A stretch of DNA of 53,240 bases from Candidatus Woesearchaeota archaeon (GTDB lineage Archaea > Nanobdellota > Nanobdellia > Woesearchaeales > SKGA01). Every line of letters starts with the position of its first letter. Positions within the stretch are counted from its first letter, which is position 1. The position numbers were made by a program, and so were the translations under genes. The stretch spans positions 1 through 53,240 of the forward strand of contig JAIPJP010000005.1 in assembly GCA_021734105.1 (NCBI GenBank), given 5' to 3'. The notes under the pieces were generated by a model. It saw only the letters and a program-made list of their open reading frames with translations. It searched no databases and had not been told where the DNA came from. Shown one piece after another: positions 1 through 53,240 of the stretch.

Positions 1-146
1 AGCGGTCTTTTTGTTAGTGCGAGGCTTAGTGGTAGCTTTTTTTGTTGCCTTTTTAGCTGTTTTTGTTGCTGTTTTCTTTGTTGTTTTTTTAGCGGTCTTT
101 TTGTTAGTGCGAGGCTTAGTGGTAGCTTTTTTTGTTGCCTTTTTAG
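1..146. repeat. 90-bp direct repeat inside the Lys-rich tail
   Basis: Positions 1-56 are identical to 91-146, giving a 90-bp (30-codon) period that keeps the reading frame. The array may continue beyond the left edge. Nucleotide-level identity implies recent duplication, not just low amino-acid complexity. Confidence 0.85.
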
Positions 147-618
147 TTGCTTTTTTTGTTGTTTTCTTTTTAACAGCTTTTTTTGGTGTTGCTTTCTTTG
201 TCACTGTCTTATTTACAACAACAGGCTTTCGCTCAACACGAACAACAGGTGGTTCTTGATGGTTGTCAAGTCGAAGTTGTTTTTCAACACGACCTTTTTT
301 TGGCTGAACATACCAAATACTTAACATCAAACCAATAAGCGAACCAATAACAAATTCTAAAATAAGATTAGGATACAATGCAGCGCGATACGTTGTTGCA
401 TACACAACAAAAATAATTGTAGCTGCAATAAATAAATAATTGAACTTATGCATTGTCTTTTGCTTACCTGGAACAGTAGTTGCCCTGTACAAGAAATAGG
501 CATTTAAAATAAGCAAGGCGAATTTACCAGCTTGAACAAGTCCACTGGATTGAATAAGTAAACTTAAAAACAACACAATAAATGTAAGATAATTGATGAA
601 TAATCTTGTTTTCTTCAT
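1..618 (-). CDS. Membrane protein with Lys/Ala/Thr-rich repetitive tail (3' end cut by window)
   Basis: The frame is open from the ATG at 618 to the window edge, so the C-terminus is missing. The first ~110 residues hold three to four hydrophobic segments (starting near residues 6, 28, 58 and 86). A charged linker follows, then a tail of KKAT/KKTTKK-type repeats. Within the tail a 30-codon unit is repeated, so 1-56 and 91-146 are identical. The design suggests a membrane anchor with a cytoplasmic polycation that could bind nucleic acid or acidic lipids; that role is inference. The TATA box at 641-649 is 27 nt before the ATG, so the transcript is probably leaderless. No family is recognised. 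Confidence 0.7.
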   Translation of the reverse strand, partial: MKKTRLFINYLTFIVLFLSLLIQSSGLVQAGKFALLILNAYFLYRATTVPGKQKTMHKFNYLFIAATIIFVVYATTYRAALYPNLILEFVIGSLIGLMLSIWYVQPKKGRVEKQLRLDNHQEPPVVRVERKPVVVNKTVTKKATPKKAVKKKTTKKATKKATKKATTKPRTNKKTAKKTTKKTATKTAKKATKKATTKPRTNKKTA

Positions 619-640
619 GGGAATATCTAATTAGAAAGGG

Positions 641-649
641 GTATATAAA
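641..649 (-). promoter_or_regulatory. TATA box of the membrane protein gene
   Basis: Minus-strand TTTATATAC is centred about 27 nt before the ATG at 618, the spacing expected for an archaeal leaderless transcript. Confidence 0.6.
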
Positions 650-728
650 TGTTTTCATCGATAAGTAGTATTTTGTTTTTTTTCTCGGCAACCTTTATAA
701 ATAAAAGGCGTGTTTCTGCAACCTAACA

Positions 729-875
729 ATGGCAAAATGCGATATTTGCGGGCAAAAAGTACAAACAACCTTCCTAGGAAAACTAGTAGGAACAATTATC
801 ACAGTAAATGGTAAGAAAAAACACGTTTGCAATGCTTGTCAAAAAGAACACAGCGATCTTAAAGCCCAATTATAA
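729..875 (+). CDS. Zinc-ribbon microprotein, 48 aa
   Basis: This short gene encodes 48 residues with two Cys pairs, CDIC at residues 4-7 and CNAC at 34-37, as in a treble-clef or zinc-ribbon fold. The spacing and basic middle segment suit a nucleic-acid- or ribosome-associated zinc protein; the function is unknown. A TATA box (TTTATAAA, 694-701) lies about 30 nt before the ATG. The stop at 875 is only 7 nt before tRNA-Thr, so the two could share a transcript. Confidence 0.7.
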   Translation: MAKCDICGQKVQTTFLGKLVGTIITVNGKKKHVCNACQKEHSDLKAQL

Positions 876-882
876 TTATTCT

Positions 883-987
883 GCCTCCTTAGCATAGTGG
901 CTAGTGCATCCGCCTCGTAACCAAAAACAGAAGAATTCTGTTTTTCAAGAAAGCGGAAGGTCCCGAGTTCAACTCTCGGAGGGGGCT
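883..987 (+). tRNA. tRNA-Thr(CGT) with a 32-nt intron
   Basis: The acceptor stem pairs 883-889 with 980-986 (GCCTCCT/AGGGGGC, one T-G wobble). The D stem is GCAT/GTGC, the anticodon stem TCCGC/GCGGA, and the T arm CCGAG-TTCAACT-CTCGG. The anticodon loop reads C-T-CGT-A-A, which gives Thr. An intron at about 920-951 sits at the canonical archaeal 37/38 site and contains a self-complementary AAAAACAG...CTGTTTTT hairpin. The discriminator is T (987), as in archaeal tRNA-Thr, and CCA is not encoded. The 3' end is duplicated at 5668-5680. Confidence 0.93.
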
Positions 988-988
988 T
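976..988 (+). repeat. tRNA-Thr 3' end, candidate attachment core (left)
   Basis: TCGGAGGGGGCTT at the 3' end of tRNA-Thr recurs exactly at 5668-5680. The two copies bracket the accessory block 1.1-5.6 kb, which is the geometry left by integration into a tRNA 3' end. No integrase is visible, so this is inference. Confidence 0.45.
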
Positions 989-1153
989 TTATCTGATATA
1001 CAGTGGTCAGGTTTTCTGGTTACTTTATGTCGTGGGCGGGTTTACTGTTTTGTTTATTCTATCTATTGAATCCAGCTGATGTATTATTTGTTTAAAAAGA
1101 ACGATTCATTATGTTCGAAAGATTTAAATTTTCATTTCTTCAAAGTCTTTTTT

Positions 1154-1540
1154 ATGCGGGAAAAAATTCAGGGTAAATATAGTTTTAAGAAACTCATGAA
1201 ACATGGTTGGCATGGCTTTGTAGTTATAGTTGGTTTTGCATTATCTCCTTTATCTTGGTGGAATGATTTATTTGTTAATATACCTTTAGCTTATGTCTTT
1301 TCATTACCTTTTTCGCTAATAAGTAAAAAACTCTTTATTCCTTCTTTTGTAGTGGGTTATTTACTAACAAATATCTTGGGATTTTATTTAATGCACCGTG
1401 GCTTTAAGAAAATATTAAACTCTCCTTCAGGTAGAAAAGAGTTTCGTAGAGATATTATTATTGCGTTTTTGTATACTCTTCTCATAATCATACTTGGTTT
1501 AACCGGAGTAATAAAAGCACCTGTTGATTTGTTTACTTGA
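1154..1540 (+). CDS. Small multi-pass membrane protein
   Basis: The protein has 128 residues from the ATG at 1154; the frame stays open upstream to 1079, but the extra 25 residues are non-hydrophobic and unlikely to be translated. It starts with a basic segment (MREKIQGKYSFKK), followed by hydrophobic stretches near residues 20-35, 42-60, 64-82 and 104-125 with conspicuous Trp and Pro residues. No family is recognised. It is the first gene after tRNA-Thr, convergent with the HAD gene (31-nt gap), and has no clear promoter or Shine-Dalgarno site. The start is uncertain. Confidence 0.5.
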   Translation: MREKIQGKYSFKKLMKHGWHGFVVIVGFALSPLSWWNDLFVNIPLAYVFSLPFSLISKKLFIPSFVVGYLLTNILGFYLMHRGFKKILNSPSGRKEFRRDIIIAFLYTLLIIILGLTGVIKAPVDLFT

Positions 1541-1570
1541 TTGAGTTGCAGTATTTTTATTACTGTTGTT

Positions 1571-2191
1571 TTATTCATTATTTAGAATGGTTTTCACTAA
1601 ATCGTAAAGGGAATTATCATCTGTTCTATTTATTTGATGAGCATTTATACCTATTAATTTTGGCGCAAGATAGTCATTTACTTTTCCATCACCAATCATA
1701 ATAATATCTGTAAATGGAATGCCTGATAGTTTGCTTATGTATTTGTAACTATGTACATCGGGTTTTTTATAACCTATTTGATGCGAGAAAACTCCCAAAT
1801 CAATATATTCAGGAAGTAATGTTTTTTCATATATTTCATGATATAAGCTTGTCTGGTTAGATAATATTCCAGACATATATCCTTTTTCTTTAACAAGTTT
1901 AATTGCTTTAATTGCATCTGGAAAGAGTTTTGATTCTTGATGTTCTTTAGTAATTATTTCTATTTGTTCTTGAGAAAGTTTTTCTTTATCAGCTGAAATC
2001 TTTGTTGTTTGAAGAAATTGAGTGATAAATTCTTCAGATGACTTGAGTTCTTGACAAAGGTATAGTGGTTTAACTTTATTTCTCCAAAATTCTTTATCAA
2101 TATCGTAACGATGTTTAAGAAATGTGAATCCATTCCAATTTGATGGCATGTCTAGTAATGTCTGCCATAAATCAAATACTACTAATTTCAT
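1571..2191 (-). CDS. HAD-superfamily hydrolase (phosphatase-like)
   Basis: The 206 residues carry the four HAD motifs. Motif I is FDLWQT with nucleophile D7; the second Asp of the usual DxD is replaced by Trp, as in haloacid-dehalogenase-like members. Motif II is SNQTS near 111, motif III is KKPD near 142, and motif IV is GDGKVND at 167-173. The cap insertion after motif I is helical. Small-molecule phosphate or halide hydrolysis in the cytoplasm is likely; the replaced Asp argues against a classical phosphomonoesterase. It is the last gene of a four-gene minus-strand operon, and its ATG overlaps the upstream stop by 4 nt. Confidence 0.85.
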   Translation of the reverse strand: MKLVVFDLWQTLLDMPSNWNGFTFLKHRYDIDKEFWRNKVKPLYLCQELKSSEEFITQFLQTTKISADKEKLSQEQIEIITKEHQESKLFPDAIKAIKLVKEKGYMSGILSNQTSLYHEIYEKTLLPEYIDLGVFSHQIGYKKPDVHSYKYISKLSGIPFTDIIMIGDGKVNDYLAPKLIGINAHQINRTDDNSLYDLVKTILNNE

Positions 2192-3132
2192 TTTGCATAC
2201 TTATCTCTAAGTTTTTTTAATTCTTTTCCATAATAGATGAAATCAATATTGTTAGCTAGTCCAATCTCAGTAGATATTTTTTTTACTTTTTCATTAGTTT
2301 TTCTTGCACCCATAATGCTACCTGCTATTGATGCCATAGTATCTAAATCTCTATTTGGTTGATTTCTGTGAATGATATTAATAAATTCATCATAGGTATT
2401 ATTTGCTAAAATACCTGTAGCTATTGCGCAAGGAACCGAAGTCCAAGCATATTTTGTAAACCCAATCATTTCGTCTAACATATCTGCAGAGTTATGCTCG
2501 CTGAATATTTTCGTGGCGAGATGAAAATTATCTATTACCTTAGTATGTTTACCTTCAGGAAAATATGTTTGCAGCGTATCTAACATGTATTCATTTATGT
2601 TTGCAATGTCTCGTAAGGCTGCTTGTTGTGCATATGCAGTAAGTAATGTTGCAGAAATTGATTCGAGAGTGCCATGCGTGAGTGTTGTCAGTTTAATTAC
2701 ATCTTTTGTTAATTTATTTGCATTATCATGAATAACTGCTAAACCAAGAGTACGTATAGCTCCTCCGTTTGTTTCTCCATCAAGCGCCACATATTCTAGA
2801 TTATTGCTTGATTTGAATTTTTTAATTTGAGTGCCACCTTTTGGATCGCATATCATAAGATCTGCAGCAAAATCTTTTCTATCGAACTCTTTATTTTTAA
2901 TTAATGAATCCATTACTAGTTTTGTTAATATAGTGTCATCTGTTATTGCACCATAATTCCATGTTTGTATACTTGTTCGTCGAACTGGTTGTTTAAGTCC
3001 AGTTATTTTATGACCATATATTTCTATAACTTCATCAGTCGTATATTTTGAACATATTTTTCCTAGAGCGTCTCCTGTTGCTAGATGCTCAAAACTAGAT
3101 ATTATTTTATTAACAAATGTCATATTGGTCAA
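2188..3132 (-). CDS. ADP-ribosylglycohydrolase (DraG/ARH) family protein
   Basis: The 314 residues match the all-helical ARH fold in length. GDALG (20-24) and TDDT (64-67) form the first metal site. RDLDTMASIAGSIMGA (about 261-276) matches the C-terminal D-x-D-T metal motif, although the usual GGDTDT is altered to DLDT. Family members remove ADP-ribose from proteins or nucleic acids, or cleave related ribosyl bonds with Mg2+/Mn2+. It overlaps the kinase gene before it by 23 nt and the HAD gene after it by 4 nt, so translation is coupled. The substrate cannot be read from sequence. Confidence 0.88.
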   Translation of the reverse strand: MTNMTFVNKIISSFEHLATGDALGKICSKYTTDEVIEIYGHKITGLKQPVRRTSIQTWNYGAITDDTILTKLVMDSLIKNKEFDRKDFAADLMICDPKGGTQIKKFKSSNNLEYVALDGETNGGAIRTLGLAVIHDNANKLTKDVIKLTTLTHGTLESISATLLTAYAQQAALRDIANINEYMLDTLQTYFPEGKHTKVIDNFHLATKIFSEHNSADMLDEMIGFTKYAWTSVPCAIATGILANNTYDEFINIIHRNQPNRDLDTMASIAGSIMGARKTNEKVKKISTEIGLANNIDFIYYGKELKKLRDKYAK

Positions 3133-4015
3133 ACTCCTTTAATAGTTTTTTTACTCCAACACTATTTCCCACATCAAATCTGCGTTTACAATTACGCAGG
3201 GTGTGAAGTGCAAAAAAGAACTTTTTATTTTCTTTCACGTATTTTTGTGTTTCTTGTGGATGATATTTTATATATTCTTCAAATGAATTGATATGTCCCA
3301 GTCCATACGCAGGACGCTCCATAGTAGCGCGAACAATTGCATAGCCTAAAGGAAGAATACCAAATGCTTCTTCATCGATTAAGTAAATTTTATCTTCATC
3401 TGAAATTAAATTATGGATTCCAAAATCTTGATGATCTAAAACAGGAATAAGTTGAGGAAAGGTGTTTACTGTTGCCAGTAGTTTTTGATATATTCTTTTA
3501 TCTATTTGCTCTACAGTACTTATTGACTCTTTAATGAGTTGAGTTACATTTTTTTCTAGAACTGAAGTTAGCGAGCCATATTTCTGTTTGTTGAGCATTA
3601 TTTGGAGTTGTGCTATTTCTTCGAGGTGTTTTGTTGCATCACTAGCTGTTAAATTCTTTCCTTGCAGAAATTCAAATAATACTACATTGTCTTCTAGCTT
3701 GAGAAGTTTTGCTTTATTATCTAATGTTTTTTCAACTTCTATATTTCTGTTTGCAAGTTTCTTTGCTTCCACTTTATTTGCACATAATCTAGCTTTATAC
3801 TCGCCTTCTTTAGTTACTAGGTGAAAGACTCTAGATCCGGAAATATAATTTTTTGTTTCAGCATCAAAATATTGTAATATATTTATATCTATTATATCCT
3901 CATTAATTCTTTGTTGAAAAAAATCTTTTTTATTCTCAATAGTTGCTGAGAATTTCTGAATTTGAGGATTGTAAAATGCTTCATTAAATAATTCAGTTGA
4001 AATCATTTTCATCAT
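3110..4015 (-). CDS. Aminoglycoside-phosphotransferase-like small-molecule kinase
   Basis: The 301 residues have the APH/choline kinase catalytic core: HQDFGIHN (195-202) supplies catalytic Asp197 and Asn202, and IDEE (213-216) supplies the Mg2+-binding Asp. The N-lobe is divergent, with a likely ATP-positioning EFLQGKNL segment near 115-122. The family phosphorylates hydroxyls of sugars, choline, aminoglycosides or nucleoside-like compounds. The neighbours (PRTase, DraG, HAD) suggest a ribosyl or nucleoside substrate rather than an antibiotic; that is inference. The gene overlaps the PRTase gene by 23 nt, and Met2 or Met4 are also possible starts. Confidence 0.8.
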   Translation of the reverse strand: MMKMISTELFNEAFYNPQIQKFSATIENKKDFFQQRINEDIIDINILQYFDAETKNYISGSRVFHLVTKEGEYKARLCANKVEAKKLANRNIEVEKTLDNKAKLLKLEDNVVLFEFLQGKNLTASDATKHLEEIAQLQIMLNKQKYGSLTSVLEKNVTQLIKESISTVEQIDKRIYQKLLATVNTFPQLIPVLDHQDFGIHNLISDEDKIYLIDEEAFGILPLGYAIVRATMERPAYGLGHINSFEEYIKYHPQETQKYVKENKKFFFALHTLRNCKRRFDVGNSVGVKKLLKEFDQYDIC

Positions 4016-4544
4016 ATAAATATTTTATACTGTATCCTTTTTTTGCTAGTGTATTGATATTCTTAGCACTTTCTTTTGTTGATGCCACTATATATGTTCC
4101 AATATCAATAACATTAACACCCAGTCTTTCAAATTCAGTTATTGCATTAACAAGAGTTGATCCTGTTGTTATTTCATCTTCCACGATAATGATGTTGTCG
4201 TTTTTTTTCAAACCATATATGTAGTGATTTGCTCTCTCAGAATGAGGTTCAATAAATGTGATTTCATTTTCATGTTTTAATCGTACACGATATGAGCCTA
4301 TCATTGGTATATTGGTTGCTTGAGATACGCCGTATGCTGGAAGTAATCCTCCTTCTGCAAAACCAACAATATAATCAATCTTAGTTGTATTCAGTTTAGT
4401 TGCAAGTTGTCTACCTACATCTTGTAAAAATTGTGGTTGAAGTGGGTCCACACGTCCATCAAAAGGATGAATGATTTTGAACTTCTTTGTGTCGCCATTT
4501 CTTCTTTCAAGCATGTAAAGGTGAACTTTATTTACTGATTCCAT
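3993..4544 (-). CDS. Phosphoribosyltransferase (type I, OPRT/adenine-PRT-like)
   Basis: The 183 residues contain the PRPP-binding signature IIIVEDEITTGST (118-130), with the acidic pair E122/D123 and the phosphate loop TTGST. An upstream GFAEGGLLPA loop (61-70) corresponds to the pyrophosphate-binding region. The family transfers a base onto PRPP or reverses this reaction. It is the first gene of the operon with kinase, DraG and HAD. A minus-strand TATA-like GATTTATAAC lies about 40 nt upstream. The substrate base is unknown. Confidence 0.87.
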   Translation of the reverse strand: MESVNKVHLYMLERRNGDTKKFKIIHPFDGRVDPLQPQFLQDVGRQLATKLNTTKIDYIVGFAEGGLLPAYGVSQATNIPMIGSYRVRLKHENEITFIEPHSERANHYIYGLKKNDNIIIVEDEITTGSTLVNAITEFERLGVNVIDIGTYIVASTKESAKNINTLAKKGYSIKYLYDENDFN

Positions 4545-4692
4545 GCTTGTTAAGAATGAGTGCGTGGTTATAAATCTTACTTTTTGTTAGCATTATATAG
4601 TGGTTAAAACAAGGATTTATTTATAAATGTTTAAAATTATTTCTATAGATTGTAGTATGGTTTTTTATATTTCACCCTATATTAAATAGTTA

Positions 4693-5565
4693 ATGATGGA
4701 TGAAGACTATTTGCATATTGTGGGCGACACGCATAATGTAGAGAGTCTTCAAAGAATTCTTCTAAAGTATGATAATATTCTCTCTCTTGGTGATATTGGT
4801 GCGGCTACTGACCACACTATCTTTGAAGGAAACAACATGAGTAACTATCGTTTAGCTTGGAGACATTTTTCGAAAGGCGATGTTGTATCTCCTGAGATTG
4901 TTGCATGGTTTAAACAACTGAATATTTCTTCTTGGATTGCGCAAATAAATAATATTGTCGCATCTGGTAAACTTATTAGTATTATTCAAGGAAATTCAGA
5001 TTTAGCCATGCTCGAATTTTTTCCAGAATGTAAAACGTTTTTAGATGAGCAAATGAATGAAAAATTTCATTTTATTCGAGAACTTGAGATTATTGAAAAA
5101 AATCATGTGGTGTTAGTACTCATTCCTTTTAGTAGAAAACCATACAACCTTCAGTTCTTGGCTGAAGTTAATAAAGAAAAAAAAATAATTGTTTTTAGTC
5201 ATTGTCCACCTATGAAGCTTGCAAAAAAACCTTATTATACTTTTATCTATGATGTTCTTGATGTCTTAGCAAAGCAAGCAAAGCAAGAAGTGTTATTTTT
5301 TCATGGTCATATGCATCCAGATCAATCTTATGTTTACAAGCCAAATGGAATTGTTAATTTGACTTGTATTTGTCCAAAAGCTGAGGAGAATAGAGATGGA
5401 ATAGGTGTTAACCACCACGTTGTTAAACTTAATTTGACTAAAGGCATCTTTAAGATTTTTGATAGTATTACAAATAAGGAGATTAAGTTGGTTAATTTAC
5501 CTGACGAGTTCTTTACAAATGAGGATCATTGGAACACATTTGATGAGACTGAACTAGCAAAATAA
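4693..5565 (+). CDS. Calcineurin-like metallophosphoesterase
   Basis: The 290 residues carry the binuclear-metal motifs in order: GDTH (11-14), GDIG near 33, GNSD near 103, FSHCP near 175 and GHMH near 203. This is the D-x-H / GD / GN(H/D) / H / GHxH series of the superfamily. The protein probably hydrolyses phosphomono- or diesters such as nucleotides; the substrate is unknown. It is divergent from the PRTase operon across a 148-bp gap. A TATA-like TTTTTATAT about 28 nt before the first ATG suggests a leaderless message; the second codon is also ATG (4696). Confidence 0.88.
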   Translation: MMDEDYLHIVGDTHNVESLQRILLKYDNILSLGDIGAATDHTIFEGNNMSNYRLAWRHFSKGDVVSPEIVAWFKQLNISSWIAQINNIVASGKLISIIQGNSDLAMLEFFPECKTFLDEQMNEKFHFIRELEIIEKNHVVLVLIPFSRKPYNLQFLAEVNKEKKIIVFSHCPPMKLAKKPYYTFIYDVLDVLAKQAKQEVLFFHGHMHPDQSYVYKPNGIVNLTCICPKAEENRDGIGVNHHVVKLNLTKGIFKIFDSITNKEIKLVNLPDEFFTNEDHWNTFDETELAK

Positions 5566-5624
5566 TAGTGCTAGCTTTATAAGCTACTCTTCCTTATACG
5601 CTTCTTAGAGAACCTTTAGAATTA

Positions 5625-5680
5625 GGGGCTTTTAACTTGTAAGGGGCTTAGCTTGGGGGCTTTCTCTTCGGAGGGGGCTT
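5625..5680 (+). repeat. Cluster of four G-run/GGGGCTT motifs with tRNA-Thr 3'-end copy
   Basis: GGGGCTT-like motifs occur at 5625, 5643, 5655 and 5673. The last is part of TCGGAGGGGGCTT (5668-5680), a 13-nt exact copy of the tRNA-Thr 3' end. The rest of the 207-bp gap holds the terminator region of the phosphoesterase gene and a TATA box (GCTATATAAAG, about 5742-5752) located 26 nt before the Bro-N gene. Confidence 0.5.
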
Positions 5681-5772
5681 GTTTCTATTTAATTGTGTGC
5701 TATATGCGTTTTTTTGTTTTCACTGGCCAAATTCTCATAAGCTATATAAAGTTCTGATAAATAATATTTATT

Positions 5773-6615
5773 ATGGATGAAAAAACTGCTATTAAGCTCT
5801 TTGAATCACATAAAATTCGCGCCGAATGGAATTCTGATGAAGAAGAGTGGTATTTCTCTATTGTTGATGTTGTTGCAGTTTTAACAGATAATGATTTTCA
5901 AACAGCAAGAAAATACTGGAATAAGCTCTCTCAGCGTCTTCGAGAAGAAGGAAATGAAACGGTGACAAATTGTCACCGGTTGAAATTACTTGCTCCAGAT
6001 GGTAAACAAAGACTTACTGATGTTGCTAATACGCAGCAATTACTTCGTCTTATTCAGTCTATTCCTTCTAAAAAAGCCGAGCCTTTCAAAATATGGCTTG
6101 CAAAAGTGGGTAATGAACGAATTAATGAAACAGCGGATCCTGAATTAGCAATTAACTGGGCAATGCAAACTTATCTTAATAAAGGTTACTCTAAAGAGTG
6201 GATTAATCAGCGACTCAAGACAATTGAGGTTCGTAAAGAATTAACAGATGAATGGTCTAGAGTGGGAATTGATAAACAATCAGATTTTGCTATTTTAACA
6301 AATGAAATCACTAAGGCTTGGTCAGGAAAGACAGTTAAAGAATACAAACAGCTCAAAAATTTAAAAAAAGAAAATCTTCGAGATAATATGACTAATCTAG
6401 AACTTGTTCTTAATATGTTGGCAGAAGTAACAACAAAAGAAATCTCTGAAAAAGAAGATCCAACAACATTTGATGAGAGTAAATCTATTGCAAAAGAAGG
6501 CGGGGAAACTGCTAAAGTCGCAAAAGATAGAATTGAGAAACGATTAGGGCAAAATGTTGTCACTTCAAAAAATGCTAAAGAAATCCATTTCAAGAAACAT
6601 AAGCAAATAAAGTAA
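5773..6615 (+). CDS. Bro-N domain protein (phage antirepressor/DinD-like)
   Basis: The 280 residues start with a Bro-N domain (about 14-115): the WYFSIVDVVAVLTD start and the conserved FKIWLAKVGNERI end are typical. A helical, Lys/Glu-rich C-terminal half follows. Bro-N proteins are spread by phages, plasmids and integrated elements and usually bind DNA; some are DNA-damage-inducible (DinD). The TATA box 26 nt before the ATG indicates a leaderless transcript. It lies just outside the right copy of the tRNA-Thr repeat and fits a mobile-element origin for this region. Confidence 0.85.
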   Translation: MDEKTAIKLFESHKIRAEWNSDEEEWYFSIVDVVAVLTDNDFQTARKYWNKLSQRLREEGNETVTNCHRLKLLAPDGKQRLTDVANTQQLLRLIQSIPSKKAEPFKIWLAKVGNERINETADPELAINWAMQTYLNKGYSKEWINQRLKTIEVRKELTDEWSRVGIDKQSDFAILTNEITKAWSGKTVKEYKQLKNLKKENLRDNMTNLELVLNMLAEVTTKEISEKEDPTTFDESKSIAKEGGETAKVAKDRIEKRLGQNVVTSKNAKEIHFKKHKQIK

Positions 6616-6650
6616 TTTATTCTTTCATCTGTTGATATTATAACTCGCTT

Positions 6651-6968
6651 TTATAACTCATTCTTTGTGAGGGTTTCTGAGATGAGGAGTTGCTTACATT
6701 GTTTACAGAATACATCGATGATTATTTTTTCTTCTTGCTCTTGCGTTTTTGTGTGTTCTTCTGTTATTTCTTTGTTATTGCAATAAGGACATTTGTAATC
6801 CGTTTTTGTTTTGATAAAGCCCTTGTCGCTGAATACTTGTAATGTAACGTAGGATTTAGAGAGCTCTAATATTCTGCCCGTAGGCAATTCTGTTGCCACC
6901 GTATCATATAGTTTTTTAGATGTTAAGACTTTACGGTTGTTTTGATCGGACCTGATTCCTTTCTTCAT
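6651..6968 (-). CDS. Zinc-ribbon protein, 105 aa
   Basis: A C-terminal zinc ribbon is formed by CPYC (about 60-63) and CKQC (about 89-92) in a basic protein with a beta-rich N-terminal half. Small archaeal zinc ribbons of this type often bind RNA, DNA or ribosomes, but no specific family is recognised. Minus-strand TTTATATAG at about 6989-6997 is 25 nt before the ATG, so the message is leaderless. It is convergent with the Bro-N gene (35-nt gap). Confidence 0.65.
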   Translation of the reverse strand: MKKGIRSDQNNRKVLTSKKLYDTVATELPTGRILELSKSYVTLQVFSDKGFIKTKTDYKCPYCNNKEITEEHTKTQEQEEKIIIDVFCKQCKQLLISETLTKNEL

Positions 6969-7063
6969 CTTTATGTTGCAAAACTATATTTCACTATATA
7001 AACTTGTTTCTACGGAATCTTTATAAACCTCGTTTGCTCTAATTTGTTTGGAGAGGACGGTTA

Positions 7064-7948
7064 ATGATTTTTGGACTGACATATGAACAAATAGTGGGGT
7101 TGGCTTTTTTTAGACCTATTTTGGCTTTGTTTATTATTCTTTGTACATTTATTGTCGCTAAGATTGTAAGTGCAGTGCTTAGACGTTATATGAATAAATC
7201 TGCAAAATATATCAAAGTAGATAAAACTCATTTTGCCTTCATGCGACATTTCGTCAGTGGCGCTATTTACCTTGTAGGATTTGGCATTGCAGTGTATACC
7301 ATACCTTCATTTCAAAAACTTGCTATTAGTCTTCTTGCTGGAGCTGGAATTTTTGCAGTAGTTATTGGCTTTGCATCACAAGCAGCATTTGCAAATATTG
7401 TGAGTGGTATTTTTATTGCAATTTTTAAACCATTTCGCGTAGGAGATACTATTCAAGTAGGAACCAACTTAGGTATTGTTGAAGACATTACACTTCGACA
7501 CACCGTTATTAAAAATTTTGAAAATAAACGAATAGTTGTGCCAAACACCATCATCAGCGAGGAAGTCATTGAAAATAGGAATCTTGTTGATGAAAAAATA
7601 TGCAAACATATTGTTGTAGGTATTAGTTATAATTCTGACTTAGAAAAAGCTATGAAGCTATTACAACAACTAGCGCAGAAGCATCCTTTATGTATTGATT
7701 ATAGAACTCCGGCCGATAAAAAGAACAAAAAACCAAAAGTAAGTGTTAAAGTTATTGGTCTTGGCGACTCATCAGTCGACCTTAAAGCGTGGGTATGGAC
7801 AAAGAACGCATCTGATGCATTTGAACTAGGATGTGATATTTATCGAGACATCAAATTACTTTATGATAAAGAAGGAATAGAAATTCCTTTCCCTCACCGA
7901 ACAGTTTATGTTCGAAAAGATAAACCGAAACGGAAGTCGCGACGATGA
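7064..7948 (+). CDS. mscS: MscS-family mechanosensitive channel
   Basis: The 294 residues have three N-terminal membrane helices (about 10-38, 65-85, 87-120). The third is the pore-lining Ala/Gly-rich helix (LAGAGIFAVVIGFASQAAFANIVSG region). The beta domain follows, with FKPFRVGD, GIVEDITLRHT and VPNTIISEE-type signatures, then the alpha/beta cytoplasmic vestibule. It releases osmolytes under hypoosmotic stress. A TATA box near 7020 and a GGAGAGG site precede the ATG. Its last 4 nt overlap corA, so the two membrane proteins are co-translated. Confidence 0.93.
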   Translation: MIFGLTYEQIVGLAFFRPILALFIILCTFIVAKIVSAVLRRYMNKSAKYIKVDKTHFAFMRHFVSGAIYLVGFGIAVYTIPSFQKLAISLLAGAGIFAVVIGFASQAAFANIVSGIFIAIFKPFRVGDTIQVGTNLGIVEDITLRHTVIKNFENKRIVVPNTIISEEVIENRNLVDEKICKHIVVGISYNSDLEKAMKLLQQLAQKHPLCIDYRTPADKKNKKPKVSVKVIGLGDSSVDLKAWVWTKNASDAFELGCDIYRDIKLLYDKEGIEIPFPHRTVYVRKDKPKRKSRR

Positions 7949-9003
7949 AATTATTTTCTAAAACACAACAAAAGATAGGTCTTGCTCCTGGAACACTTCA
8001 GTATACAGGTAAAAAGACAACTGAGAAAATAAAAATAAAACTCTTCGATTATAATAAAGATGACTTCGCTGAACAGATAATAGATAATCATGCAGAACTT
8101 AAGAATTTTATTAAGCCAAATTTAGTTGCCTGGGTTAATGTAACTGGTGTACATGATACAGAATTAATTTCTTCAGTTTGTGACCAATTTAATATTCATC
8201 CATTAGTACAAGAAGATATTGTAAATACAAATCAACGTCCAAAGATGGAAATTGACGAAGAATCTATTTTCTTTGTTTTTCACCTCGTCCATGTCAATAA
8301 TGATTCTACACTGGAGTTTGAACAAATAAGTATGGTTCTTGGAAACGATTATGTTCTTACTTTTCAAGAAACTGAAAAAGATATTTTTGATCCCATACGT
8401 GAGCGAATACGAGGCACAAAATGGCGTATACGTTCTCGAGGAACGGATTATTTAGCTTACGCAATTATGGATTTAGTAATTGATCATTATTTTTATGTCT
8501 TAGAACTCTTAGGTCAACGAATTGAAGAATTAGAAACTGAAATTCTAAAAGAACCTACACAAGCAGTCTTTGAAAAAGTACATCATCTGCGGCGTGAGCT
8601 TGTAAAAATACGACGAGCAGTTTGGCCGCTTCGAGAAGTTGTTAGTCAATTTCACAAAAGCGAATCTAAGTTAATAGATAAATCGACAGCTATGTATATT
8701 CGAGACCTTTACGATCATACCATACAAGTAATAGATACTACAGAAAACTTTAGAGAAATGTCAAGTAGTCTAGTTGATATGTATATGACGGGCGTTTCTA
8801 ACAAGATGAATGAAGTCATGAAAGTATTAACAATAATTGCAACTATTTTCATTCCTTTAACATTTGTTGCAGGACTTTATGGAATGAATTTTAATTTCAT
8901 GCCAGAACTTGGTTGGCATTATGGTTATTTTGCGACTTTGGGCGTAATGGTTATTGTAGCTATTGCCATGATTAGATATTTTAGAAAAAAAGCTTGGATG
9001 TAA
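7945..9003 (+). CDS. corA: CorA-family magnesium/divalent cation transporter
   Basis: The 352 residues are the normal CorA length. The N-terminal alpha/beta domain includes VQEDIVNTNQRPK and the long stalk helix, followed by two C-terminal membrane helices. The signature loop YGMNF (near 319-323) lies between the two helices. The basic C-terminus (YFRKKAWM) is cytoplasmic. It starts at an ATGA overlap with the MscS gene and probably responds to ion balance together with it. Confidence 0.95.
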   Translation: MKLFSKTQQKIGLAPGTLQYTGKKTTEKIKIKLFDYNKDDFAEQIIDNHAELKNFIKPNLVAWVNVTGVHDTELISSVCDQFNIHPLVQEDIVNTNQRPKMEIDEESIFFVFHLVHVNNDSTLEFEQISMVLGNDYVLTFQETEKDIFDPIRERIRGTKWRIRSRGTDYLAYAIMDLVIDHYFYVLELLGQRIEELETEILKEPTQAVFEKVHHLRRELVKIRRAVWPLREVVSQFHKSESKLIDKSTAMYIRDLYDHTIQVIDTTENFREMSSSLVDMYMTGVSNKMNEVMKVLTIIATIFIPLTFVAGLYGMNFNFMPELGWHYGYFATLGVMVIVAIAMIRYFRKKAWM

Positions 9004-9024
9004 TTTTTTGGAGGTTAATGAACT

Positions 9025-9534
9025 ATGTTATTTGCTGAAAAACCAGTTTCCTATTATTGGGATTATTTTAAACTACCATTTTTTATTATGTTGGGATGGA
9101 CTGTATTAGGTTCTATTCTAGCATTCGTTGATTTTGCAACGTATCAGTCAATTTTTACCCCTTTAGTAGGAATAATTGTGCAAGTACTTCTCTTTGGCTT
9201 TGCAGGATTTACTTTATATGAAGATGCAAAAGATGCAACGTTAGGTCACGCGACGTGGTCTGGCGCATTAACGGGTGTAAGTATAGGGTTTATCAGTGCA
9301 GTAGTCTCCCTTATCTTGTTATTCACCTTGCCTGCAATGAGTCAAGTGATTGTTAATCAAGCTGCAGCAAAAGGAGTTACGCTAAGCGCATCACAAATTG
9401 ACATGATGAAATACTTATCATTTACCAGTTTAATTTCAGCACCGATTGTGAGTGGATTACTTGGAGCTGCTTGTGGTGTTGTTGGAGGTCTAGTTGCTAA
9501 GTATTTTGGAACTAAAAACAAGAAAAACAAATAA
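9025..9534 (+). CDS. Four-helix membrane protein of unknown function
   Basis: The 169 residues contain about four hydrophobic helices (near 19-38, 44-65, 85-107, 137-160) with small-residue packing motifs and a short basic C-terminus. It starts 21 nt after corA with a strong GGAGGT site 10 nt before the ATG, so it is the third gene of the MscS-CorA operon. No family is recognised; an accessory to the ion transporters is possible from context only. Confidence 0.7.
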   Translation: MLFAEKPVSYYWDYFKLPFFIMLGWTVLGSILAFVDFATYQSIFTPLVGIIVQVLLFGFAGFTLYEDAKDATLGHATWSGALTGVSIGFISAVVSLILLFTLPAMSQVIVNQAAAKGVTLSASQIDMMKYLSFTSLISAPIVSGLLGAACGVVGGLVAKYFGTKNKKNK

Positions 9535-9619
9535 TTTTTTTGGTTTATTTTTCTTTAACTTATAAGTATTCATTCTTATAATCCCAATGTTTTTATAGCT
9601 GAGCATATATGCCTTTCTT

Positions 9620-10465
9620 ATGAGACATGTGAATGATTTGAAGAGTGAACCTTCAAAAAGCAGAATAGTTTCTATTATTGTAGTTATAGTGGTAATTATT
9701 ATTCTTTTTGCAAGTATAAAAGTTGTAGATGATGGTCAAGTAGGTGTGAAAAAAACACTCGGCCATATAGCAGATGAAGAAGTAGATACGGGACTTACTT
9801 TAATTATTCCTATTATTCAATCCCTTGAAATTTATGATGTAAAAACTCAAGAAATAAAAGAAACGTCTATGGTTCCGTCCTCCGAAGGGTTGATTATTAC
9901 GTTGGACGTGAGTGTTCTTTATCGCTTGCAAAATGCAGAGGTTGCTGAACTTCGAAAATCGGTAAATAAAGATTTTAAAGAAACATTAATTATTCCCTAT
10001 ATTCGAAATGAAATACGAGATACGGTTTCAGGCTATGAAGCAAAAACTATTTACTCTCAAGAAGGACGTAAAGAAGTAGCATTACAAGTGCAAACTAATT
10101 TAGTTGAAAAATTAAGTGTTAGAGGTATACTTATTGAAGATGTGCTTTTAAGAGATATTAAACTACCTCAAAAAGTAACGCAAGCAATTGAGCTTAAACT
10201 CGAGAAAGAACAAGAATCACAACGAAAAGAATTTGAACTTATTTCTGCAACAAAAGATGCGGAAATTGAAGTTGCTCGAGCAAAAGGAGTTGCTGAAGCA
10301 AACAGAATTATTTCGGGTTCTATTTCTTCGCAATACATTCAGTATTTATGGGTGCAAGGATTAAATGATGGAAATAGTGAAGTTATCTATGTTCCAACAG
10401 AAGCAAACCTTCCTATACTTGAAGCAACAAGAAATTCTGGAATGGGATTGCCCATAGTAGAATAA
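9620..10465 (+). CDS. SPFH/Band 7 (prohibitin-like) membrane protein
   Basis: The 281 residues have one N-terminal membrane helix (about 16-34). The SPFH domain follows, starting VDDGQVGVKKTLG and including LDVSVLYRL, and then a long Glu/Lys/Ala coiled coil (about 190-245). This is prohibitin-like rather than stomatin-like in length and layout. SPFH proteins form ring-shaped membrane scaffolds and often control membrane proteases. A TATA-like TTTTTATAG lies about 27 nt upstream of the ATG. Confidence 0.9.
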   Translation: MRHVNDLKSEPSKSRIVSIIVVIVVIIILFASIKVVDDGQVGVKKTLGHIADEEVDTGLTLIIPIIQSLEIYDVKTQEIKETSMVPSSEGLIITLDVSVLYRLQNAEVAELRKSVNKDFKETLIIPYIRNEIRDTVSGYEAKTIYSQEGRKEVALQVQTNLVEKLSVRGILIEDVLLRDIKLPQKVTQAIELKLEKEQESQRKEFELISATKDAEIEVARAKGVAEANRIISGSISSQYIQYLWVQGLNDGNSEVIYVPTEANLPILEATRNSGMGLPIVE

Positions 10466-10522
10466 ATTATTTTTTTTCTTTCTTTTTCTGTAAGAATTCT
10501 GCATTCTATTTTATTTCTATCT

Positions 10523-11401
10523 TTACTCAGCGGATGCGTGTTCACGAAGGAAACTCTCAACAATATACTTTACAAACACTTCTTCTTCTTGAGTTTCATC
10601 GAATTTATCAAGTGCAGTGTAATAAGATTCTCTATTTTTATATTCAATAGTCATCATAGGATAATTGCTTCTGTTTAGTACATAATTAAGCAGCAATCGC
10701 GCAATCCGTCCATTACCATCAAGAAAAGGATGGATTTTTACAAATTTAAGATGTGTCATTGCAGCAAGCTCAACAGGATGCATTTTATTACGATGTTCTT
10801 TGAACCATTCAATGAATTCGTCAATAAGATAGGGAACATCTAAATAGTGAGCTGCTTTATAGCCTGCAACGCGAACATTAGCTTTACGAAATTTACCTGC
10901 GATACTTGGTTTAGCTTGTTTAAATAATTCCTTGTGCCAGTGCAAGATAAGTTCTTTTGTTAATGGTTTTTTAACGGTACTCATATTCATGAATACTCTC
11001 CAATGCGCGAAACTTTCAATATGATCTTTGAAAGGCTTTTCTGAAGGAACGTCTTTGTGGAATAAATCTTTAGTTTCTTCAGGAGTGAGCTTGTTTCCCT
11101 CAATTGCGTTTGTGTTATAGGTGAAATTAATACAGAAATCCATGAGTTGCTCGTCTTTAAGTTCTGGCTTATAGCTTCTAATTTTCTCAATAAGTTCAAA
11201 GGTCTCTTTATCTATACATATCCATTCTTTACTTTGCAAGTGAGCTAGAAAATCGAGCTTAAGTGTTTCAAGCTCGTGTTCACTAGGCTCTTGTCTACCA
11301 ATATATTTCTCTATCTTCTTGGTCTTGCCATTCTTTCTAACACTCTGTATAAGATAGTAGTAAGGAACTCCTTTGACCGTTTTAGTGCGTAGATATACCA
11401 T
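10523..11401 (-). CDS. Fic-domain protein (AMPylator/deAMPylator), class II inhibitory motif
   Basis: The 292 residues contain the Fic motif HPFLDGNGRIAR (214-225), with catalytic His214 and the anion-binding loop. An N-terminal inhibitory helix matches [S/T]xxxE[G/N] (TNAIEG, 97-102), so Glu101 should block ATP binding, as in class II Fic proteins. The N-terminal ~40 residues are basic and beta-rich. The likely activity is NMP transfer to a protein hydroxyl; the target is unknown. The TATA box near 11433-11445 lies about 38 nt before the ATG. It is transcribed away from tRNA-Ser. Confidence 0.92.
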   Translation of the reverse strand: MVYLRTKTVKGVPYYYLIQSVRKNGKTKKIEKYIGRQEPSEHELETLKLDFLAHLQSKEWICIDKETFELIEKIRSYKPELKDEQLMDFCINFTYNTNAIEGNKLTPEETKDLFHKDVPSEKPFKDHIESFAHWRVFMNMSTVKKPLTKELILHWHKELFKQAKPSIAGKFRKANVRVAGYKAAHYLDVPYLIDEFIEWFKEHRNKMHPVELAAMTHLKFVKIHPFLDGNGRIARLLLNYVLNRSNYPMMTIEYKNRESYYTALDKFDETQEEEVFVKYIVESFLREHASAE

Positions 11402-11524
11402 TTTCTATACTGAAATATTAATTAGCCCCCACTTATATATAAAGATTTGTTTTTGTGGGGCTAACGATTTCTAAAACGCAGTCTTTAAAAAGCCCGGTTT
11501 ACTCTCCAGAGTAATTCTATTTAT

Positions 11525-11652
11525 GCCAACGTCGCATAACCCGGTATTGCGCCGGCCTTGAGAGTCGAAAACTTGATGTTTTCGAAGCTTTAGGTCTTCG
11601 ACCAAAACAGCCGGTCCCTTTGGGATTCCCGGTTCGAATCCGGGCGTTGGCG
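11525..11652 (+). tRNA. tRNA-Ser(TGA) with a 46-nt intron
   Basis: The acceptor stem GCCAACG (11525-11531) pairs with CGTTGGC (11645-11651), and G11652 is the discriminator, as in archaeal tRNA-Ser. The anticodon stem CCGGC/GCCGG encloses a loop with anticodon TGA. A class II variable arm (TCCC-TTT-GGGA) precedes the T arm CCCGG-TTCGAAT-CCGGG. The intron is about 11563-11608 at the 37/38 site and holds a GTCGAA...TTCGAC helix. A TATA-like CTTTAAAAAG lies about 38 nt upstream. CCA is not encoded. Confidence 0.93.
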
Positions 11653-11699
11653 CTTTTTTTTCTCAAAAAAGGGACAACCAGTGAATTTCTAATTTTAAC

Positions 11700-11709
11700 G
11701 CGTTGGCGC
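11700..11709 (+). repeat. Partial copy of tRNA-Ser 3' end
   Basis: GCGTTGGCGC at 11700-11709 repeats the last bases of tRNA-Ser (11643-11652 and flank) after 47 nt of AT-rich sequence. Both copies are followed by T-rich runs. Confidence 0.4.
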
Positions 11710-11772
11710 CTCTTTTTCATAATAATTTTTATATATCAAGAGTTTTTTGAAAGCAGGGTTGAGGGGAATATT

Positions 11773-12339
11773 ATGATAATAGGTATAACAGGAACACTTG
11801 GAGCGGGGAAAGGAACCATTGTTGAGTATTTGGTGGGGAAGAAAGGATTTCATCATTTTTCTGCGCGAGCACTCATTAACGAAGAGATAACGAAGCGAGG
11901 ACTTTCTATTAATCGAGACAATATGGTTGCAGTTGCAAACGACATGCGCGCAAAACACTCGCCAAGCTGGGTTGCTGAAGAACTCTTTCTTCGAGCGCAA
12001 AAACTAGGTGGCGACTCAGTCATTGAAAGTCTTCGAGCAGTCGGTGAAGTAGAAAAATTGCGCGAGCAACCAGACTTTATTTTCTTTGCAATAGATGCTG
12101 ATAGAAAAATACGCTTTGAGCGAGTACAACAAAGAAATGATGTCCAATCAGACGATGTTGACTTTCAAAAATTCACCGAGCAAGAAGAATTAGAAATGCA
12201 ATCAACAGATCCAACAAAACAAAACTTATCGGCATGCATTAGCATGGCAGATTATGTTTTTCAAAACAATGGAACCATTGAAGAATTAGAAAACCAAGTT
12301 GAGGCGGTGCTTAATGAGCTCAGAACAAAAGAAAACTAA
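11773..12339 (+). CDS. P-loop NMP-kinase-like / dephospho-CoA-kinase-like protein
   Basis: The 188 residues start MIIGITGTLGAGKG with a Walker A loop GTLGAGKG (residues 7-14) and continue with a LID-like RFERVQQRND segment. The P-loop and the following HHFSARALINEEI resemble archaeal adenylate-kinase/dephospho-CoA-kinase-like proteins. The exact substrate is open, but the overlap with dCMP deaminase suggests nucleotide metabolism. The frame is open to 11620, but that part reads through tRNA-Ser; ATG 11773 has a TTGAGGGG site upstream and is chosen. The gene overlaps the next by 26 nt. Confidence 0.8.
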   Translation: MIIGITGTLGAGKGTIVEYLVGKKGFHHFSARALINEEITKRGLSINRDNMVAVANDMRAKHSPSWVAEELFLRAQKLGGDSVIESLRAVGEVEKLREQPDFIFFAIDADRKIRFERVQQRNDVQSDDVDFQKFTEQEELEMQSTDPTKQNLSACISMADYVFQNNGTIEELENQVEAVLNELRTKEN

Positions 12340-12844
12340 ACAAGAATTTGTTTCTAAACGAAACGATTATATTTCCTGGGATGATTATTTTATGGGTGTT
12401 GCTATGCTTTCAGCAATGCGCAGTAAAGATCCTAGTTCACAAGTTGGTGCTTGTATTGTTGATAAGCAAAATCATATTATTGGAACGGGCTATAATGGTT
12501 GGCCGATAGGAATTGATAATGATGCATTGCCGTGGGCACGACAAGGTGATCTACTTAATACAAAATATCCTTATGTAGTTCACGCCGAAGCAAACGCGAT
12601 TCTTAATGCGACACGAGATTTGCAAGGAGCAACCCTTTATGTGGCACTTACTCCTTGTAATGAATGTGCGAAACTTATTATCCAAAAAGGAATTAAAGAA
12701 GTCGTTTATATTAGTGATAAATATGCAGATGTAGATATTTTTATTGCGGCAAAGAAAATGCTTAACATGGCCGGAGTAAACCTACGACAGCTTAAACCAG
12801 CAGAATCAGAACTTATTATCGATTTTGAAAAAATAAATAATTAA
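12314..12844 (+). CDS. dCMP/cytidine-type deaminase
   Basis: The 176 residues contain the zinc site of the deoxycytidylate deaminase family: HAEANAIL (His and catalytic Glu, near 88-95) and PCNEC (near 112-116). Substrate-loop residues such as GTGYNGWPIG and the large insert before HAE are typical of dCMP deaminases, which make dUMP for thymidylate synthesis. ATG 12314 is chosen because GAGGCGGTG lies just upstream; an ATG-like start at 12299 adds five poor residues. It overlaps the P-loop kinase gene. Confidence 0.9.
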   Translation: MSSEQKKTKQEFVSKRNDYISWDDYFMGVAMLSAMRSKDPSSQVGACIVDKQNHIIGTGYNGWPIGIDNDALPWARQGDLLNTKYPYVVHAEANAILNATRDLQGATLYVALTPCNECAKLIIQKGIKEVVYISDKYADVDIFIAAKKMLNMAGVNLRQLKPAESELIIDFEKINN

Positions 12845-12898
12845 ATAATTTTTTTAGTGCTTTAGTTTATCTAACTAAATACGAGCGCTATTATTTCT

Positions 12899-14512
12899 TT
12901 ATTCAAAGCCTTCACCGGGATTGCCCCGTGATGATTGTTCTGGAACTCCTGCAACGATGACATCATCAATGCGCAGAATTAAAACAGCCACTTCGCTAGC
13001 ACTTGCGATAGCCTGTGTCTTTATTGGAAGTGGTTCAACAATACCTTCTTTAAAGGCATCGATAATTTTACCATTAAACACGTTAACGCCCGCCCATTTT
13101 TTTCCTTTATCGTGAGCAGCATTAAGATCAGAAATAATATTAATAGCATCAAGACCAGCATTTTCTGCAAGCGTTTTAGGAATAACCTCAATAGCTTTTG
13201 CGAATGCTAAAATTGCAAGTTGTTCTTTGCCTGATACTTTTTGTCCAAAATGCTGCAGGTTTCTTGTGAGTTCTGTTTCAGTTGCGCCTGCGCCACCAAC
13301 AACACGATGTGCTCGAAGCGCGCTTGCAACATTGCCTAATGCATCGTCTAGTGCGCGATTCACTTCATCAGCAGTATGTTCTGTTGTTGCCCTTACTAGT
13401 ATGGTAACTGCTTTAGGATTTTTGCAATCACGAACAAAGGTCATTTCTTCATCGCCGACTTTTACTTCTTCAACAAGACCTGCCTTTCCAAGATGATCTT
13501 TTTGTAAATCATTTACATTACTAATAATATTGCCTCCTGTTGCTCGAGCAATATTTTTCATATCGGATTTTTTTACTCGACGACAGGTATAAATACCGCG
13601 TTGCGCAAGGAGATACTGTACTACCTCATCAACACCCTTTTGACAAAACACGACACTTGCGCCAGTTTTTGTAATAGTATCAACTATTTTTTTAAGCATA
13701 TTTTCTTCCATATCCAAAAATGCTTGTAATTTATCAGGATCAGTAATTGAAATACGTGCGTCAGTTTCAGTTCTACGCATTTCTAAAGGAGAATCAATAA
13801 GCGCAATCTTTGCATTTTTTACAGATGTTGGCATGCCCGCGTGCACTTTTTCTTTATCAATAACAACACCTTCAATGAGTTCTGTTTCTTCAACACTACT
13901 GCCTACTTTTTTTTCAAGCTTTACATTATCGATGTTGATGTCTTCTTCTTCTTTGATTTTTTGAAGTGCTTTAACAACAATTGATGCAAGATGTTCTTTT
14001 GCACCTTCTGCAACTTTGCCTGTCATTGCAGTCATGGCAAGTTTATTAAGTGTTGTTGTATCTTTTTCGGTAATCATCTCACTCATATTAAGTAATATTT
14101 TTTGTGCTATTTTTGCAGCTTGACGATATCCTTTGATAATAACTGTTGGATGAATACCTTGCTCAAGTAGTTCTTCAGCTTTTTTTAAGAATTCGCCAGC
14201 AAGTACAACTGCAGTTGTTGTCCCATCACCAACTTCATCTTCTTGCGTTTTAGCAATCTCAACAATCATCTTAGCTGTCGGATGCTCAATATTCATTTCC
14301 TTAAGAATGGTTGCGCCATCATTAGTAATAGTTGCATCGCCAAGTGAATTAACAATCATTTTATCCATTCCTTGTGGACCGAGTGTTGTTCGAACAGTTT
14401 CAGCTACAAGTTTTGCAGCAAGAATGTTCATTCTTTGCGCGGTTCTTCCTTGATCTCGTTTGGTTCCTTCTGCGAGAAGATAATCGTTTGCGTTAGTATC
14501 TTGTTGACTCAT
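12899..14512 (-). CDS. thsA: Thermosome (group II chaperonin) subunit
   Basis: The protein has 537 residues from ATG 14512. Group II chaperonin signatures are [21 protein letters not shown] and the ATPase motif [12 protein letters not shown]. The helical protrusion that replaces GroES lies in the apical domain. The tail ends NPGEGFE rather than a GGM repeat. The frame extends seven codons to 14533, but the TATA box (14535-14544) is 27 nt before ATG 14512, so a leaderless start there is preferred. The product folds cytosolic proteins in a double-ring complex. No second subunit gene is visible here. Confidence 0.96.
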
Positions 14513-14534
14513 GCATAGAATAGAACGAGCCATT

Positions 14535-14544
14535 CTTTAAATAG
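14535..14544 (-). promoter_or_regulatory. TATA box that sets the thermosome start
   Basis: Minus-strand CTATTTAAAG is centred 27-28 nt before ATG 14512. Transcription should begin at about 14512-14515, downstream of the upper ATG at 14533. Confidence 0.65.
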
Positions 14545-14630
14545 CTTTTTGTTCAGATGTTACTCTTAAGAGAAGACATAATCTTTATATACTGTTCTTT
14601 CCTTAAGAAGTTTAAAAAGAGGTAGTGTTA

Positions 14631-15272
14631 ATGCCCGAAGATGATGAATACGAGTTATTGCCGCATGAAGAAGTGGAACAACTCCGACGAGATGTAGATA
14701 AACTCAAAAAAAATCCTTTTGGAGATGGTAAAGATAGCAGAGACCTTATTGCTTCTATAAATGATTTAAAACATGCTATCCAATCATTACATGCTCTTTT
14801 TGCGCAAGCAAACCACGAAATAGAACAAGATTTTCGATCAACAAGCATTAAAGACCATTTTAAAATTATTTCCAAACAAAATGAGCGCATAGCGGAAGGA
14901 ATTGTATCTGTTGCAAAAATGTTGGAAGGCCAAGTACAACCGAACACATCTACAACTTCTCTGCAGCCAGATGCGACACAACAATCACCATCAACCTCTA
15001 CGTCAATGGGATTATCTCAAGAGCCAATAACAAATCCTTTGCCGCCTAATCAAAACAATTTTTTATCGCAGTCTTCTCCAAATACTGTACCTCCCTTAAC
15101 ACCAAATCAAGCTCAACCATTTACTCAAGCTACAACACAACCTGAATCTCAAACATCGATGCAACCTCCCGCAGGTGGCGTGCCACCTTTACAAACAATG
15201 CCTCATGCAGGTCAGCAACCACCAACTATTCCACCACCTCCACCGCCAAAAAAGAAAGGACTTTTTAAATGA
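14631..15272 (+). CDS. Coiled-coil protein with Pro/Gln/Thr-rich tail
   Basis: The 213 residues consist of an acidic start, an amphipathic helical region (about 8-95), a low-complexity Pro/Gln/Thr/Ser linker (about 105-205) and a basic KKKGLFK end. Such linkers are flexible tethers. ATG 14631 is chosen over the GTG six nt upstream because AAAGAGGTAG lies at good spacing. A TATA box is near 14583-14590. The function is unknown. Its stop overlaps the next ATG (ATGA), so the two genes form an operon. Confidence 0.7.
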   Translation: MPEDDEYELLPHEEVEQLRRDVDKLKKNPFGDGKDSRDLIASINDLKHAIQSLHALFAQANHEIEQDFRSTSIKDHFKIISKQNERIAEGIVSVAKMLEGQVQPNTSTTSLQPDATQQSPSTSTSMGLSQEPITNPLPPNQNNFLSQSSPNTVPPLTPNQAQPFTQATTQPESQTSMQPPAGGVPPLQTMPHAGQQPPTIPPPPPPKKKGLFK

Positions 15273-15625
15273 TACCGCTTCTTAAAGAACAATTAATTGT
15301 ATCACTAGTACACGCAGCGCAACAACCTCATGTTCTTAGTCAACTAGAGCCGCGACTTGTTACTCACGTACAAACAAAAAATGCTCATCGTATTCACCGT
15401 TTCAGACAAAAAAAAACAAAACCAAATTCGCGAGTAACAAAAATTAGTTCTCCAGAAAAAAAACGAACGGTGATACATTCGATTGCAGAAGAGATAACTC
15501 TTGCTCGAGTTGTTGCAAAAGAGCTTTATGAAGATCAAGAAATAACTGAAGCGGACTGGCGAGCAACAAAAGCAATGCTTAAAAAATTATCAACTCAGCT
15601 CATGCAGAAAAAAATTGTGCATTAA
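15269..15625 (+). CDS. Basic helical protein of unknown function
   Basis: The 118 residues have a helical N-terminus, a strongly basic middle (HRIHRFRQKKTKPNSR) and a helical C-terminal half. Translation is coupled to the upstream coiled-coil gene by a 4-nt overlap, so the two probably work together. The basic segment could contact RNA or DNA. No family is recognised. Confidence 0.6.
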   Translation: MIPLLKEQLIVSLVHAAQQPHVLSQLEPRLVTHVQTKNAHRIHRFRQKKTKPNSRVTKISSPEKKRTVIHSIAEEITLARVVAKELYEDQEITEADWRATKAMLKKLSTQLMQKKIVH

Positions 15626-15673
15626 GTACTTTAGAATGAGTTGTAAAAAATAAAAAGAATTTTTTATTGCTTT

Positions 15674-15958
15674 CTATCCTAATGCCAAATCCATGTTAGC
15701 TACTTCAGCCTGGGTGACGCCATCAATTTCTGCTTTCATCTTATCGCAGATGCTATCAAAATCAGCGTTGTCATTCATTTCATACATGCCCATAACCAGA
15801 ACTTGCTTTAAGCCAAAAGCTAAAGGTTCAATTTTTGTTTGGGTATCGCCCTTTGCTCCAGCTTCCTTTGCAATCTTTTCAGCAGCAACTTTGATGCTTT
15901 CTACATCTGTATCAGGAGACTTTGGCATAAGTTTAAACGTTACAATTGCATTACTCAT
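15674..15958 (-). CDS. ef1b: Translation elongation factor aEF1B (EF-1 beta)
   Basis: The 94 residues match the archaeal EF-1 beta length (about 90). The ferredoxin-like guanine-nucleotide-exchange domain shows VTFKLMPKSPDTDVE, PLAFGLKQVLVMGMYE and an acidic end. It recycles EF-1A-GDP to GTP. A GAGGTG site lies at about 15963-15968. The zinc-ribbon gene is 15 nt upstream, an arrangement common in archaea. Confidence 0.95.
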   Translation of the reverse strand: MSNAIVTFKLMPKSPDTDVESIKVAAEKIAKEAGAKGDTQTKIEPLAFGLKQVLVMGMYEMNDNADFDSICDKMKAEIDGVTQAEVANMDLALG

Positions 15959-15973
15959 TATTCAGCACCTCAA

Positions 15974-16150
15974 CTAGTTAGGTCCTACAAAACCACATTC
16001 AGGACAGGTGTATTTTACTACAATTTCCCGAGACTTTCGGCTTCTATAAATAATCTGTTTACCGCAGTTAGGACAAGGAAAACTGGTCGAACCAATATCA
16101 TTGGTTAAAGCAGTATTAGTTGCTGAATCGTGTTTAATTTTGTCAGTCAT
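15974..16150 (-). CDS. Zinc-ribbon protein encoded upstream of aEF1B, 58 aa
   Basis: Two CPxCG knuckles (CPNCG at 26-30 and CPECG at 49-53) form a rubredoxin-like zinc ribbon. The Arg/Lys-rich strand between them (YRSRKSREIVVKY) fits the small archaeal zinc-finger family whose gene is conserved next to ef1b. A role near the ribosome is inferred from context. Minus-strand TTTATAAAG at about 16173-16182 serves as the operon promoter. Confidence 0.88.
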   Translation of the reverse strand: MTDKIKHDSATNTALTNDIGSTSFPCPNCGKQIIYRSRKSREIVVKYTCPECGFVGPN

Positions 16151-16280
16151 ACACGCTAAGAAGTTACACTCTCTTTATAAACGTTATGTCTGATTGGGGT
16201 TTGTTTAAAATATGCTATTGCTTCACTTAGTATATTGTTTTATCCAAAACATTTAAATTATTCTTCGCTCTTGAACTCGT

Positions 16281-17261
16281 ATGGCTGAATTGTTTTTAGA
16301 TGCGGTAGCACTTCTTGAACCATATTATTTTCTAGTTGAGAAAGTTAATAGTTTACACGAACTTACTGAAGAAGATTTAGCTTCTGTATGTACGCCACTT
16401 TGTGCAAATGAAGTTATTAAACTGCAAAAACTGTATAATTTGTCCGGAAAACTTCGAAGTTGTGGCAATCCTTCATTTGTCCATTCTCTTCGAACATTTA
16501 TTTGGGCGCAAGCATTCCAACTACCTCCTCAAACAACAAGAATTGTTCTTTCACACGATGTTGTTGAAGACTTTGGAAAAACATATCAGCAAATCAGAGC
16601 GATGCTTGAAAGAATTCCAAATGACATTCGATTACAAATTAAATTACTAACTAATCAGTACAAAGTTATTGCAAAAGAACTTGCTCCTTATGATTCGCTT
16701 GCTGCGATGAAAAAGAAAATAGTAACTTTTTATCATGAAGATGATGTGGTGCCACAAAAAATATTTTCTCTTCTTGGCAATTTACCAGAAGGAATTAACT
16801 TACCATTGTATTTGAAAGATAATGCTTATCGACTTTATGTAGAAGATATACTAGAAAGTGGTGATGAAAGTGTTCTTGTAGCAAAATTTATTGATAGGCT
16901 TGATAACACACTTACCGATTTACCTTCCAAATTTGATGCAATATTAAAATTATATGATAAAAACATGTTGTTATTAACGCTGACACAAGAAACAATTGCA
17001 CAAACAAAAAATGTTCGTTTACAATTAATTTATTTACTACTTTTTGAACGATTTTTAGACCAATCGACAGCGTTACGACGACGTTATGATCACATCGCAA
17101 AAGTCCGTGGAAAATTCTATGGAAAACAATATTCGAAACTGAGTCGAGACTTGCGAGCGCGACATAAAGAGCTTGAAAAATTACAACTATTTGCAGATAA
17201 ACTTTACGCGAGTAAAAAAATTGAACGATTACTTGAACAACTCAAGCGAAAATATTTCTAG
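16281..17261 (+). CDS. HD-domain hydrolase resembling the SpoT/RelA hydrolase domain
   Basis: The 326 residues contain an HD series in RSH order: His68, His92-Asp93, Glu96-Asp97 (SHDVVEDFG) and KFIDRLDN (Asp205, Asn209). The last motif matches the KxADRxxN of (p)ppGpp hydrolases. No synthetase, TGS or ACT domain is present, so it would be a stand-alone hydrolase like MESH1. Whether it acts on (p)ppGpp, NADPH or another nucleotide is unknown. The C-terminal 80 residues are basic and helical. A TATA-like ATTTAAATT about 28 nt upstream suggests a leaderless message. Confidence 0.72.
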   Translation: MAELFLDAVALLEPYYFLVEKVNSLHELTEEDLASVCTPLCANEVIKLQKLYNLSGKLRSCGNPSFVHSLRTFIWAQAFQLPPQTTRIVLSHDVVEDFGKTYQQIRAMLERIPNDIRLQIKLLTNQYKVIAKELAPYDSLAAMKKKIVTFYHEDDVVPQKIFSLLGNLPEGINLPLYLKDNAYRLYVEDILESGDESVLVAKFIDRLDNTLTDLPSKFDAILKLYDKNMLLLTLTQETIAQTKNVRLQLIYLLLFERFLDQSTALRRRYDHIAKVRGKFYGKQYSKLSRDLRARHKELEKLQLFADKLYASKKIERLLEQLKRKYF

Positions 17262-17384
17262 AACTATTTTAATATTTTTTTATAGGTATTATTTTTAGGT
17301 GTTTCTTATACCTACTTACACTTTTCATGCGGAGAAAGGGTTTTATTCCGACAAAAAATGCGTTTTTATTTTTGGAGCCTATTC

Positions 17385-17702
17385 TTATGAATAATCTCTC
17401 CATGTATGCTTACACTTTTCGCATCTAAAGAATTTGGTTTCTGGTTCGTCGCCAGCTCGTGTTTGTTTGAGCCAATAAAACGCTTTATCATGACCGCACT
17501 TAGGACAATCAGCATCAGTTAATGGGTGAACATCAGCATTTTCAACAACCTGAATGTCTTCTTCCTCGTTTTGCACTGTTTCTTTGATAGTAGCATTCTC
17601 TTTTTTCATATCACTACTATAACCACAACTACAAAACAAAACCGTTTTTGTTTTTTGCTGCTTGGTTTTAAGCAAACTTCCGCATTTTGGACAAAACATC
17701 AT
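17385..17702 (-). CDS. tfs: Transcription factor S (TFS, TFIIS-like cleavage factor)
   Basis: From ATG 17702 the protein has 105 residues with two zinc ribbons. The N-terminal one is FCPKCGSLL...CSCG. The C-terminal one is CPKCGHDKAF...FFRCEKCKHTW with the catalytic acidic loop TRAGDEPET, whose Asp-Glu pair enters the RNAP funnel to stimulate RNA cleavage. Six further codons are open to 17720, but the TATA box at 17728-17737 would start the RNA near 17705, so the inner Met fits better. TFS proteins normally begin M-x-FCPKCG. Confidence 0.94.
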   Translation of the reverse strand: MMFCPKCGSLLKTKQQKTKTVLFCSCGYSSDMKKENATIKETVQNEEEDIQVVENADVHPLTDADCPKCGHDKAFYWLKQTRAGDEPETKFFRCEKCKHTWRDYS

Positions 17703-17820
17703 TTCAAAAGAAATTTTCATCGTTCTGATTTAAAAAGTTTATGACGATAGAGTATTTATTTGAACAATTTTCGGAAAATAATGGCTAAAACCTTTAAATT
17801 AGAGGTTTTTAAGGTTTATC

Positions 17821-18123
17821 ATGGATGAAAAGCTATTATTGCGTATGGCGCTTATTGTTTCTCTAGTTGGATTTGCTGGCTTAGTAATTATTGTACTGGT
17901 ACAAAAACCAGTAGTATCAACTCCGCAAGAGGATTTGTTGACTACTATGGTTGTTGAGATTCTGGATGTGCAAGCAACACAAGAAGGAACTGTGGTGGTG
18001 TATGCAACAGAAGCATCAGGTTATATTGACGCGGAAGTATCTGAAGATATTATTGGGCAAGAAGTGACTATTATAGGAAGGCTCTCGGAAGATTTTTTTA
18101 GCATAGAAGAAATAACTGTTTGA
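17821..18123 (+). CDS. Membrane-anchored OB-fold-like small protein
   Basis: The 100 residues have one N-terminal helix (about 8-29) followed by a beta-rich domain. Its VEILDVQATQEGTVVV...GQEVTIIGRLSED pattern resembles tRNA_anti-like OB folds. A membrane-tethered nucleic-acid- or ligand-binding domain is possible. A TATA box (CTTTAAATT, near 17790) sits 27 nt before the ATG, so it is leaderless and monocistronic. The family assignment is tentative. Confidence 0.65.
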   Translation: MDEKLLLRMALIVSLVGFAGLVIIVLVQKPVVSTPQEDLLTTMVVEILDVQATQEGTVVVYATEASGYIDAEVSEDIIGQEVTIIGRLSEDFFSIEEITV

Positions 18124-18299
18124 TGCAACAACCGCGCCCTATTATTTTTAGCAGTGGCGAGAACTTTTTAATTGCTTATCATAGAAATTTCTCGTTTTTA
18201 ACTAGTCTTTGCTAGGCTTCTAACGAGCTAGAAAGGGCATTATGTTGTATTTAGTTTACCAATACCTTTAAAAAGGAAAGCTAATTCCATCTGCCTACG

Positions 18300-18617
18300 A
18301 TGAAAGTACCTAAAGTTACTAAACGACATTGTCCAACGTGCAAAAAACACACAGAACACAAAGTTTTAGAATCCAAACGTCGAGCTAGAAACCAAACTCA
18401 TCCAATGAGTGTTGGTTCAACTCATCGAGTAAGAGCGAGGGGTTTACGTCGAGGTGCAGGTGGTCTAGGTCGTTATTCTAAGCCTGCAATTGCTAAATGG
18501 AAATTAACAGGTAAAAAAACTACAAAAAAAACTGATTTCCGGTATGAATGTAGCGTGTGCAAAAAACAACATGTACAAGCAGGCGGTATTCGAGCAAAAA
18601 AAGTGGAACTTATTTAG
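18300..18617 (+). CDS. rpl44e: 50S ribosomal protein L44e
   Basis: The 105 residues begin MKVPKVTKRHCPTCKKHTEHK and end with a CSVCKKQHVQAGGIRAKK ribbon, both diagnostic of L44e. The four Cys bind zinc and the protein sits near the E site. The TATA box CCTTTAAAAAGG near 18265 is about 30 nt before the ATG. It is followed by S27e, aIF2-alpha and Nop10, a conserved archaeal gene order. Confidence 0.97.
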   Translation: MKVPKVTKRHCPTCKKHTEHKVLESKRRARNQTHPMSVGSTHRVRARGLRRGAGGLGRYSKPAIAKWKLTGKKTTKKTDFRYECSVCKKQHVQAGGIRAKKVELI

Positions 18618-18676
18618 CGCTTAATATTTTTCTTTAATTTTTCTAACTTCTTTTTTAACTTGTTGAGGGTAGAATT

Positions 18677-18825
18677 TATAAAGGAATGGCTGTTTCTTGA
18701 ACATATCTTATATCCTCAGAGGCAGTGTATGCTTTTTTGAGGCAATTGAACTTTTCGGCTACGATTTAACGGTTTTGGCTTGAAAGTCTCGACTATAAGA
18801 AAATAAACAATTAGGTAAGCAAAAA
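18677..18825 (+). promoter_or_regulatory. Promoter and long structured leader of rps27e
   Basis: A TATA box (ATTTATAAAGG, near 18678) would start transcription about 18705, leaving a leader of about 120 nt. It can form CCTCA...TGAGG (about 18715-18742) with an inner GCA/TGC, then CTTTT...GAAAG. Most other genes here have leaders under 20 nt, so this may be a ribosomal-protein control region. Confidence 0.4.
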
Positions 18826-19005
18826 ATGTCTACAGAACCTACATCAAAATTTATTAAAGTGCGTTGTCCGAAATGCAAAAACGAACAAATTGTTTTTGGA
18901 AAAAGCGCAAGCGAAGTAAAATGTCTAGTTTGTGATAAAGTATTAGCAGAACCAACAGGCGGCAAAACGCGAGTCAAAGCACGAGTACTTGAAGTACTAG
19001 AATAA
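18826..19005 (+). CDS. rps27e: 30S ribosomal protein S27e
   Basis: The 59 residues contain the zinc ribbon CPKC (14-17) and CLVC (33-36) with GKSASEVKC between, followed by EPTGGKTRVKARVLEVLE, which is the S27e pattern. It binds 16S rRNA in the small subunit. It lies between L44e and aIF2-alpha, with 11 nt to the latter. A long antisense open frame covers this region and is a shadow. Confidence 0.95.
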   Translation: MSTEPTSKFIKVRCPKCKNEQIVFGKSASEVKCLVCDKVLAEPTGGKTRVKARVLEVLE

Positions 19006-19016
19006 AATTTTTTACC

Positions 19017-19790
19017 ATGTTATTTGAAAAAACAGGTTATCCGGAAGAAGGCGACATCATTTTTTGTACGGTAACGAAGATTCATTTCCACTCAGTCTTT
19101 GTAACTCTTGATGAATACAGAGGCAAACAAGGTATGATTCACATTTCAGAAGTAAGTCCTGGAAGAATTAGAAACCTTGGGGATTATGTAAAAGAAGGAA
19201 AAGTTATTATTTGTAAAGTTCTTAAAATAAATAAAGAGCGAGGCCATATTGACCTCTCGCTTAGACGGGTTAATGAAAGTCAACGCCGAGCAAAAATTGA
19301 AGAGAGAAAACAACAAGCAATTGCAGAAAATATATTACAATCATATATACAACTGCACAAAGGAGATATCAAAGAACTCTATAAAACAGTTGCACAAAAA
19401 GTCTTAGAACATTATGAAACAATTTATGCTGCATTTGAAGATGTTGTTGAAAACGAAGCAAAACTTTCAGATACAGGTCTTGATACAAAACTTTCTCAAG
19501 ACATTGAAAAATTTGTGCGAGAACGAATTAAACAAAAACAAGTTGAAATTATAGGTGAGCTCGCAATTGAAAGTTACGCTAAAAACGGTGCTGAACTAGT
19601 AAATAATTTTATGAAAAAAATAGTTGCTATTAGCGAATTACTTCATGTTCAATTCTTAGGTTCGGGAAAATTTAAAATTGAAGTGCGAGCACGCGAATAC
19701 AAAGTAGCAGAAGCAGTTATTGCGCAACTTGAAGAAGAAGTTACAACAGTTACTAGTAAAGAAACTATTTGTACTTTTGAGCGAGTGTGA
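19017..19790 (+). CDS. eif2a: Translation initiation factor aIF2 subunit alpha
   Basis: The 257 residues have an N-terminal S1 domain (about 10-85: GDIIFCTVTKI, KQGMIHISEVS, ICKVLKINKERGHIDLSLRRV), a helical middle domain and a C-terminal alpha/beta domain that binds aIF2-gamma. With beta and gamma subunits it carries initiator tRNA to the ribosome. The start is 11 nt after S27e, and Nop10 follows after 4 nt in a shared operon. Confidence 0.96.
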   Translation: MLFEKTGYPEEGDIIFCTVTKIHFHSVFVTLDEYRGKQGMIHISEVSPGRIRNLGDYVKEGKVIICKVLKINKERGHIDLSLRRVNESQRRAKIEERKQQAIAENILQSYIQLHKGDIKELYKTVAQKVLEHYETIYAAFEDVVENEAKLSDTGLDTKLSQDIEKFVRERIKQKQVEIIGELAIESYAKNGAELVNNFMKKIVAISELLHVQFLGSGKFKIEVRAREYKVAEAVIAQLEEEVTTVTSKETICTFERV

Positions 19791-19794
19791 TTTC

Positions 19795-19950
19795 ATGGCA
19801 AAAACAATTCTGAAATGTGAGCGATGCTTTTCTTATGGATTGGCTGAAACCTGTAGTTGTGGTGGTAAACGAGTATTTTCTCATCCGCCAAAATTTTCTC
19901 CTGAAGATAAATACGGCAAATATCGTCGAATGGCAAAAGAACAACAATAA
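19795..19950 (+). CDS. nop10: Nop10, H/ACA RNP component
   Basis: The 51 residues have an N-terminal zinc ribbon (CERC...CSCGG) followed by the conserved extended segment HPPKFSPEDKYGKYRR that docks on Cbf5. The protein is essential in H/ACA RNPs for pseudouridylation. It starts 4 nt after aIF2-alpha, the usual archaeal pairing. The longer frame from 19720 overlaps aIF2-alpha and is rejected. Confidence 0.96.
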   Translation: MAKTILKCERCFSYGLAETCSCGGKRVFSHPPKFSPEDKYGKYRRMAKEQQ

Positions 19951-20005
19951 TATTGTTTTTTTGTTTTTTGTTATGCTTTGTATAGTTTCTTATTGTAAAT
20001 AATGG

Positions 20006-20106
20006 CGAAGTACTGTTGCGCGCTGCTAAAAAAATAAATCATATTTCACGCATCAAAATAAACAGAGCCTTTCTTAATGTCTGCGCAGCAAAGAATACTA
20101 TCTGCT
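20006..20106 (+). repeat. 101-nt dispersed intergenic element, copy B
   Basis: This block matches 34661-34561 (minus strand) with 16 differences and no gaps by hand, 12 of them transitions. Both copies follow an information gene (nop10, rps6e) in the same orientation. TTGCGCGC near the 5' side can pair with GCGC-A-GCAA near the 3' side. A weak TATA-like TTTGTATAG is centred about 26 nt upstream. The rest of the 279-bp gap (19951-20229) is T-rich and shows nothing else. Confidence 0.6.
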
Positions 20107-20229
20107 TGCTCATAGCTTTTCTTTAAGGAATTGATCTTGACTTTTATTGTGTTGTTTGTGTTTGTTTTTAAAGTTTTTTTTACAAAGCTTTTTAAGGGAT
20201 GATGTTTTAAAAAATAGTGGGTTTGTGAT

Positions 20230-21348
20230 ATGGGAATACTTATTTATGATCATTTGCGAGAAGGACGACGAATGTTTTTTCGACATTTGCGTGTTCGAGG
20301 AAAGCGATTTTATTCTTTTACGGGGAATGCAAACCAAATAGGAAAACAAATTCTTGATACGCTTTGGAATGGGCAATATTTTAGAACAAGTCTTGGTAAT
20401 TATCCGGTTTTTTACGCACGAGATTTTGGCATGGCAATACAATCCTTGCTAGAATTAGGTTACAAAGAAAAAGTACGAAAAACACTTGATTATGCAATGA
20501 ATTGCTACATGTCTCATGGAGGTATAACAACGTATATTGCTACATCTGGAAAACCAGTAAACTTTCCAAATGTCTATTCGCCAGATTCCGTAGCACATAT
20601 GTTTCGTAGTCTTGCTATACTTAATGATAAGGAACTTATTGCAACATATAAAGATTTTTTACAATATGAACTAGATAAATTTTACAAAACTGCAACGTTT
20701 CAAATTACAGGCGAGATAAAACGATTTATGCATTTTGGTGGAATGCGCGATCATCATAAACGAGACGGATCTTGCTATGATACAGTCATGGCTGCCATTA
20801 TTAGTAGAGAAGCAGAACATTTAGGTCTACAAAATCCATTCAAACGATTTAATTATTCGGAAATAATTATTGACCAATTTTGGAATGGAATTTACTTTAA
20901 CGATGACAGAAGCACAAAAACACTTACTGCTGATGCAAATATTTACCCTTTTTGGTACGGAATTATTGAAGATAAAACAAAACTTACATCAGTTATTCAC
21001 GCGATGCAAAAACTTAATTTAGACAAACCATTCCCTATAAAATATATTGCAGAAGGTCATCCCAAAGGAAAAACTATTTTTGTTGAATTTTTGGTGCGCA
21101 ATTGGGAATCACAATCAATCTGGCCCATGAGCGGATTACCTTATATTGATATTTTAGGAGATATCGATGCAGATAAAGCACATATGCATTTAGAACAATA
21201 CAAACGACTCATTGAAGATTATGGAACTTTTCTTGAAGTATATGGTGGAAACGGAAAACCCTTTAAGAGCGCAGTGTATAGTAGTGATGAAGGCATGATC
21301 TGGGTAGCACAGTATCTTTTGCTAGCAAAAGAGCATGGTTTAAAATAA
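20230..21348 (+). CDS. Predicted six-hairpin (alpha/alpha toroid) glycosidase
   Basis: The 372 residues show helical-hairpin periodicity and aromatic/acidic patches typical of GH15/GH100-like (alpha/alpha)6 barrels. Examples are YPVFYARDFGMAIQSLLELGY (in part), a YSPDSVAHMFRSL helix, RDGSCYDTVMAA, and ESQSIWPMSGLPYIDIL. The RDFG and WP segments resemble substrate-binding loops. No signal peptide is seen, so it should act in the cytoplasm on an oligosaccharide. The specificity is unknown. It could link to the glucan phosphorylase and ROK kinase elsewhere in the window. Confidence 0.6.
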   Translation: MGILIYDHLREGRRMFFRHLRVRGKRFYSFTGNANQIGKQILDTLWNGQYFRTSLGNYPVFYARDFGMAIQSLLELGYKEKVRKTLDYAMNCYMSHGGITTYIATSGKPVNFPNVYSPDSVAHMFRSLAILNDKELIATYKDFLQYELDKFYKTATFQITGEIKRFMHFGGMRDHHKRDGSCYDTVMAAIISREAEHLGLQNPFKRFNYSEIIIDQFWNGIYFNDDRSTKTLTADANIYPFWYGIIEDKTKLTSVIHAMQKLNLDKPFPIKYIAEGHPKGKTIFVEFLVRNWESQSIWPMSGLPYIDILGDIDADKAHMHLEQYKRLIEDYGTFLEVYGGNGKPFKSAVYSSDEGMIWVAQYLLLAKEHGLK

Positions 21349-21402
21349 TTTTTCTGATTTTTCTTAATAAAGCTTATAAAGCAGAACTTCTTGTTAATAG
21401 GT

Positions 21403-23481
21403 ATGCCTAAAAAAAAGATAACTCAGAAGAAAGCATTATCAAAACGAGCGACTAAGCAATCAAGCAGACGATTAACTACAAAATCAAGTAAGGTACCCCT
21501 TAAAAAGAAAGTATCTGGGAGAAAGAAAAGTTCTCAAACGATTTCTAGAGCATCTTTACAACCGATGACTTCAAAAAGTTTTTCTTCATTTTATTCAACA
21601 AAAGACATTCCTGTTTCTTCAAGAATAATTGATCAAGTTATCGGGCAAGATCATGCAGTAACTGTTATGAAAAAAGCTGCTCTGCAACGACGCCATGTGC
21701 TACTTATTGGAGAACCAGGTACGGGGAAATCTTTACTTGGTCTTGCACTTGCTGAACTTTTACCAAAAGAAAAATTAGTTGATATTCTTTCTTTTAAAAA
21801 TCCAAATGATGAAAATAAACCACTTATTAGAACCTTGTCTGCAAAACAAGGACGAGAAGTAGTTGCTAAAGCAAAAGCAGAAAGTGAAAGCGCCTTTAAA
21901 GGACAAAATTTAATGTTTCTCTTTTTTGCACTTATTGCTGTAGTTTCGCCGTGGTTAATTCGTAATCATTATATGAAAACTGATGGCGTCTTAGCAGCAA
22001 ACATACTCTTTGCAGCAACATTTCTAGGAGGTATTGCGTTTCTTGTAGCAATTGTTCTAATGATGAATATGGGAAAACGATCAGGTTCAAAGATATCCCC
22101 TCCAAAACTAGTAGTTGATAATTTTGATAACAAAAGCGCACCGTTCTATGATGCAACGGGAGCGCATGCAGGAGCACTCTTAGGAGATGTACTTCATGAC
22201 CCATTTCAATCAGGAGGTTTAGGAACGCCCGCGCACGAACGAGTCGTAGGTGGTATGATTCACAAAGCTCATATGGGTGTTTTATTCATTGATGAAATTG
22301 CAACACTACACCCAACATCACAACAAGAACTGCTCACTGCAATTCAAGAAGGAAAATTTGCAATAACTGGACAAAGTGAACGAAGTGCAGGTGCTATGGT
22401 TCGAACAGAACCTGTACCTTGCAAATTTTTACTTATTGCCGCAGGAAACTTTGATGGGCTCAGAGATTTACATCCTGCTCTTCGTAGCAGAATTAGAGGG
22501 TATGGCTATGAAATTTATATGAAGGATATTATGAAAGATACTCCTGAGAACAGATATAAACTTGCACAATTTGTAGCACAAGAAGTAAGAAAAGATGGCA
22601 AGATTCCTCATTTCTCAAAACCAGCAGTAGATTATATTGTAGAAGAAGCAAAACGGCGAGCAAGTAGAAAAGGTCATTTAACACTACGTCTTCGAGAACT
22701 CGGCGGACTAGTTCGAAGTGCTGGAGATTTAGCACAAGAAGACAAGTCTTCGTTAGTAAATGTAAAACACATTCAAGCAGCAAAACAATTAGCGCGAGGA
22801 CTAGAACAACAAGTAGCTGATAGATATATTGAAAATAAAAAAGACTATGATGTCATTATCACAGAAGGTAGGCGTGTTGGACGAGTCAATGGTTTGGCTG
22901 TTATGGGGGATCCAAGTTCACTTTCAGGAATAATTCTCCCAATAGAATCAGTTGTAACAAAAGGCGGGAAAACCTCTAAAATAGTTGCAACAGGAAAATT
23001 AGGAGAAATTGCAAAAGAAGCAATTACAAATGTTTCAGCAATAGTAAAATATTATTTTGGAAAAGATATTAAAGAAAATTATGATGTGTTTGTACAATTC
23101 CTGCAGACCTATGAAGGTGTAGAAGGAGATAGCGCAAGCCTTGCTGTTGCAACAGCAATTATTTCCGCGTTTAAAAAAATACCTATAAAACAAAATTATG
23201 CAATAACGGGAAGTGTGAGTGTTCGAGGAAGAACGTTGCCAGTAGGTGGTGTGAGTGCAAAGGTTGCAGCAGCAATTGATGCAGGCATTCCAAATGTAAT
23301 AGTTCCTCGAAGCAACATACAAGATATAGTTGTTGAGGCTGATAAACTTAAAAAAATAACTCTTATTCCTGTGGATACGCTTGTTGATGTTCTTGAAGAA
23401 ATCTTGGATTGGAATGGTAATAGATCCGTACTTACTAGTATTAAGAAAATTGCTGCCCAAGAAAAAAAGTATGAGAAATAG
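21403..23481 (+). CDS. lonB: Archaeal Lon protease (LonB), membrane-anchored
   Basis: From ATG 21403 the product has 692 residues. Walker A GEPGTGKS lies near 103, followed by two membrane helices inserted in the AAA+ domain (about 170-190 and 198-222), the hallmark of archaeal LonB. The Walker B region is FIDEIATL. The protease domain has EGDSASLA with the catalytic Ser and [11 protein letters not shown] with the catalytic Lys. Unusually, a Lys/Ser/Thr-rich extension of about 55 residues precedes the core. TATA CTTATAAAG (about 21373) is about 28 nt before the ATG. The TTG at 21391 is rejected. Confidence 0.96.
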
Positions 23482-23580
23482 TTTTTTTGATGACTAGTTG
23501 TAAAGCAAAAGTGTTTCTGTAGAGATTATTTAAGACAGGAAAGGCGATAGTTCTTACTTTTTTTCATTAAGGTTTGCTTG

Positions 23581-23695
23581 ATGACAGGAACTGTTTTCAT
23601 TTCCTCTTTATCAAACTTGTTTTGATATGCGAAAATTTTTTTATTTTCGCTTTATTGCATTTATGCAATGACGGGAATGTTTTCATTTCCTTTTC
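23581..23695. terminator. Three consecutive hairpins flanked by a ~25-nt direct repeat, between convergent genes
   Basis: ATGACAGGAACTG...TTTCATTTCC at 23581 and ATGACGGGAATG...TTTCATTTCC at 23668 are near-identical. Between them lie TATCAAA...TTTGATA, GCGAAAA...TTTTCGC and TTGCAT-TT-ATGCAA hairpins. The right copy overlaps the last codons of the convergent coiled-coil gene. The position after lonB suits a bidirectional terminator. Confidence 0.45.
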
Positions 23696-24258
23696 ATCTT
23701 AGCAAGCATGCGCTCGAGCTGATCAATTTTAGCCATGAGGCGAAGTTTTTCTTGATCGTTGGTTTCAAGACGCTTTGCGTGCATTTCAAGTTCAAAATCC
23801 GCAGCCTTAATGTTTTTAATAGCGTCATGAAGTTTATTAATATCTTTAAGTGCATCACTTGATGTTTTCGCATGATTTTTGAAGACATCTTTTGCAGCGT
23901 TAAAACCTGCAGCTTGCGCGTGAATTTTATTTGTGGTGTTGGCGAGTTCTTGCTCAATTGCTGATGAGAAATTTTCTATCATCTTTTTTTCAAGAGCAGG
24001 ACGAATAAGTGAAATGTTGGTTGCTGCCTTTTCAAAATCTTTGGAAGCAATTACGAGATGTTCAGTTGCTTCTTGCATTTTAGCAAGCATTTCTGTTTGA
24101 AGGTTTCCTATTTGTTTGACTTGCTTAATAAGTTTATCAACATCTTCTTTTTGCTCAGCGATATGTCTGGACACGTGTTTTACATCTCGCTGTGCATCTT
24201 TGATTTGATTTTGAAGCTCTTGTACTTGCTCACCGTTGGAGAATAATTTTAACGTCAT
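23683..24258 (-). CDS. Long coiled-coil protein of unknown function
   Basis: The 191 residues are almost entirely heptad-like helix (about 10-190), rich in Gln, Lys, Glu and Ala. They start MTLKLFSNGEQVQELQ and end with a basic MLAKMKRK. No catalytic motif is present. ATG 24258 is preferred over the TTG two codons upstream. It is divergent from the membrane/coiled-coil gene at 24441, whose product has similar Gln-rich coils, so the two could interact; that is inference. Confidence 0.65.
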   Translation of the reverse strand: MTLKLFSNGEQVQELQNQIKDAQRDVKHVSRHIAEQKEDVDKLIKQVKQIGNLQTEMLAKMQEATEHLVIASKDFEKAATNISLIRPALEKKMIENFSSAIEQELANTTNKIHAQAAGFNAAKDVFKNHAKTSSDALKDINKLHDAIKNIKAADFELEMHAKRLETNDQEKLRLMAKIDQLERMLAKMKRK

Positions 24259-24440
24259 GCCCAACGCAAATGAAACCGATTTCTTAAAGATTATCTTTGT
24301 GAAGAAGAATTTCTTTGTTTTTCTTACTTTTTAGTTATAAATTTAAATTGATTACTCGACTGTAGCGTGTTTTTTGGAAACCTTTATAATGCTCAAACAA
24401 CAGAATTTGATTAATATACTGTTCATAGGAGGAATTATTC

Positions 24441-25892
24441 ATGGTAGCACAAGGATTAATTGATTCATTAACAGCACTTGGAAAAGCTGTTGGTTTTCTT
24501 TTCAAAGGCGATTTCGGCGCAATGGCCGAAAATCTACTTATAGGTGGGATTGCCGTAGGCGTATTTCTCATTATTATGTTCTTAATGAAAGTTATTCTTG
24601 AAATATCCATATTAAAAAGTCCAGAACATAAAAAATATGCAACGTGGATAGGTGTAGGAATAGCGCTTATTGGAATGGTGAATGATGCTGTTTATAACAT
24701 GCTTACTAGCTTAGTAGGAGGCAGTTTTATTATTGTAGTACTTATCTTACTCGTTGTCTTTGCAGTAGTAATATTTGTGAATCGTATGAGAAAAAGCCAT
24801 TATGATGCAAGTGCTGAAATGCATGGTGCACATACAGATGCGATTTCAGCTCGAAAAGATCTCAAAAAAGAAGATCATGAACTTTCACTTCAAGAAAAAC
24901 TAGAGAAGCGAGAAACAGGAGCTCTTAACAAAGCAGAACATATTGTTGATGATGAACTCAGTTCTATTCGAAATCTACAAGAACTTGTCACAAAAATGCG
25001 ACAACTCCTTGGTCAACTAGCACAAACAACTGATCAAGCACACGCGCAACAACTTCGAGGATCTTTAACTCGAGGTGCGCAAGCACTGCCAACACTAGTT
25101 AAAGAAGATTTTGCAGATGAAGAAAAATTAAAAAAAATATTACATCAATTAGAGCACGAGTTCCTCTCAGAAATTAAACTCGACGGTGAAGAAACAGAGC
25201 AAGTTGCACATTTAGAAGCACGTATTAAAGACCAATTAGTTAATGAGCATAAAGTGGGCGAACATGCAGCAAGAACTAAAATACTTACGGCTGAACAGCA
25301 ACTAAAAGACTTTTTACAACAAGCAAGACAACTTGATCAACAACGAGAAGAACTTGTTAGAAGTTTACGGGACCTTGAAGGAAAGGAGTTAACTCAAACA
25401 AAACAATTACAACAAGAAGTGACTCAACTTATTCAATCGCTTGACGCAGGAAACTCTTCTTTAGCACTCCAACACGTTGGCACAATTGAGCAGCTTATTA
25501 ATGCAGAAACAGCAGAATCAAGACAAGTAAGACAATTACTTATGCAAGAACAACAATTAACACAACGAAAACTACAACTTGATCATGCAATGAAGCAACT
25601 CGTACATCGACTTGCAGGAGTTGAAAGACGAGAAGATAAAACAATACGTCATGATGAACACGCTGCAGAATCTGATATGAACAAAGGTAAAAAATTGGTT
25701 TCGGAAATTCTTGGAGATAAGAACCATCTTAGAAAAGAGAGAACTACTTCAGGCAAATATAAAATACAAGGAAACATAGATACTAATATGAAAGAATTAC
25801 AAGACTTAATTAATCGTGTGCATGGTAAAAGTCCTCTTGAAGCAACCGAGTTACGAACGATGGCGCGTAATGCAGGCATTCAAGTCAAGTAA
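24441..25892 (+). CDS. Membrane protein with long Gln/Glu-rich coiled coil
   Basis: The 483 residues have three hydrophobic segments (about 32-55, 67-85, 92-113), then about 350 residues of coiled coil rich in Gln, Leu and Glu (for example QQLTQRKLQLDHAMKQL). A folded-looking end follows: MKELQDLINRVHGKSPLEATELRTMARNAG. A strong AGGAGGA site lies 9 nt before the ATG. The helix around NDAVYNMLTSL matches IYNQLLSL in the next gene, so the membrane domains are paralogous. No family is recognised. Confidence 0.7.
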   Translation: MVAQGLIDSLTALGKAVGFLFKGDFGAMAENLLIGGIAVGVFLIIMFLMKVILEISILKSPEHKKYATWIGVGIALIGMVNDAVYNMLTSLVGGSFIIVVLILLVVFAVVIFVNRMRKSHYDASAEMHGAHTDAISARKDLKKEDHELSLQEKLEKRETGALNKAEHIVDDELSSIRNLQELVTKMRQLLGQLAQTTDQAHAQQLRGSLTRGAQALPTLVKEDFADEEKLKKILHQLEHEFLSEIKLDGEETEQVAHLEARIKDQLVNEHKVGEHAARTKILTAEQQLKDFLQQARQLDQQREELVRSLRDLEGKELTQTKQLQQEVTQLIQSLDAGNSSLALQHVGTIEQLINAETAESRQVRQLLMQEQQLTQRKLQLDHAMKQLVHRLAGVERREDKTIRHDEHAAESDMNKGKKLVSEILGDKNHLRKERTTSGKYKIQGNIDTNMKELQDLINRVHGKSPLEATELRTMARNAGIQVK

Positions 25893-25962
25893 CTTAATTT
25901 TTTTTTATTCTATTTTTTTGTTGGTTTAATTTTACTTTATTTATGGAGGTGAGCATAGGCAA

Positions 25963-26547
25963 ATGGTGGTCGCAGACCCAGATAAGAAACATGCAGTACG
26001 TATCTTTTTTGCAGTAATTGTTTTGTTTGCAATTGGTGCAATTGTATTTATCACGCCGCCAAGTGAGTTTCCAGAACATACAGTGAGTGATGATTTTTCT
26101 AGTTTATTGTATGCAGTCTCAGCAATTACTCATGGAGATATAGAAGGATTCTTTGACGGATTTGTTGATGGAATGCCTCTTCTTGCACTTTTCATGGTTA
26201 TGTTTGCAATTATGCATTATCTCTTCTCGCATGTACTTAGCTCGATATTTCCGAAAAAGAATGTGGCGACCATGCTCGCACTTGTTATGGCATTGTATGG
26301 TTTTTTTGACCACCGGATCTATAACCAACTCTTAAGTCTAAACGCTTTTGCACTCGGCGGCATCGTTTTTAGCGCGCTGGTTATTATGATATGGGGCTTT
26401 ACAGAAACCAATATTAAAGGCCTTCAAGCAGAATTAAAAGACTTGACTCATAAATATAAGCAAGGGCGAGCTAATAGAAGCGATGTGCAACGAATAAAAC
26501 AACTTATTCGAGATATAGAACGAGAAGGAAAAAAACCTCGTTCTTGA
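25963..26547 (+). CDS. Membrane protein paralogous to the preceding membrane domain
   Basis: The 194 residues contain four hydrophobic segments (about 12-31, 70-90, 100-117, 126-145), then a basic amphipathic tail. The KKNVATMLALVMALYGFFD / IYNQLLSL region aligns with KYATWIGVGIALIGMVND / YNMLTSLVGG of the upstream protein. A GGAGGTGAG site precedes the ATG. A shared membrane complex with its neighbour is plausible but unproven. Confidence 0.65.
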   Translation: MVVADPDKKHAVRIFFAVIVLFAIGAIVFITPPSEFPEHTVSDDFSSLLYAVSAITHGDIEGFFDGFVDGMPLLALFMVMFAIMHYLFSHVLSSIFPKKNVATMLALVMALYGFFDHRIYNQLLSLNAFALGGIVFSALVIMIWGFTETNIKGLQAELKDLTHKYKQGRANRSDVQRIKQLIRDIEREGKKPRS

Positions 26548-26555
26548 TAAGTTTT

Positions 26556-26741
26556 CTATTCTTCTTCACGATGAATAAGAATTGCAATGATAATAGCAAT
26601 AGCAATAGTCATATAGGCCCAATCTTTAAGGCCTGCAATAAAAAGAAATAAACTGATAATGATAATTGCACAAGGAATAAGAAGAATTGATAACGGGATG
26701 GTATGGTGATGATCTTGTTTCACAATCTTTTTTTTAGCCAT
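26556..26741 (-). CDS. Two-helix membrane microprotein, 61 aa
   Basis: A basic start with a HHH cluster (MAKKKIVKQDHHHT) is followed by two hydrophobic helices (about 17-36 and 41-57) and an acidic HREEE end. It is convergent with the preceding gene (8-nt gap). Similar small double-helix proteins are common in DPANN genomes, but the function is unknown. Confidence 0.6.
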   Translation of the reverse strand: MAKKKIVKQDHHHTIPLSILLIPCAIIIISLFLFIAGLKDWAYMTIAIAIIIAILIHREEE

Positions 26742-26868
26742 ACAAGAACTTCCTGTTCTTTTTCTTTAAAACTATTTAGTTTTATTGGAGAGTGGTATCA
26801 ATATCCATTACATATATGCTGTTGAACTGGCAAAACTTTAAAAAAGGCACCTTCTTAAGAGAAGGTAT

Positions 26869-27753
26869 ATGGTGGTTATAGCTTTAGATATTGGCGGGAC
26901 AAAGATTAAAGCAGCAATAGTCTCGCCACAACAAAAAATCTTGAAAAGTATAGTTGTACCTACGCGAAGACAGAAAGGAAAAACGTATGTACTTAATACA
27001 ATTGATGTTCTTATACAAGGACTTCTCGCAGGCAAAGAGAATATAACAGCAATAGGTATTTCAGTCCCAGGAATTATACGACCTGATGGTAAACAACTTT
27101 TTGCAGGTAACGCGCTCTCATTTCTAGAGGGAATTAATTTGAAAAATCGACTTGAGAAAAAATTTGAGCTACCCGTTGTTATTGCAAATGATGCCGATTG
27201 TTTTGCACTAGCAGAAGCAACTATAACGGGATTTCCAAAGGCAAGCAAAGTATTGGGTGTTATTTGGGGAACTGGACTTGGTGCTGGTATAGTTAAACGG
27301 AAAAATAAATCACAATGGAGTATTGTTACAGAGCCATTAGAAATAGGTCAAACACTTGTTGTGCATCCGCATACAAAAAAACTTGTGCGACAAGAAATGA
27401 TTGTAGGTGGAGCATACATGCTTAAAGAATATAATACAACTGCAAAAGATAAAGCAGGAAGCGTTTCAGATATTTATACTGCAAAAAACAAACAAGCAAA
27501 AGACGTGATGCAAAACGCAATAGAACATCTTGGAAAAACATTAGGAAATCTTGTGACTATTCTGCAACCAGATGTTATTGTTTTAGGTGGGGGAGTTAGT
27601 CGCTTACCACAACCAGTCTATACGAAACTTAAAACTCTTATGAAAAAATATGCGTTGCCAACTTGTTATACGGGTGTTCAATTCAAACGACATACTATAA
27701 GTGCAGACGCTGGATTACTTGGCGCAGCAATACTCGCGCGACAGCTGAGGTGA
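26869..27753 (+). CDS. ROK-family sugar kinase
   Basis: The 294 residues show the ROK fold: ATP phosphate-1 motif DIGGTKIKAA (6-15), ISVPG near 64, NDADCFALAEA with the catalytic Asp, WGTGLGAGIV as phosphate-2, and VLGGGVS as the adenosine motif. The usual HxCxCGxxGCxE zinc motif is absent and the EIGH His is Gln (EIGQ), so this is a zinc-free, divergent member. Glucose or an N-acyl-hexosamine is the likely substrate. The nucleoside phosphorylase gene starts 4 nt later. Confidence 0.9.
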   Translation: MVVIALDIGGTKIKAAIVSPQQKILKSIVVPTRRQKGKTYVLNTIDVLIQGLLAGKENITAIGISVPGIIRPDGKQLFAGNALSFLEGINLKNRLEKKFELPVVIANDADCFALAEATITGFPKASKVLGVIWGTGLGAGIVKRKNKSQWSIVTEPLEIGQTLVVHPHTKKLVRQEMIVGGAYMLKEYNTTAKDKAGSVSDIYTAKNKQAKDVMQNAIEHLGKTLGNLVTILQPDVIVLGGGVSRLPQPVYTKLKTLMKKYALPTCYTGVQFKRHTISADAGLLGAAILARQLR

Positions 27754-27757
27754 GCAG

Positions 27758-28525
27758 GTGGGATTTCCAAATTTTAAAGGTAAACATAAACAAGCATCCA
27801 TGATAAACCCTTCTGATTACATTGCTTATGTTCGAGGAGAAAAACTCGTACGAAGTCGTGTGCCTGAGGCAATCATCATTTGTTATAATAATAAGCTCAT
27901 GAAACATATCGTTAAACAACACCGTGTTAAACAAATTGAAGGTCTTGCAGGTGAGTTATACTCATTTACTGCAACAAAACATAAGGTGGGCATTATTGGC
28001 CGATTTGGTATTGGCGCTCCTGCAGCAGCAATAGTTATGGAAGAACTGATTGCTTTAGGAACTAAACGATTTATTACGATGGGAACATCTGGTGCCTTAC
28101 AAAAACATCTAGACTTGGGTTCTGTTATTGTTTGTGATAAAGCAATACGAGATGAAGGAACATCGCATCATTATATTAAAAGAGCAAAGTATGCATATGG
28201 AGATGCGCAGCTCACAGCAAAACTAGAGAATGTACTTCAGCAAAAAAACATACCTTATGAAAAAGGAATTTCCTGGACAATTGACACGCCTTACCGAGAA
28301 ACAATAGCGGAAGCAAAAAAATATCAAAAGCAAGGCGTTCTTACTGTAGAAATGGAAATAGCAGCACTTTTTACTATTGCAGCATATCGGGGCGTGGTAA
28401 TAACTTCACTTTTAACTATTAGTGATTCATTAGCAGAACTTACGTGGACGCCAAACTTTCACTCAAAACAAACAGTAACTACGTTAGAATTGCTTTATGA
28501 ATTGGCCCTTGAGGTGTTGGTATAA
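27758..28525 (+). CDS. Nucleoside phosphorylase (PNP/UDP family)
   Basis: The 255 residues include GRFGIGAPAAAIVMEELIALG, the phosphate-site segment TMGTSGALQKHL, and VEMEIAALFTIA with the ribose-binding Met-Glu, all as in PNP/uridine phosphorylase. It cleaves nucleosides with phosphate to base and ribose-1-phosphate. The GTG at 27758 is chosen: CTGAGGTGAG lies just upstream and overlaps the end of the ROK gene. ATG 27800 is an alternative. The pairing with a sugar kinase suits salvage. Confidence 0.9.
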   Translation: MGFPNFKGKHKQASMINPSDYIAYVRGEKLVRSRVPEAIIICYNNKLMKHIVKQHRVKQIEGLAGELYSFTATKHKVGIIGRFGIGAPAAAIVMEELIALGTKRFITMGTSGALQKHLDLGSVIVCDKAIRDEGTSHHYIKRAKYAYGDAQLTAKLENVLQQKNIPYEKGISWTIDTPYRETIAEAKKYQKQGVLTVEMEIAALFTIAAYRGVVITSLLTISDSLAELTWTPNFHSKQTVTTLELLYELALEVLV

Positions 28526-28528
28526 ACT

Positions 28529-28921
28529 ATGAATCGACATGAAGCACATCATATGTTTGTTGTTGCAAGCATTTACCTGCTCGGTATTATTGTTATTATA
28601 GGTGTTTTTTTAGTTCCAACTATTAAAGAACGATTTGCAAGAACACCTGAACTAACAGAACTATATCCTATGCTTGTTAGTAATTATTCCGCATATGTAT
28701 TTGAAGGAAGAATTGTGTGGATGGATAAACCAGATATCACAGTTCCCATTTTTTCTGGAGCAAAATATGATATTCACCATAAATATCCTGGAGATGTGCA
28801 AACAGGAAGTTTTACTGATTATACGCTTGGTGTTTTTGCTGCTAAGAAAGATTATTTTGTGTACCGATTTTTTCACAATGAGACTAGGCCAACGTTGTAT
28901 GGACCATTTACCTTTAAATAA
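28529..28921 (+). CDS. Single-pass membrane-anchored protein, 130 aa
   Basis: One N-terminal helix (about 10-30) is followed by an extracytoplasmic-looking beta-rich domain with many aromatic residues (FSGAKYDIHHKYPGD...YFVYRFFHNETRPTLYGPF). It starts 3 nt after the nucleoside phosphorylase stop, so it belongs to the same transcript. No family is recognised. Confidence 0.6.
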   Translation: MNRHEAHHMFVVASIYLLGIIVIIGVFLVPTIKERFARTPELTELYPMLVSNYSAYVFEGRIVWMDKPDITVPIFSGAKYDIHHKYPGDVQTGSFTDYTLGVFAAKKDYFVYRFFHNETRPTLYGPFTFK

Positions 28922-28975
28922 ATTTTTTTATTAAGAAATAATTTTTCTTATTTTTCTGCAAGGCAACTATTTTTT

Positions 28976-29632
28976 TTATTCTTCTTTTTTAGCATCTTCG
29001 AAATGAATAGTATTTTTATAAAAAATACCTTTATCAAGACGAACAGGACGCCATTTATCTTGCACTAGTTTTGCATCAAGCCATGTTGCTAATTCATCCG
29101 CATTACCAATGGTTGCAGAAAGAGCGATGAGTTGTAAATTACTGAGTTCTTGACGAAGCAAAGTAATAACAATTTCAAGCGTCGGACCTCGATGGGTATC
29201 ATTAAGCAAATGTACTTCATCAATAACAACAACGCCCACACGTCCGAGCCAAGGCGCATGATGACGTAAGAGTGAATCAAGTTTTTCACTAGTAGTAATA
29301 ATAATATCATACTCTGCTAAGTATTTATCATCACTATCTAAGTCGCCACTTGATAAAGCGATTTTAAGATGAGGGTGTTTTTTAGTGAATTCTTTATATT
29401 TTTCTGTTGCGAGTGCTTTAAGTGGTACGACATAAATACCTTTTTTATGTTTATCGATGATTGTATGTAAAATTGCAAGTTCTCCAACAAGCGTTTTTCC
29501 AGATGCTGTTGGTGTGCACACTAAAAGATTATTATCTTTAAACAACCCCGCTTTAATTGCTTTTTCTTGTGATGGTCGTAAATTAGCAAAACCTAAAGTG
29601 TCTAAATGTTTTTGAATGTGCTTTGGAATCAT
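28976..29632 (-). CDS. Ski2/Hel308-like helicase, first RecA domain only
   Basis: The 218 residues contain the Q motif region (LRPSQEKAI), motif I TPTASGKT (about 39-46), Ia VPLKALA, Ib TTSEKL, motif II IDEVH and motif III LSATIGN. The protein then stops after a WRPVRLDKGIF segment, where the first RecA domain of Hel308 normally ends. RecA2, winged-helix and ratchet domains are missing, and no continuation is present downstream, only a convergent gene. Either the gene is split or this is a stand-alone ATPase half. Hel308 proteins are usually about 700 residues. Confidence 0.85.
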   Translation of the reverse strand: MIPKHIQKHLDTLGFANLRPSQEKAIKAGLFKDNNLLVCTPTASGKTLVGELAILHTIIDKHKKGIYVVPLKALATEKYKEFTKKHPHLKIALSSGDLDSDDKYLAEYDIIITTSEKLDSLLRHHAPWLGRVGVVVIDEVHLLNDTHRGPTLEIVITLLRQELSNLQLIALSATIGNADELATWLDAKLVQDKWRPVRLDKGIFYKNTIHFEDAKKEE

Positions 29633-29692
29633 GATTTTAAAGAAAGCCTGTTTTGTTTATATGTTTTCGTAAATAATGAGTGCTCTTATTAT

Positions 29693-30199
29693 TTAGAGAC
29701 TCTCTATTCGTTTATAGATCTCTCTAAGTTGCGTATCATCGGTAAGAATTTGAACAATGGTTTTTTGCATCTCCATTAAATCAATGACCATTTGATTAAT
29801 GAGTTCATTACGAAGATCATTTGTTGACGGATGTTGTTCAAGAATAGTGATAAATTTTTGGACAAGAATATTGAGTTTTTCTAACTGCTGTTTTTTGTCT
29901 GAGAAAAATTTGTCGTCTTTAATAATAAAAAAATCAGCGTTTTTTAACTTGAGTTGACTAATAGTAAGAATATCATTTTGCAAATGAATTATATTTTCTT
30001 TAATTTCAGTCATGTTTTTTCGTAAATTTAAAATATCTGCATCAGAAACATTAAAAGAAGGATTTTTGAGGTATTCTTTAAATTGAACAATCTTTTTTTC
30101 AGTATCTACAATAAATGTACAAATTTGTTGATCGATACCTTCATCGTCAATTTCCATATGGTAAAGGCGGCTAGATGCGTTCTTTTTGAATAATCCCAT
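29693..30199 (-). CDS. Helical protein of unknown function, 168 aa
   Basis: The short basic start MGLFKKNASSRLYHMEIDDEG resembles the KKGLFK end of the 14631 protein. After it the sequence is helical with coiled-coil segments (about 25-165) and no Cys or catalytic motif. It is probably an adaptor or structural protein. It is divergent from the MetAP gene. Confidence 0.55.
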   Translation of the reverse strand: MGLFKKNASSRLYHMEIDDEGIDQQICTFIVDTEKKIVQFKEYLKNPSFNVSDADILNLRKNMTEIKENIIHLQNDILTISQLKLKNADFFIIKDDKFFSDKKQQLEKLNILVQKFITILEQHPSTNDLRNELINQMVIDLMEMQKTIVQILTDDTQLREIYKRIESL

Positions 30200-30287
30200 A
30201 TATAACCTCTTTTAAAAAGATTTTAGAACTTTTTGTTTATAAACATTACCATATATATTTATTAAGCACGAGTCTTGCAAGAAGGAT

Positions 30288-31178
30288 ATGTTTGAAGAAG
30301 AGAAATTTCTACTTGCAGGAAAAATTACTGGTCAGGCAAGAGACTACGGAAAATCCCTTATTAAAGAAGGCGCGCTCGTTGTAGATATACTTAATGATGT
30401 AGAGAATTTTATTCTTAAAAAAGGAGCAGGAATTGCGTTTCCTGCACAAATATCGCTTAATACAGTTGCAGCACATGCGTGCAGCGACGAGCAAGATGAG
30501 ACGGTTGTTGCTTCAGATGATGTGGTAAAACTTGATGTGGGGGCTCATATTGATGGTCATATCGGTGATACTGCGTTAACAGTGAATTTATCTGGTGAAT
30601 ATAAAGAACTCTTAGCAGCAAGTAAAGCTGCACTTACAAAAGCATCTAAACTCTTCACACCAGGAATGAGAGTGGGTGAAATTGGACGTGTTATTCAAGA
30701 TGAAATAACTGCAAAAGGATTTAGCCCTGTGCGTAATCTTTCTGGACATGGACTGGGATTGTATCAAATTCACACAGCTCCGCAAATTCCAAATATTTAC
30801 TTAAATAATTCCTTAGAACTTGCAGAAGGAATGACTGTTGCTTGTGAACCATTCGCAACAAACGGCAAAGGAGCAATTGCAGAAAGCGGCGATGCGACTG
30901 TATTTAGCTTTGTAGGAAAAAAACCTGTTCGCAGTCCATTCGCACGAGAAGTCCTTAAGCGCATTGAAAGCTATAATGGATTGCCTTTTACTACGCGATG
31001 GTTAAGCAAAGAATTTGGTGTGGGTAAGACAAAACTTGCGCTTAAAGAACTTGGAAAAGTTGGTATTATACATGGACATCCACCACTTAAAGAAATAGGA
31101 AATGGTATGGTAAGTCAACACGAACATACGTTCTTAGTAAAAGATGCGCCTGTTATCACCACTAAAAGTGATGATTAG
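30288..31178 (+). CDS. map: Methionine aminopeptidase, type II
   Basis: The 296 residues contain all metal ligands of the pita-bread fold: Asp pair in KLDVGAHIDGHIGDTA, His in LSGHGLGLYQIH, Glu in ACEPFA and Glu in QHEHTFLV. The helical insertion typical of type II enzymes lies at about 190-255. It removes initiator Met co-translationally. It is followed after 33 nt by the DRG GTPase gene. Confidence 0.96.
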   Translation: MFEEEKFLLAGKITGQARDYGKSLIKEGALVVDILNDVENFILKKGAGIAFPAQISLNTVAAHACSDEQDETVVASDDVVKLDVGAHIDGHIGDTALTVNLSGEYKELLAASKAALTKASKLFTPGMRVGEIGRVIQDEITAKGFSPVRNLSGHGLGLYQIHTAPQIPNIYLNNSLELAEGMTVACEPFATNGKGAIAESGDATVFSFVGKKPVRSPFAREVLKRIESYNGLPFTTRWLSKEFGVGKTKLALKELGKVGIIHGHPPLKEIGNGMVSQHEHTFLVKDAPVITTKSDD

Positions 31179-31211
31179 TTTTATAAACAAACATTCTTTT
31201 TTGATGCAGTA

Positions 31212-32306
31212 ATGGCTGATTATAACGAGAAAATTAAGGAATTAGAAGACAGAATTGCTAATACCAAATATAACAAACGAACACAAGCAGCCATAGGCCT
31301 CTATAAAGCACAACTAGCAAAGCTCAAAGAAAGAGAAGTAACTCGTGGACAAGCTAAATCGGGTGGCCAAGGATGGGAAGTACGAAAAACAGGAGATGGT
31401 ACTGTTATTCTCATTGGTTTTCCTAGTGCGGGAAAATCTACTCTTCTTAACGCGCTCACTGATGCAAAATCAGAAACTGCAGCATATGCCTTCACCACAC
31501 TTACTTGTATTCCGGGTGTTATGCAACATAAACACGCAAAAATACAAATTTTAGATGTTCCAGGAATTGTAAAAGGAGCTGCAAGTGGAAAAGGACGAGG
31601 AAAAGAAGTCCTTGCAAGTATGCGAAGTGCAGATGTTTGTTTAATTCTTCTTGATGCGACACGGCCTGAAGAATATGATGTTATTGTCAGTGAAATTTAT
31701 GACACGCATATACGTGTTAATCAAAGAAAGCCTGATGTGAAAATAACTAAAACGGGAAAAGACGGAATTAAAATTGGAGCAACTTGTCGGTTAACACATT
31801 TAACACATGACACTATTAAAGCAGTCTTAAAAGAATTTCGTATTAATAATGCAGATGTAGTATTGCGTGAAGATGTTACTGTTGATCAACTTATTGATTG
31901 TATAGAAGCAAATAAAAAATATATGCCTGGAATCACTGTTATTAACAAATCAGATTTAGTAACGCCTAAGGAGCTTAGAAAAATAAAGAAAAAATATTCT
32001 GCTGATCTTGCAATTAGTGCGCAATTAAGTCAAGGCATTGAAGAACTCAAAGAATTAATTTTTGAAAAACTAGATCTTATTCGTATTTATCTTAAAGAAC
32101 CCATGAAAGAAGCAGATATGGAAGTTCCACTTATTGTTTTTCGAGATTTTAGTGTTGGAGATGTGTGCAAGAAATTACATAAAGACTTTATTTCTAAATT
32201 TAAATTTGCTCGCGTTTGGGGACCAAGTGCAAAATTTGATGGGCAAAAAGTCATGACTAAACATAAACTATATGATCAAGATGTTTTAGAAGTACATTTG
32301 AGATAA
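31212..32306 (+). CDS. drg: DRG/Rbg-family translation-associated GTPase
   Basis: The 364 residues have a helical N-terminus, then the G domain: G1 GFPSAGKST, G3 DVPG, G4 NKSD and G5 SAQL. The S5D2L-type insert follows the G3 region, and a C-terminal TGS domain (about 290-364) ends DQDVLEVHLR. DRG proteins bind ribosomes and are universal in archaea and eukaryotes. It lies downstream of MetAP. Confidence 0.95.
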   Translation: MADYNEKIKELEDRIANTKYNKRTQAAIGLYKAQLAKLKEREVTRGQAKSGGQGWEVRKTGDGTVILIGFPSAGKSTLLNALTDAKSETAAYAFTTLTCIPGVMQHKHAKIQILDVPGIVKGAASGKGRGKEVLASMRSADVCLILLDATRPEEYDVIVSEIYDTHIRVNQRKPDVKITKTGKDGIKIGATCRLTHLTHDTIKAVLKEFRINNADVVLREDVTVDQLIDCIEANKKYMPGITVINKSDLVTPKELRKIKKKYSADLAISAQLSQGIEELKELIFEKLDLIRIYLKEPMKEADMEVPLIVFRDFSVGDVCKKLHKDFISKFKFARVWGPSAKFDGQKVMTKHKLYDQDVLEVHLR

Positions 32307-32407
32307 AAGGGATTACTAATTTCCCCCTTATCTGCCCTTGATAAAATAAAAAATATGCTCAAAAATTATCTTAGGTTTTTAGCATAAAAAACATTGTTTT
32401 TTTGTAT

Positions 32408-32429
32408 AAGAAAAAGCAAAGCTTTTCTT
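32408..32429. terminator. Hairpin between convergent genes
   Basis: AAAAGC-AAA-GCTTTT with T/A flanks lies between the drg stop (32306) and the convergent DUF4870-like gene (32456). Confidence 0.4.
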
Positions 32430-32455
32430 CGCACGTTACCTAGTAAATAACAAAA

Positions 32456-32821
32456 TTAAAATTTAAAGTTTTTTGCAAACTGCCCGATGAGTGGCACTTC
32501 TTTTTCTTCTTTGTTAATAACTTGAACAAGACCAATTATCCAAAGAACGAATAAACCTATCCACGCAATCATCCACAAAGGCATAAGGAAACCAAGTATT
32601 GCGTTTGCAATCCAAATAGTAACATCAACAATGAGCAGAACAAGTGCTTGTTTGATGTGAAACGTAACATATGAGTTTTTTTTCATTTCTTCATCAGCAA
32701 AATACCAAATGATGCCGACAAAAAAATAAGCAAGTACTGCACAAATTTGTTTGTTATCGCTGTTTTGAGGATGGGTTGATTTTTTTTTAGTTGTTTTTTT
32801 TACCGTAGCTTTTTTGGTCAT
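32456..32821 (-). CDS. DUF4870/Tic20-like membrane protein
   Basis: The 121 residues start with a Lys/Thr-rich tail (MTKKATVKKTTKKKS), followed by three hydrophobic segments. The SYVTFHIKQALVL segment after the first helix and the closing VPLIGQF...NFKF match the DUF4870 pattern. The family's function is unknown. Its Lys/Thr tail resembles the repeats in the truncated protein at 1-618. Confidence 0.75.
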   Translation of the reverse strand: MTKKATVKKTTKKKSTHPQNSDNKQICAVLAYFFVGIIWYFADEEMKKNSYVTFHIKQALVLLIVDVTIWIANAILGFLMPLWMIAWIGLFVLWIIGLVQVINKEEKEVPLIGQFAKNFKF

Positions 32822-32842
32822 AGTATTTTCCTCTTATTTTCT

Positions 32843-34426
32843 TTACCAATTCAAATGACGATGTCCTTTTTTATAGACATTAAAAAGAATTTGCATATCA
32901 AGACCGACATCTTTTGCGGCTTTTGCAAGCTTTCCTGCATTACGATCTGTTGTAGAGTCTTTTTTTTCTTTTTGTTTTTTTTCTTTCTCAAATTTTCTTG
33001 CTTCTGAACCTGCAAGTGAACCAAAAAGGTCGCCAATACCGCCACCAGCTTCAAGAAACGGTTCAAGAATACCCCACTTTGCAAATTTATTATGATTTTT
33101 TCGAGTTTCTTTAGCAGATTCTTCGGCTTCTTTTGCCTTTTGTTCACGCTCTTCTTTTTTCTTGAGGGCCTCTTCTTCACCAGCTTCTTCTAAATACTTT
33201 TCGAACTCTTCACCGAGTGCTTCAAAAGAACCCATAACGTGTCCAGTTAAACTATTTAGCATACCAATATCTTCTTCTTGACGCATTTTTTTGTACGCTT
33301 GAATATCATCCACGTGCCATCCATACGAACGAAAGGTCACCGTAACTTTACCAGTATGAGAGGTTATCTGTTGTTGATACTCTGGCTTGTAGGTTAAGAC
33401 AGGTTTAGAATTATATTTAAAATTTACAAGGATACATTTGAAATGCTTATCTTTTTTTGTCATGTTAATAGATTTTCTTGCAAGAACTTCTACTTCAAGT
33501 ATAGTATTATCAAACGCAGTAACAAGATCTGCACTATCGAGTTGATTCTGATTAGGGGTGAGGCGTGCAGCGGACTTTAAGTACGGTTTAATCCAGGACA
33601 TATATAATTTAATAACGCTCCAATGTTGTCTGAGATATTTGAGTTGAAAAGCACGTCTTGAAATTAATTCTTTTTCACTTTTCTCCTTCCAATTAATATA
33701 TTGATAGAGTTTTCTTTTTAAAACAGTTTTTACCATATTGTTAAATTCTTTGACACTGCCCTCTTCTACTTCTTTATCAATATCTTCAAGTTTGTAGATG
33801 TGCGTATTCATGAATAAATCCGGGAGCACAACAAAATTATGTTGTCGAGCCAGGGCGTAAATAGAATCGGGATTTTGACCATTAGGATTTTCAACAAGAT
33901 TAATATACAGATTTTTGAGTGTGATATCTGCACTCTTGCTTGTCTTCCACATAGTATACGGTTCCATACGTTCATCGATAATCCGCAATTCCCTTACTAT
34001 TTGAAAGAGTTGTTTGACTAGCGCGCCGATTTGAATAAGATATTCTCGCGCTCTATCTTGTTGAATAGCAAGACGTTGACCCATATTACCAAATGTACCG
34101 CTACTTTCTGAAGCGCTAAAAATATCATAAATTTTTTCGACGTGCTGATAACCTAAATCATGTCTGAGGAATTGCAGGATCCAATGATATGTTTCTTCTA
34201 AACTTGCATTATATTTTTCAACAACGAGACGATAACGAGAAACAGGTTGAGGGTATGCATCTTCATTTGTTTCATCAGCTGTTTGATAACCTGCAATTTG
34301 TTTAGGTAATGAACCTATGTTTGCAAACTCAGTCTCTTCGATTTTCCAACCTAAGTCCTTTCCAAAATGCTTCACGTAGTCAGTTTTGTTCTCAAACACC
34401 TTAGCAGTAAACATATCCATCTTCAT
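32843..34426 (-). CDS. Large conserved-looking protein of unknown function, 527 aa
   Basis: This soluble, mixed alpha/beta protein has no recognised motif. The N-terminal 380 residues are rich in Trp and Tyr (YHWILQFLRHDLGYQHVEKIYDIF; WKTSKSADITLKNLYINLVENP, in part). A Glu/Lys/Ala coiled coil follows (about 415-455), then a Gly-rich GGGIGDLFGSLAGSEARK segment and a basic end. Its size and single-copy operon position 21 nt before the DUF4870-like gene suggest a real, expressed protein. No function is assigned. Confidence 0.75.
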   Translation of the reverse strand: MKMDMFTAKVFENKTDYVKHFGKDLGWKIEETEFANIGSLPKQIAGYQTADETNEDAYPQPVSRYRLVVEKYNASLEETYHWILQFLRHDLGYQHVEKIYDIFSASESSGTFGNMGQRLAIQQDRAREYLIQIGALVKQLFQIVRELRIIDERMEPYTMWKTSKSADITLKNLYINLVENPNGQNPDSIYALARQHNFVVLPDLFMNTHIYKLEDIDKEVEEGSVKEFNNMVKTVLKRKLYQYINWKEKSEKELISRRAFQLKYLRQHWSVIKLYMSWIKPYLKSAARLTPNQNQLDSADLVTAFDNTILEVEVLARKSINMTKKDKHFKCILVNFKYNSKPVLTYKPEYQQQITSHTGKVTVTFRSYGWHVDDIQAYKKMRQEEDIGMLNSLTGHVMGSFEALGEEFEKYLEEAGEEEALKKKEEREQKAKEAEESAKETRKNHNKFAKWGILEPFLEAGGGIGDLFGSLAGSEARKFEKEKKQKEKKDSTTDRNAGKLAKAAKDVGLDMQILFNVYKKGHRHLNW

Positions 34427-34937
34427 TTACGAAAAACTTCTTTATAAACTCTTCTACTCATAGCCCTTATTTTTCACCCTATTAAGCTATTTATATCCCT
34501 GTTTGCGGTCTTGAAAAACAGCTGTAGGCGAGTATTTCGCTAAATAGTTAAATTGCTGCCAGAAGGTAGTATTCTTTACTGTGTAGATATTGAGAAATGC
34601 TTTGTTTATTTTGATGCGTGAATTATAGTTTATTTTTTTAGCGACGCGCAACAAAACTTCGTTGTTGTTGATGCAGTAGCCAAAGGGCGTAGTTCCATAC
34701 GAAATAAAGCAAAACTGCTGAATACTTTGTATAGAGGAGCTCTTTTCTGGTTTTGTGCATGGTGTTGGTTTATCAGTAAACCCCCTTATTTCCACTGCAG
34801 TATACAAAAATCCACTCTAACTCCGTAGAACTTAATTGTTCTTAATTTGTTTATAGGAATTTAAAATTAATACAACGCCAAAAACAATAGAATAGTAAAT
34901 TAAAACTAGACTAGTGAAAAAGAATCAAGCAGTACAT
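34427..34937. other. 511-bp stretch without a convincing gene
   Basis: It holds the second copy of the 101-nt intergenic element (34561-34661). A 106-codon open frame on the minus strand (34487-34807) has no good start codon, only TTG, and odd composition. A possible TATA (CCTATAAAC on the minus strand, near 34850-34858) follows the rps6e gene. Nothing else is seen. Confidence 0.5.
34561..34661 (-). repeat. 101-nt dispersed intergenic element, copy A
   Basis: This partner of 20006-20106 shows about 84% identity over 101 nt without gaps. It lies downstream of rps6e in the same direction. GAAG at its 5' end can pair with CTTC at its 3' end, and flanking CTGC/GCAG could extend the helix. That vaguely resembles the closing stem of the three-way-junction RNAs, but the relation is unproven. 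Confidence 0.6.
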
Positions 34938-35354
34938 TTATTCTGCTTTCTTTTCTTCGTCTTCTGTTGCTGGAACTTCTGCGACTGGCTGGATAGGACC
35001 TTTGCCATGCTTAGTTACCGCAAGATTAATTTGAGCGGTTTTTTCATAAATAGTATTTCCCGCAACCATTTTACGAAGCTTAAGACCTTTTCTATGTTGA
35101 TTACGCATACCAACGCCACCAACAATTAAAATTTTTTTTCGAGCAGAACCTTGCACATCTTTTCGCATAGGAAAACCAGCACTATCGCTACCCCCGCGAA
35201 TTTCAAATTCGTAGCCTGCGAGATCGAGTGCTTCACCACCGACTTTATCGCCGATTTTCTTGCCAATAAAAGGTGTTAATTGCTCTTCAGAAAGCGTTTT
35301 ATTATATGTTTTTTTGGACTTAGCGTCCCCAATGTTAACTTTAATTTCAGCCAT
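34938..35354 (-). CDS. rps6e: 30S ribosomal protein S6e
   Basis: The 138 residues match the archaeal S6e core: KVNIGDAKSKKTY, IGKKIGDKV, GYEFEIRGGSDSAGFPMRKDVQG and RKGLKLRKMVAGNTI. The tail is acidic (ATEDEEKKAE) and lacks the phosphorylated eukaryotic extension. TCCTCC on the complementary strand just before the ATG gives a GGAGGA site. Confidence 0.96.
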   Translation of the reverse strand: MAEIKVNIGDAKSKKTYNKTLSEEQLTPFIGKKIGDKVGGEALDLAGYEFEIRGGSDSAGFPMRKDVQGSARKKILIVGGVGMRNQHRKGLKLRKMVAGNTIYEKTAQINLAVTKHGKGPIQPVAEVPATEDEEKKAE

Positions 35355-35527
35355 TTTTTATCCTCCGAAATCGCACCGAGAGATAGCTTTCCAGAATACT
35401 GGTTAACTATTTGCAGCAGTTTGTTTGCGCTTCAGTGTTATTAAGAACTTCTTTTCTATTTATAAAGATTTATCAAAGACTATTTAAATGAAAAGATGTG
35501 AACTGAACCTATTGAGGTGGCAGAGTT

Positions 35528-36208
35528 ATGGATATTAGATTACGAAAGAAACCAAAAGGTGCAACACTTATTGAAGGATTTCCCGGATTTGGCTTGGTAG
35601 GTACGATAGTTACCGAGTATTTACTTGAACATTTGCCATGTGAACAAATTGGAGAATTAATGTATGATGAATTACCTGCAACTGTTGCCATACACAAAGG
35701 CAAACTTGTTCATCCTATGGGCGTATTTTATAATAAAAAATATAATGTGGTTATATTACATGCAATCTTAGATATTCGTGGACATGAATGGGCTATTGCA
35801 CAAGCAGTTGAAAAACTAGTTAAAACATTAGAAGTAAAAGAAATTCTTTCAATTGAAGGTGTAACTGGAGACGGAAGTGATGAACTTTTTTGTTTTCAAA
35901 ATAAAAAATTTGAAACACTTGGTGCAAAGCCAGTGGAAGAATCAGTTATTATTGGTGTAACTGCAGCACTTCTTCTTCGACAGAAAAAAATGAGTTGCTT
36001 ATTTGCTCAAACCCATTCGAACATGCCTGATAGTAGGGCTGCAGCAAAAATAATTGAATTATTGGATAAATATTTAGGATTTAAACTAGATACCAAACCA
36101 CTACTTATGCAAGCAGAAATTTTTGAAGCAAAAGTAAAAGATCTTATGCAAAAAGCAAATAAAACAACAGATGAAGTTGATAAAAAACAAATGAGTTATT
36201 TAGGATAA
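35528..36208 (+). CDS. PAC2-family proteasome assembly chaperone-like protein
   Basis: The 226 residues show the PAC2 pattern: LIEGFPGFGLVGTIVTEYLLEHL at the start (quoted in part), GELMYDELPATVAIHKGK, the IEGVTG loop and a GVTAALLLRQK helix near 150. Archaeal PAC2 homologues (PbaB-like) bind proteasome alpha subunits and may act as assembly chaperones or activators. The TATA box lies in 35478-35492 and a GAGGTGG site precedes the ATG. A ferritin-like gene follows after 13 nt. Confidence 0.9.
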   Translation: MDIRLRKKPKGATLIEGFPGFGLVGTIVTEYLLEHLPCEQIGELMYDELPATVAIHKGKLVHPMGVFYNKKYNVVILHAILDIRGHEWAIAQAVEKLVKTLEVKEILSIEGVTGDGSDELFCFQNKKFETLGAKPVEESVIIGVTAALLLRQKKMSCLFAQTHSNMPDSRAAAKIIELLDKYLGFKLDTKPLLMQAEIFEAKVKDLMQKANKTTDEVDKKQMSYLG

Positions 36209-36221
36209 AAAAGGTGATAAC

Positions 36222-36512
36222 ATGGCAACAATAGAAGAACGAGAAAAACTAAATGCATTAACCCAAGACTTGACGCGAGCAATAGACTCGCTAAGAGAAG
36301 AAATGGAGGCAGTTGATTACTATAATCAGCGAGCGGATGCATGTACTGACCCGGAACTAAAAAAAATTTTGCAACATAATGCAGATGAAGAAAAAGAACA
36401 TGCAGCTATGCTTATTGAATGGATACGACAACACGATGAGGTATTCTCAAAAGAAGCAAAAGACTATATCTTCTCAGACAAAAAAGATATTGCAAGTCAT
36501 GAGCATCAATAA
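36222..36512 (+). CDS. Encapsulated-ferritin-like (EncFtn) protein
   Basis: The 96 residues match the two-helix EncFtn family: SLREEMEAVDYYNQRADA, DPELKKILQHNADEEKEHAAM and IEWIRQHDEVF. The ferroxidase-site equivalents are Glu27, Glu57 and His60, with Glu26/Glu29 as entry residues. EncFtn forms annular decamers that oxidise Fe(II) and normally delivers iron into encapsulin shells through a C-terminal targeting peptide. The C-terminus here (DKKDIASHEHQ) lacks that peptide, and no encapsulin gene is in the window. The gene is co-transcribed with PAC2. Confidence 0.85.
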   Translation: MATIEEREKLNALTQDLTRAIDSLREEMEAVDYYNQRADACTDPELKKILQHNADEEKEHAAMLIEWIRQHDEVFSKEAKDYIFSDKKDIASHEHQ

Positions 36513-36594
36513 TAATTTTTTCTTTCACTACTAAGCGTGCAAAGAAAAGGAATTTTTATTTTTGAACATTTTTCTTTTTTTCTTCTTTTCTTTT

Positions 36595-36942
36595 TTATAT
36601 GCCGATAATTGCTGCAATAGCGCCTATGCCTAAAAGTATTCCTATAAGACCAAGTAGAATACTTATAATTGTATTTATTAATAGAATTAGTATTGCTTTA
36701 AGAAAAGAAACTTTAAAGGCATATTTGAATAGGAATACTGTAATAATAAGTCCAATAACTAATCCGAAAAGAGGAATAATCATTCCGCATACATTAACTA
36801 GGATTCCACTCATGACATTAATAATTATTGTCTTAAAAAAATTAGTCTTGCCATGTAATAATTTGACTGAAAAATGAAGAGGAACTGCAGCTAGCATGGT
36901 AATAATAAGAATAACGAGTAAACTTGTAATAATTAGTGACAT
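36595..36942 (-). CDS. Multi-pass membrane protein (Yip1-like hydrophobicity)
   Basis: From ATG 36942 the product has 115 residues with three to four long helices, very rich in Ile and Leu. The frame is open to 37125, but that part overlaps the divergent CCA-enzyme start and is Cys-rich, so it is rejected. Two short loops have Lys and Asn. No family is certain. Confidence 0.5.
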   Translation of the reverse strand: MSLIITSLLVILIITMLAAVPLHFSVKLLHGKTNFFKTIIINVMSGILVNVCGMIIPLFGLVIGLIITVFLFKYAFKVSFLKAILILLINTIISILLGLIGILLGIGAIAAIIGI

Positions 36943-37062
36943 AAAACTATCTTGATTTTTGATTTTATTTAAATGTTCCTTTGACTTTGCAAAGGGGGTG
37001 TTTTTTTCAAATTCTTTGTAGACGGCATATTTAAAAAGAAAGAGTGCTTCTAGCAGTAGTAT

Positions 37063-38304
37063 ATGGATTATGCAACAATTCTTACAACTATCACACCAGC
37101 ACCTGAAGAGGTAGCAGCACTTCAAATAGTTATTTCTACTATGGCTGCCAAACTGAGTAAGGCGGCAGAACGCGTAGGTGTAGCTGTAGAAGTAGTTCCA
37201 GGTGGGAGTACTGCAAAAGGAACTTATTTAGCAGGTAATTTTGATATAGATATGTTTGTACGTTTTAAGACTGATCAGAAAAATCTCTCTGATCTTTTGG
37301 AATTAATGCTTGCTGATTTAGAAATAACTTTTGAGCGAGTGCATGGCTCTCGAGATTATTTTACGTTTACACAAAACAATTATTTTTTTGAAATTGTGCC
37401 GGTAAAATATGTAGATACGCATCAAGATGTAGATAATGTTACCGATATGTCTCCATTACATGTCTTTTGGGCGCAAAAACATTTAACACCTTCACTTCGA
37501 AATGATATTCGTTTAGCAAAACAATTTTGTAAAGCAATACAAGTATATGGAGCGGAAAGTTACATTAATGGTATTAGTGGACATGTGTTAGATATTTTAG
37601 TTATACATTATGGTGGATTTGAAAAACTTTTACATGCAGCAGCATCATGGGGCGAGCGAACTATCATTGACTCTGAAAATAAACATGCAAATGTCTTAAC
37701 AGAACTTAACAAAGCAAAACTTGTTTCGCCACTTGTCGTTATTGACCCAATAGATCCGCAGCGTAATGCATCAGCAGCGTTATCTTTAGAAAAATATAAC
37801 TTATTTAAGAAACACGCAAAAGCATTTTTGGTACAACCTGAAAAAAAATATTTTGATTTGCCTCGTTTTGATAAAGCACTCCTTGAAAAAAAGAAACGAG
37901 ATGAAGAAGATTTATATGTTATTAAATTTACGCCTCAGCAAGGGAAAAAAGATGTGGTTATAACAAAAGTTCTCAAAGTTTTTGAATTTTTACATAGACA
38001 TTTACAACTCTATGATTTTAAAGTAAACCTTGCAGACTGGTTTGTTGATACAGATTTTTGTTATGTATACTTTTTTGTTGATAATAACCAACTCAGTGAA
38101 ACATTGGAGCGAGAAGGGCCGCCATTAGAAAACTTCCAAGGAGTAGAACGATTTAAAGAAGTACATGGAGATGCCGTTTACGAAAAAGATAATCGTCTTT
38201 ATGTTCGTGTACGACGAGATTTTATTGATGCGGGTATGTGTTTACGACATCTTTTGCAAAACGAGTTTGTCGCTGAGCGAGTTACTGACTATACCTTTAA
38301 TTAG
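37063..38304 (+). CDS. cca: CCA-adding enzyme, archaeal class I
   Basis: The 413 residues are close to the family size (about 440). The nucleotidyltransferase motif GGSTAKGTYLAGNFDIDMFV (47-66) supplies the two catalytic Asp. The RNA-binding tail domain includes DWFVDTDFCYVYFFVD. The enzyme builds CCA on tRNA 3' ends, which fits the absence of encoded CCA in the three tRNA genes here. The start ATG 37063 lies about 25 nt after an ATTTAAAAAG TATA. Confidence 0.95.
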   Translation: MDYATILTTITPAPEEVAALQIVISTMAAKLSKAAERVGVAVEVVPGGSTAKGTYLAGNFDIDMFVRFKTDQKNLSDLLELMLADLEITFERVHGSRDYFTFTQNNYFFEIVPVKYVDTHQDVDNVTDMSPLHVFWAQKHLTPSLRNDIRLAKQFCKAIQVYGAESYINGISGHVLDILVIHYGGFEKLLHAAASWGERTIIDSENKHANVLTELNKAKLVSPLVVIDPIDPQRNASAALSLEKYNLFKKHAKAFLVQPEKKYFDLPRFDKALLEKKKRDEEDLYVIKFTPQQGKKDVVITKVLKVFEFLHRHLQLYDFKVNLADWFVDTDFCYVYFFVDNNQLSETLEREGPPLENFQGVERFKEVHGDAVYEKDNRLYVRVRRDFIDAGMCLRHLLQNEFVAERVTDYTFN

Positions 38305-38671
38305 GAAAATATTTTCTAACTTTTTGTTTTATAGATTTAGGAATGGAAGTAAACAAATTTTCTGAATTGATATTAAGAGTTTGTTTTCCTTCAGTTAAAA
38401 CATTAATTGTTTTTGGTCTTTCATATTCTAAAATGTGTCCTGCTTGGGTTTTAACTCGAACAACTTCTTGTTCTTCCCCAGAAAAATATAATGTAATGTT
38501 TTTAGGATTCGTTGCCAGTCTGAGTTCTTTTGTTTCAGGATTATACGTAACAAGCTTTCGCTCATTTTCAATGTACATTTCTACTCCTAGCAACACATGA
38601 CCTTGCGTTGTTGTTTTTTTGGCAATATTATTTCCAATAATTTTTGTATCGATAGTTTTTATTTTTTTCAT
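38297..38671 (-). CDS. Beta-rich protein of unknown function, 124 aa
   Basis: The protein is basic with an extended beta pattern (HVLLGVEMYIENERKLVTYNP; NITLYFSGEEQEVVRVKTQAG, in part), a short N-terminal KKIKTIDTK and a basic C-terminus. The stop overlaps the convergent cca end by 8 nt. No family is recognised. Confidence 0.6.
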   Translation of the reverse strand: MKKIKTIDTKIIGNNIAKKTTTQGHVLLGVEMYIENERKLVTYNPETKELRLATNPKNITLYFSGEEQEVVRVKTQAGHILEYERPKTINVLTEGKQTLNINSENLFTSIPKSIKQKVRKYFPN

Positions 38672-38887
38672 GAGAACTTAGAAGTACATGGGTTATTCAA
38701 AAACCTTTTGAAAATGGAATAGGTTAACCTCATGCACTATTTTATTAAATTATTTTGAATGTTTTTTGTTTACTACTTTTTTGTAGAATAAATTCTTTGG
38801 TAATCTGACTATTTGGTGGTTTATACTCTTGTTCTAAATTGCTTTTTTTAGGATATATGTGCTGCAATTATTATGGAGTTTTATGAT

Positions 38888-39193
38888 TTAGTTAAGTTTT
38901 AGTTGCGCGACTAATTTTTTTAGCAAGCTATCAATACCAACAAATAAATTATGCTCAACGACTTCTGAATTGTATAATTTACCATCAATTTCAAGTTTTC
39001 CTTTTAGCTCGTATTTAGAGATTTCCTCGCCAATTTTATGGATTGGTTTAAGTGTTATGGTAAGATTGGAAAACTCTTGTTTATCAGAAATCTTTCGGGC
39101 ATAATTGCCAACGACTTTTTTTACTACAACAAATTCTGCATAGCCAAGTTCTTTAAACCCTACAAGCGTAATATTTCCGCCTAATTCTATCAT
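38888..39193 (-). CDS. Conserved-looking small alpha/beta protein, 101 aa
   Basis: The pattern is beta-strand, helix, strands and C-terminal helix: NITLVGFKELGYAEFVVVKKVVGNY (in part) and a final LLKKLVAQLKLN helix. It resembles small archaeal polyketide-cyclase-like or YajQ-like folds in layout only. TATA GATTTAAAAAG (minus strand, near 39233-39243) and a GGGGTGATC site precede the ATG. Confidence 0.6.
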   Translation of the reverse strand: MIELGGNITLVGFKELGYAEFVVVKKVVGNYARKISDKQEFSNLTITLKPIHKIGEEISKYELKGKLEIDGKLYNSEVVEHNLFVGIDSLLKKLVAQLKLN

Positions 39194-39296
39194 GGCTGAT
39201 CACCCCGCACACTAGTATTTTTGGGGAATGAACTTTTTAAATCTTCGTAAAAATGCTTTTTTTACACTTTCTTCTTGTCTAGAAGGGTTATATTTA

Positions 39297-39404
39297 TAAA
39301 TGAACTATTGTTTCTTGCCGTTACACAGCTTCTAGATAGGATGTGGGCGTAGCTTGCCTGAACACTAGAAGGCTAAAATAAGAAATAATGGAGGCTAGAT
39401 AAGC
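39297..39404 (+). promoter_or_regulatory. Promoter and structured leader of rpl15e
   Basis: TATA ATATTTATAAATG (near 39290-39301) would start RNA near 39322. The remaining leader of about 80 nt contains a perfect 7-bp stem CTTCTAG (39329-39335)/CTAGAAG (39365-39371) around GGGCG-TAGCT-TGCCT. A GGAGG site lies 12-16 nt before the ATG. Confidence 0.45.
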
Positions 39405-39971
39405 ATGGGAGCTTACAAATATATTCGAGAGGCTTGGAAAAAGCCAAAAGAAACGACTGCAGTGCAGGAGTATTTATTTCAATTTCGACGAGAAGGAGCA
39501 ACAGTACGAATTCTTAGACCGACACGACTGGATAGAGCGCGATCACTAGGTTACAAAGCAAAACAAGGTGTTTTTGTAGTACGTCAACGAGTAACTCGAG
39601 GTGGACACAGACGACCAGATATTAAAGGTGGTCGAAGGCCTAAGGCAAATTCGCAAAAGAAAGTTGTTAACAAATCATATCAGCAAATCGCTGAAGAACG
39701 CGTGGCTCGACAATATACTAATTGTGAAGTATTAAATTCATATTTAGTAGTAGAAGATGGTCAACATAAATGGTTTGAAGTAATTATGGTAGACCGAACA
39801 AGCAAACCTGTTCTTCGAGATGAGAATTTAAATTGGATTTCACTTCAGAAAGGACGAGTTTTCAGAGGCATGACAAGTGCTGGAAAGAAAAGTCGAGGAT
39901 TACGAAATAAAGGGGTTGGCGCAGAAAAAGTACGTCCAACACAAAAAGCAAATAAGAACCGTCTACATTAA
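39405..39971 (+). CDS. rpl15e: 50S ribosomal protein L15e
   Basis: The 188 residues begin [14 protein letters not shown] and include the conserved [18 protein letters not shown] and [16 protein letters not shown] segments, diagnostic of L15e. It binds 23S rRNA deep in the large subunit. It has its own promoter and structured leader; L21e follows after 51 nt. Confidence 0.97.
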
Positions 39972-40022
39972 GACGGTTTTGACAAGCTTTATAAAGCAAG
40001 TATAATTTCCTGAGGATAAACA

Positions 40023-40313
40023 ATGGTAGATAGAGTAGGTGGATTCAGACGAAAGACGCGCTATAAAATGCGTAAAAATGTTTCTTCACGAGGTAAGGTT
40101 AGCCTGCGGAATTTTTTGCAAACCTTTGCTGTTGGAGAAAAAGTAAAGCTAGGGGCTGAACCGGCATATCAAAAAGGAATGTATTTTCCAAGATTTTATG
40201 GACGAGTAGGTATTATTTCTAAAAAAGTAGGAACGTGCTATGAAATTAAGATTGAAGATTTAGGTAAAGCAAAAACTGTTGTTGTGCATCCAGTGCATTT
40301 ACGACGAGCATGA
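40023..40313 (+). CDS. rpl21e: 50S ribosomal protein L21e
   Basis: The 96 residues match L21e: MVDRVGGFRRKTRYKM start, RNFLQTFAVGEKVKL, PRFYGRVGIISKKVG and VVHPVHLRRA end. It begins an operon with RpoF and DUF655, an arrangement conserved across archaea. Confidence 0.97.
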   Translation: MVDRVGGFRRKTRYKMRKNVSSRGKVSLRNFLQTFAVGEKVKLGAEPAYQKGMYFPRFYGRVGIISKKVGTCYEIKIEDLGKAKTVVVHPVHLRRA

Positions 40314-40323
40314 GGTAAATAAA

Positions 40324-40677
40324 ATGGTTAAGCCAGAAATCCTTGAACAAAAACCAGTAAGCATCAGTGAAGTAAAAGACATGCTAAAAGCAGTCCACAA
40401 ACGAGATGAAGAACTGACGTTTCGAGGAGGCAAGACTGAAGAATACGTGAATGATGCAGTTCGCCTCAGTACTAAAAAAGTCAACGATCTTATGAAAACG
40501 ATTGCAGAACTTGAAATTCCACGACTTAAAGAACAACATCTTATTAAAATCGCAGATACGCTTCCTGAAAGTCCAGAACACCTCAAAGTTCTTCTTTCAG
40601 GCTATAATGTAACTATTACAAAAGAAAATTTAAAGAAAATAGTTGATGTTGTAGATGAGTTTAGACCTCTGAAGTAG
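40324..40677 (+). CDS. rpoF: RNA polymerase subunit F (Rpb4-like)
   Basis: From ATG 40324 the product has 117 residues. The HRDC-like helical domain and the E-binding N-terminus are present (KPVSISEVKDMLK; LTFRGGKTEEYVNDAVRLS; FRPLK end). With subunit E it forms the RNAP stalk. A longer frame to 40279 runs into L21e and is rejected. Confidence 0.95.
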   Translation: MVKPEILEQKPVSISEVKDMLKAVHKRDEELTFRGGKTEEYVNDAVRLSTKKVNDLMKTIAELEIPRLKEQHLIKIADTLPESPEHLKVLLSGYNVTITKENLKKIVDVVDEFRPLK

Positions 40678-40793
40678 GTATATTCAACTACCTAAAGTGT
40701 TCTTTTAATTCTGTTGAATTCTGTTGTGTTCTATAAAAAGAAAGATATATAAGGAGGACTCTTAATAGATAGTTGTAGGGGAGTTGGTAGGCT

Positions 40794-41351
40794 ATGCAAG
40801 AAAAGAAACGAGAAGAAGAAGCGATAGTACTCGATTTTTTATCTAACGGGTATGTATCAGACTCTAGACCGAGTCATTTAAAGACTTCAATAGCGCAAGC
40901 CATAGGGAAAAATAATCTTGCATTACTTGAACTGGTTCCACGAAAAGGATTGGCTTTGCAACCATTTGAGGCAGTTTATGTCGGAGATCAAAAACGAGAT
41001 AAAATTCATCATGTCGTTGGAAAAATCCCTCTTTCAAAACTTACGGGTACTGCTCGAGGAGAATTAGAGCACGTACTTAAAGAAATAGTTAAAGAGCGAG
41101 AAGAAGAGTTTATTGAATTCTTTAACAAAAGTCAACCATTGTCAACACGAATGCATTCACTTGAATTACTTCCAGGACTTGGGAAAAAACACATGTGGAT
41201 GATAGTTGAAGAGCGACGTGGCGATCCTTTTACTAGTTATGAAAATCTCAAAAAACGAGTAAGTCTTATCCCTGATCCAGAAAAACTTATTATTAAACGA
41301 ATCATGAAAGAACTGGATGGTAATGAGAAACACATGATTTTTGTGAAGTAA
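40794..41351 (+). CDS. DUF655 family protein with helix-hairpin-helix
   Basis: The 185 residues include VLDFLSNGYVSDSRP, the GAQ-like AIGKNNLALLELVPRKG and the HhH signature LLPGLGKKHMWMIVEERR. DUF655 genes are encoded between rpoF and ksgA in many archaea; here ksgA does not follow. RNA or DNA binding is likely from the HhH. A TATA box (AAGATATATAAGG, near 40742) gives it a separate promoter. Confidence 0.93.
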   Translation: MQEKKREEEAIVLDFLSNGYVSDSRPSHLKTSIAQAIGKNNLALLELVPRKGLALQPFEAVYVGDQKRDKIHHVVGKIPLSKLTGTARGELEHVLKEIVKEREEEFIEFFNKSQPLSTRMHSLELLPGLGKKHMWMIVEERRGDPFTSYENLKKRVSLIPDPEKLIIKRIMKELDGNEKHMIFVK

Positions 41352-41435
41352 TTCTTGGAATTTTTTTTATTCTCTTTTTTACATTACTAAATTTCTAAAG
41401 AAATTTTGAATATGCTAAAAATTAATTAATTTTCA

Positions 41436-41720
41436 TCATAAATCATAAACATTTGGCAAATTATTTTCATCCCACACTTGATTCAGTTCAAGGGCTTTAG
41501 CTAAACTTACCGTTCCGCAATTCATACAAGTAAAGAAGATACCAAATTTACTTGTTCGAAGATCAAGCCAGTCTCCACATGCACACTTAAAATCATTGAG
41601 TCTTGCGTTTTTATGAGCTGTGCATACAGGAACTTCTTGCTCGTTAGTTGTTGTTGCTTGCTTGCCACAGAAGAGACACGTAGTTAGCTTGCTTTCTCCG
41701 TAGACCTTTTTGTATCTCAT
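41436..41720 (-). CDS. Multi-zinc-site protein of unknown function
   Basis: From ATG 41720 the product has 94 residues with three Cys pairs: CLFCG (15-19), CACG near 47 and CMNCG near 67, plus His. These form one or two zinc ribbons. The longer start at 41747 is possible but adds a poor hydrophobic leader. It lies between two conserved loci, next to the structured RNA at 41744-41849. Confidence 0.6.
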   Translation of the reverse strand: MRYKKVYGESKLTTCLFCGKQATTTNEQEVPVCTAHKNARLNDFKCACGDWLDLRTSKFGIFFTCMNCGTVSLAKALELNQVWDENNLPNVYDL

Positions 41721-41743
41721 CGTGGCATAAAAAAATAAATGAC

Positions 41744-41849
41744 GCACTGCGAAGAATTATTACTCGCTACGCGAATAAAGACTTATCGTTAAACGCAGTC
41801 ATTTGCTTTTGGCAAATACGTTTGACTTACTTGTTCTTCAAGGCAGTGC
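41744..41849 (+). ncRNA. Predicted three-way-junction RNA, locus C
   Basis: P1 is GCACTGC (41744-41750) + GAAGAA (41751-41756) paired with TTCTTC (41834-41839), a bulged AAG (41840-41842) and GCAGTGC (41843-41849). P2 is TTATT/AATAA with CGC/GCG (41757-41778). P3 is GTTAAACG (41788-41795)/CGTTTGAC (41819-41826), enclosing ATTTGC/GCAAAT. The design is shared with loci 42807, 49077 and 51278. No protein frame covers it. Confidence 0.6.
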
Positions 41850-41885
41850 AGACATTAATTTTGCAGGGTTTGGCGAGTCTGTTGT

Positions 41886-42371
41886 TTACTCGTCTGCAAG
41901 TTCTTTATCGTAGTTACCTGCGTTAATTTCTGAGATAAGCTCTGAAGATTTCTTACCATTAATTGTAACGCCCATACTTCTACATGTGCCAAGAATTTCT
42001 TTCACGCGCATTTTTTGGTTTTTACCCGTAACCGCACCTTCTTTCATTCGCGTAATTTTTTTCACTTGTTCAAGTGTGAGGTCTCCCACATAATCAGATT
42101 GAGGTGTGCCACTAGCTTTCTTAATATCGAGTTCTTGCTTGATAAGAGCGGTTGCAGGCGGGGTTCCAATTTCAATTTCAAAAGACTTATCATTAGTTTC
42201 GATGATTACTTTTACAGGAACTTGCATGCCTGCAAAATCAGCAGTTTTTTTGTTAATCTCAGCAACAACTTGTCCGATATTAACTCCTTTTGGACCAAGA
42301 GCAGGTCCTAGTGGAGGTGCAGCACTCGCTTTACCGCCAACAATTAATGCATCTACAGTTTCTTTAGCCAT
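41886..42371 (-). CDS. rpl11: 50S ribosomal protein L11
   Basis: The 161 residues match archaeal L11: MAKETVDALIVGGKASAAPPLGPALGPKGVN start (first residues shown), GTPPATALIK, KEILGTCRSMGVTINGKKS, and an acidic end. It binds the GTPase-associated region of 23S rRNA. The usual neighbours (rpl1, rpl10, rpl12; secE, spt5) are absent here. It has an unusually long leader with a repeat ORF (42386-42538) and is flanked by two structured RNAs. Confidence 0.97.
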   Translation of the reverse strand: MAKETVDALIVGGKASAAPPLGPALGPKGVNIGQVVAEINKKTADFAGMQVPVKVIIETNDKSFEIEIGTPPATALIKQELDIKKASGTPQSDYVGDLTLEQVKKITRMKEGAVTGKNQKMRVKEILGTCRSMGVTINGKKSSELISEINAGNYDKELADE

Positions 42372-42385
42372 TTTTTATTGCCTCA

Positions 42386-42538
42386 TTAAAAGGTGGCTGA
42401 AGTTCGAAAATCTTTGATTTTTGTTTTTTCAGCTAAATTGTTAATTGCTGAAGTTCGAAAATCTTTGATTTTTGTTTTTTCAGCTAAATTGTTAATTGCT
42501 GAAGTTCGAAAATCTTTGATTTTCGTTTCTTTAGCCAT
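42386..42538 (-). CDS. 50-aa repeat ORF upstream of rpl11 (candidate leader peptide)
   Basis: From ATG 42538 the frame runs MAKETKIKDFRTSAINNLAE and so on, and ends TSATF-stop at 42386, 14 nt before the rpl11 ATG. The 17-residue unit KIKDFRTSAINNLAEKT occurs twice, plus a third partial unit. The first five residues (MAKET) and the preceding ATAAAAAA are the same as at the rpl11 start, so the ORF arose by duplicating that start. TGAGG after its stop codon could serve rpl11. It could be a leader peptide, a duplication by-product or untranslated. Confidence 0.5.
   Translation of the reverse strand: MAKETKIKDFRTSAINNLAEKTKIKDFRTSAINNLAEKTKIKDFRTSATF
42396..42532. repeat. 51-bp tandem repeat, 2.7 copies
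   Basis: Units start at 42396, 42447 and 42498; the first two are identical over 51 bp and the third differs slightly and ends in the MAKET region. The period is 17 codons, so expansion or contraction keeps the frame. It is not a CRISPR array: units touch and there are no spacers. Confidence 0.9.
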
Positions 42539-42755
42539 TTTTTTATCATCTGCCAACGAATGTTAGGCGTCATTGTGTGTTTTGCTTTGCTCAACAGCAC
42601 GTAAAAACCTATTTCATAGCTTATTGTTTTTTTTGGCGAAATGGTTGAATAGAATACGTCTATTCCATACTTCACCGGTTGTTTCTCAGAACGAAACTCG
42701 TTCTGGATAGAGGATGCTTCAAACCTTGGTTTTTAGCGACCCCGTGTTTATGGTA
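42539..42755 (-). promoter_or_regulatory. Structured leader upstream of the repeat ORF and rpl11
   Basis: If transcription starts near 42755, about 26 nt after the TATA at 42777-42785 on the minus strand, the leader is about 217 nt before the repeat ORF. It contains a perfect hairpin CAGAACGA-AAC-TCGTTCTG (42687-42705) and a GAATAG/CTATTC hairpin near 42640-42665. A 63-codon frame (42484-42675, GTG start) also crosses it but looks non-coding. Confidence 0.45.
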
Positions 42756-42776
42756 GTAGGAAGGAGTGAACAGGGG

Positions 42777-42785
42777 TTTATAAAA
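42777..42785. promoter_or_regulatory. Near-palindromic TATA serving two directions
   Basis: TTTATAAAA is a TATA box on both strands. On the plus strand its centre is 26 nt before the first base of the predicted RNA at 42807. On the minus strand it points at the rpl11 leader. Confidence 0.5.
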
Positions 42786-42806
42786 GTACTTTTTTTATTT
42801 TTTATT

Positions 42807-42915
42807 GTGCTACGCAGACTTTTCGCGCCTTTGGCTTGGCGAAGCTTAATCATTTGTCGCAATAATTTCGCAGATTTGCGAAATACAACAAATTTATTTT
42901 TCTGCAAGGTAGCAC
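42807..42915 (+). ncRNA. Predicted three-way-junction RNA, locus F
   Basis: P1 is GTGCTAC+GCAGA (42807-42818) paired with TCTGC (42901-42905), bulged AAG (42906-42908) and GTAGCAC (42909-42915). P2 is CTT..CGCGCC-TTT-GGC..GCGAAG (42819-42844). P3 is ATTTGT (42852-42857)/ACAAAT (42888-42893), enclosing a perfect ATTTCGCA/TGCGAAAT (42865-42884). The TATA at 42777-42785 places the start exactly at 42807. The P1 bases differ from the other loci while pairing is kept. Confidence 0.65.
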
Positions 42916-42921
42916 TACGTA

Positions 42922-43647
42922 TTATTTCTTCTTAAGTATTTCTAGAATCTTTGGCGTTGCTGGTGTGTAGGTTGTTTTCTCGTTTGGCTTGTACATTGTT
43001 TTTATAGAATCAGTTGAGTTAGTTGTTGAAGTAGAGTTTAACTTTACGCCTGCAAGCGCGCTTTCAATATTGAAGTCCTGAGGCTTGGTTACTGTTGGTT
43101 GATACGTTGCCTTAATTTGCTCTTCTCGCTTTTGTACAACTTGTTGGATAACAGTATAGGTTTGATTAAGATTTTCTCGGACAAGCGGATTAAAGTCGTA
43201 ATCATTAGCCATTCGGTGGGCTTCGGTAATCGTGAAAAACCTGTTAGCATCATCAGGTGTCCAACTCGTTTTATACATCAAATTGTATAAATCATTTCGC
43301 GTATTATAACTTGTAGCCATGGAGAGCTCTTGTTGGCTAATTGCCTGATACGGTGTTTGTTTTTGATCAAGTAACTCGCGCGTCACGTTTTGTGTGACTT
43401 CTTCTAAACTTTGTATTTCTTCTTCAAGTGATGCTTTATTTTCTTTAGCAGAGGTTATGGACTCTTGCTCTTCTTCTCTATCATGGGTTGCTTCTTCAAG
43501 CAAGTTTCTTGTGACTTGGAGCTCAGCAAGGAGAGTTTTGAGTTCTTTTTCTTTTTGCTTAAGTTTAGCGAGGAGCTCGCGCTCTGCTTCTTCATATAAG
43601 CCAATTCTCATGCGAGAACTCGTTTTTGTTGGAGCTTTTTGAGGCAT
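42922..43647 (-). CDS. Coiled-coil protein of unknown function, 241 aa
   Basis: The N-terminal half (about 15-95) is a strong Glu/Lys/Leu coiled coil. The middle has aromatic helical segments (NDLYNLMYKTSWTPDDANRFF). The C-terminal third is Thr/Ser/Pro-rich and disordered before a short helix ILEILKKK. No family is recognised. Confidence 0.65.
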   Translation of the reverse strand: MPQKAPTKTSSRMRIGLYEEAERELLAKLKQKEKELKTLLAELQVTRNLLEEATHDREEEQESITSAKENKASLEEEIQSLEEVTQNVTRELLDQKQTPYQAISQQELSMATSYNTRNDLYNLMYKTSWTPDDANRFFTITEAHRMANDYDFNPLVRENLNQTYTVIQQVVQKREEQIKATYQPTVTKPQDFNIESALAGVKLNSTSTTNSTDSIKTMYKPNEKTTYTPATPKILEILKKK

Positions 43648-43753
43648 AGATTATTTTTATATATGCGCTAGTTAATTAATCTTTTGGCAGATGTGTTGTT
43701 GAGGATATTGCTGCGGAAGCTTTATTAATGAAGGATTGCTCTTAGGTGCTTAT

Positions 43754-44575
43754 ATGGATTATAAAGAAGAATGTCGCGCAATGTTAAAAGTTCTTACGGG
43801 AGCTTCTTATGTACTTTTCACTACTCGATGTAATGAATCAATTAAACTAGCCATGCAACTTGTGGCTGATCTTGGACGGCATATTGTGTTATACCAAGAA
43901 GAAGGCGGATGGTTAACGTATGAGAAATATATCAAGCAAGCAGGACTTGAAGGTTTAAAGATGATTACTGATGATGGACTTATTTATGAAAAAGAATTAA
44001 ACCAATATGACTATGATATAGTACTTTTACTTAACTCCATGCCAGGATATGCAGTAACTCATGATATGGCAAATATATATTCTCATTGTCTGAAAAATGA
44101 TATTTTTTTAGTGAATGATGTTTCAGGAAGCATAGGGAGCACTCACGCAAAATTTGGAGATGTTATTGTAGGTAGTTTTAACAAAGCAAAACCTGTTGAC
44201 CTTGGTCGAGGGGGATTTATTGCAACTAATGCTGTTGATTTATTTGCAAAAATAAAAACGCATCTTGAAGAAGAACCCGAAATGGATTATCAACAGCTTC
44301 ATCATAAACTAAAACATTTAGACCAACGTAGAAGCTTTCTTTTAGAACGAGCAAAGAAGGTAAAAGAAGATTTAATTGCTCATCATGTTGTTCATCAAGA
44401 AAAAGAAGGATTTAATGTTATTGTCCGTTTTGAAGATGATGCTGAAAAAGAAGAAATTATTTCTTATTGTGATAAAAATGAATTAGAATATACGATTTGT
44501 CCTAGAGAAATAAGAATTTTAGATGATGCAATAAGCATCGAAGTAAAACGATTAACAGGTCATAACGAGAACTAA
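43754..44575 (+). CDS. PLP-dependent aminotransferase-like fold type I protein
   Basis: From ATG 43754 the product has 273 residues. VNDVSGSIGS followed by GDVIVGSFNKAKPVDLGRGGFIAT resembles the PLP-lysine region of DegT/cysteine-desulfurase-like enzymes, with the Lys in FNKAK as candidate Schiff-base residue. At about 273 residues it is shorter than usual (about 370), so the small domain is trimmed. The reaction is unknown. The TTG 18 nt upstream is rejected; a TTTATTAATG TATA is near 43720. Confidence 0.65.
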   Translation: MDYKEECRAMLKVLTGASYVLFTTRCNESIKLAMQLVADLGRHIVLYQEEGGWLTYEKYIKQAGLEGLKMITDDGLIYEKELNQYDYDIVLLLNSMPGYAVTHDMANIYSHCLKNDIFLVNDVSGSIGSTHAKFGDVIVGSFNKAKPVDLGRGGFIATNAVDLFAKIKTHLEEEPEMDYQQLHHKLKHLDQRRSFLLERAKKVKEDLIAHHVVHQEKEGFNVIVRFEDDAEKEEIISYCDKNELEYTICPREIRILDDAISIEVKRLTGHNEN

Positions 44576-44765
44576 TTTTTTTCTATTTGTTATTTTGAAT
44601 ACGTATTCTTCTTAATTGTATTAGCACTTCAGTAATAATTTTCAGTTTACTATGTTCATACCGCAAATTTTACGGTTTTTTCTTAATAATACTTATGTAG
44701 TAACACACATCATAAAAAGTTATACAAAATAATTTTTCCAAATGAATAATTTGGAGGTCTTGCAA

Positions 44766-45080
44766 GTGAGCTTAGAACGACTCTGCAAATCAGCAAAACG
44801 AATAGATAAAATAGATGCAATAACAGGGCCACTTTCAGTAGCACTTTATCACTCAGGAAGCGAGGTACTTTATGGTATTGGTGTAGCGATGAGCGTTGCA
44901 GAAATTACGTTTCTTAAACTTCCTTGGCTAGCTAGTTATATGGTTCAAACAAAAGATGTGGTTGCGCCACTTTTTATCACGGCTAAAGAAGTTGTTTCTA
45001 ACTCTAACAAAATTTCGGGAATAATTGATGTTGTTCCTTTTTATTCAATGGTTATGAATTATAAAACAAGCGGAAGTTAA
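44766..45080 (+). CDS. Small hydrophobic protein of unknown function
   Basis: The GGAGGT at 44753-44758 sits 7 nt before GTG 44766, so this start is preferred over the ATG 24 nt upstream, whose own codons contain the Shine-Dalgarno. The product has 104 residues with helical, moderately hydrophobic segments (VALYHSGSEVLYGIGVAMSV, in part) but no clear topology. No family is recognised. Confidence 0.5.
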   Translation: MSLERLCKSAKRIDKIDAITGPLSVALYHSGSEVLYGIGVAMSVAEITFLKLPWLASYMVQTKDVVAPLFITAKEVVSNSNKISGIIDVVPFYSMVMNYKTSGS

Positions 45081-45095
45081 CAATTAGAGGTTAAT

Positions 45096-45764
45096 TTATG
45101 TTAAATTGTTTGGTATTGGCATGATGTATTTGATTCCTGTTGTGTTAGTTATTGAGTTATATCTTTGCAAATGCTTATTATTTTTGTAGGCGTAGAATAA
45201 AGGAATAACTTTTACTCTTCCAAAGCTTTCTGCAAGAAGTTTTAAACTTAACTTATTTGTTTCGTATGCATTCATTGCATTGGCAGCTGCAATTTCAAGA
45301 TTCTTTTTTGTAAGATCTGAATTTTTTATGTTATATGTTGTCTCTTCTTTATTTGCGAGTCTTTTTGAAAGAATATCTAGACTCATACTTTCTTCTATAA
45401 AATCGCTTTGGTTAATTACATTTTGTTCCACAAAATAAATCCCAATTCGAGGTCTATGAACTTCATATTTGTTTTTCATAATCTTCTTGAATTCAGTTTC
45501 TACTTCTCTTAGATTAAGTTGTAATAATGGATGAAGAAATTGCAACATCATCACTTGCGCAACATAATCAGGAATATCTGCTTTGAATCTTTTTAATTTG
45601 TAGTTAACTTGTTTACCAGTAAATTGTAATTTTTCTTCTATTGATTCTTTGTTTGGTTGAGAGAAAATATTCTTTTTTTTGAATCGATTTTCAATTTCTC
45701 TGAAAACTTCTTCTTGAATAATCTTTATTTCGGGACGCATTTTAGCGCTCATTTCTAATCTCAT
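45096..45764 (-). CDS. Basic helical protein of unknown function, 222 aa
   Basis: The protein is Lys-rich with a helical first half (EEVFREIENRFKKKNIF; a DIPDYVAQVMMLQFLHPLLQ helix, in part) and a beta/alpha second half (RPRIGIYFVEQNVINQ). TATA ATTATATAATCC (minus strand, about 45784-45797) is 26 nt before ATG 45764, so it is leaderless. No family is recognised. Confidence 0.6.
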   Translation of the reverse strand: MRLEMSAKMRPEIKIIQEEVFREIENRFKKKNIFSQPNKESIEEKLQFTGKQVNYKLKRFKADIPDYVAQVMMLQFLHPLLQLNLREVETEFKKIMKNKYEVHRPRIGIYFVEQNVINQSDFIEESMSLDILSKRLANKEETTYNIKNSDLTKKNLEIAAANAMNAYETNKLSLKLLAESFGRVKVIPLFYAYKNNKHLQRYNSITNTTGIKYIMPIPNNLT

Positions 45765-45857
45765 AAACTATTTATTCTTATTGGATTATATAATTCTTAC
45801 CGATACTTTTAAATAACAATCTCAGATAACCAATAGAACGGGTGTGAAGCTCTTTTT

Positions 45858-45928
45858 GCGCACATGGCCAAGTGGTAAGGCACCGGATTGCAGCTCCGGG
45901 ATCCCCAGTTCAAATCTGGGTGTGCGCT
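45858..45928 (+). tRNA. tRNA-Cys(GCA)
   Basis: Acceptor GCGCACA/TGTGCGC, anticodon stem CCGGA/TCCGG with loop TT-GCA-GC, short variable loop GATC and T arm CCCAG-TTCAAAT-CTGGG define tRNA-Cys. T45928 is the discriminator. There is no intron and no encoded CCA. A TATA CTTTTAAATAAC near 45807-45816 precedes it. Its 3' end is duplicated at 46004-46021. It is 146 nt before cysS. Confidence 0.95.
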
Positions 45929-46003
45929 TTGCTTAACCCATCTTTGAACTTTTCAGTTCATGCTTGAAAATGTTTCATTTTCAGCACCCCTTGTTCCTCT
46001 GGG

Positions 46004-46021
46004 AATCTGGGTGTGCGCTTT
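46004..46021 (+). repeat. 18-nt copy of the tRNA-Cys 3' end
   Basis: AATCTGGGTGTGCGCTTT is identical to 45913-45930, covering the T-arm/acceptor 3' half of tRNA-Cys. The 73 nt between copies contain TGAAC...GTTCA and TGAAAATG...CATTTTCA hairpins. Confidence 0.75.
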
Positions 46022-46073
46022 TATTCTCTTTTTAGGGTAATTTTTATAAATAAACTGATTAGTTTAATGTATT

Positions 46074-47546
46074 ATGGTTTTAAAGCTTTATAATTCACTC
46101 ACCAACAAACTCGAAGAATTTATTCCAGTTATTCCTGGAAAGGTCCGAATGTATAATTGCGGGCCGACTGTTTATAGCTATCAACATATAGGAAACTTCA
46201 GGGCTTTTGTTTTTGCAGATCTCCTTCGCAGAGTTTTCAAATACAAAGGATTTGAAGTTGTGCAAGTGATGAATATTACTGATGTTGGACATCTCACAGA
46301 TGATGGTGATGACGGTGAAGACAAGCTTGATGTTGCTGCAAGAAAAGAAAAAAAACATCCTTTAGAAATAGCACGTTTTTATACCGAACAATTCTTGGCT
46401 GATTGGAATGCGCTTCGATTACAAGACATTGAATTTCGACCAAAAGCAACGGAAACCATTACTGAAATAATTGAGTTAATTAGCGTTCTTTTAGAAAAAG
46501 GACATGCATATCAAGCAAGTGGAAATGTGTATTATGATGTGACTTCATTTCCAAATTATGGGAAACTTTCAGGAAATTCATTAGATAAATTGACTAAAAA
46601 TAGAGTTGCAAAAGATCCAAACAAAAAAAATGCGAATGATTTTGTTTTATGGTTTGGAGAATCAAAATATGAAAATCACATTCTAAAATGGGACAGTCCT
46701 TGGGGCGAAGGATATCCTGGATGGCACATGGAATGTTCTGCTATGAGTGCAAAATTTCTCACTGAAGCATTTGCTGATAAAAAGCTTTCTAAGACTCATT
46801 TTCAAACTATTGATATCCATACAGGAGGAGAAGATAATAAATTTCCTCATCATGAATGTGAAATTGCGCAAAGTGAAGGTGTTTTTGATAAACAGTATGT
46901 GCATTATTGGCTTCATCCAGCTTTTTTACAAGTTGAAGGTGGAAAGATGAGTAAATCTGCCGGAACTGTTTATTATGTTTTTGACTTAATTAAGGAAGGA
47001 TTTAGTTGGCGAGCAATTCGCTATTTATTATTATCTGCTCATTATCGACAAACACTTAATTTTACAAAAGAAGGGCTACAAGCAGCATCACAATCTTTAG
47101 CTCGAATAGATGACACGCTCAAAAAACTTCAAGCAGTTCGAAGTGAACAACCTTATAGCGAACAATTAGGAAAAGCAATAAATGTAATGAAACTTGTAAT
47201 CGAGCAAGAACTTGATAATGACCTTAATATTAGTGGCGCTTTAGGTGCTCTTTTTGAAGCAATAAAAATAATTAACAAAGCACTTGATGAAGGAATGGTT
47301 GGAGACGAACAAGCAAAAGAAATTCTTACAACAATGATGCATCTAGATGGGTTATTTGGTTTTTTACCGCCAGAGCTTTTAGATGATGATGAGGTTCCTG
47401 CTGAGGTGGCTGACTTATTATCTGAACGAGCAACTGCACGAAACAAAAAAGATTGGGGAACAAGCGATTCTCTTCGAGATGCGCTAAAAGAAAAGGGTTA
47501 CGAAGTTCGAGACACTCCCAGGGGTCAAGAACTAAGAAAACTCTGA
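46074..47546 (+). CDS. cysS: Cysteinyl-tRNA synthetase
   Basis: The 490 residues contain the class I signatures YQHIGNFRAF (HIGH) and GGKMSKSAGT (KMSKS), and zinc-ligand residues including YNCGPTVY and GWHMECSAMS. The C-terminal anticodon-binding helices end with a KDWGTSDSLRDALKEKGYEVRDT segment typical of CysRS. It charges tRNA-Cys, whose gene lies directly upstream. A TTTATAAATAA TATA (near 46045) precedes the ATG. Confidence 0.97.
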   Translation: MVLKLYNSLTNKLEEFIPVIPGKVRMYNCGPTVYSYQHIGNFRAFVFADLLRRVFKYKGFEVVQVMNITDVGHLTDDGDDGEDKLDVAARKEKKHPLEIARFYTEQFLADWNALRLQDIEFRPKATETITEIIELISVLLEKGHAYQASGNVYYDVTSFPNYGKLSGNSLDKLTKNRVAKDPNKKNANDFVLWFGESKYENHILKWDSPWGEGYPGWHMECSAMSAKFLTEAFADKKLSKTHFQTIDIHTGGEDNKFPHHECEIAQSEGVFDKQYVHYWLHPAFLQVEGGKMSKSAGTVYYVFDLIKEGFSWRAIRYLLLSAHYRQTLNFTKEGLQAASQSLARIDDTLKKLQAVRSEQPYSEQLGKAINVMKLVIEQELDNDLNISGALGALFEAIKIINKALDEGMVGDEQAKEILTTMMHLDGLFGFLPPELLDDDEVPAEVADLLSERATARNKKDWGTSDSLRDALKEKGYEVRDTPRGQELRKL

Positions 47547-47613
47547 TTTGGCTTTTTCCACGCAAATATTTATAAACTTTAACGAGCAATTTTTCTTTAG
47601 AGGTGAACTAAAA

Positions 47614-48063
47614 CTGACTAGAGGACAATCTTCTGTAGAATACTTGTTTATAGTAGCAGTAGCCTTGATGATGATTATTCCTGGAAGCGTTATTTTTTAT
47701 CGTTATTCTTCAGACTCACAAGCAGCTCTTGTAAGCACACAAATTTATCGCTCAGGAACAGAATTAATTGATACGGCTGATCTTATTTACTCTGTTGGCT
47801 CAAATTCTTGGCAAACCTTAGCATTATCTATCCCAACCGATGTTCATGAAATGCTCGTGTATAATGATACTTCAATGAGTGAATTGGTGTTGGTGTATGG
47901 TCCTTATAAATCTCACGCTGTTTTTTTTACTAGAATAACGCTTCTAAATGAAACAAGCAATGATTGCTCTGCTGGTTGCAGCATACCCATTACTGATGGT
48001 GTTAATGAAATTAGAGTGGAATCACATGCAAATGGAGTGGTGCGATACAAGGTTGTAGAATGA
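47614..48063 (+). CDS. Class III signal-peptide (pilin-like) protein, apparent CTG start
   Basis: The N-terminus TRGQSSVEYLFIVAVALMM is a class III signal peptide: cleavage before Q, QxSxEY, then a hydrophobic helix, as in archaeal type IV pilins processed by EppA-like peptidases. A beta-rich domain of about 120 residues follows. TATA ATTTATAAA (47568-47576) starts RNA near 47598, after the only in-frame ATG (47548). AGGTGA (47601-47606) is 7 nt before CTG 47614, the best start. The second pilin-like gene overlaps by 4 nt. Confidence 0.75.
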   Translation: MTRGQSSVEYLFIVAVALMMIIPGSVIFYRYSSDSQAALVSTQIYRSGTELIDTADLIYSVGSNSWQTLALSIPTDVHEMLVYNDTSMSELVLVYGPYKSHAVFFTRITLLNETSNDCSAGCSIPITDGVNEIRVESHANGVVRYKVVE

Positions 48064-48593
48064 AAACTGTAAAAAAAGGTCAATCCGCCTTAGAATTTGT
48101 TCTGTTAGTCTCATTCATGCTTCTAGTTTTTTTTGTCTTTTTTATTGTTATACAAGGTAAACTCTCAGATATTATCTCAACAAGAGATTATCAATATTTA
48201 GAAGAAGCGAATAATGCCATATTTACTGAATTTGAAATTGCTTGGGGAGTACATGCTGATTATTTTCGAACATTTACCATTCCTACCATTAGCGATAAAT
48301 TATACCTTATTGAAATGGGTGATCCTTATGAATTAACAACAAAATACGGGACTAAAGAATACGTTAATTTCTTATCCGAACCAGTAAAGGGTTCATTACA
48401 TCAAGGTGAGAATGATTTATATAAACTTGATGGAAACATACTCCTATCTGATGGCACACTTTATGAAAATCTTAGTTATGCAGGACTTTTCTTAAATGTT
48501 AATCCTGAAGCGTGTTATTTGGCTGATGCTAACTCGTCATGCGATACTCTTTCTTATAAATCAGACTGTCAAAGTCTTTTCGGGCTTTGCTGA
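48060..48593 (+). CDS. Second class III signal-peptide (pilin-like) protein
   Basis: The start MKTVKKGQSALEFVLLVSF is a class III signal peptide (KKGQSALEF), followed by a membrane helix. An extracellular domain of about 140 residues contains Cys near its C-terminus (CYLADANSSCDT...SDCQSLFGLC), which could form disulfides. It overlaps the previous gene by 4 nt. Both may assemble in a pilus-like or surface filament; no ATPase gene is nearby. Confidence 0.8.
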   Translation: MKTVKKGQSALEFVLLVSFMLLVFFVFFIVIQGKLSDIISTRDYQYLEEANNAIFTEFEIAWGVHADYFRTFTIPTISDKLYLIEMGDPYELTTKYGTKEYVNFLSEPVKGSLHQGENDLYKLDGNILLSDGTLYENLSYAGLFLNVNPEACYLADANSSCDTLSYKSDCQSLFGLC

Positions 48594-48649
48594 GTTTTTA
48601 TATCGTTAAGACATAATGATTTAAATAATACCTTTTCTTTTTACTCACT

Positions 48650-49051
48650 ATGAGAATAACACGAGTAACTATTGTCCGTGAAAAAAAACTCTCGCCAGAC
48701 ACCATTAACGATTTACTCATGCTCTTTGGAGAAAGTCTTGGTCTGTTTAGTATGCGAGATAAAGATAAGAGTTGCTATAGAATTTTTATAACGCTTATTA
48801 AAGCATTAAAGATGGATGTGGAACTCACCAGCGATGAACTTGCTTCTCAAACAGGACTAACGCGAGGAACGGTAATTCATCATCTGAATCGACTCATGGC
48901 AGCAGGTATTGTTGTTAATTATAAAAACAAATATTATATCGAACATAAAAATCTTAAAGCAATGGTAACATCGCTACGCGAAGGAATGAACGCTCTTCTT
49001 GACGACTTATCCATTGTTGCTGACAAAATAGATGATCGTTTAGATTTGTGA
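48650..49051 (+). CDS. Winged-helix transcriptional regulator
   Basis: The 133 residues contain a winged helix-turn-helix: LTSDELASQTGLTRGTVIHHL recognition helix (quoted in part), NRLMAAGIVV and a beta wing NYKNKYYIE, with a helical C-terminus for dimerisation. It resembles ArsR/TrmB/MarR-like regulators. A TATA-like ATTTAAATAATA lies near 48620-48630. It follows the pilin genes and could regulate them or itself. Confidence 0.85.
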   Translation: MRITRVTIVREKKLSPDTINDLLMLFGESLGLFSMRDKDKSCYRIFITLIKALKMDVELTSDELASQTGLTRGTVIHHLNRLMAAGIVVNYKNKYYIEHKNLKAMVTSLREGMNALLDDLSIVADKIDDRLDL

Positions 49052-49076
49052 GATTTCTTGGCTGTGCACATAACAT

Positions 49077-49219
49077 GGCTGTTGCCTTGAATTACAAACA
49101 AGAGTCGACGCGATTTGCCGCGAGGCATGCCCAAAAGTATTTTCTTGATTTTTGAGCATATGTAGCGAAACGACTTCTTTTTTTGCATTTGCAGAATGCA
49201 ATATATCTTCGCAACAGTC
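49077..49219 (-). ncRNA. Predicted three-way-junction RNA, locus E
   Basis: Read on the minus strand: GACTGTTGC (49219-49211) + GAA pairs with TTC, bulged AAG (49088-49086) and GCAACAGCC (49085-49077), one wobble. P2 is TTGCAT/ATGCAA (49201-49183). P3 is AGTCG/CGACT with CGC/GCG (about 49175-49103). Minus-strand GAAATATAAC (49250-49241) is centred 26 nt before 49219. The rest of the 417-bp gap 49052-49468 shows the glgP TATA and nothing else firm. Confidence 0.5.
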
Positions 49220-49438
49220 AGAAATGATTATATGCGTAAAGTTATATTTCTTTTTTTGTATTGTTTAGCACATCATGACCTTGAAGAACAATAAAGCATG
49301 CTGCATTTCGTAAATCAAAGGTTAAGAAATTTTCGCAGCTAGCAATAACTTTTTTGAGTGGAGCGAGAATAAACCTTTGTGCGTGTTGTAAACAATTTTT
49401 ACTTATTTTTAGTTACTACTCATTCTGAATCCACAATC

Positions 49439-49446
49439 CTTATAAA
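49439..49446 (+). promoter_or_regulatory. TATA box that sets the glucan phosphorylase start
   Basis: CTTATAAA is centred 26 nt before ATG 49469, so the message is leaderless and the longer frame from GTG 49379 is not used. Confidence 0.65.
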
Positions 49447-49468
49447 CAAAATTTCTCTCAAACAAAGC

Positions 49469-51202
49469 ATGGCCTTAAAGAACACTTCGCAACTTACGCA
49501 AATGGTGCGAAACAGAATAGCTTATTTTAGTATGGAAATAGGATTTCGAAGTGATATTCCTACCTACAGCGGAGGATTAGGAGTGCTTGCAGGGGATACG
49601 ATGAAATCCATGGCAGATATAGGTATTGATGCAGTTGGGGTGACCCTTCTTTCTGAACACGGTTATTTCACTCAACATCTAGATGAACATGGCTATCAAT
49701 ACGAATCGCCAACGGATTGGCCAGTAAAAGATACCTTACATAAACTCGATGTTTCTGTAAACGTTTATTTACATGATCGCGTTGTAAAAGTAAACGTGTG
49801 GGAATACGAACTAGTTGGTGTTTTAGGAAAAAGTATTAAACTATATTTCTTAGATACTAATGATGAAGCAAATGATGAACAAGACAGATTACTTACTGCA
49901 AAATTGTATGGGGGAGATAATCAGTATCGACTCAAACAAGAAATAATTTTAGGCATTGGCGGCGTGAAAGTACTTCGAGAACTAGGTTATAATCCAAGAA
50001 AATTTCATATGAATGAAGGACACGCAGCATTTCTTATTTTAGAACTTTATCGAGAACTAGATGATATGAATTGCATATCGGAGGATTGTGAACAAGAAAA
50101 ACTAGATATTATTCGACAACATTGTTCATTTACAACGCATACGCCAGTTGCCGCAGGACATGATGAATTTGATGAACAACAAGTAAGAACATATTTAGGA
50201 ACTATTCTTCCAGATAATATTTTTAACTTAGTGAAACGAGATGGTAAATTTTCTATGACGCGACTTGCACTACAATTTTCCTCTTATGTAAATGCGGTAG
50301 CCCGTAAACATCAAGAAGTATCCAAACGAATGTTTCCAGAGTACGATATAGATTATATTACTAACGGTGTACACTCAACAACCTGGGTAAACCCTCATTT
50401 TGCAGCACTGTATGATAAATATATTATTGATTGGCGAGAAAATCCTTTAGAACTACGAAATGCAAGAAAAATTCCCATCGCTGAATTTCGACACGTACAC
50501 GAAAAAGCAAAAAAAGATTTATTCTCTTTTATTAAACAAACAACAGGAACAGAATTTGATGCGCATATATTCACCATAGGATTTGCGAGACGCGCAACAA
50601 GTTATAAACGAGCAGATTTACTCTTTAAAGATATTAATCGACTCAAAGATATAAGCAGACGTGTTGGTCGCATACAACTTATTTTTGCAGGAAAAGCACA
50701 TCCAAACGATCATGAAGGAAAACTTTTAATTCAACGCATTGTGCATTTAGCTCAACAACTAACGCCAACAATAAAACTCGTCTTTTTACAAGACTACAAT
50801 ATGGATATTGCCCAACGACTTGTTTCAGGAGTGGACCTTTGGTTGAATACTCCACAACGACCACTTGAAGCATCCGGAACGAGCGGGATGAAAGCTGCGC
50901 ATAACGGCGTGCCAAGTCTTTCTGTTCCAGATGGTTGGTGGATTGAAGGACTCATGGAAGATGCAACGGGATGGGGTATTGGTGAAGAAGTAGTATACGA
51001 GCAAGATTATGAAAAAGTGAACTGGCAAGACGCTCAACAAATATATGAAAAACTCGAACAAAAAATTCTGCCGCTTTATTATCAAAATAATGATGAATAT
51101 GTAGCGGTTATGAGGCGTGCAGTAGCAATTAATGGAGCATATTTTAACACGCAACGAATGGTTGATCAATACTTAGTACGCGCATATGCACGAAACAACT
51201 GA
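49469..51202 (+). CDS. glgP: Alpha-glucan phosphorylase (GT35, short form)
   Basis: From ATG 49469 the product has 577 residues, the short archaeal/bacterial form. Markers are YFSMEIGFRSDIPTYSGGLGVLAGD (in part), FHMNEGHAAF, TTHTPVAAGHD, GFARRATSYKRA and the PLP-Lys segment EASGTSGMKAAHNG. It releases glucose-1-phosphate from glycogen or maltodextrin. With the ROK kinase and enolase it points to glucan use through glycolysis. A 30-codon 5' extension is rejected because of the TATA position. Confidence 0.95.
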   Translation: MALKNTSQLTQMVRNRIAYFSMEIGFRSDIPTYSGGLGVLAGDTMKSMADIGIDAVGVTLLSEHGYFTQHLDEHGYQYESPTDWPVKDTLHKLDVSVNVYLHDRVVKVNVWEYELVGVLGKSIKLYFLDTNDEANDEQDRLLTAKLYGGDNQYRLKQEIILGIGGVKVLRELGYNPRKFHMNEGHAAFLILELYRELDDMNCISEDCEQEKLDIIRQHCSFTTHTPVAAGHDEFDEQQVRTYLGTILPDNIFNLVKRDGKFSMTRLALQFSSYVNAVARKHQEVSKRMFPEYDIDYITNGVHSTTWVNPHFAALYDKYIIDWRENPLELRNARKIPIAEFRHVHEKAKKDLFSFIKQTTGTEFDAHIFTIGFARRATSYKRADLLFKDINRLKDISRRVGRIQLIFAGKAHPNDHEGKLLIQRIVHLAQQLTPTIKLVFLQDYNMDIAQRLVSGVDLWLNTPQRPLEASGTSGMKAAHNGVPSLSVPDGWWIEGLMEDATGWGIGEEVVYEQDYEKVNWQDAQQIYEKLEQKILPLYYQNNDEYVAVMRRAVAINGAYFNTQRMVDQYLVRAYARNN

Positions 51203-51277
51203 GATTTTCTTTTGTTTGTTATTTGTTTAATTATAATACTAAGAATAGGTCCTGTTTCAACATGGAGGGGAAATGCA

Positions 51278-51388
51278 TACTGCGAAGTACTATTCTCGCT
51301 GTGCTTACAAAAGCATTATCCTTAGACGCTCTCGTATCTTTGATGAAGAAGAAATGCGTCTAACTCAAAAAAAAACTTTCAGGCAGTA
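51278..51388 (+). ncRNA. Predicted three-way-junction RNA, locus D
   Basis: P1 is TACTGC+GAAGT (51278-51288) paired with ACTTTC (51375-51380, one bulged T), a bulged AG and GCAGTA (51383-51388). P2 is GTGCTT/AAGCAT (51301-51316). P3 is a perfect TTAGACGC (51322-51329)/GCGTCTAA (51356-51363). It lies 85 nt before the enolase start, outside the enolase promoter (CTTTAAATAGG, near 51425). A possible own TATA is AATTATAATAC near 51230. Confidence 0.6.
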
Positions 51389-51472
51389 GACAAACGATTT
51401 TGAACAGAGCCTAAGAATAAAAATCTTTAAATAGGATGGTGAACTAAAGACTGCTAAAAAGGTGAGCATGAT

Positions 51473-52720
51473 ATGCGAATACAACAGATTAAAGCACGAC
51501 AACTTCTTGATTCTCGAGGGAATCCAACAATAGAAACAGAGCTTATCACTAAATATGGTCGTGCCCGAGCAATCGTTCCAAGTGGCGCATCAACTGGCAA
51601 ACATGAAGCATTAGAACTTCGCGATGGCAAAGCAGCCTATAATGGTAAAGGAGTAACAAAAGCAATTGCTTCAGTAAAAACCTTAAGTAAATATGTGAAA
51701 GGTAAAGACTTCACCCACCAACAGGCATTTGATGAAACTCTTTTAGCAGCAGACGGCACGAAAAATAAATCTAAGTATGGTGGTAATGCGTTATTATCAT
51801 TAAGCATGGCATTTAGTAGAGTCCTAGCTCAAGAGCATGACATTCCTTTGTACAAACAAATCGCAAATGATTTTCATACAAAAACACCAACACTGCCCAT
51901 ACCTTTTGCAAATGTTATTAATGGAGGAGTTCACGCAGGAAATGATTTAGAATTTCAAGAATTCATGATAGCGCCAGTGAAAGCAAAGAGTTTCACACAA
52001 GCAACAGAAATTGTGGCTGAAACCTATCATGAACTCAAAGAACTCATCAAAAAACGATATGGTAAAGAGGCAGTAAACGTAGGTGATGAAGGTGGATTTG
52101 CACCTCCCGTACACAGCGCTGATCAAGCACTTAATCTTTTAATGAAAGCATTAGAAAATACAGGTCATGATCGCGTAACGGCAATTGCAATGGATGCAGC
52201 AGCAAGTGAATTTTATCATAAAAATAAAACGTACACGACAAAACAACTTAAACCGGGAAGACTAGCGAAATATTATGAACGTTTAACAGAAAAATATCCT
52301 CTTATTAGTGTTGAAGATCCTTTTGATCAAGATGACTTTTCTGCCTGGAAAGGATTTATGGCATCGCATGAAAACTTACAAATTGTTGGAGATGACTTAA
52401 CAGTTTCAAATCCGCTTCGCGTTAAAAAAGCAATTGAAGGTAATATGTGTAATGCGTTGCTTCTTAAAATTAATCAAGTAGGAACTATTTTTGAATCTTT
52501 AGCTAGTGCGTATTTAGCACAAAAAGCACGATGGAACGTGATGGTCAGTCATCGTAGTGGAGAAACAGAAGATGCGTATATCTCAGACTTAGCAGTAGGT
52601 CTGGGGATGGGACAAATAAAACTTGGCGCGCCAGCACGAGGCGAACGAACCGCAAAATATAATCAACTACTTAGAATTGAAGAAGAACTTGGAAGAAAAG
52701 CAAAATATGCTCGGTTTTAG
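51473..52720 (+). CDS. eno: Enolase
   Basis: The 415 residues match enolase: QLLDSRGNPTIE, VPSGASTGKHEA, NVINGGVHAGND, VNVGDEGGFAPP, Mg ligands Asp/Glu/Asp, catalytic Lys in LLKINQVGT and MVSHRSGETED. It converts 2-phosphoglycerate to phosphoenolpyruvate. The TATA near 51425 gives a leader of about 20 nt with an AAGGTGAG site. It has its own promoter downstream of locus D. Confidence 0.97.
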   Translation: MRIQQIKARQLLDSRGNPTIETELITKYGRARAIVPSGASTGKHEALELRDGKAAYNGKGVTKAIASVKTLSKYVKGKDFTHQQAFDETLLAADGTKNKSKYGGNALLSLSMAFSRVLAQEHDIPLYKQIANDFHTKTPTLPIPFANVINGGVHAGNDLEFQEFMIAPVKAKSFTQATEIVAETYHELKELIKKRYGKEAVNVGDEGGFAPPVHSADQALNLLMKALENTGHDRVTAIAMDAAASEFYHKNKTYTTKQLKPGRLAKYYERLTEKYPLISVEDPFDQDDFSAWKGFMASHENLQIVGDDLTVSNPLRVKKAIEGNMCNALLLKINQVGTIFESLASAYLAQKARWNVMVSHRSGETEDAYISDLAVGLGMGQIKLGAPARGERTAKYNQLLRIEEELGRKAKYARF

Positions 52721-53028
52721 CATGCATAGATAAATAATTTCTCAACAGCGTCTGTTGGTCTTTCTTGAAGATACATTTTGAGTTTAGTAATCTTTTCTGC
52801 AAAATCATCCTGGCTCATCGTTTTTTTCATTAGTCCTTTAAGGTAACACTCGCCTACAATTGTTGCAATATGTTCCTTTGAAAAAGAATAGGATTTACTT
52901 TGTGACTTTTGTAATGTATTCCATTTCCTAAAATAATCAGTTGCAATTTCTCGAAATAATAAAGGAAACTCTTCTTTTTGTTGCACTTTATGATTATTTA
53001 TTTTTTTCTCAATGGAATCCGTTTTCAT
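52717..53028 (-). CDS. Basic helical protein of unknown function, 103 aa
   Basis: The protein is Lys-rich and helical (IEKKINNHKVQQKEEFPLLF; FAEKITKLKMYLQERPTDAVEKL, in part) with a C-terminal FIYAC. The stop overlaps the convergent enolase stop by 4 nt. No family is recognised. Between its start and the next gene lie three TGTGTA-type repeats. Confidence 0.55.
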   Translation of the reverse strand: MKTDSIEKKINNHKVQQKEEFPLLFREIATDYFRKWNTLQKSQSKSYSFSKEHIATIVGECYLKGLMKKTMSQDDFAEKITKLKMYLQERPTDAVEKLFIYAC

Positions 53029-53106
53029 GTGAATTTGTAGAAATAAGTCTTACTTTAAAAGAATGCTCGTTTGTAATGCACTTGTTTTGTTAGTGGGGAG
53101 AGGCTT

Positions 53107-53156
53107 TGTGTATTAAGTAGTCTCTGTGTATAAAGTCCGAAAAATGTGTAAAAAGT
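53107..53156. repeat. Three short direct repeats (iteron/operator-like)
   Basis: TGTGTATTAAGT (53107), TGTGTATAAAGT (53125) and TGTGTAAAAAGT (53145) are spaced 18 and 20 nt apart, about two helical turns. This is the spacing of operator or iteron arrays. Confidence 0.6.
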
Positions 53157-53158
53157 CG

Positions 53159-53240
53159 TTATGCTATGGTTTTTGAAAGAATACTTTTAATATCTCCATT
53201 AAGTCCTTTTAACCTATCTTCTGAATGCCATAATGCTTCG
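53159..53240 (-). CDS. C-terminal end of a helical protein (5' end beyond window)
   Basis: A frame open to the window edge encodes 26 residues (EALWHSEDRLKGLNGDIKSI and on) and stops at TAA 53159. The charged amphipathic helix looks coding, but only the end is visible. Confidence 0.45.
   Translation of the reverse strand, partial: EALWHSEDRLKGLNGDIKSILSKTIA

Follow-up and report, generated by a model that had tools for sequence, protein, structure and literature searches.

Four short loci within a 53,240-nucleotide stretch of a Candidatus Woesearchaeota genome (hereafter the window) share a branched secondary structure, which raises the question of whether they are small-RNA genes or copies of something else whose fold is kept. 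The window represents contig 5 of a 1.07 Mb assembly that is 97% complete. The loci are probably non-autonomous IS5-type MITEs of Woesearchaeales with a conserved branched core that is constrained mainly as DNA. This reading draws on the dispersal of the copies, their ends and target duplications, a matching autonomous element and the covariation of the core.

A dispersed family with one branched core

A sequence-only reading had described the four loci as one family with one three-way-junction design. All four are present at the positions and on the strands it had given, and a covariance model (R1) built from them and their hand-given structure recovers 39 places in the own genome (E<1.1e-3), which bears out a single family. 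Thirty R1-found copies were realigned with MAFFT without structure (alignment A3), and the model built from this alignment (R2) detects at least 48 places in the own genome (E<1e-3, 150 first-look candidates scored). The claimed minimum of four members is exceeded already in the window, which contains a fifth clear copy (Table 1), and covariance-model searches of this and related genomes indicate a family much larger than four.

Table 1. Core copies and insertion features in the window. Fold z-scores are relative to dinucleotide shuffles.
Feature	Position	Strand	Evidence	Fold z	Sequence elements
Core copy 1	41741..41852	+	R2 99.4 bits, E 4.5e-18	-3.76	closing stem GCACTGC/GCAGTGC, inner helix GAAG/CTTC, bulge AAG, two hairpins
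Core copy 2	42804..42918	+	R2 88.5 bits, E 1.0e-15	-2.65	closing stem GTGCTAC/GTAGCAC, inner helix GCAG/CTGC, bulge AAG
Core copy 3	49076..49220	-	R1 84.8 bits (R1 training sequence); R2 34.4 bits	-2.53	
Core copy 5	49270..49388	-	R2 69.7 bits, E 1.1e-11; R1 32.3 bits		
Left target-site duplication	51239..51247	.	exact 9-bp direct repeat		CTAAGAATA
Mobile insert around core copy 4	51248..51410	+	163 bp; terminal inverted repeat and flanking duplication		left end GGTCCTGTTTCAACAT, right end ATTTTGAACAGAGC
Core copy 4	51274..51392	+	R2 77.9 bits, E 1.9e-13	-1.87	closing stem TACTGC/GCAGTA, inner helix GAAGT/ACTTT, bulge CAG
Right target-site duplication	51411..51419	.	exact 9-bp direct repeat		CTAAGAATA

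The shared layout consists of an outer closing stem, an inner helix of 4 bp, an AAG bulge of 3 nt on the 3' side, and a short and a long hairpin. For scoring, the structure was defined as an outer stem of 7 bp, the 3-nt bulge, the 4-bp inner helix, hairpin P2 and a two-part hairpin P3; 25 of the 27 scored pairs of core copy 1 are Watson-Crick. The AAG bulge had been read correctly in three loci but not in the fourth, where the supposed AG is a 3-nt CAG next to an inner helix of GAAGU/ACUUU, so that a 3-nt bulge is present in all four. RNA folding of loci 1, 2 and 4 recovered the closing stem and two hairpins. Locus 3 keeps the outer stem and has a second hairpin longer than that of other copies, while its inner helix contains a G/A mismatch (GAAG/ATTC) and is absent from the minimum-energy fold. 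This locus has flanks in common with a copy at G000:C3:2106 (L121), the two being 77% identical over 183 nt including flanks. Core copy 5 has lost several outer-stem pairs. Sequence alignment alone brings out the motifs CTGCGAAG on the 5' side and CTTCAAGGCAGT on the 3' side as well as TTATT-like and TTATC-like stretches preceding the two hairpins. The AAG bulge is one-sided and each of its positions is 91-99% conserved. A k-turn at the bulge was rejected as no tandem G-A pairs adjoin it in the sequence.

The outer helix, 3-nt bulge and 4-bp helix are also found in the bulge-helix-bulge stems of archaeal tRNA and rRNA, of which the closing stem represents one half. Together with the nearly invariant AAG, this could point to a relaxed substrate of the archaeal splicing endonuclease from which a circular RNA of ~90 nt would be released. 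We regard this as very improbable: the second 3-nt bulge and inner helix of such stems are missing on the 5' side, which opens into the junction, and G-U and A-C pairs are symmetric (see below).

The own-genome copies are dispersed across ~50 sites and are intergenic, with median distances to predicted genes of 42-68 bp. The intergenic position proposed for all four loci holds for the window copies, allowing for minor overlap with the starts of predicted ORFs. Compared with the two genes beside them, 16 copies are co-directional, 16 opposed and 18 split, and the idea of a gene-end element (terminator) of fixed orientation was rejected on account of this mixture. The host might instead have coopted the retained copies as RNA terminators that work in two directions, or as insulators, between genes. 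Selection in both orientations would equalise G-U and A-C, and both the intergenic distances and the good pairing of copies without ends are compatible with this role. There is however no bias to converging gene pairs (5 copies lie between converging and 13 between diverging genes), and the nearest relatives are almost without copies, making such a role quite improbable. As anticipated, an Rfam search returned no family above the gathering threshold at the loci and matched tRNAs alone. Assignment to the archaeal order Woesearchaeales is supported by two tRNAs of a length that could accommodate introns and by kinship with Woesearchaeota assemblies.

Terminal repeats, target duplications and an autonomous partner

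Terminal inverted repeats are found in window copy 4, in ~12 other own-genome copies and in most copies of G044 and G045. Complete members possess terminal inverted repeats of 14-16 bp starting with GG(C/G) and target duplications of 8-9 bp. With a core of ~110 nt and an overall length of 120-220 bp, the elements leave no room for a transposase gene. Window copy 4 and six further own-genome copies have outer ends like GGCTCTGTTCAAAAT...ATTTTGAACAGAGCC, and a second own-genome group of near-identical copies has the ends GGCTTTGTCCGGAA...TTCTGGACGAAGCC; exact direct repeats bound several of these copies. Further terminal repeats with target duplications are present at L103 (GATGTAAG), L021 (GCATAAAC), L107 (GTCCAACCA) and in G044 (TAAAAACGA). 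The G045 elements are ~150 bp long and have 16-bp ends (GGCTAATATGAAACCC) that are perfect in the youngest and match 48 times in that genome; of six copies compared, five are identical in the core and carry these ends, and their target duplications include CCATAAAC and AGTGAAAAA. In total, at least four different terminal repeats (GGCTAATATGAAAC, GGCTCTGTTCAAAAT, GGCTYTGTCCGGAA and GGGTGTGTCCCAA) surround the same core, which suggests a role for the core beyond transposition.

A 1018-bp element with the same 16-bp ends and one ORF of 304 aa is located at L239:6048-7065 in the Woesearchaeota assembly JAGVYP01 (RIFCSPHIGHO2_02_FULL_36_9). Its protein matches PF01609 (DDE_Tnp_1) above the cut-off (E 1.2e-10) and the IS5 model NF033579 with E 3.8e-38 and 131.6 bits, below the cut-off of 140. 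The same assembly carries a core-bearing element with these ends and GAGAAGAAA flanking both sides (L187:3100-3288) and a further core copy on L222. In G294, pieces of an L239-type transposase adjoin the same ends at the edges of contigs. Ends beginning with GG(C/G) and a 9-bp duplication are characteristic of IS5-family groups such as IS903, and the elements described here resemble the IS5 family in both features and in a partner transposase matching PF01609 and NF033579. They differ from it in that the autonomous element contains no core and has only the 16-bp ends in common with them. Since the core is missing there, the elements are not simple deletion derivatives. We propose that an IS5-type DDE transposase encoded by distinct insertion sequences whose ends match would move them in trans.

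In the own genome, which is nearly complete, neither an L239-type transposase nor any detectable PF01609 protein was found, indicating that the mover has been lost, is unassembled or is of another type. An IS256 transposase, an idea that came from the 8-9-bp duplications, was rejected because no PF00872 protein is found in eight genomes. Mobilisation by Y1/RAYT was likewise rejected, the own genome containing no Y1 HUH transposase (PF01797); one weak PF01797 match is present in G045. REP/RAYT systems are similar in that their palindromes, too, are scattered between genes and bear short conserved motifs at the foot of the stem, whereas complete members of the present family have DDE-type ends and duplications.

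About 70% of the examined own-genome copies (~37 of 53) have no terminal repeat or duplication above chance, and in core copies 1 and 2 of the window terminal repeats were not recognised. Cores lacking ends are no worse paired than cores that have them (82% versus 80% Watson-Crick). End-less copies may be old insertions that have lost their ends, may have arisen by another mechanism or may be retained for a host function; under the MITE reading, most own-genome copies would be older insertions of the first kind. If instead the core itself were mobile via a mechanism acting on a folded single strand and had been captured several times by IS5-type ends, the many end-less copies with intact cores, the four or more terminal repeats around one core and the core parts common to otherwise different copies would be accounted for. 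This seems unlikely given that direct repeats at end-less cores are not above chance, that the own genome is without a Y1 HUH transposase and that the recent groups of near-identical copies carry ends.

Occurrence in Woesearchaeales

Of 39 genomes (own and relatives), only three gave core matches: the own genome, a same-genus genome holding 2 copies and a member of another family holding a single copy. No core copy is present in a second same-genus genome that is 99% complete, nor in a genome of the same family. An order-wide scan yielded matches in 10 of 353 genomes. Two of these, belonging to one genus, contain at least 9-10 copies each, while genomes of family f2 contain 1-2 copies of G+C-richer, different sequence with the same layout (e.g. 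TGCGGAG...CTCCAAGGCAG). Patchy occurrence with bursts of near-identical copies in distant genomes is the pattern of a mobile element. Window copy 1 and a copy in G004 (L047) both adjoin uL11, and an old RNA gene kept by synteny was therefore considered. This idea was rejected, as a scan of 27 uL11 loci in relatives, including both of the same genus, found 26 without a core, and we take the uL11 adjacency to be a coincidence.

By shared coordinates and flanks, the copy at G045:C47:916-1066 corresponds to JAIPET010000039.1 (Tobar13m-G34), and the G294 copy with TTAAAGTTC is located in JABJCP01 (SI073_bin58). The G294 core is of quite different sequence from that of G045 and lies between nearly the same ends. 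Scanning the collection for G045-type ends identified many contigs of Woesearchaeota and Nanoarchaeota, often with the match at a contig edge, where repeats often fall. Bacterial contigs among these matches look like chance matches. Many of the short elements found in this way have exact 9-bp duplications.

Few mobile elements have been described in DPANN archaea, and our searches of open-access papers yielded none on such repeats in Woesearchaeota and none combining MITEs and DPANN. ERIC, Correia, Nezha and QMITE are prokaryotic MITE types. Like the family described here, prokaryotic MITEs are shorter than 300 bp, contain no transposase, have terminal inverted repeats, 7-9-bp duplications and a structured interior, and occur in many intergenic copies (PMC10969869). 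The same review names few archaeal cases, notes that stable stem-loops form in MITE transcripts and, for the example it describes, lists direct repeats of 7-9 bp. What sets the present family apart from these MITEs is that a single defined three-way junction makes up its interior and is conserved, through covariation, in different families of an archaeal order and between different ends.

Covariation and the basis of the conserved fold

The stems of the core covary, as the sequence-only reading had put forward. In A3, both sides of a pair have changed in 151 cells compared with 59.6 +/- 6.8 in shuffles, and sliding the partners by 1-3 columns lowers the covariation score from 0.398 to about 0.1. 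Under the named structure, 80.9% of cells are paired, against 68.1% in shuffled and 34-40% in slid controls. Selection on an RNA from one strand is expected to retain G-U pairs and to disfavour A-C pairs. Among 2051 cells from 71 distinct copies, the non-Watson-Crick cells comprise 98 G-U and 99 A-C, and the balance persists in copies that are at least 85% paired (21 G-U, 27 A-C). This equality argues against one-strand RNA selection; post-insertion decay however produces G-U and A-C equally, so the count bounds RNA selection without excluding it. As a yardstick, tRNA stems gave 6 G-U and 1 A-C, a small sample that was filtered with G-U allowed. The inner helix alone is an exception to the overall balance, with 19 G-U and 6 A-C, a lean that RNA selection would give.

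The loci had been read as small-RNA genes. In this interpretation they would be stand-alone genes with their own promoters for a functional three-way-junction RNA, spread by hitch-hiking on transposon ends. The strong covariation, the conserved unpaired AAG bulge and motifs, the continued pairing of cores without terminal repeats and the inner-helix lean to G-U are what such genes might display. The terminal repeats and target duplications, patchy copy numbers with few or no copies in same-genus genomes, random orientation, overall G-U/A-C balance and missing Rfam match all argue against it, and we now give the small-RNA interpretation little credence.

The balance of G-U and A-C fits a DNA constraint, selection in two orientations or hairpin-templated repair that keeps the palindrome arms alike; the last of these cannot explain the one-sided AAG bulge. 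Returning to the MITE reading, the conserved core between the ends would adopt the AAG-bulged three-way junction, and this fold is probably kept as DNA rather than as a small RNA. It may act as a hairpin or cruciform aiding end synapsis or replication-linked transposition; alternatively, the arms may simply be kept alike through hairpin-templated repair. Integron attC sites are similarly palindromic DNA recombination sites with extra-helical bases, but here no arrays or cassettes are apparent, both orientations occur and no attC consensus is recognised by eye. A more far-reaching possibility, which we consider doubtful, is that the core, with its three-way junction, would itself be a selfish DNA structure: kept folded and exchanged among unrelated transposon ends throughout Woesearchaeales, it would parasitise transposases and have its own reader protein for the AAG bulge.

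Covariation is commonly regarded as proving a functional RNA, and the present family indicates that it can also arise from a mobile DNA element. Counting G-U against A-C is a simple check that helps to separate the two. The conservation of one fold across different transposon ends makes the reading of DNA structure by transposases or host proteins testable. Other short elements with the same ends have different branched interiors without the AAG design, suggesting that a structured interior may be general in such elements.

Core copies and a weak match

Between some core copies of this genome, high identity is confined to one half or one hairpin (stretch L010 with the copy at window 41741, L016 with L107, and L008 with L026), as if the cores may have been recombining by modules. 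A weak match to the covariance model built from the first four window loci (19.2 bits) is absent from the list obtained with the model built from 30 own-genome copies. Both GGCGAAGTACTGTTGC and CTTTAAGG are present within this match, which is perhaps a decayed core copy.

Elements sharing ends and IS5-type sequences

GGCTAATATGAAAYCC ends also bound other short archaeal elements with different, highly branched interiors, and exact 9-bp duplications are found at several of these. The leader of the autonomous element carries an inverted repeat around CTCGTCGATAAAC/GTTTTATAGACGAG. Pieces resembling such insertion sequences are located at contig edges in other assemblies (stretches L190, L194, L205, L220 and L238).

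Locations of the features described
Feature	Location
Weak core match	window 19999-20134
Different-interior elements, GGCTAATATGAAAYCC ends	L188, L193, L196, L202, L209, L211, L223, L226, L237, L241, L243, L249, L250, L257, L261
Autonomous IS5-type insertion sequence	L239:6048-7065
tRNAs (n = 2)	window 883-987; 11525-11652
tRNA-Cys 3'-terminal 18 nt	window 45913-45930
Exact second copy	window 46004-46021
51-bp tandem repeat	window 42396-42535

tRNA genes and a tandem repeat

The 3'-terminal 18 nt of tRNA-Cys (AATCTGGGTGTGCGCTTT) recur 91 bp downstream, a repeat pair like those that small integrations leave behind at the 3' ends of tRNAs. The two tRNAs detected with Rfam and missed by ARAGORN are long enough to contain introns. 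Immediately upstream of the uL11 start, the 51-bp unit GCTGAAGTTCGAAAATCTTTGATTTTTGTTTTTTCAGCTAAATTGTTAATT is repeated in tandem in almost three copies.

Follow-up and report, generated by a model that had tools for sequence, protein, structure and literature searches.

Structured leaders of ribosomal protein mRNAs are known from Bacteria and Archaea, the archaeal L1 operon site of Methanococcus being one example. The L7Ae k-turn leader is another (PMC5539422, PMC6298567). Upstream open reading frames (uORFs) and leader peptides have likewise been described as a class (uORF4u, PMC10219788). Our literature searches for archaeal L11 leaders returned nothing directly relevant. Here we describe the region upstream of the L11 gene in a woesearchaeote genome (G000), as found in a window (i.e., the whole stretch of DNA that was analyzed) of 53,240 nucleotides. 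The genus relatives used for comparison were G001 and G002, two among 59 related genomes, and reference is also made to G071 and G124, which belong to another family (f69).

A tandem array and a 50-codon frame before L11

The gene for ribosomal protein L11 (uL11, 161 aa) was identified by ORF translation and relatives' matches at 41886..42371 on the minus strand, and it is preceded by its own Shine-Dalgarno sequence (SD), GAGG, at 42381..42384 of the same strand. L11 was found in 56 of the 59 related genomes and is at most 67% identical to the L11 of named Woesearchaeota; no match was obtained in G003 (same family, 99% complete), which reflects either a gap or divergence. Match positions placed L11 at the head of the L21e-Rpb4 gene cluster for G002 and G071, and on the opposite side of the cluster for G000 and G001.

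Immediately upstream of L11, TRF called a minus-strand tandem array at 42396..42535 with a period of 51, 2.7 copies and 96% matches. The window contains three exact copies of the core CAAAGATTTTCGAACTTCAGC, at 42396, 42447, and 42498, and no others; shuffles would lead us to expect 0.01 occurrences. The initial annotation had reported two identical units, and both complete 51-bp units are indeed identical to each other; unit 1 is not the same as units 2-3. Unique flanks are present on the same contig. The array region folds better than its shuffles by 4.6 standard deviations (z -4.6) because each unit is a hairpin, with an AAAATC-AAA-GATTTT core and outer GCTGAA/TTCAGC arms, so that three hairpins follow one another.

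The array carries a continuous minus-strand frame at 42386..42538, as TRF, the exact cores and the translation bear out. This uORF starts with an ATG at 42538, comprises 50 codons, and ends with a stop at 42386; its 50 residues read MAKETKIKDFRTSAINNLAEKTKIKDFRTSAINNLAEKTKIKDFRTSATF and follow the form MAKET(KIKDFRTSAINNLAEKT)nKIKDFRTSATF. With the L11 start at 42371 (minus), the stop does lie 14 nt before the L11 ATG, as had been claimed. The initial annotation had further described a start common to the uORF and L11. This holds from the ATG onward, since both open with ATGGCTAAAGAAAC and their first 14 nt are identical, but the stretches preceding the two ATGs differ by one A (ATAAAAAAATGG versus ATAAAAAATGG). 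The 15-mer AATGGCTAAAGAAAC is found exactly at two sites only in the 1.07-Mb genome, namely the uORF start and the L11 start. Only a weak SD-like GATGAT precedes the uORF in G000. T-A and T-G steps are scarce in the unit: when dinucleotide-shuffled units were tandemly repeated, 93% kept one or more sense frames open. The array itself also has an open antisense frame. The open frame is therefore expected by chance and is no evidence for a gene.

The insert in sister genomes and its dispersed core

A tree of five concatenated neighbouring proteins, rooted with G071 and G124, grouped G000 and G001 as sisters and placed G002 outside (support 96). In G001, whose L11 is about 75% identical to that of G000, one hairpin occupies the same place (ATGGCAAAAGCATGTAAAAATCAAAGATTTTTGAGCTTCACCC...), with 68 nt from its ATG to the L11 ATG; AAATCAAAGATTTTTGAGCTTCA lies upstream of L11, after ATGGCAAAAG. 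The corresponding distance in G000 is 167 nt, which equals 65 + 2x51. A search for the hairpin with its YGARCTTCA tail, allowing 0 mismatches, returned three sites in G000 and one in G001, all of them in the L11 leaders. Neither the insert hairpin nor the uORF was found in the L11 leader of G002, the earlier-branching congener. One hairpin in G001 versus three in G000 upholds the earlier view that the array is recent in this lineage. A global MAFFT alignment of the three long leaders was unusable owing to insertions, and core alignments were used instead. Because G000 and G001 are sisters, one gain of the insert in their ancestor suffices and is the simplest history.

The same comparison of repeat count and frame, which had been put forward as a check on the peptide, went against it. 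A 1-nt indel shifts the frame between the G000 and G001 hairpins, so that the G001 ORF reads MAKACKNQRFLSFTHFIYRR before its stop and only 'MAK' is common to the two. The hairpin is thus conserved at the nucleotide level and the peptide is not. The G001 uORF is preceded by a fair SD, TTAGGTAACTAAAATG, and ends 5 nt before the L11 ATG.

G000 has five further, non-array sites with the 15-nt core AAAATCAAAGATTTT in exact form; G001 has two besides its leader, and G002 has one. Those inspected lie outside genes, several of them near tRNA genes or tRNA 3'-end sequences, and the 21-mer AAAAATCAAAGATTTTTGAGC is found both in the L11 leader of G001 and, in G000, at a site flanking a tRNA. Two core copies, 55 nt apart, are present in another woesearchaeote (L071), and similar hairpins occur in other woesearchaeotes. 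As in a dispersed palindromic repeat, then, the same core is present at several unrelated sites outside genes.

Other repeats were observed alongside. In L175 (1400-1520), L185 (1400-1620), L187, and L173, tRNA 3'-end sequences flank short spacers with a AAAAATCAAAGATTTTTG hairpin, an arrangement that resembles small att-like scars or tRNA-derived fragments. A separate dispersed element of ~60-70 bp, TTTACGTGC..stem..ATGACGCCTAACATTCGTTGGC (GTTACGTGCT-stem-GCACAATGACGCCTAYCATTCGTTGGC), lies at 42551..42620 (minus), between the leader RNA described below and the uORF. The genome contains three copies: one precedes L11, one precedes a triosephosphate isomerase-like gene, and one lies close to a dTMP kinase-like gene. 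The two away from L11 are in L002 (about 1470-1532) and L003 (about 1501-1570). At the contig start (window 1-192) there are imperfect repeats of 90 bp and 12-27 bp; our guess from their letters is that they form a tail, rich in lysine, alanine, and threonine, that belongs to an unfinished minus-strand gene.

A candidate leader RNA and a 9-mer at predicted L11 transcript starts

Further upstream, covariance models and folds delineated a structured L11 leader RNA at 42660..42759 (minus), which consists of a helix P1 (CCAUA..CAC/GUG..UAUGG), a helix P2 (GGGG-UC-GCU/AGC-AU-CCUC), AAACAA, and GGUGA. It follows a TATA box, TTTATAAA, at 42777..42784 (minus). Judging from this spacing, transcription would start ~28 nt downstream of the TATA box, near 42755, at the base of P1, and the array is presumably transcribed together with L11. 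The distance from the TATA box to GGTCGC is 35-38 nt and is similar in G001, G002, and G071. At this distance the three congeners have GRGGTCGCT...GCATCCTCTAT...AAACAA...GGTGA, and the pattern GGTCGCTN{2,28}GCATCCTCTAT was retrieved from 3 of the 288 genomes of the order, which are these congeners, once in each and always at L11. Covariance models R1 and R2 matched G000 with E-values of 2e-11 and 4e-12, respectively. A covariance model match abutting L11 was obtained in G071 (E 2e-7; AAATCACGGGGTCGCTCCAAGAAGAGCATCCTCTCTAAACAACAGGTGATAACCAATGG), and a second covariance model matched G124, which belongs to the same genus as G071. The RNA thus occurs once per genome and always before L11 in five genomes of two families, with no strong match elsewhere; across the order (353 genomes) and a class sample (378) there were otherwise weak matches only, and those inspected were not at L11. 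Rfam searches in gathering and E-value modes returned only the tRNAs of the window and chance matches at the array, and no family for the leader RNA.

The structural evidence differed between the two helices. P2 reads GRGG-UC-GCY/RGC-AU-CCUC across the leaders and was present in the single-sequence minimum free energy (MFE) structures of all five, P1 in those of G001, G002, and G000 with different base pairs. In G071 and G124, GGTGAT is the L11 SD, and by inspection the 5' strand of P1 can pair with it (UCACC/GGUGA in G124, AUCAC/GUGAU in G071); the single-sequence MFE of both pairs the SD differently from P1. Helix pairs were formed in 95.5% of cells versus 39-65% in slid controls. Covariation amounted to one two-sided change, with a score that was reached by 419 of 500 shuffles because the core hardly varies. 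L11 starts further downstream in the congeners, and where the old start would be, G001 and G002 have ATAGC, aligned opposite ATGGC of G071; the alignment suggests that ATAGC may be a relic L11 start. Taken together, we propose this RNA as a candidate new L11 leader RNA and a better candidate for a control element than the array. It would lie at the 5' end of the transcript and is the probable regulator of L11.

We also considered whether the leader RNA mimics the L11-binding site of 23S rRNA, in sense or antisense. Its summed similarity to that site ranked 10 of 1421 windows, which is suggestive, but the resemblance was inconsistent across leaders.

A second element was observed in the L11 leaders of other families. 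Of the 51 loci L051-L101, which are mostly from Woesearchaeota, 21 have the 9-mer GTTACGCAC or a near variant before L11, including L052, L053, L058, L059, L063, L069, L071, L078, L083, L085, L090, L092, L093, and L097. The 9-mer is situated 28-176 nt before the L11 ATG, and most copies begin 27-28 nt after a TATA box, that is, at the expected transcription start. In five whole genomes, TATAAA-N14-30-GTTACGCAC was found at L11 only, bar one extra site. In G000, the 23S rRNA contains a single copy of the 9-mer's reverse complement, GTGCGTAAC, which falls in the L11-binding domain. Given this complementarity, the 9-mer could possibly be a regulatory motif at the transcript's 5' end, antisense to the site that L11 binds on the rRNA. 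The 9-mer is not in Rfam, and no relevant paper on it was found among those searched.

Origin of the array and comparison with known systems

We consider it fairly probable that the array originated as a hairpin insert with duplication of the L11 start, which was later triplicated, and that the uORF is a by-product of these events and the structured leader RNA a separate feature. Specifically, in the ancestor of G000 and G001 a palindrome-bearing piece of ~65-68 nt would have entered at the L11 start codon or arisen by duplication around it; palindromes of this kind sit beside tRNA genes at other places in the genus. The outcome would have been two copies of ATGGC(T/A)AAAG, the downstream one serving as the L11 start and the upstream one opening a short uORF. 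We infer insertion with start duplication because either an insertion that creates a short flanking duplication or slippage around a hairpin would leave a duplicated gene start together with a palindrome. In G000, 51 bp of the insert would then have been tandemly triplicated, by slippage or hairpin-assisted duplication, so that the L11 mRNA would carry the array in its long 5' leader, with the peptide as a by-product. If the array has any function, it would likely act as a structured spacer and through weak termination of the uORF close to the L11 SD. In f69, the P1 helix of the leader RNA can pair with the SD of L11. The array as such is an ordinary kind of event, a small recent rearrangement.

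Some observations sit less easily with this origin. In both genomes 5-14 nt lie between the end of the uORF and the L11 ATG, as would be the case for a translated, coupled uORF; the one in G001 has a fair SD, and in G000 selection could be keeping the 14-nt identity between the two starts exact. Moreover, with the insert in two genomes only, histories of gain and loss cannot be fully separated. A translated uORF might instead control L11 by termination-reinitiation at the adjacent SD, the sequence of the peptide being unimportant. We regard this as unlikely: G000 and G001 retain the positions at which the uORF begins and ends despite the frame change, and an SD is present before the G001 uORF, but the uORF is absent from G002 and the f69 genomes, its SD in G000 is weak, and L11 has an SD of its own. 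Somewhat less likely still is a relay in which the leader RNA would sequester the SD, bind L11 or another ligand and so control L11 in this genus, while in the G000/G001 lineage a translated hairpin-uORF, inserted between that RNA and L11, would pass on the control by termination-reinitiation. A leader peptide tuning L11 was first suggested for this locus; one with a conserved, sequence-dependent function is barely credible. The continuous frame with its ATG and the common MAK are what one would expect of it, but it is largely refuted by the frameshifted peptide of G001. The lack of such an ORF in G002 and the ease with which an open frame arises by chance also speak against it.

The initial annotation had also raised a slippage-prone, phase-variable locus, in which the number of 51-bp units would vary in the population and tune L11. 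Two units are identical, and the hairpin count differs between G001 and G000, as such variation might produce. However, 51 bp corresponds to 17 codons, the uORF stops before L11, and the array is downstream of the promoter, so that a change in unit number would alter neither a frame nor promoter spacing. As the period keeps the frame and L11 has its own frame and SD, phase variation by frameshift is ruled out. Tuning by copy number is highly improbable too, since predicted accessibility was flat over 0-5 units (unpaired probability of 0.17-0.22 for the SD and 0.31-0.32 for the L11 AUG) and no effect on the L11 SD is predicted. Finally, the copy number might be an assembly artefact. Identical 51-bp units are hazardous for short-read assembly, and this metagenome-assembled genome is in 42 contigs, but unit 1 can be told from units 2-3, the contig runs through unique flanks, and G001 has a single-copy homologue, which together make an artefact very unlikely.

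Under the favored origin, by insertion and triplication, the array matters mainly for having led us to the L11 leaders of Woesearchaeales, in which we found two L11-specific 5'-end elements outside Rfam. The leader RNA and the 9-mer make the autoregulation of ribosomal proteins in DPANN archaea testable. With regard to known systems, the array is like REP/MITE-like small dispersed palindromes and tandem VNTRs in having a palindromic core at several extragenic sites and in its tandem expansion, and unlike them in that the core is only 15-21 bp, the copies are few, and no link to a transposase has been shown. As in described uORFs and leader peptides, a short ORF lies between the promoter and the main ORF with its stop near the SD, but here the amino acids are not conserved and the ORF is absent from G002. 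The leader RNA differs from known ribosomal protein mRNA leaders in that the gene is L11, no Rfam family covers it, and ~290 nt of extra sequence precede L11 in G000. On the other hand, like bacterial and archaeal leaders of this kind, the RNA at 42660-42759 and its homologues are 5'-end structured RNAs that can occlude the SD.
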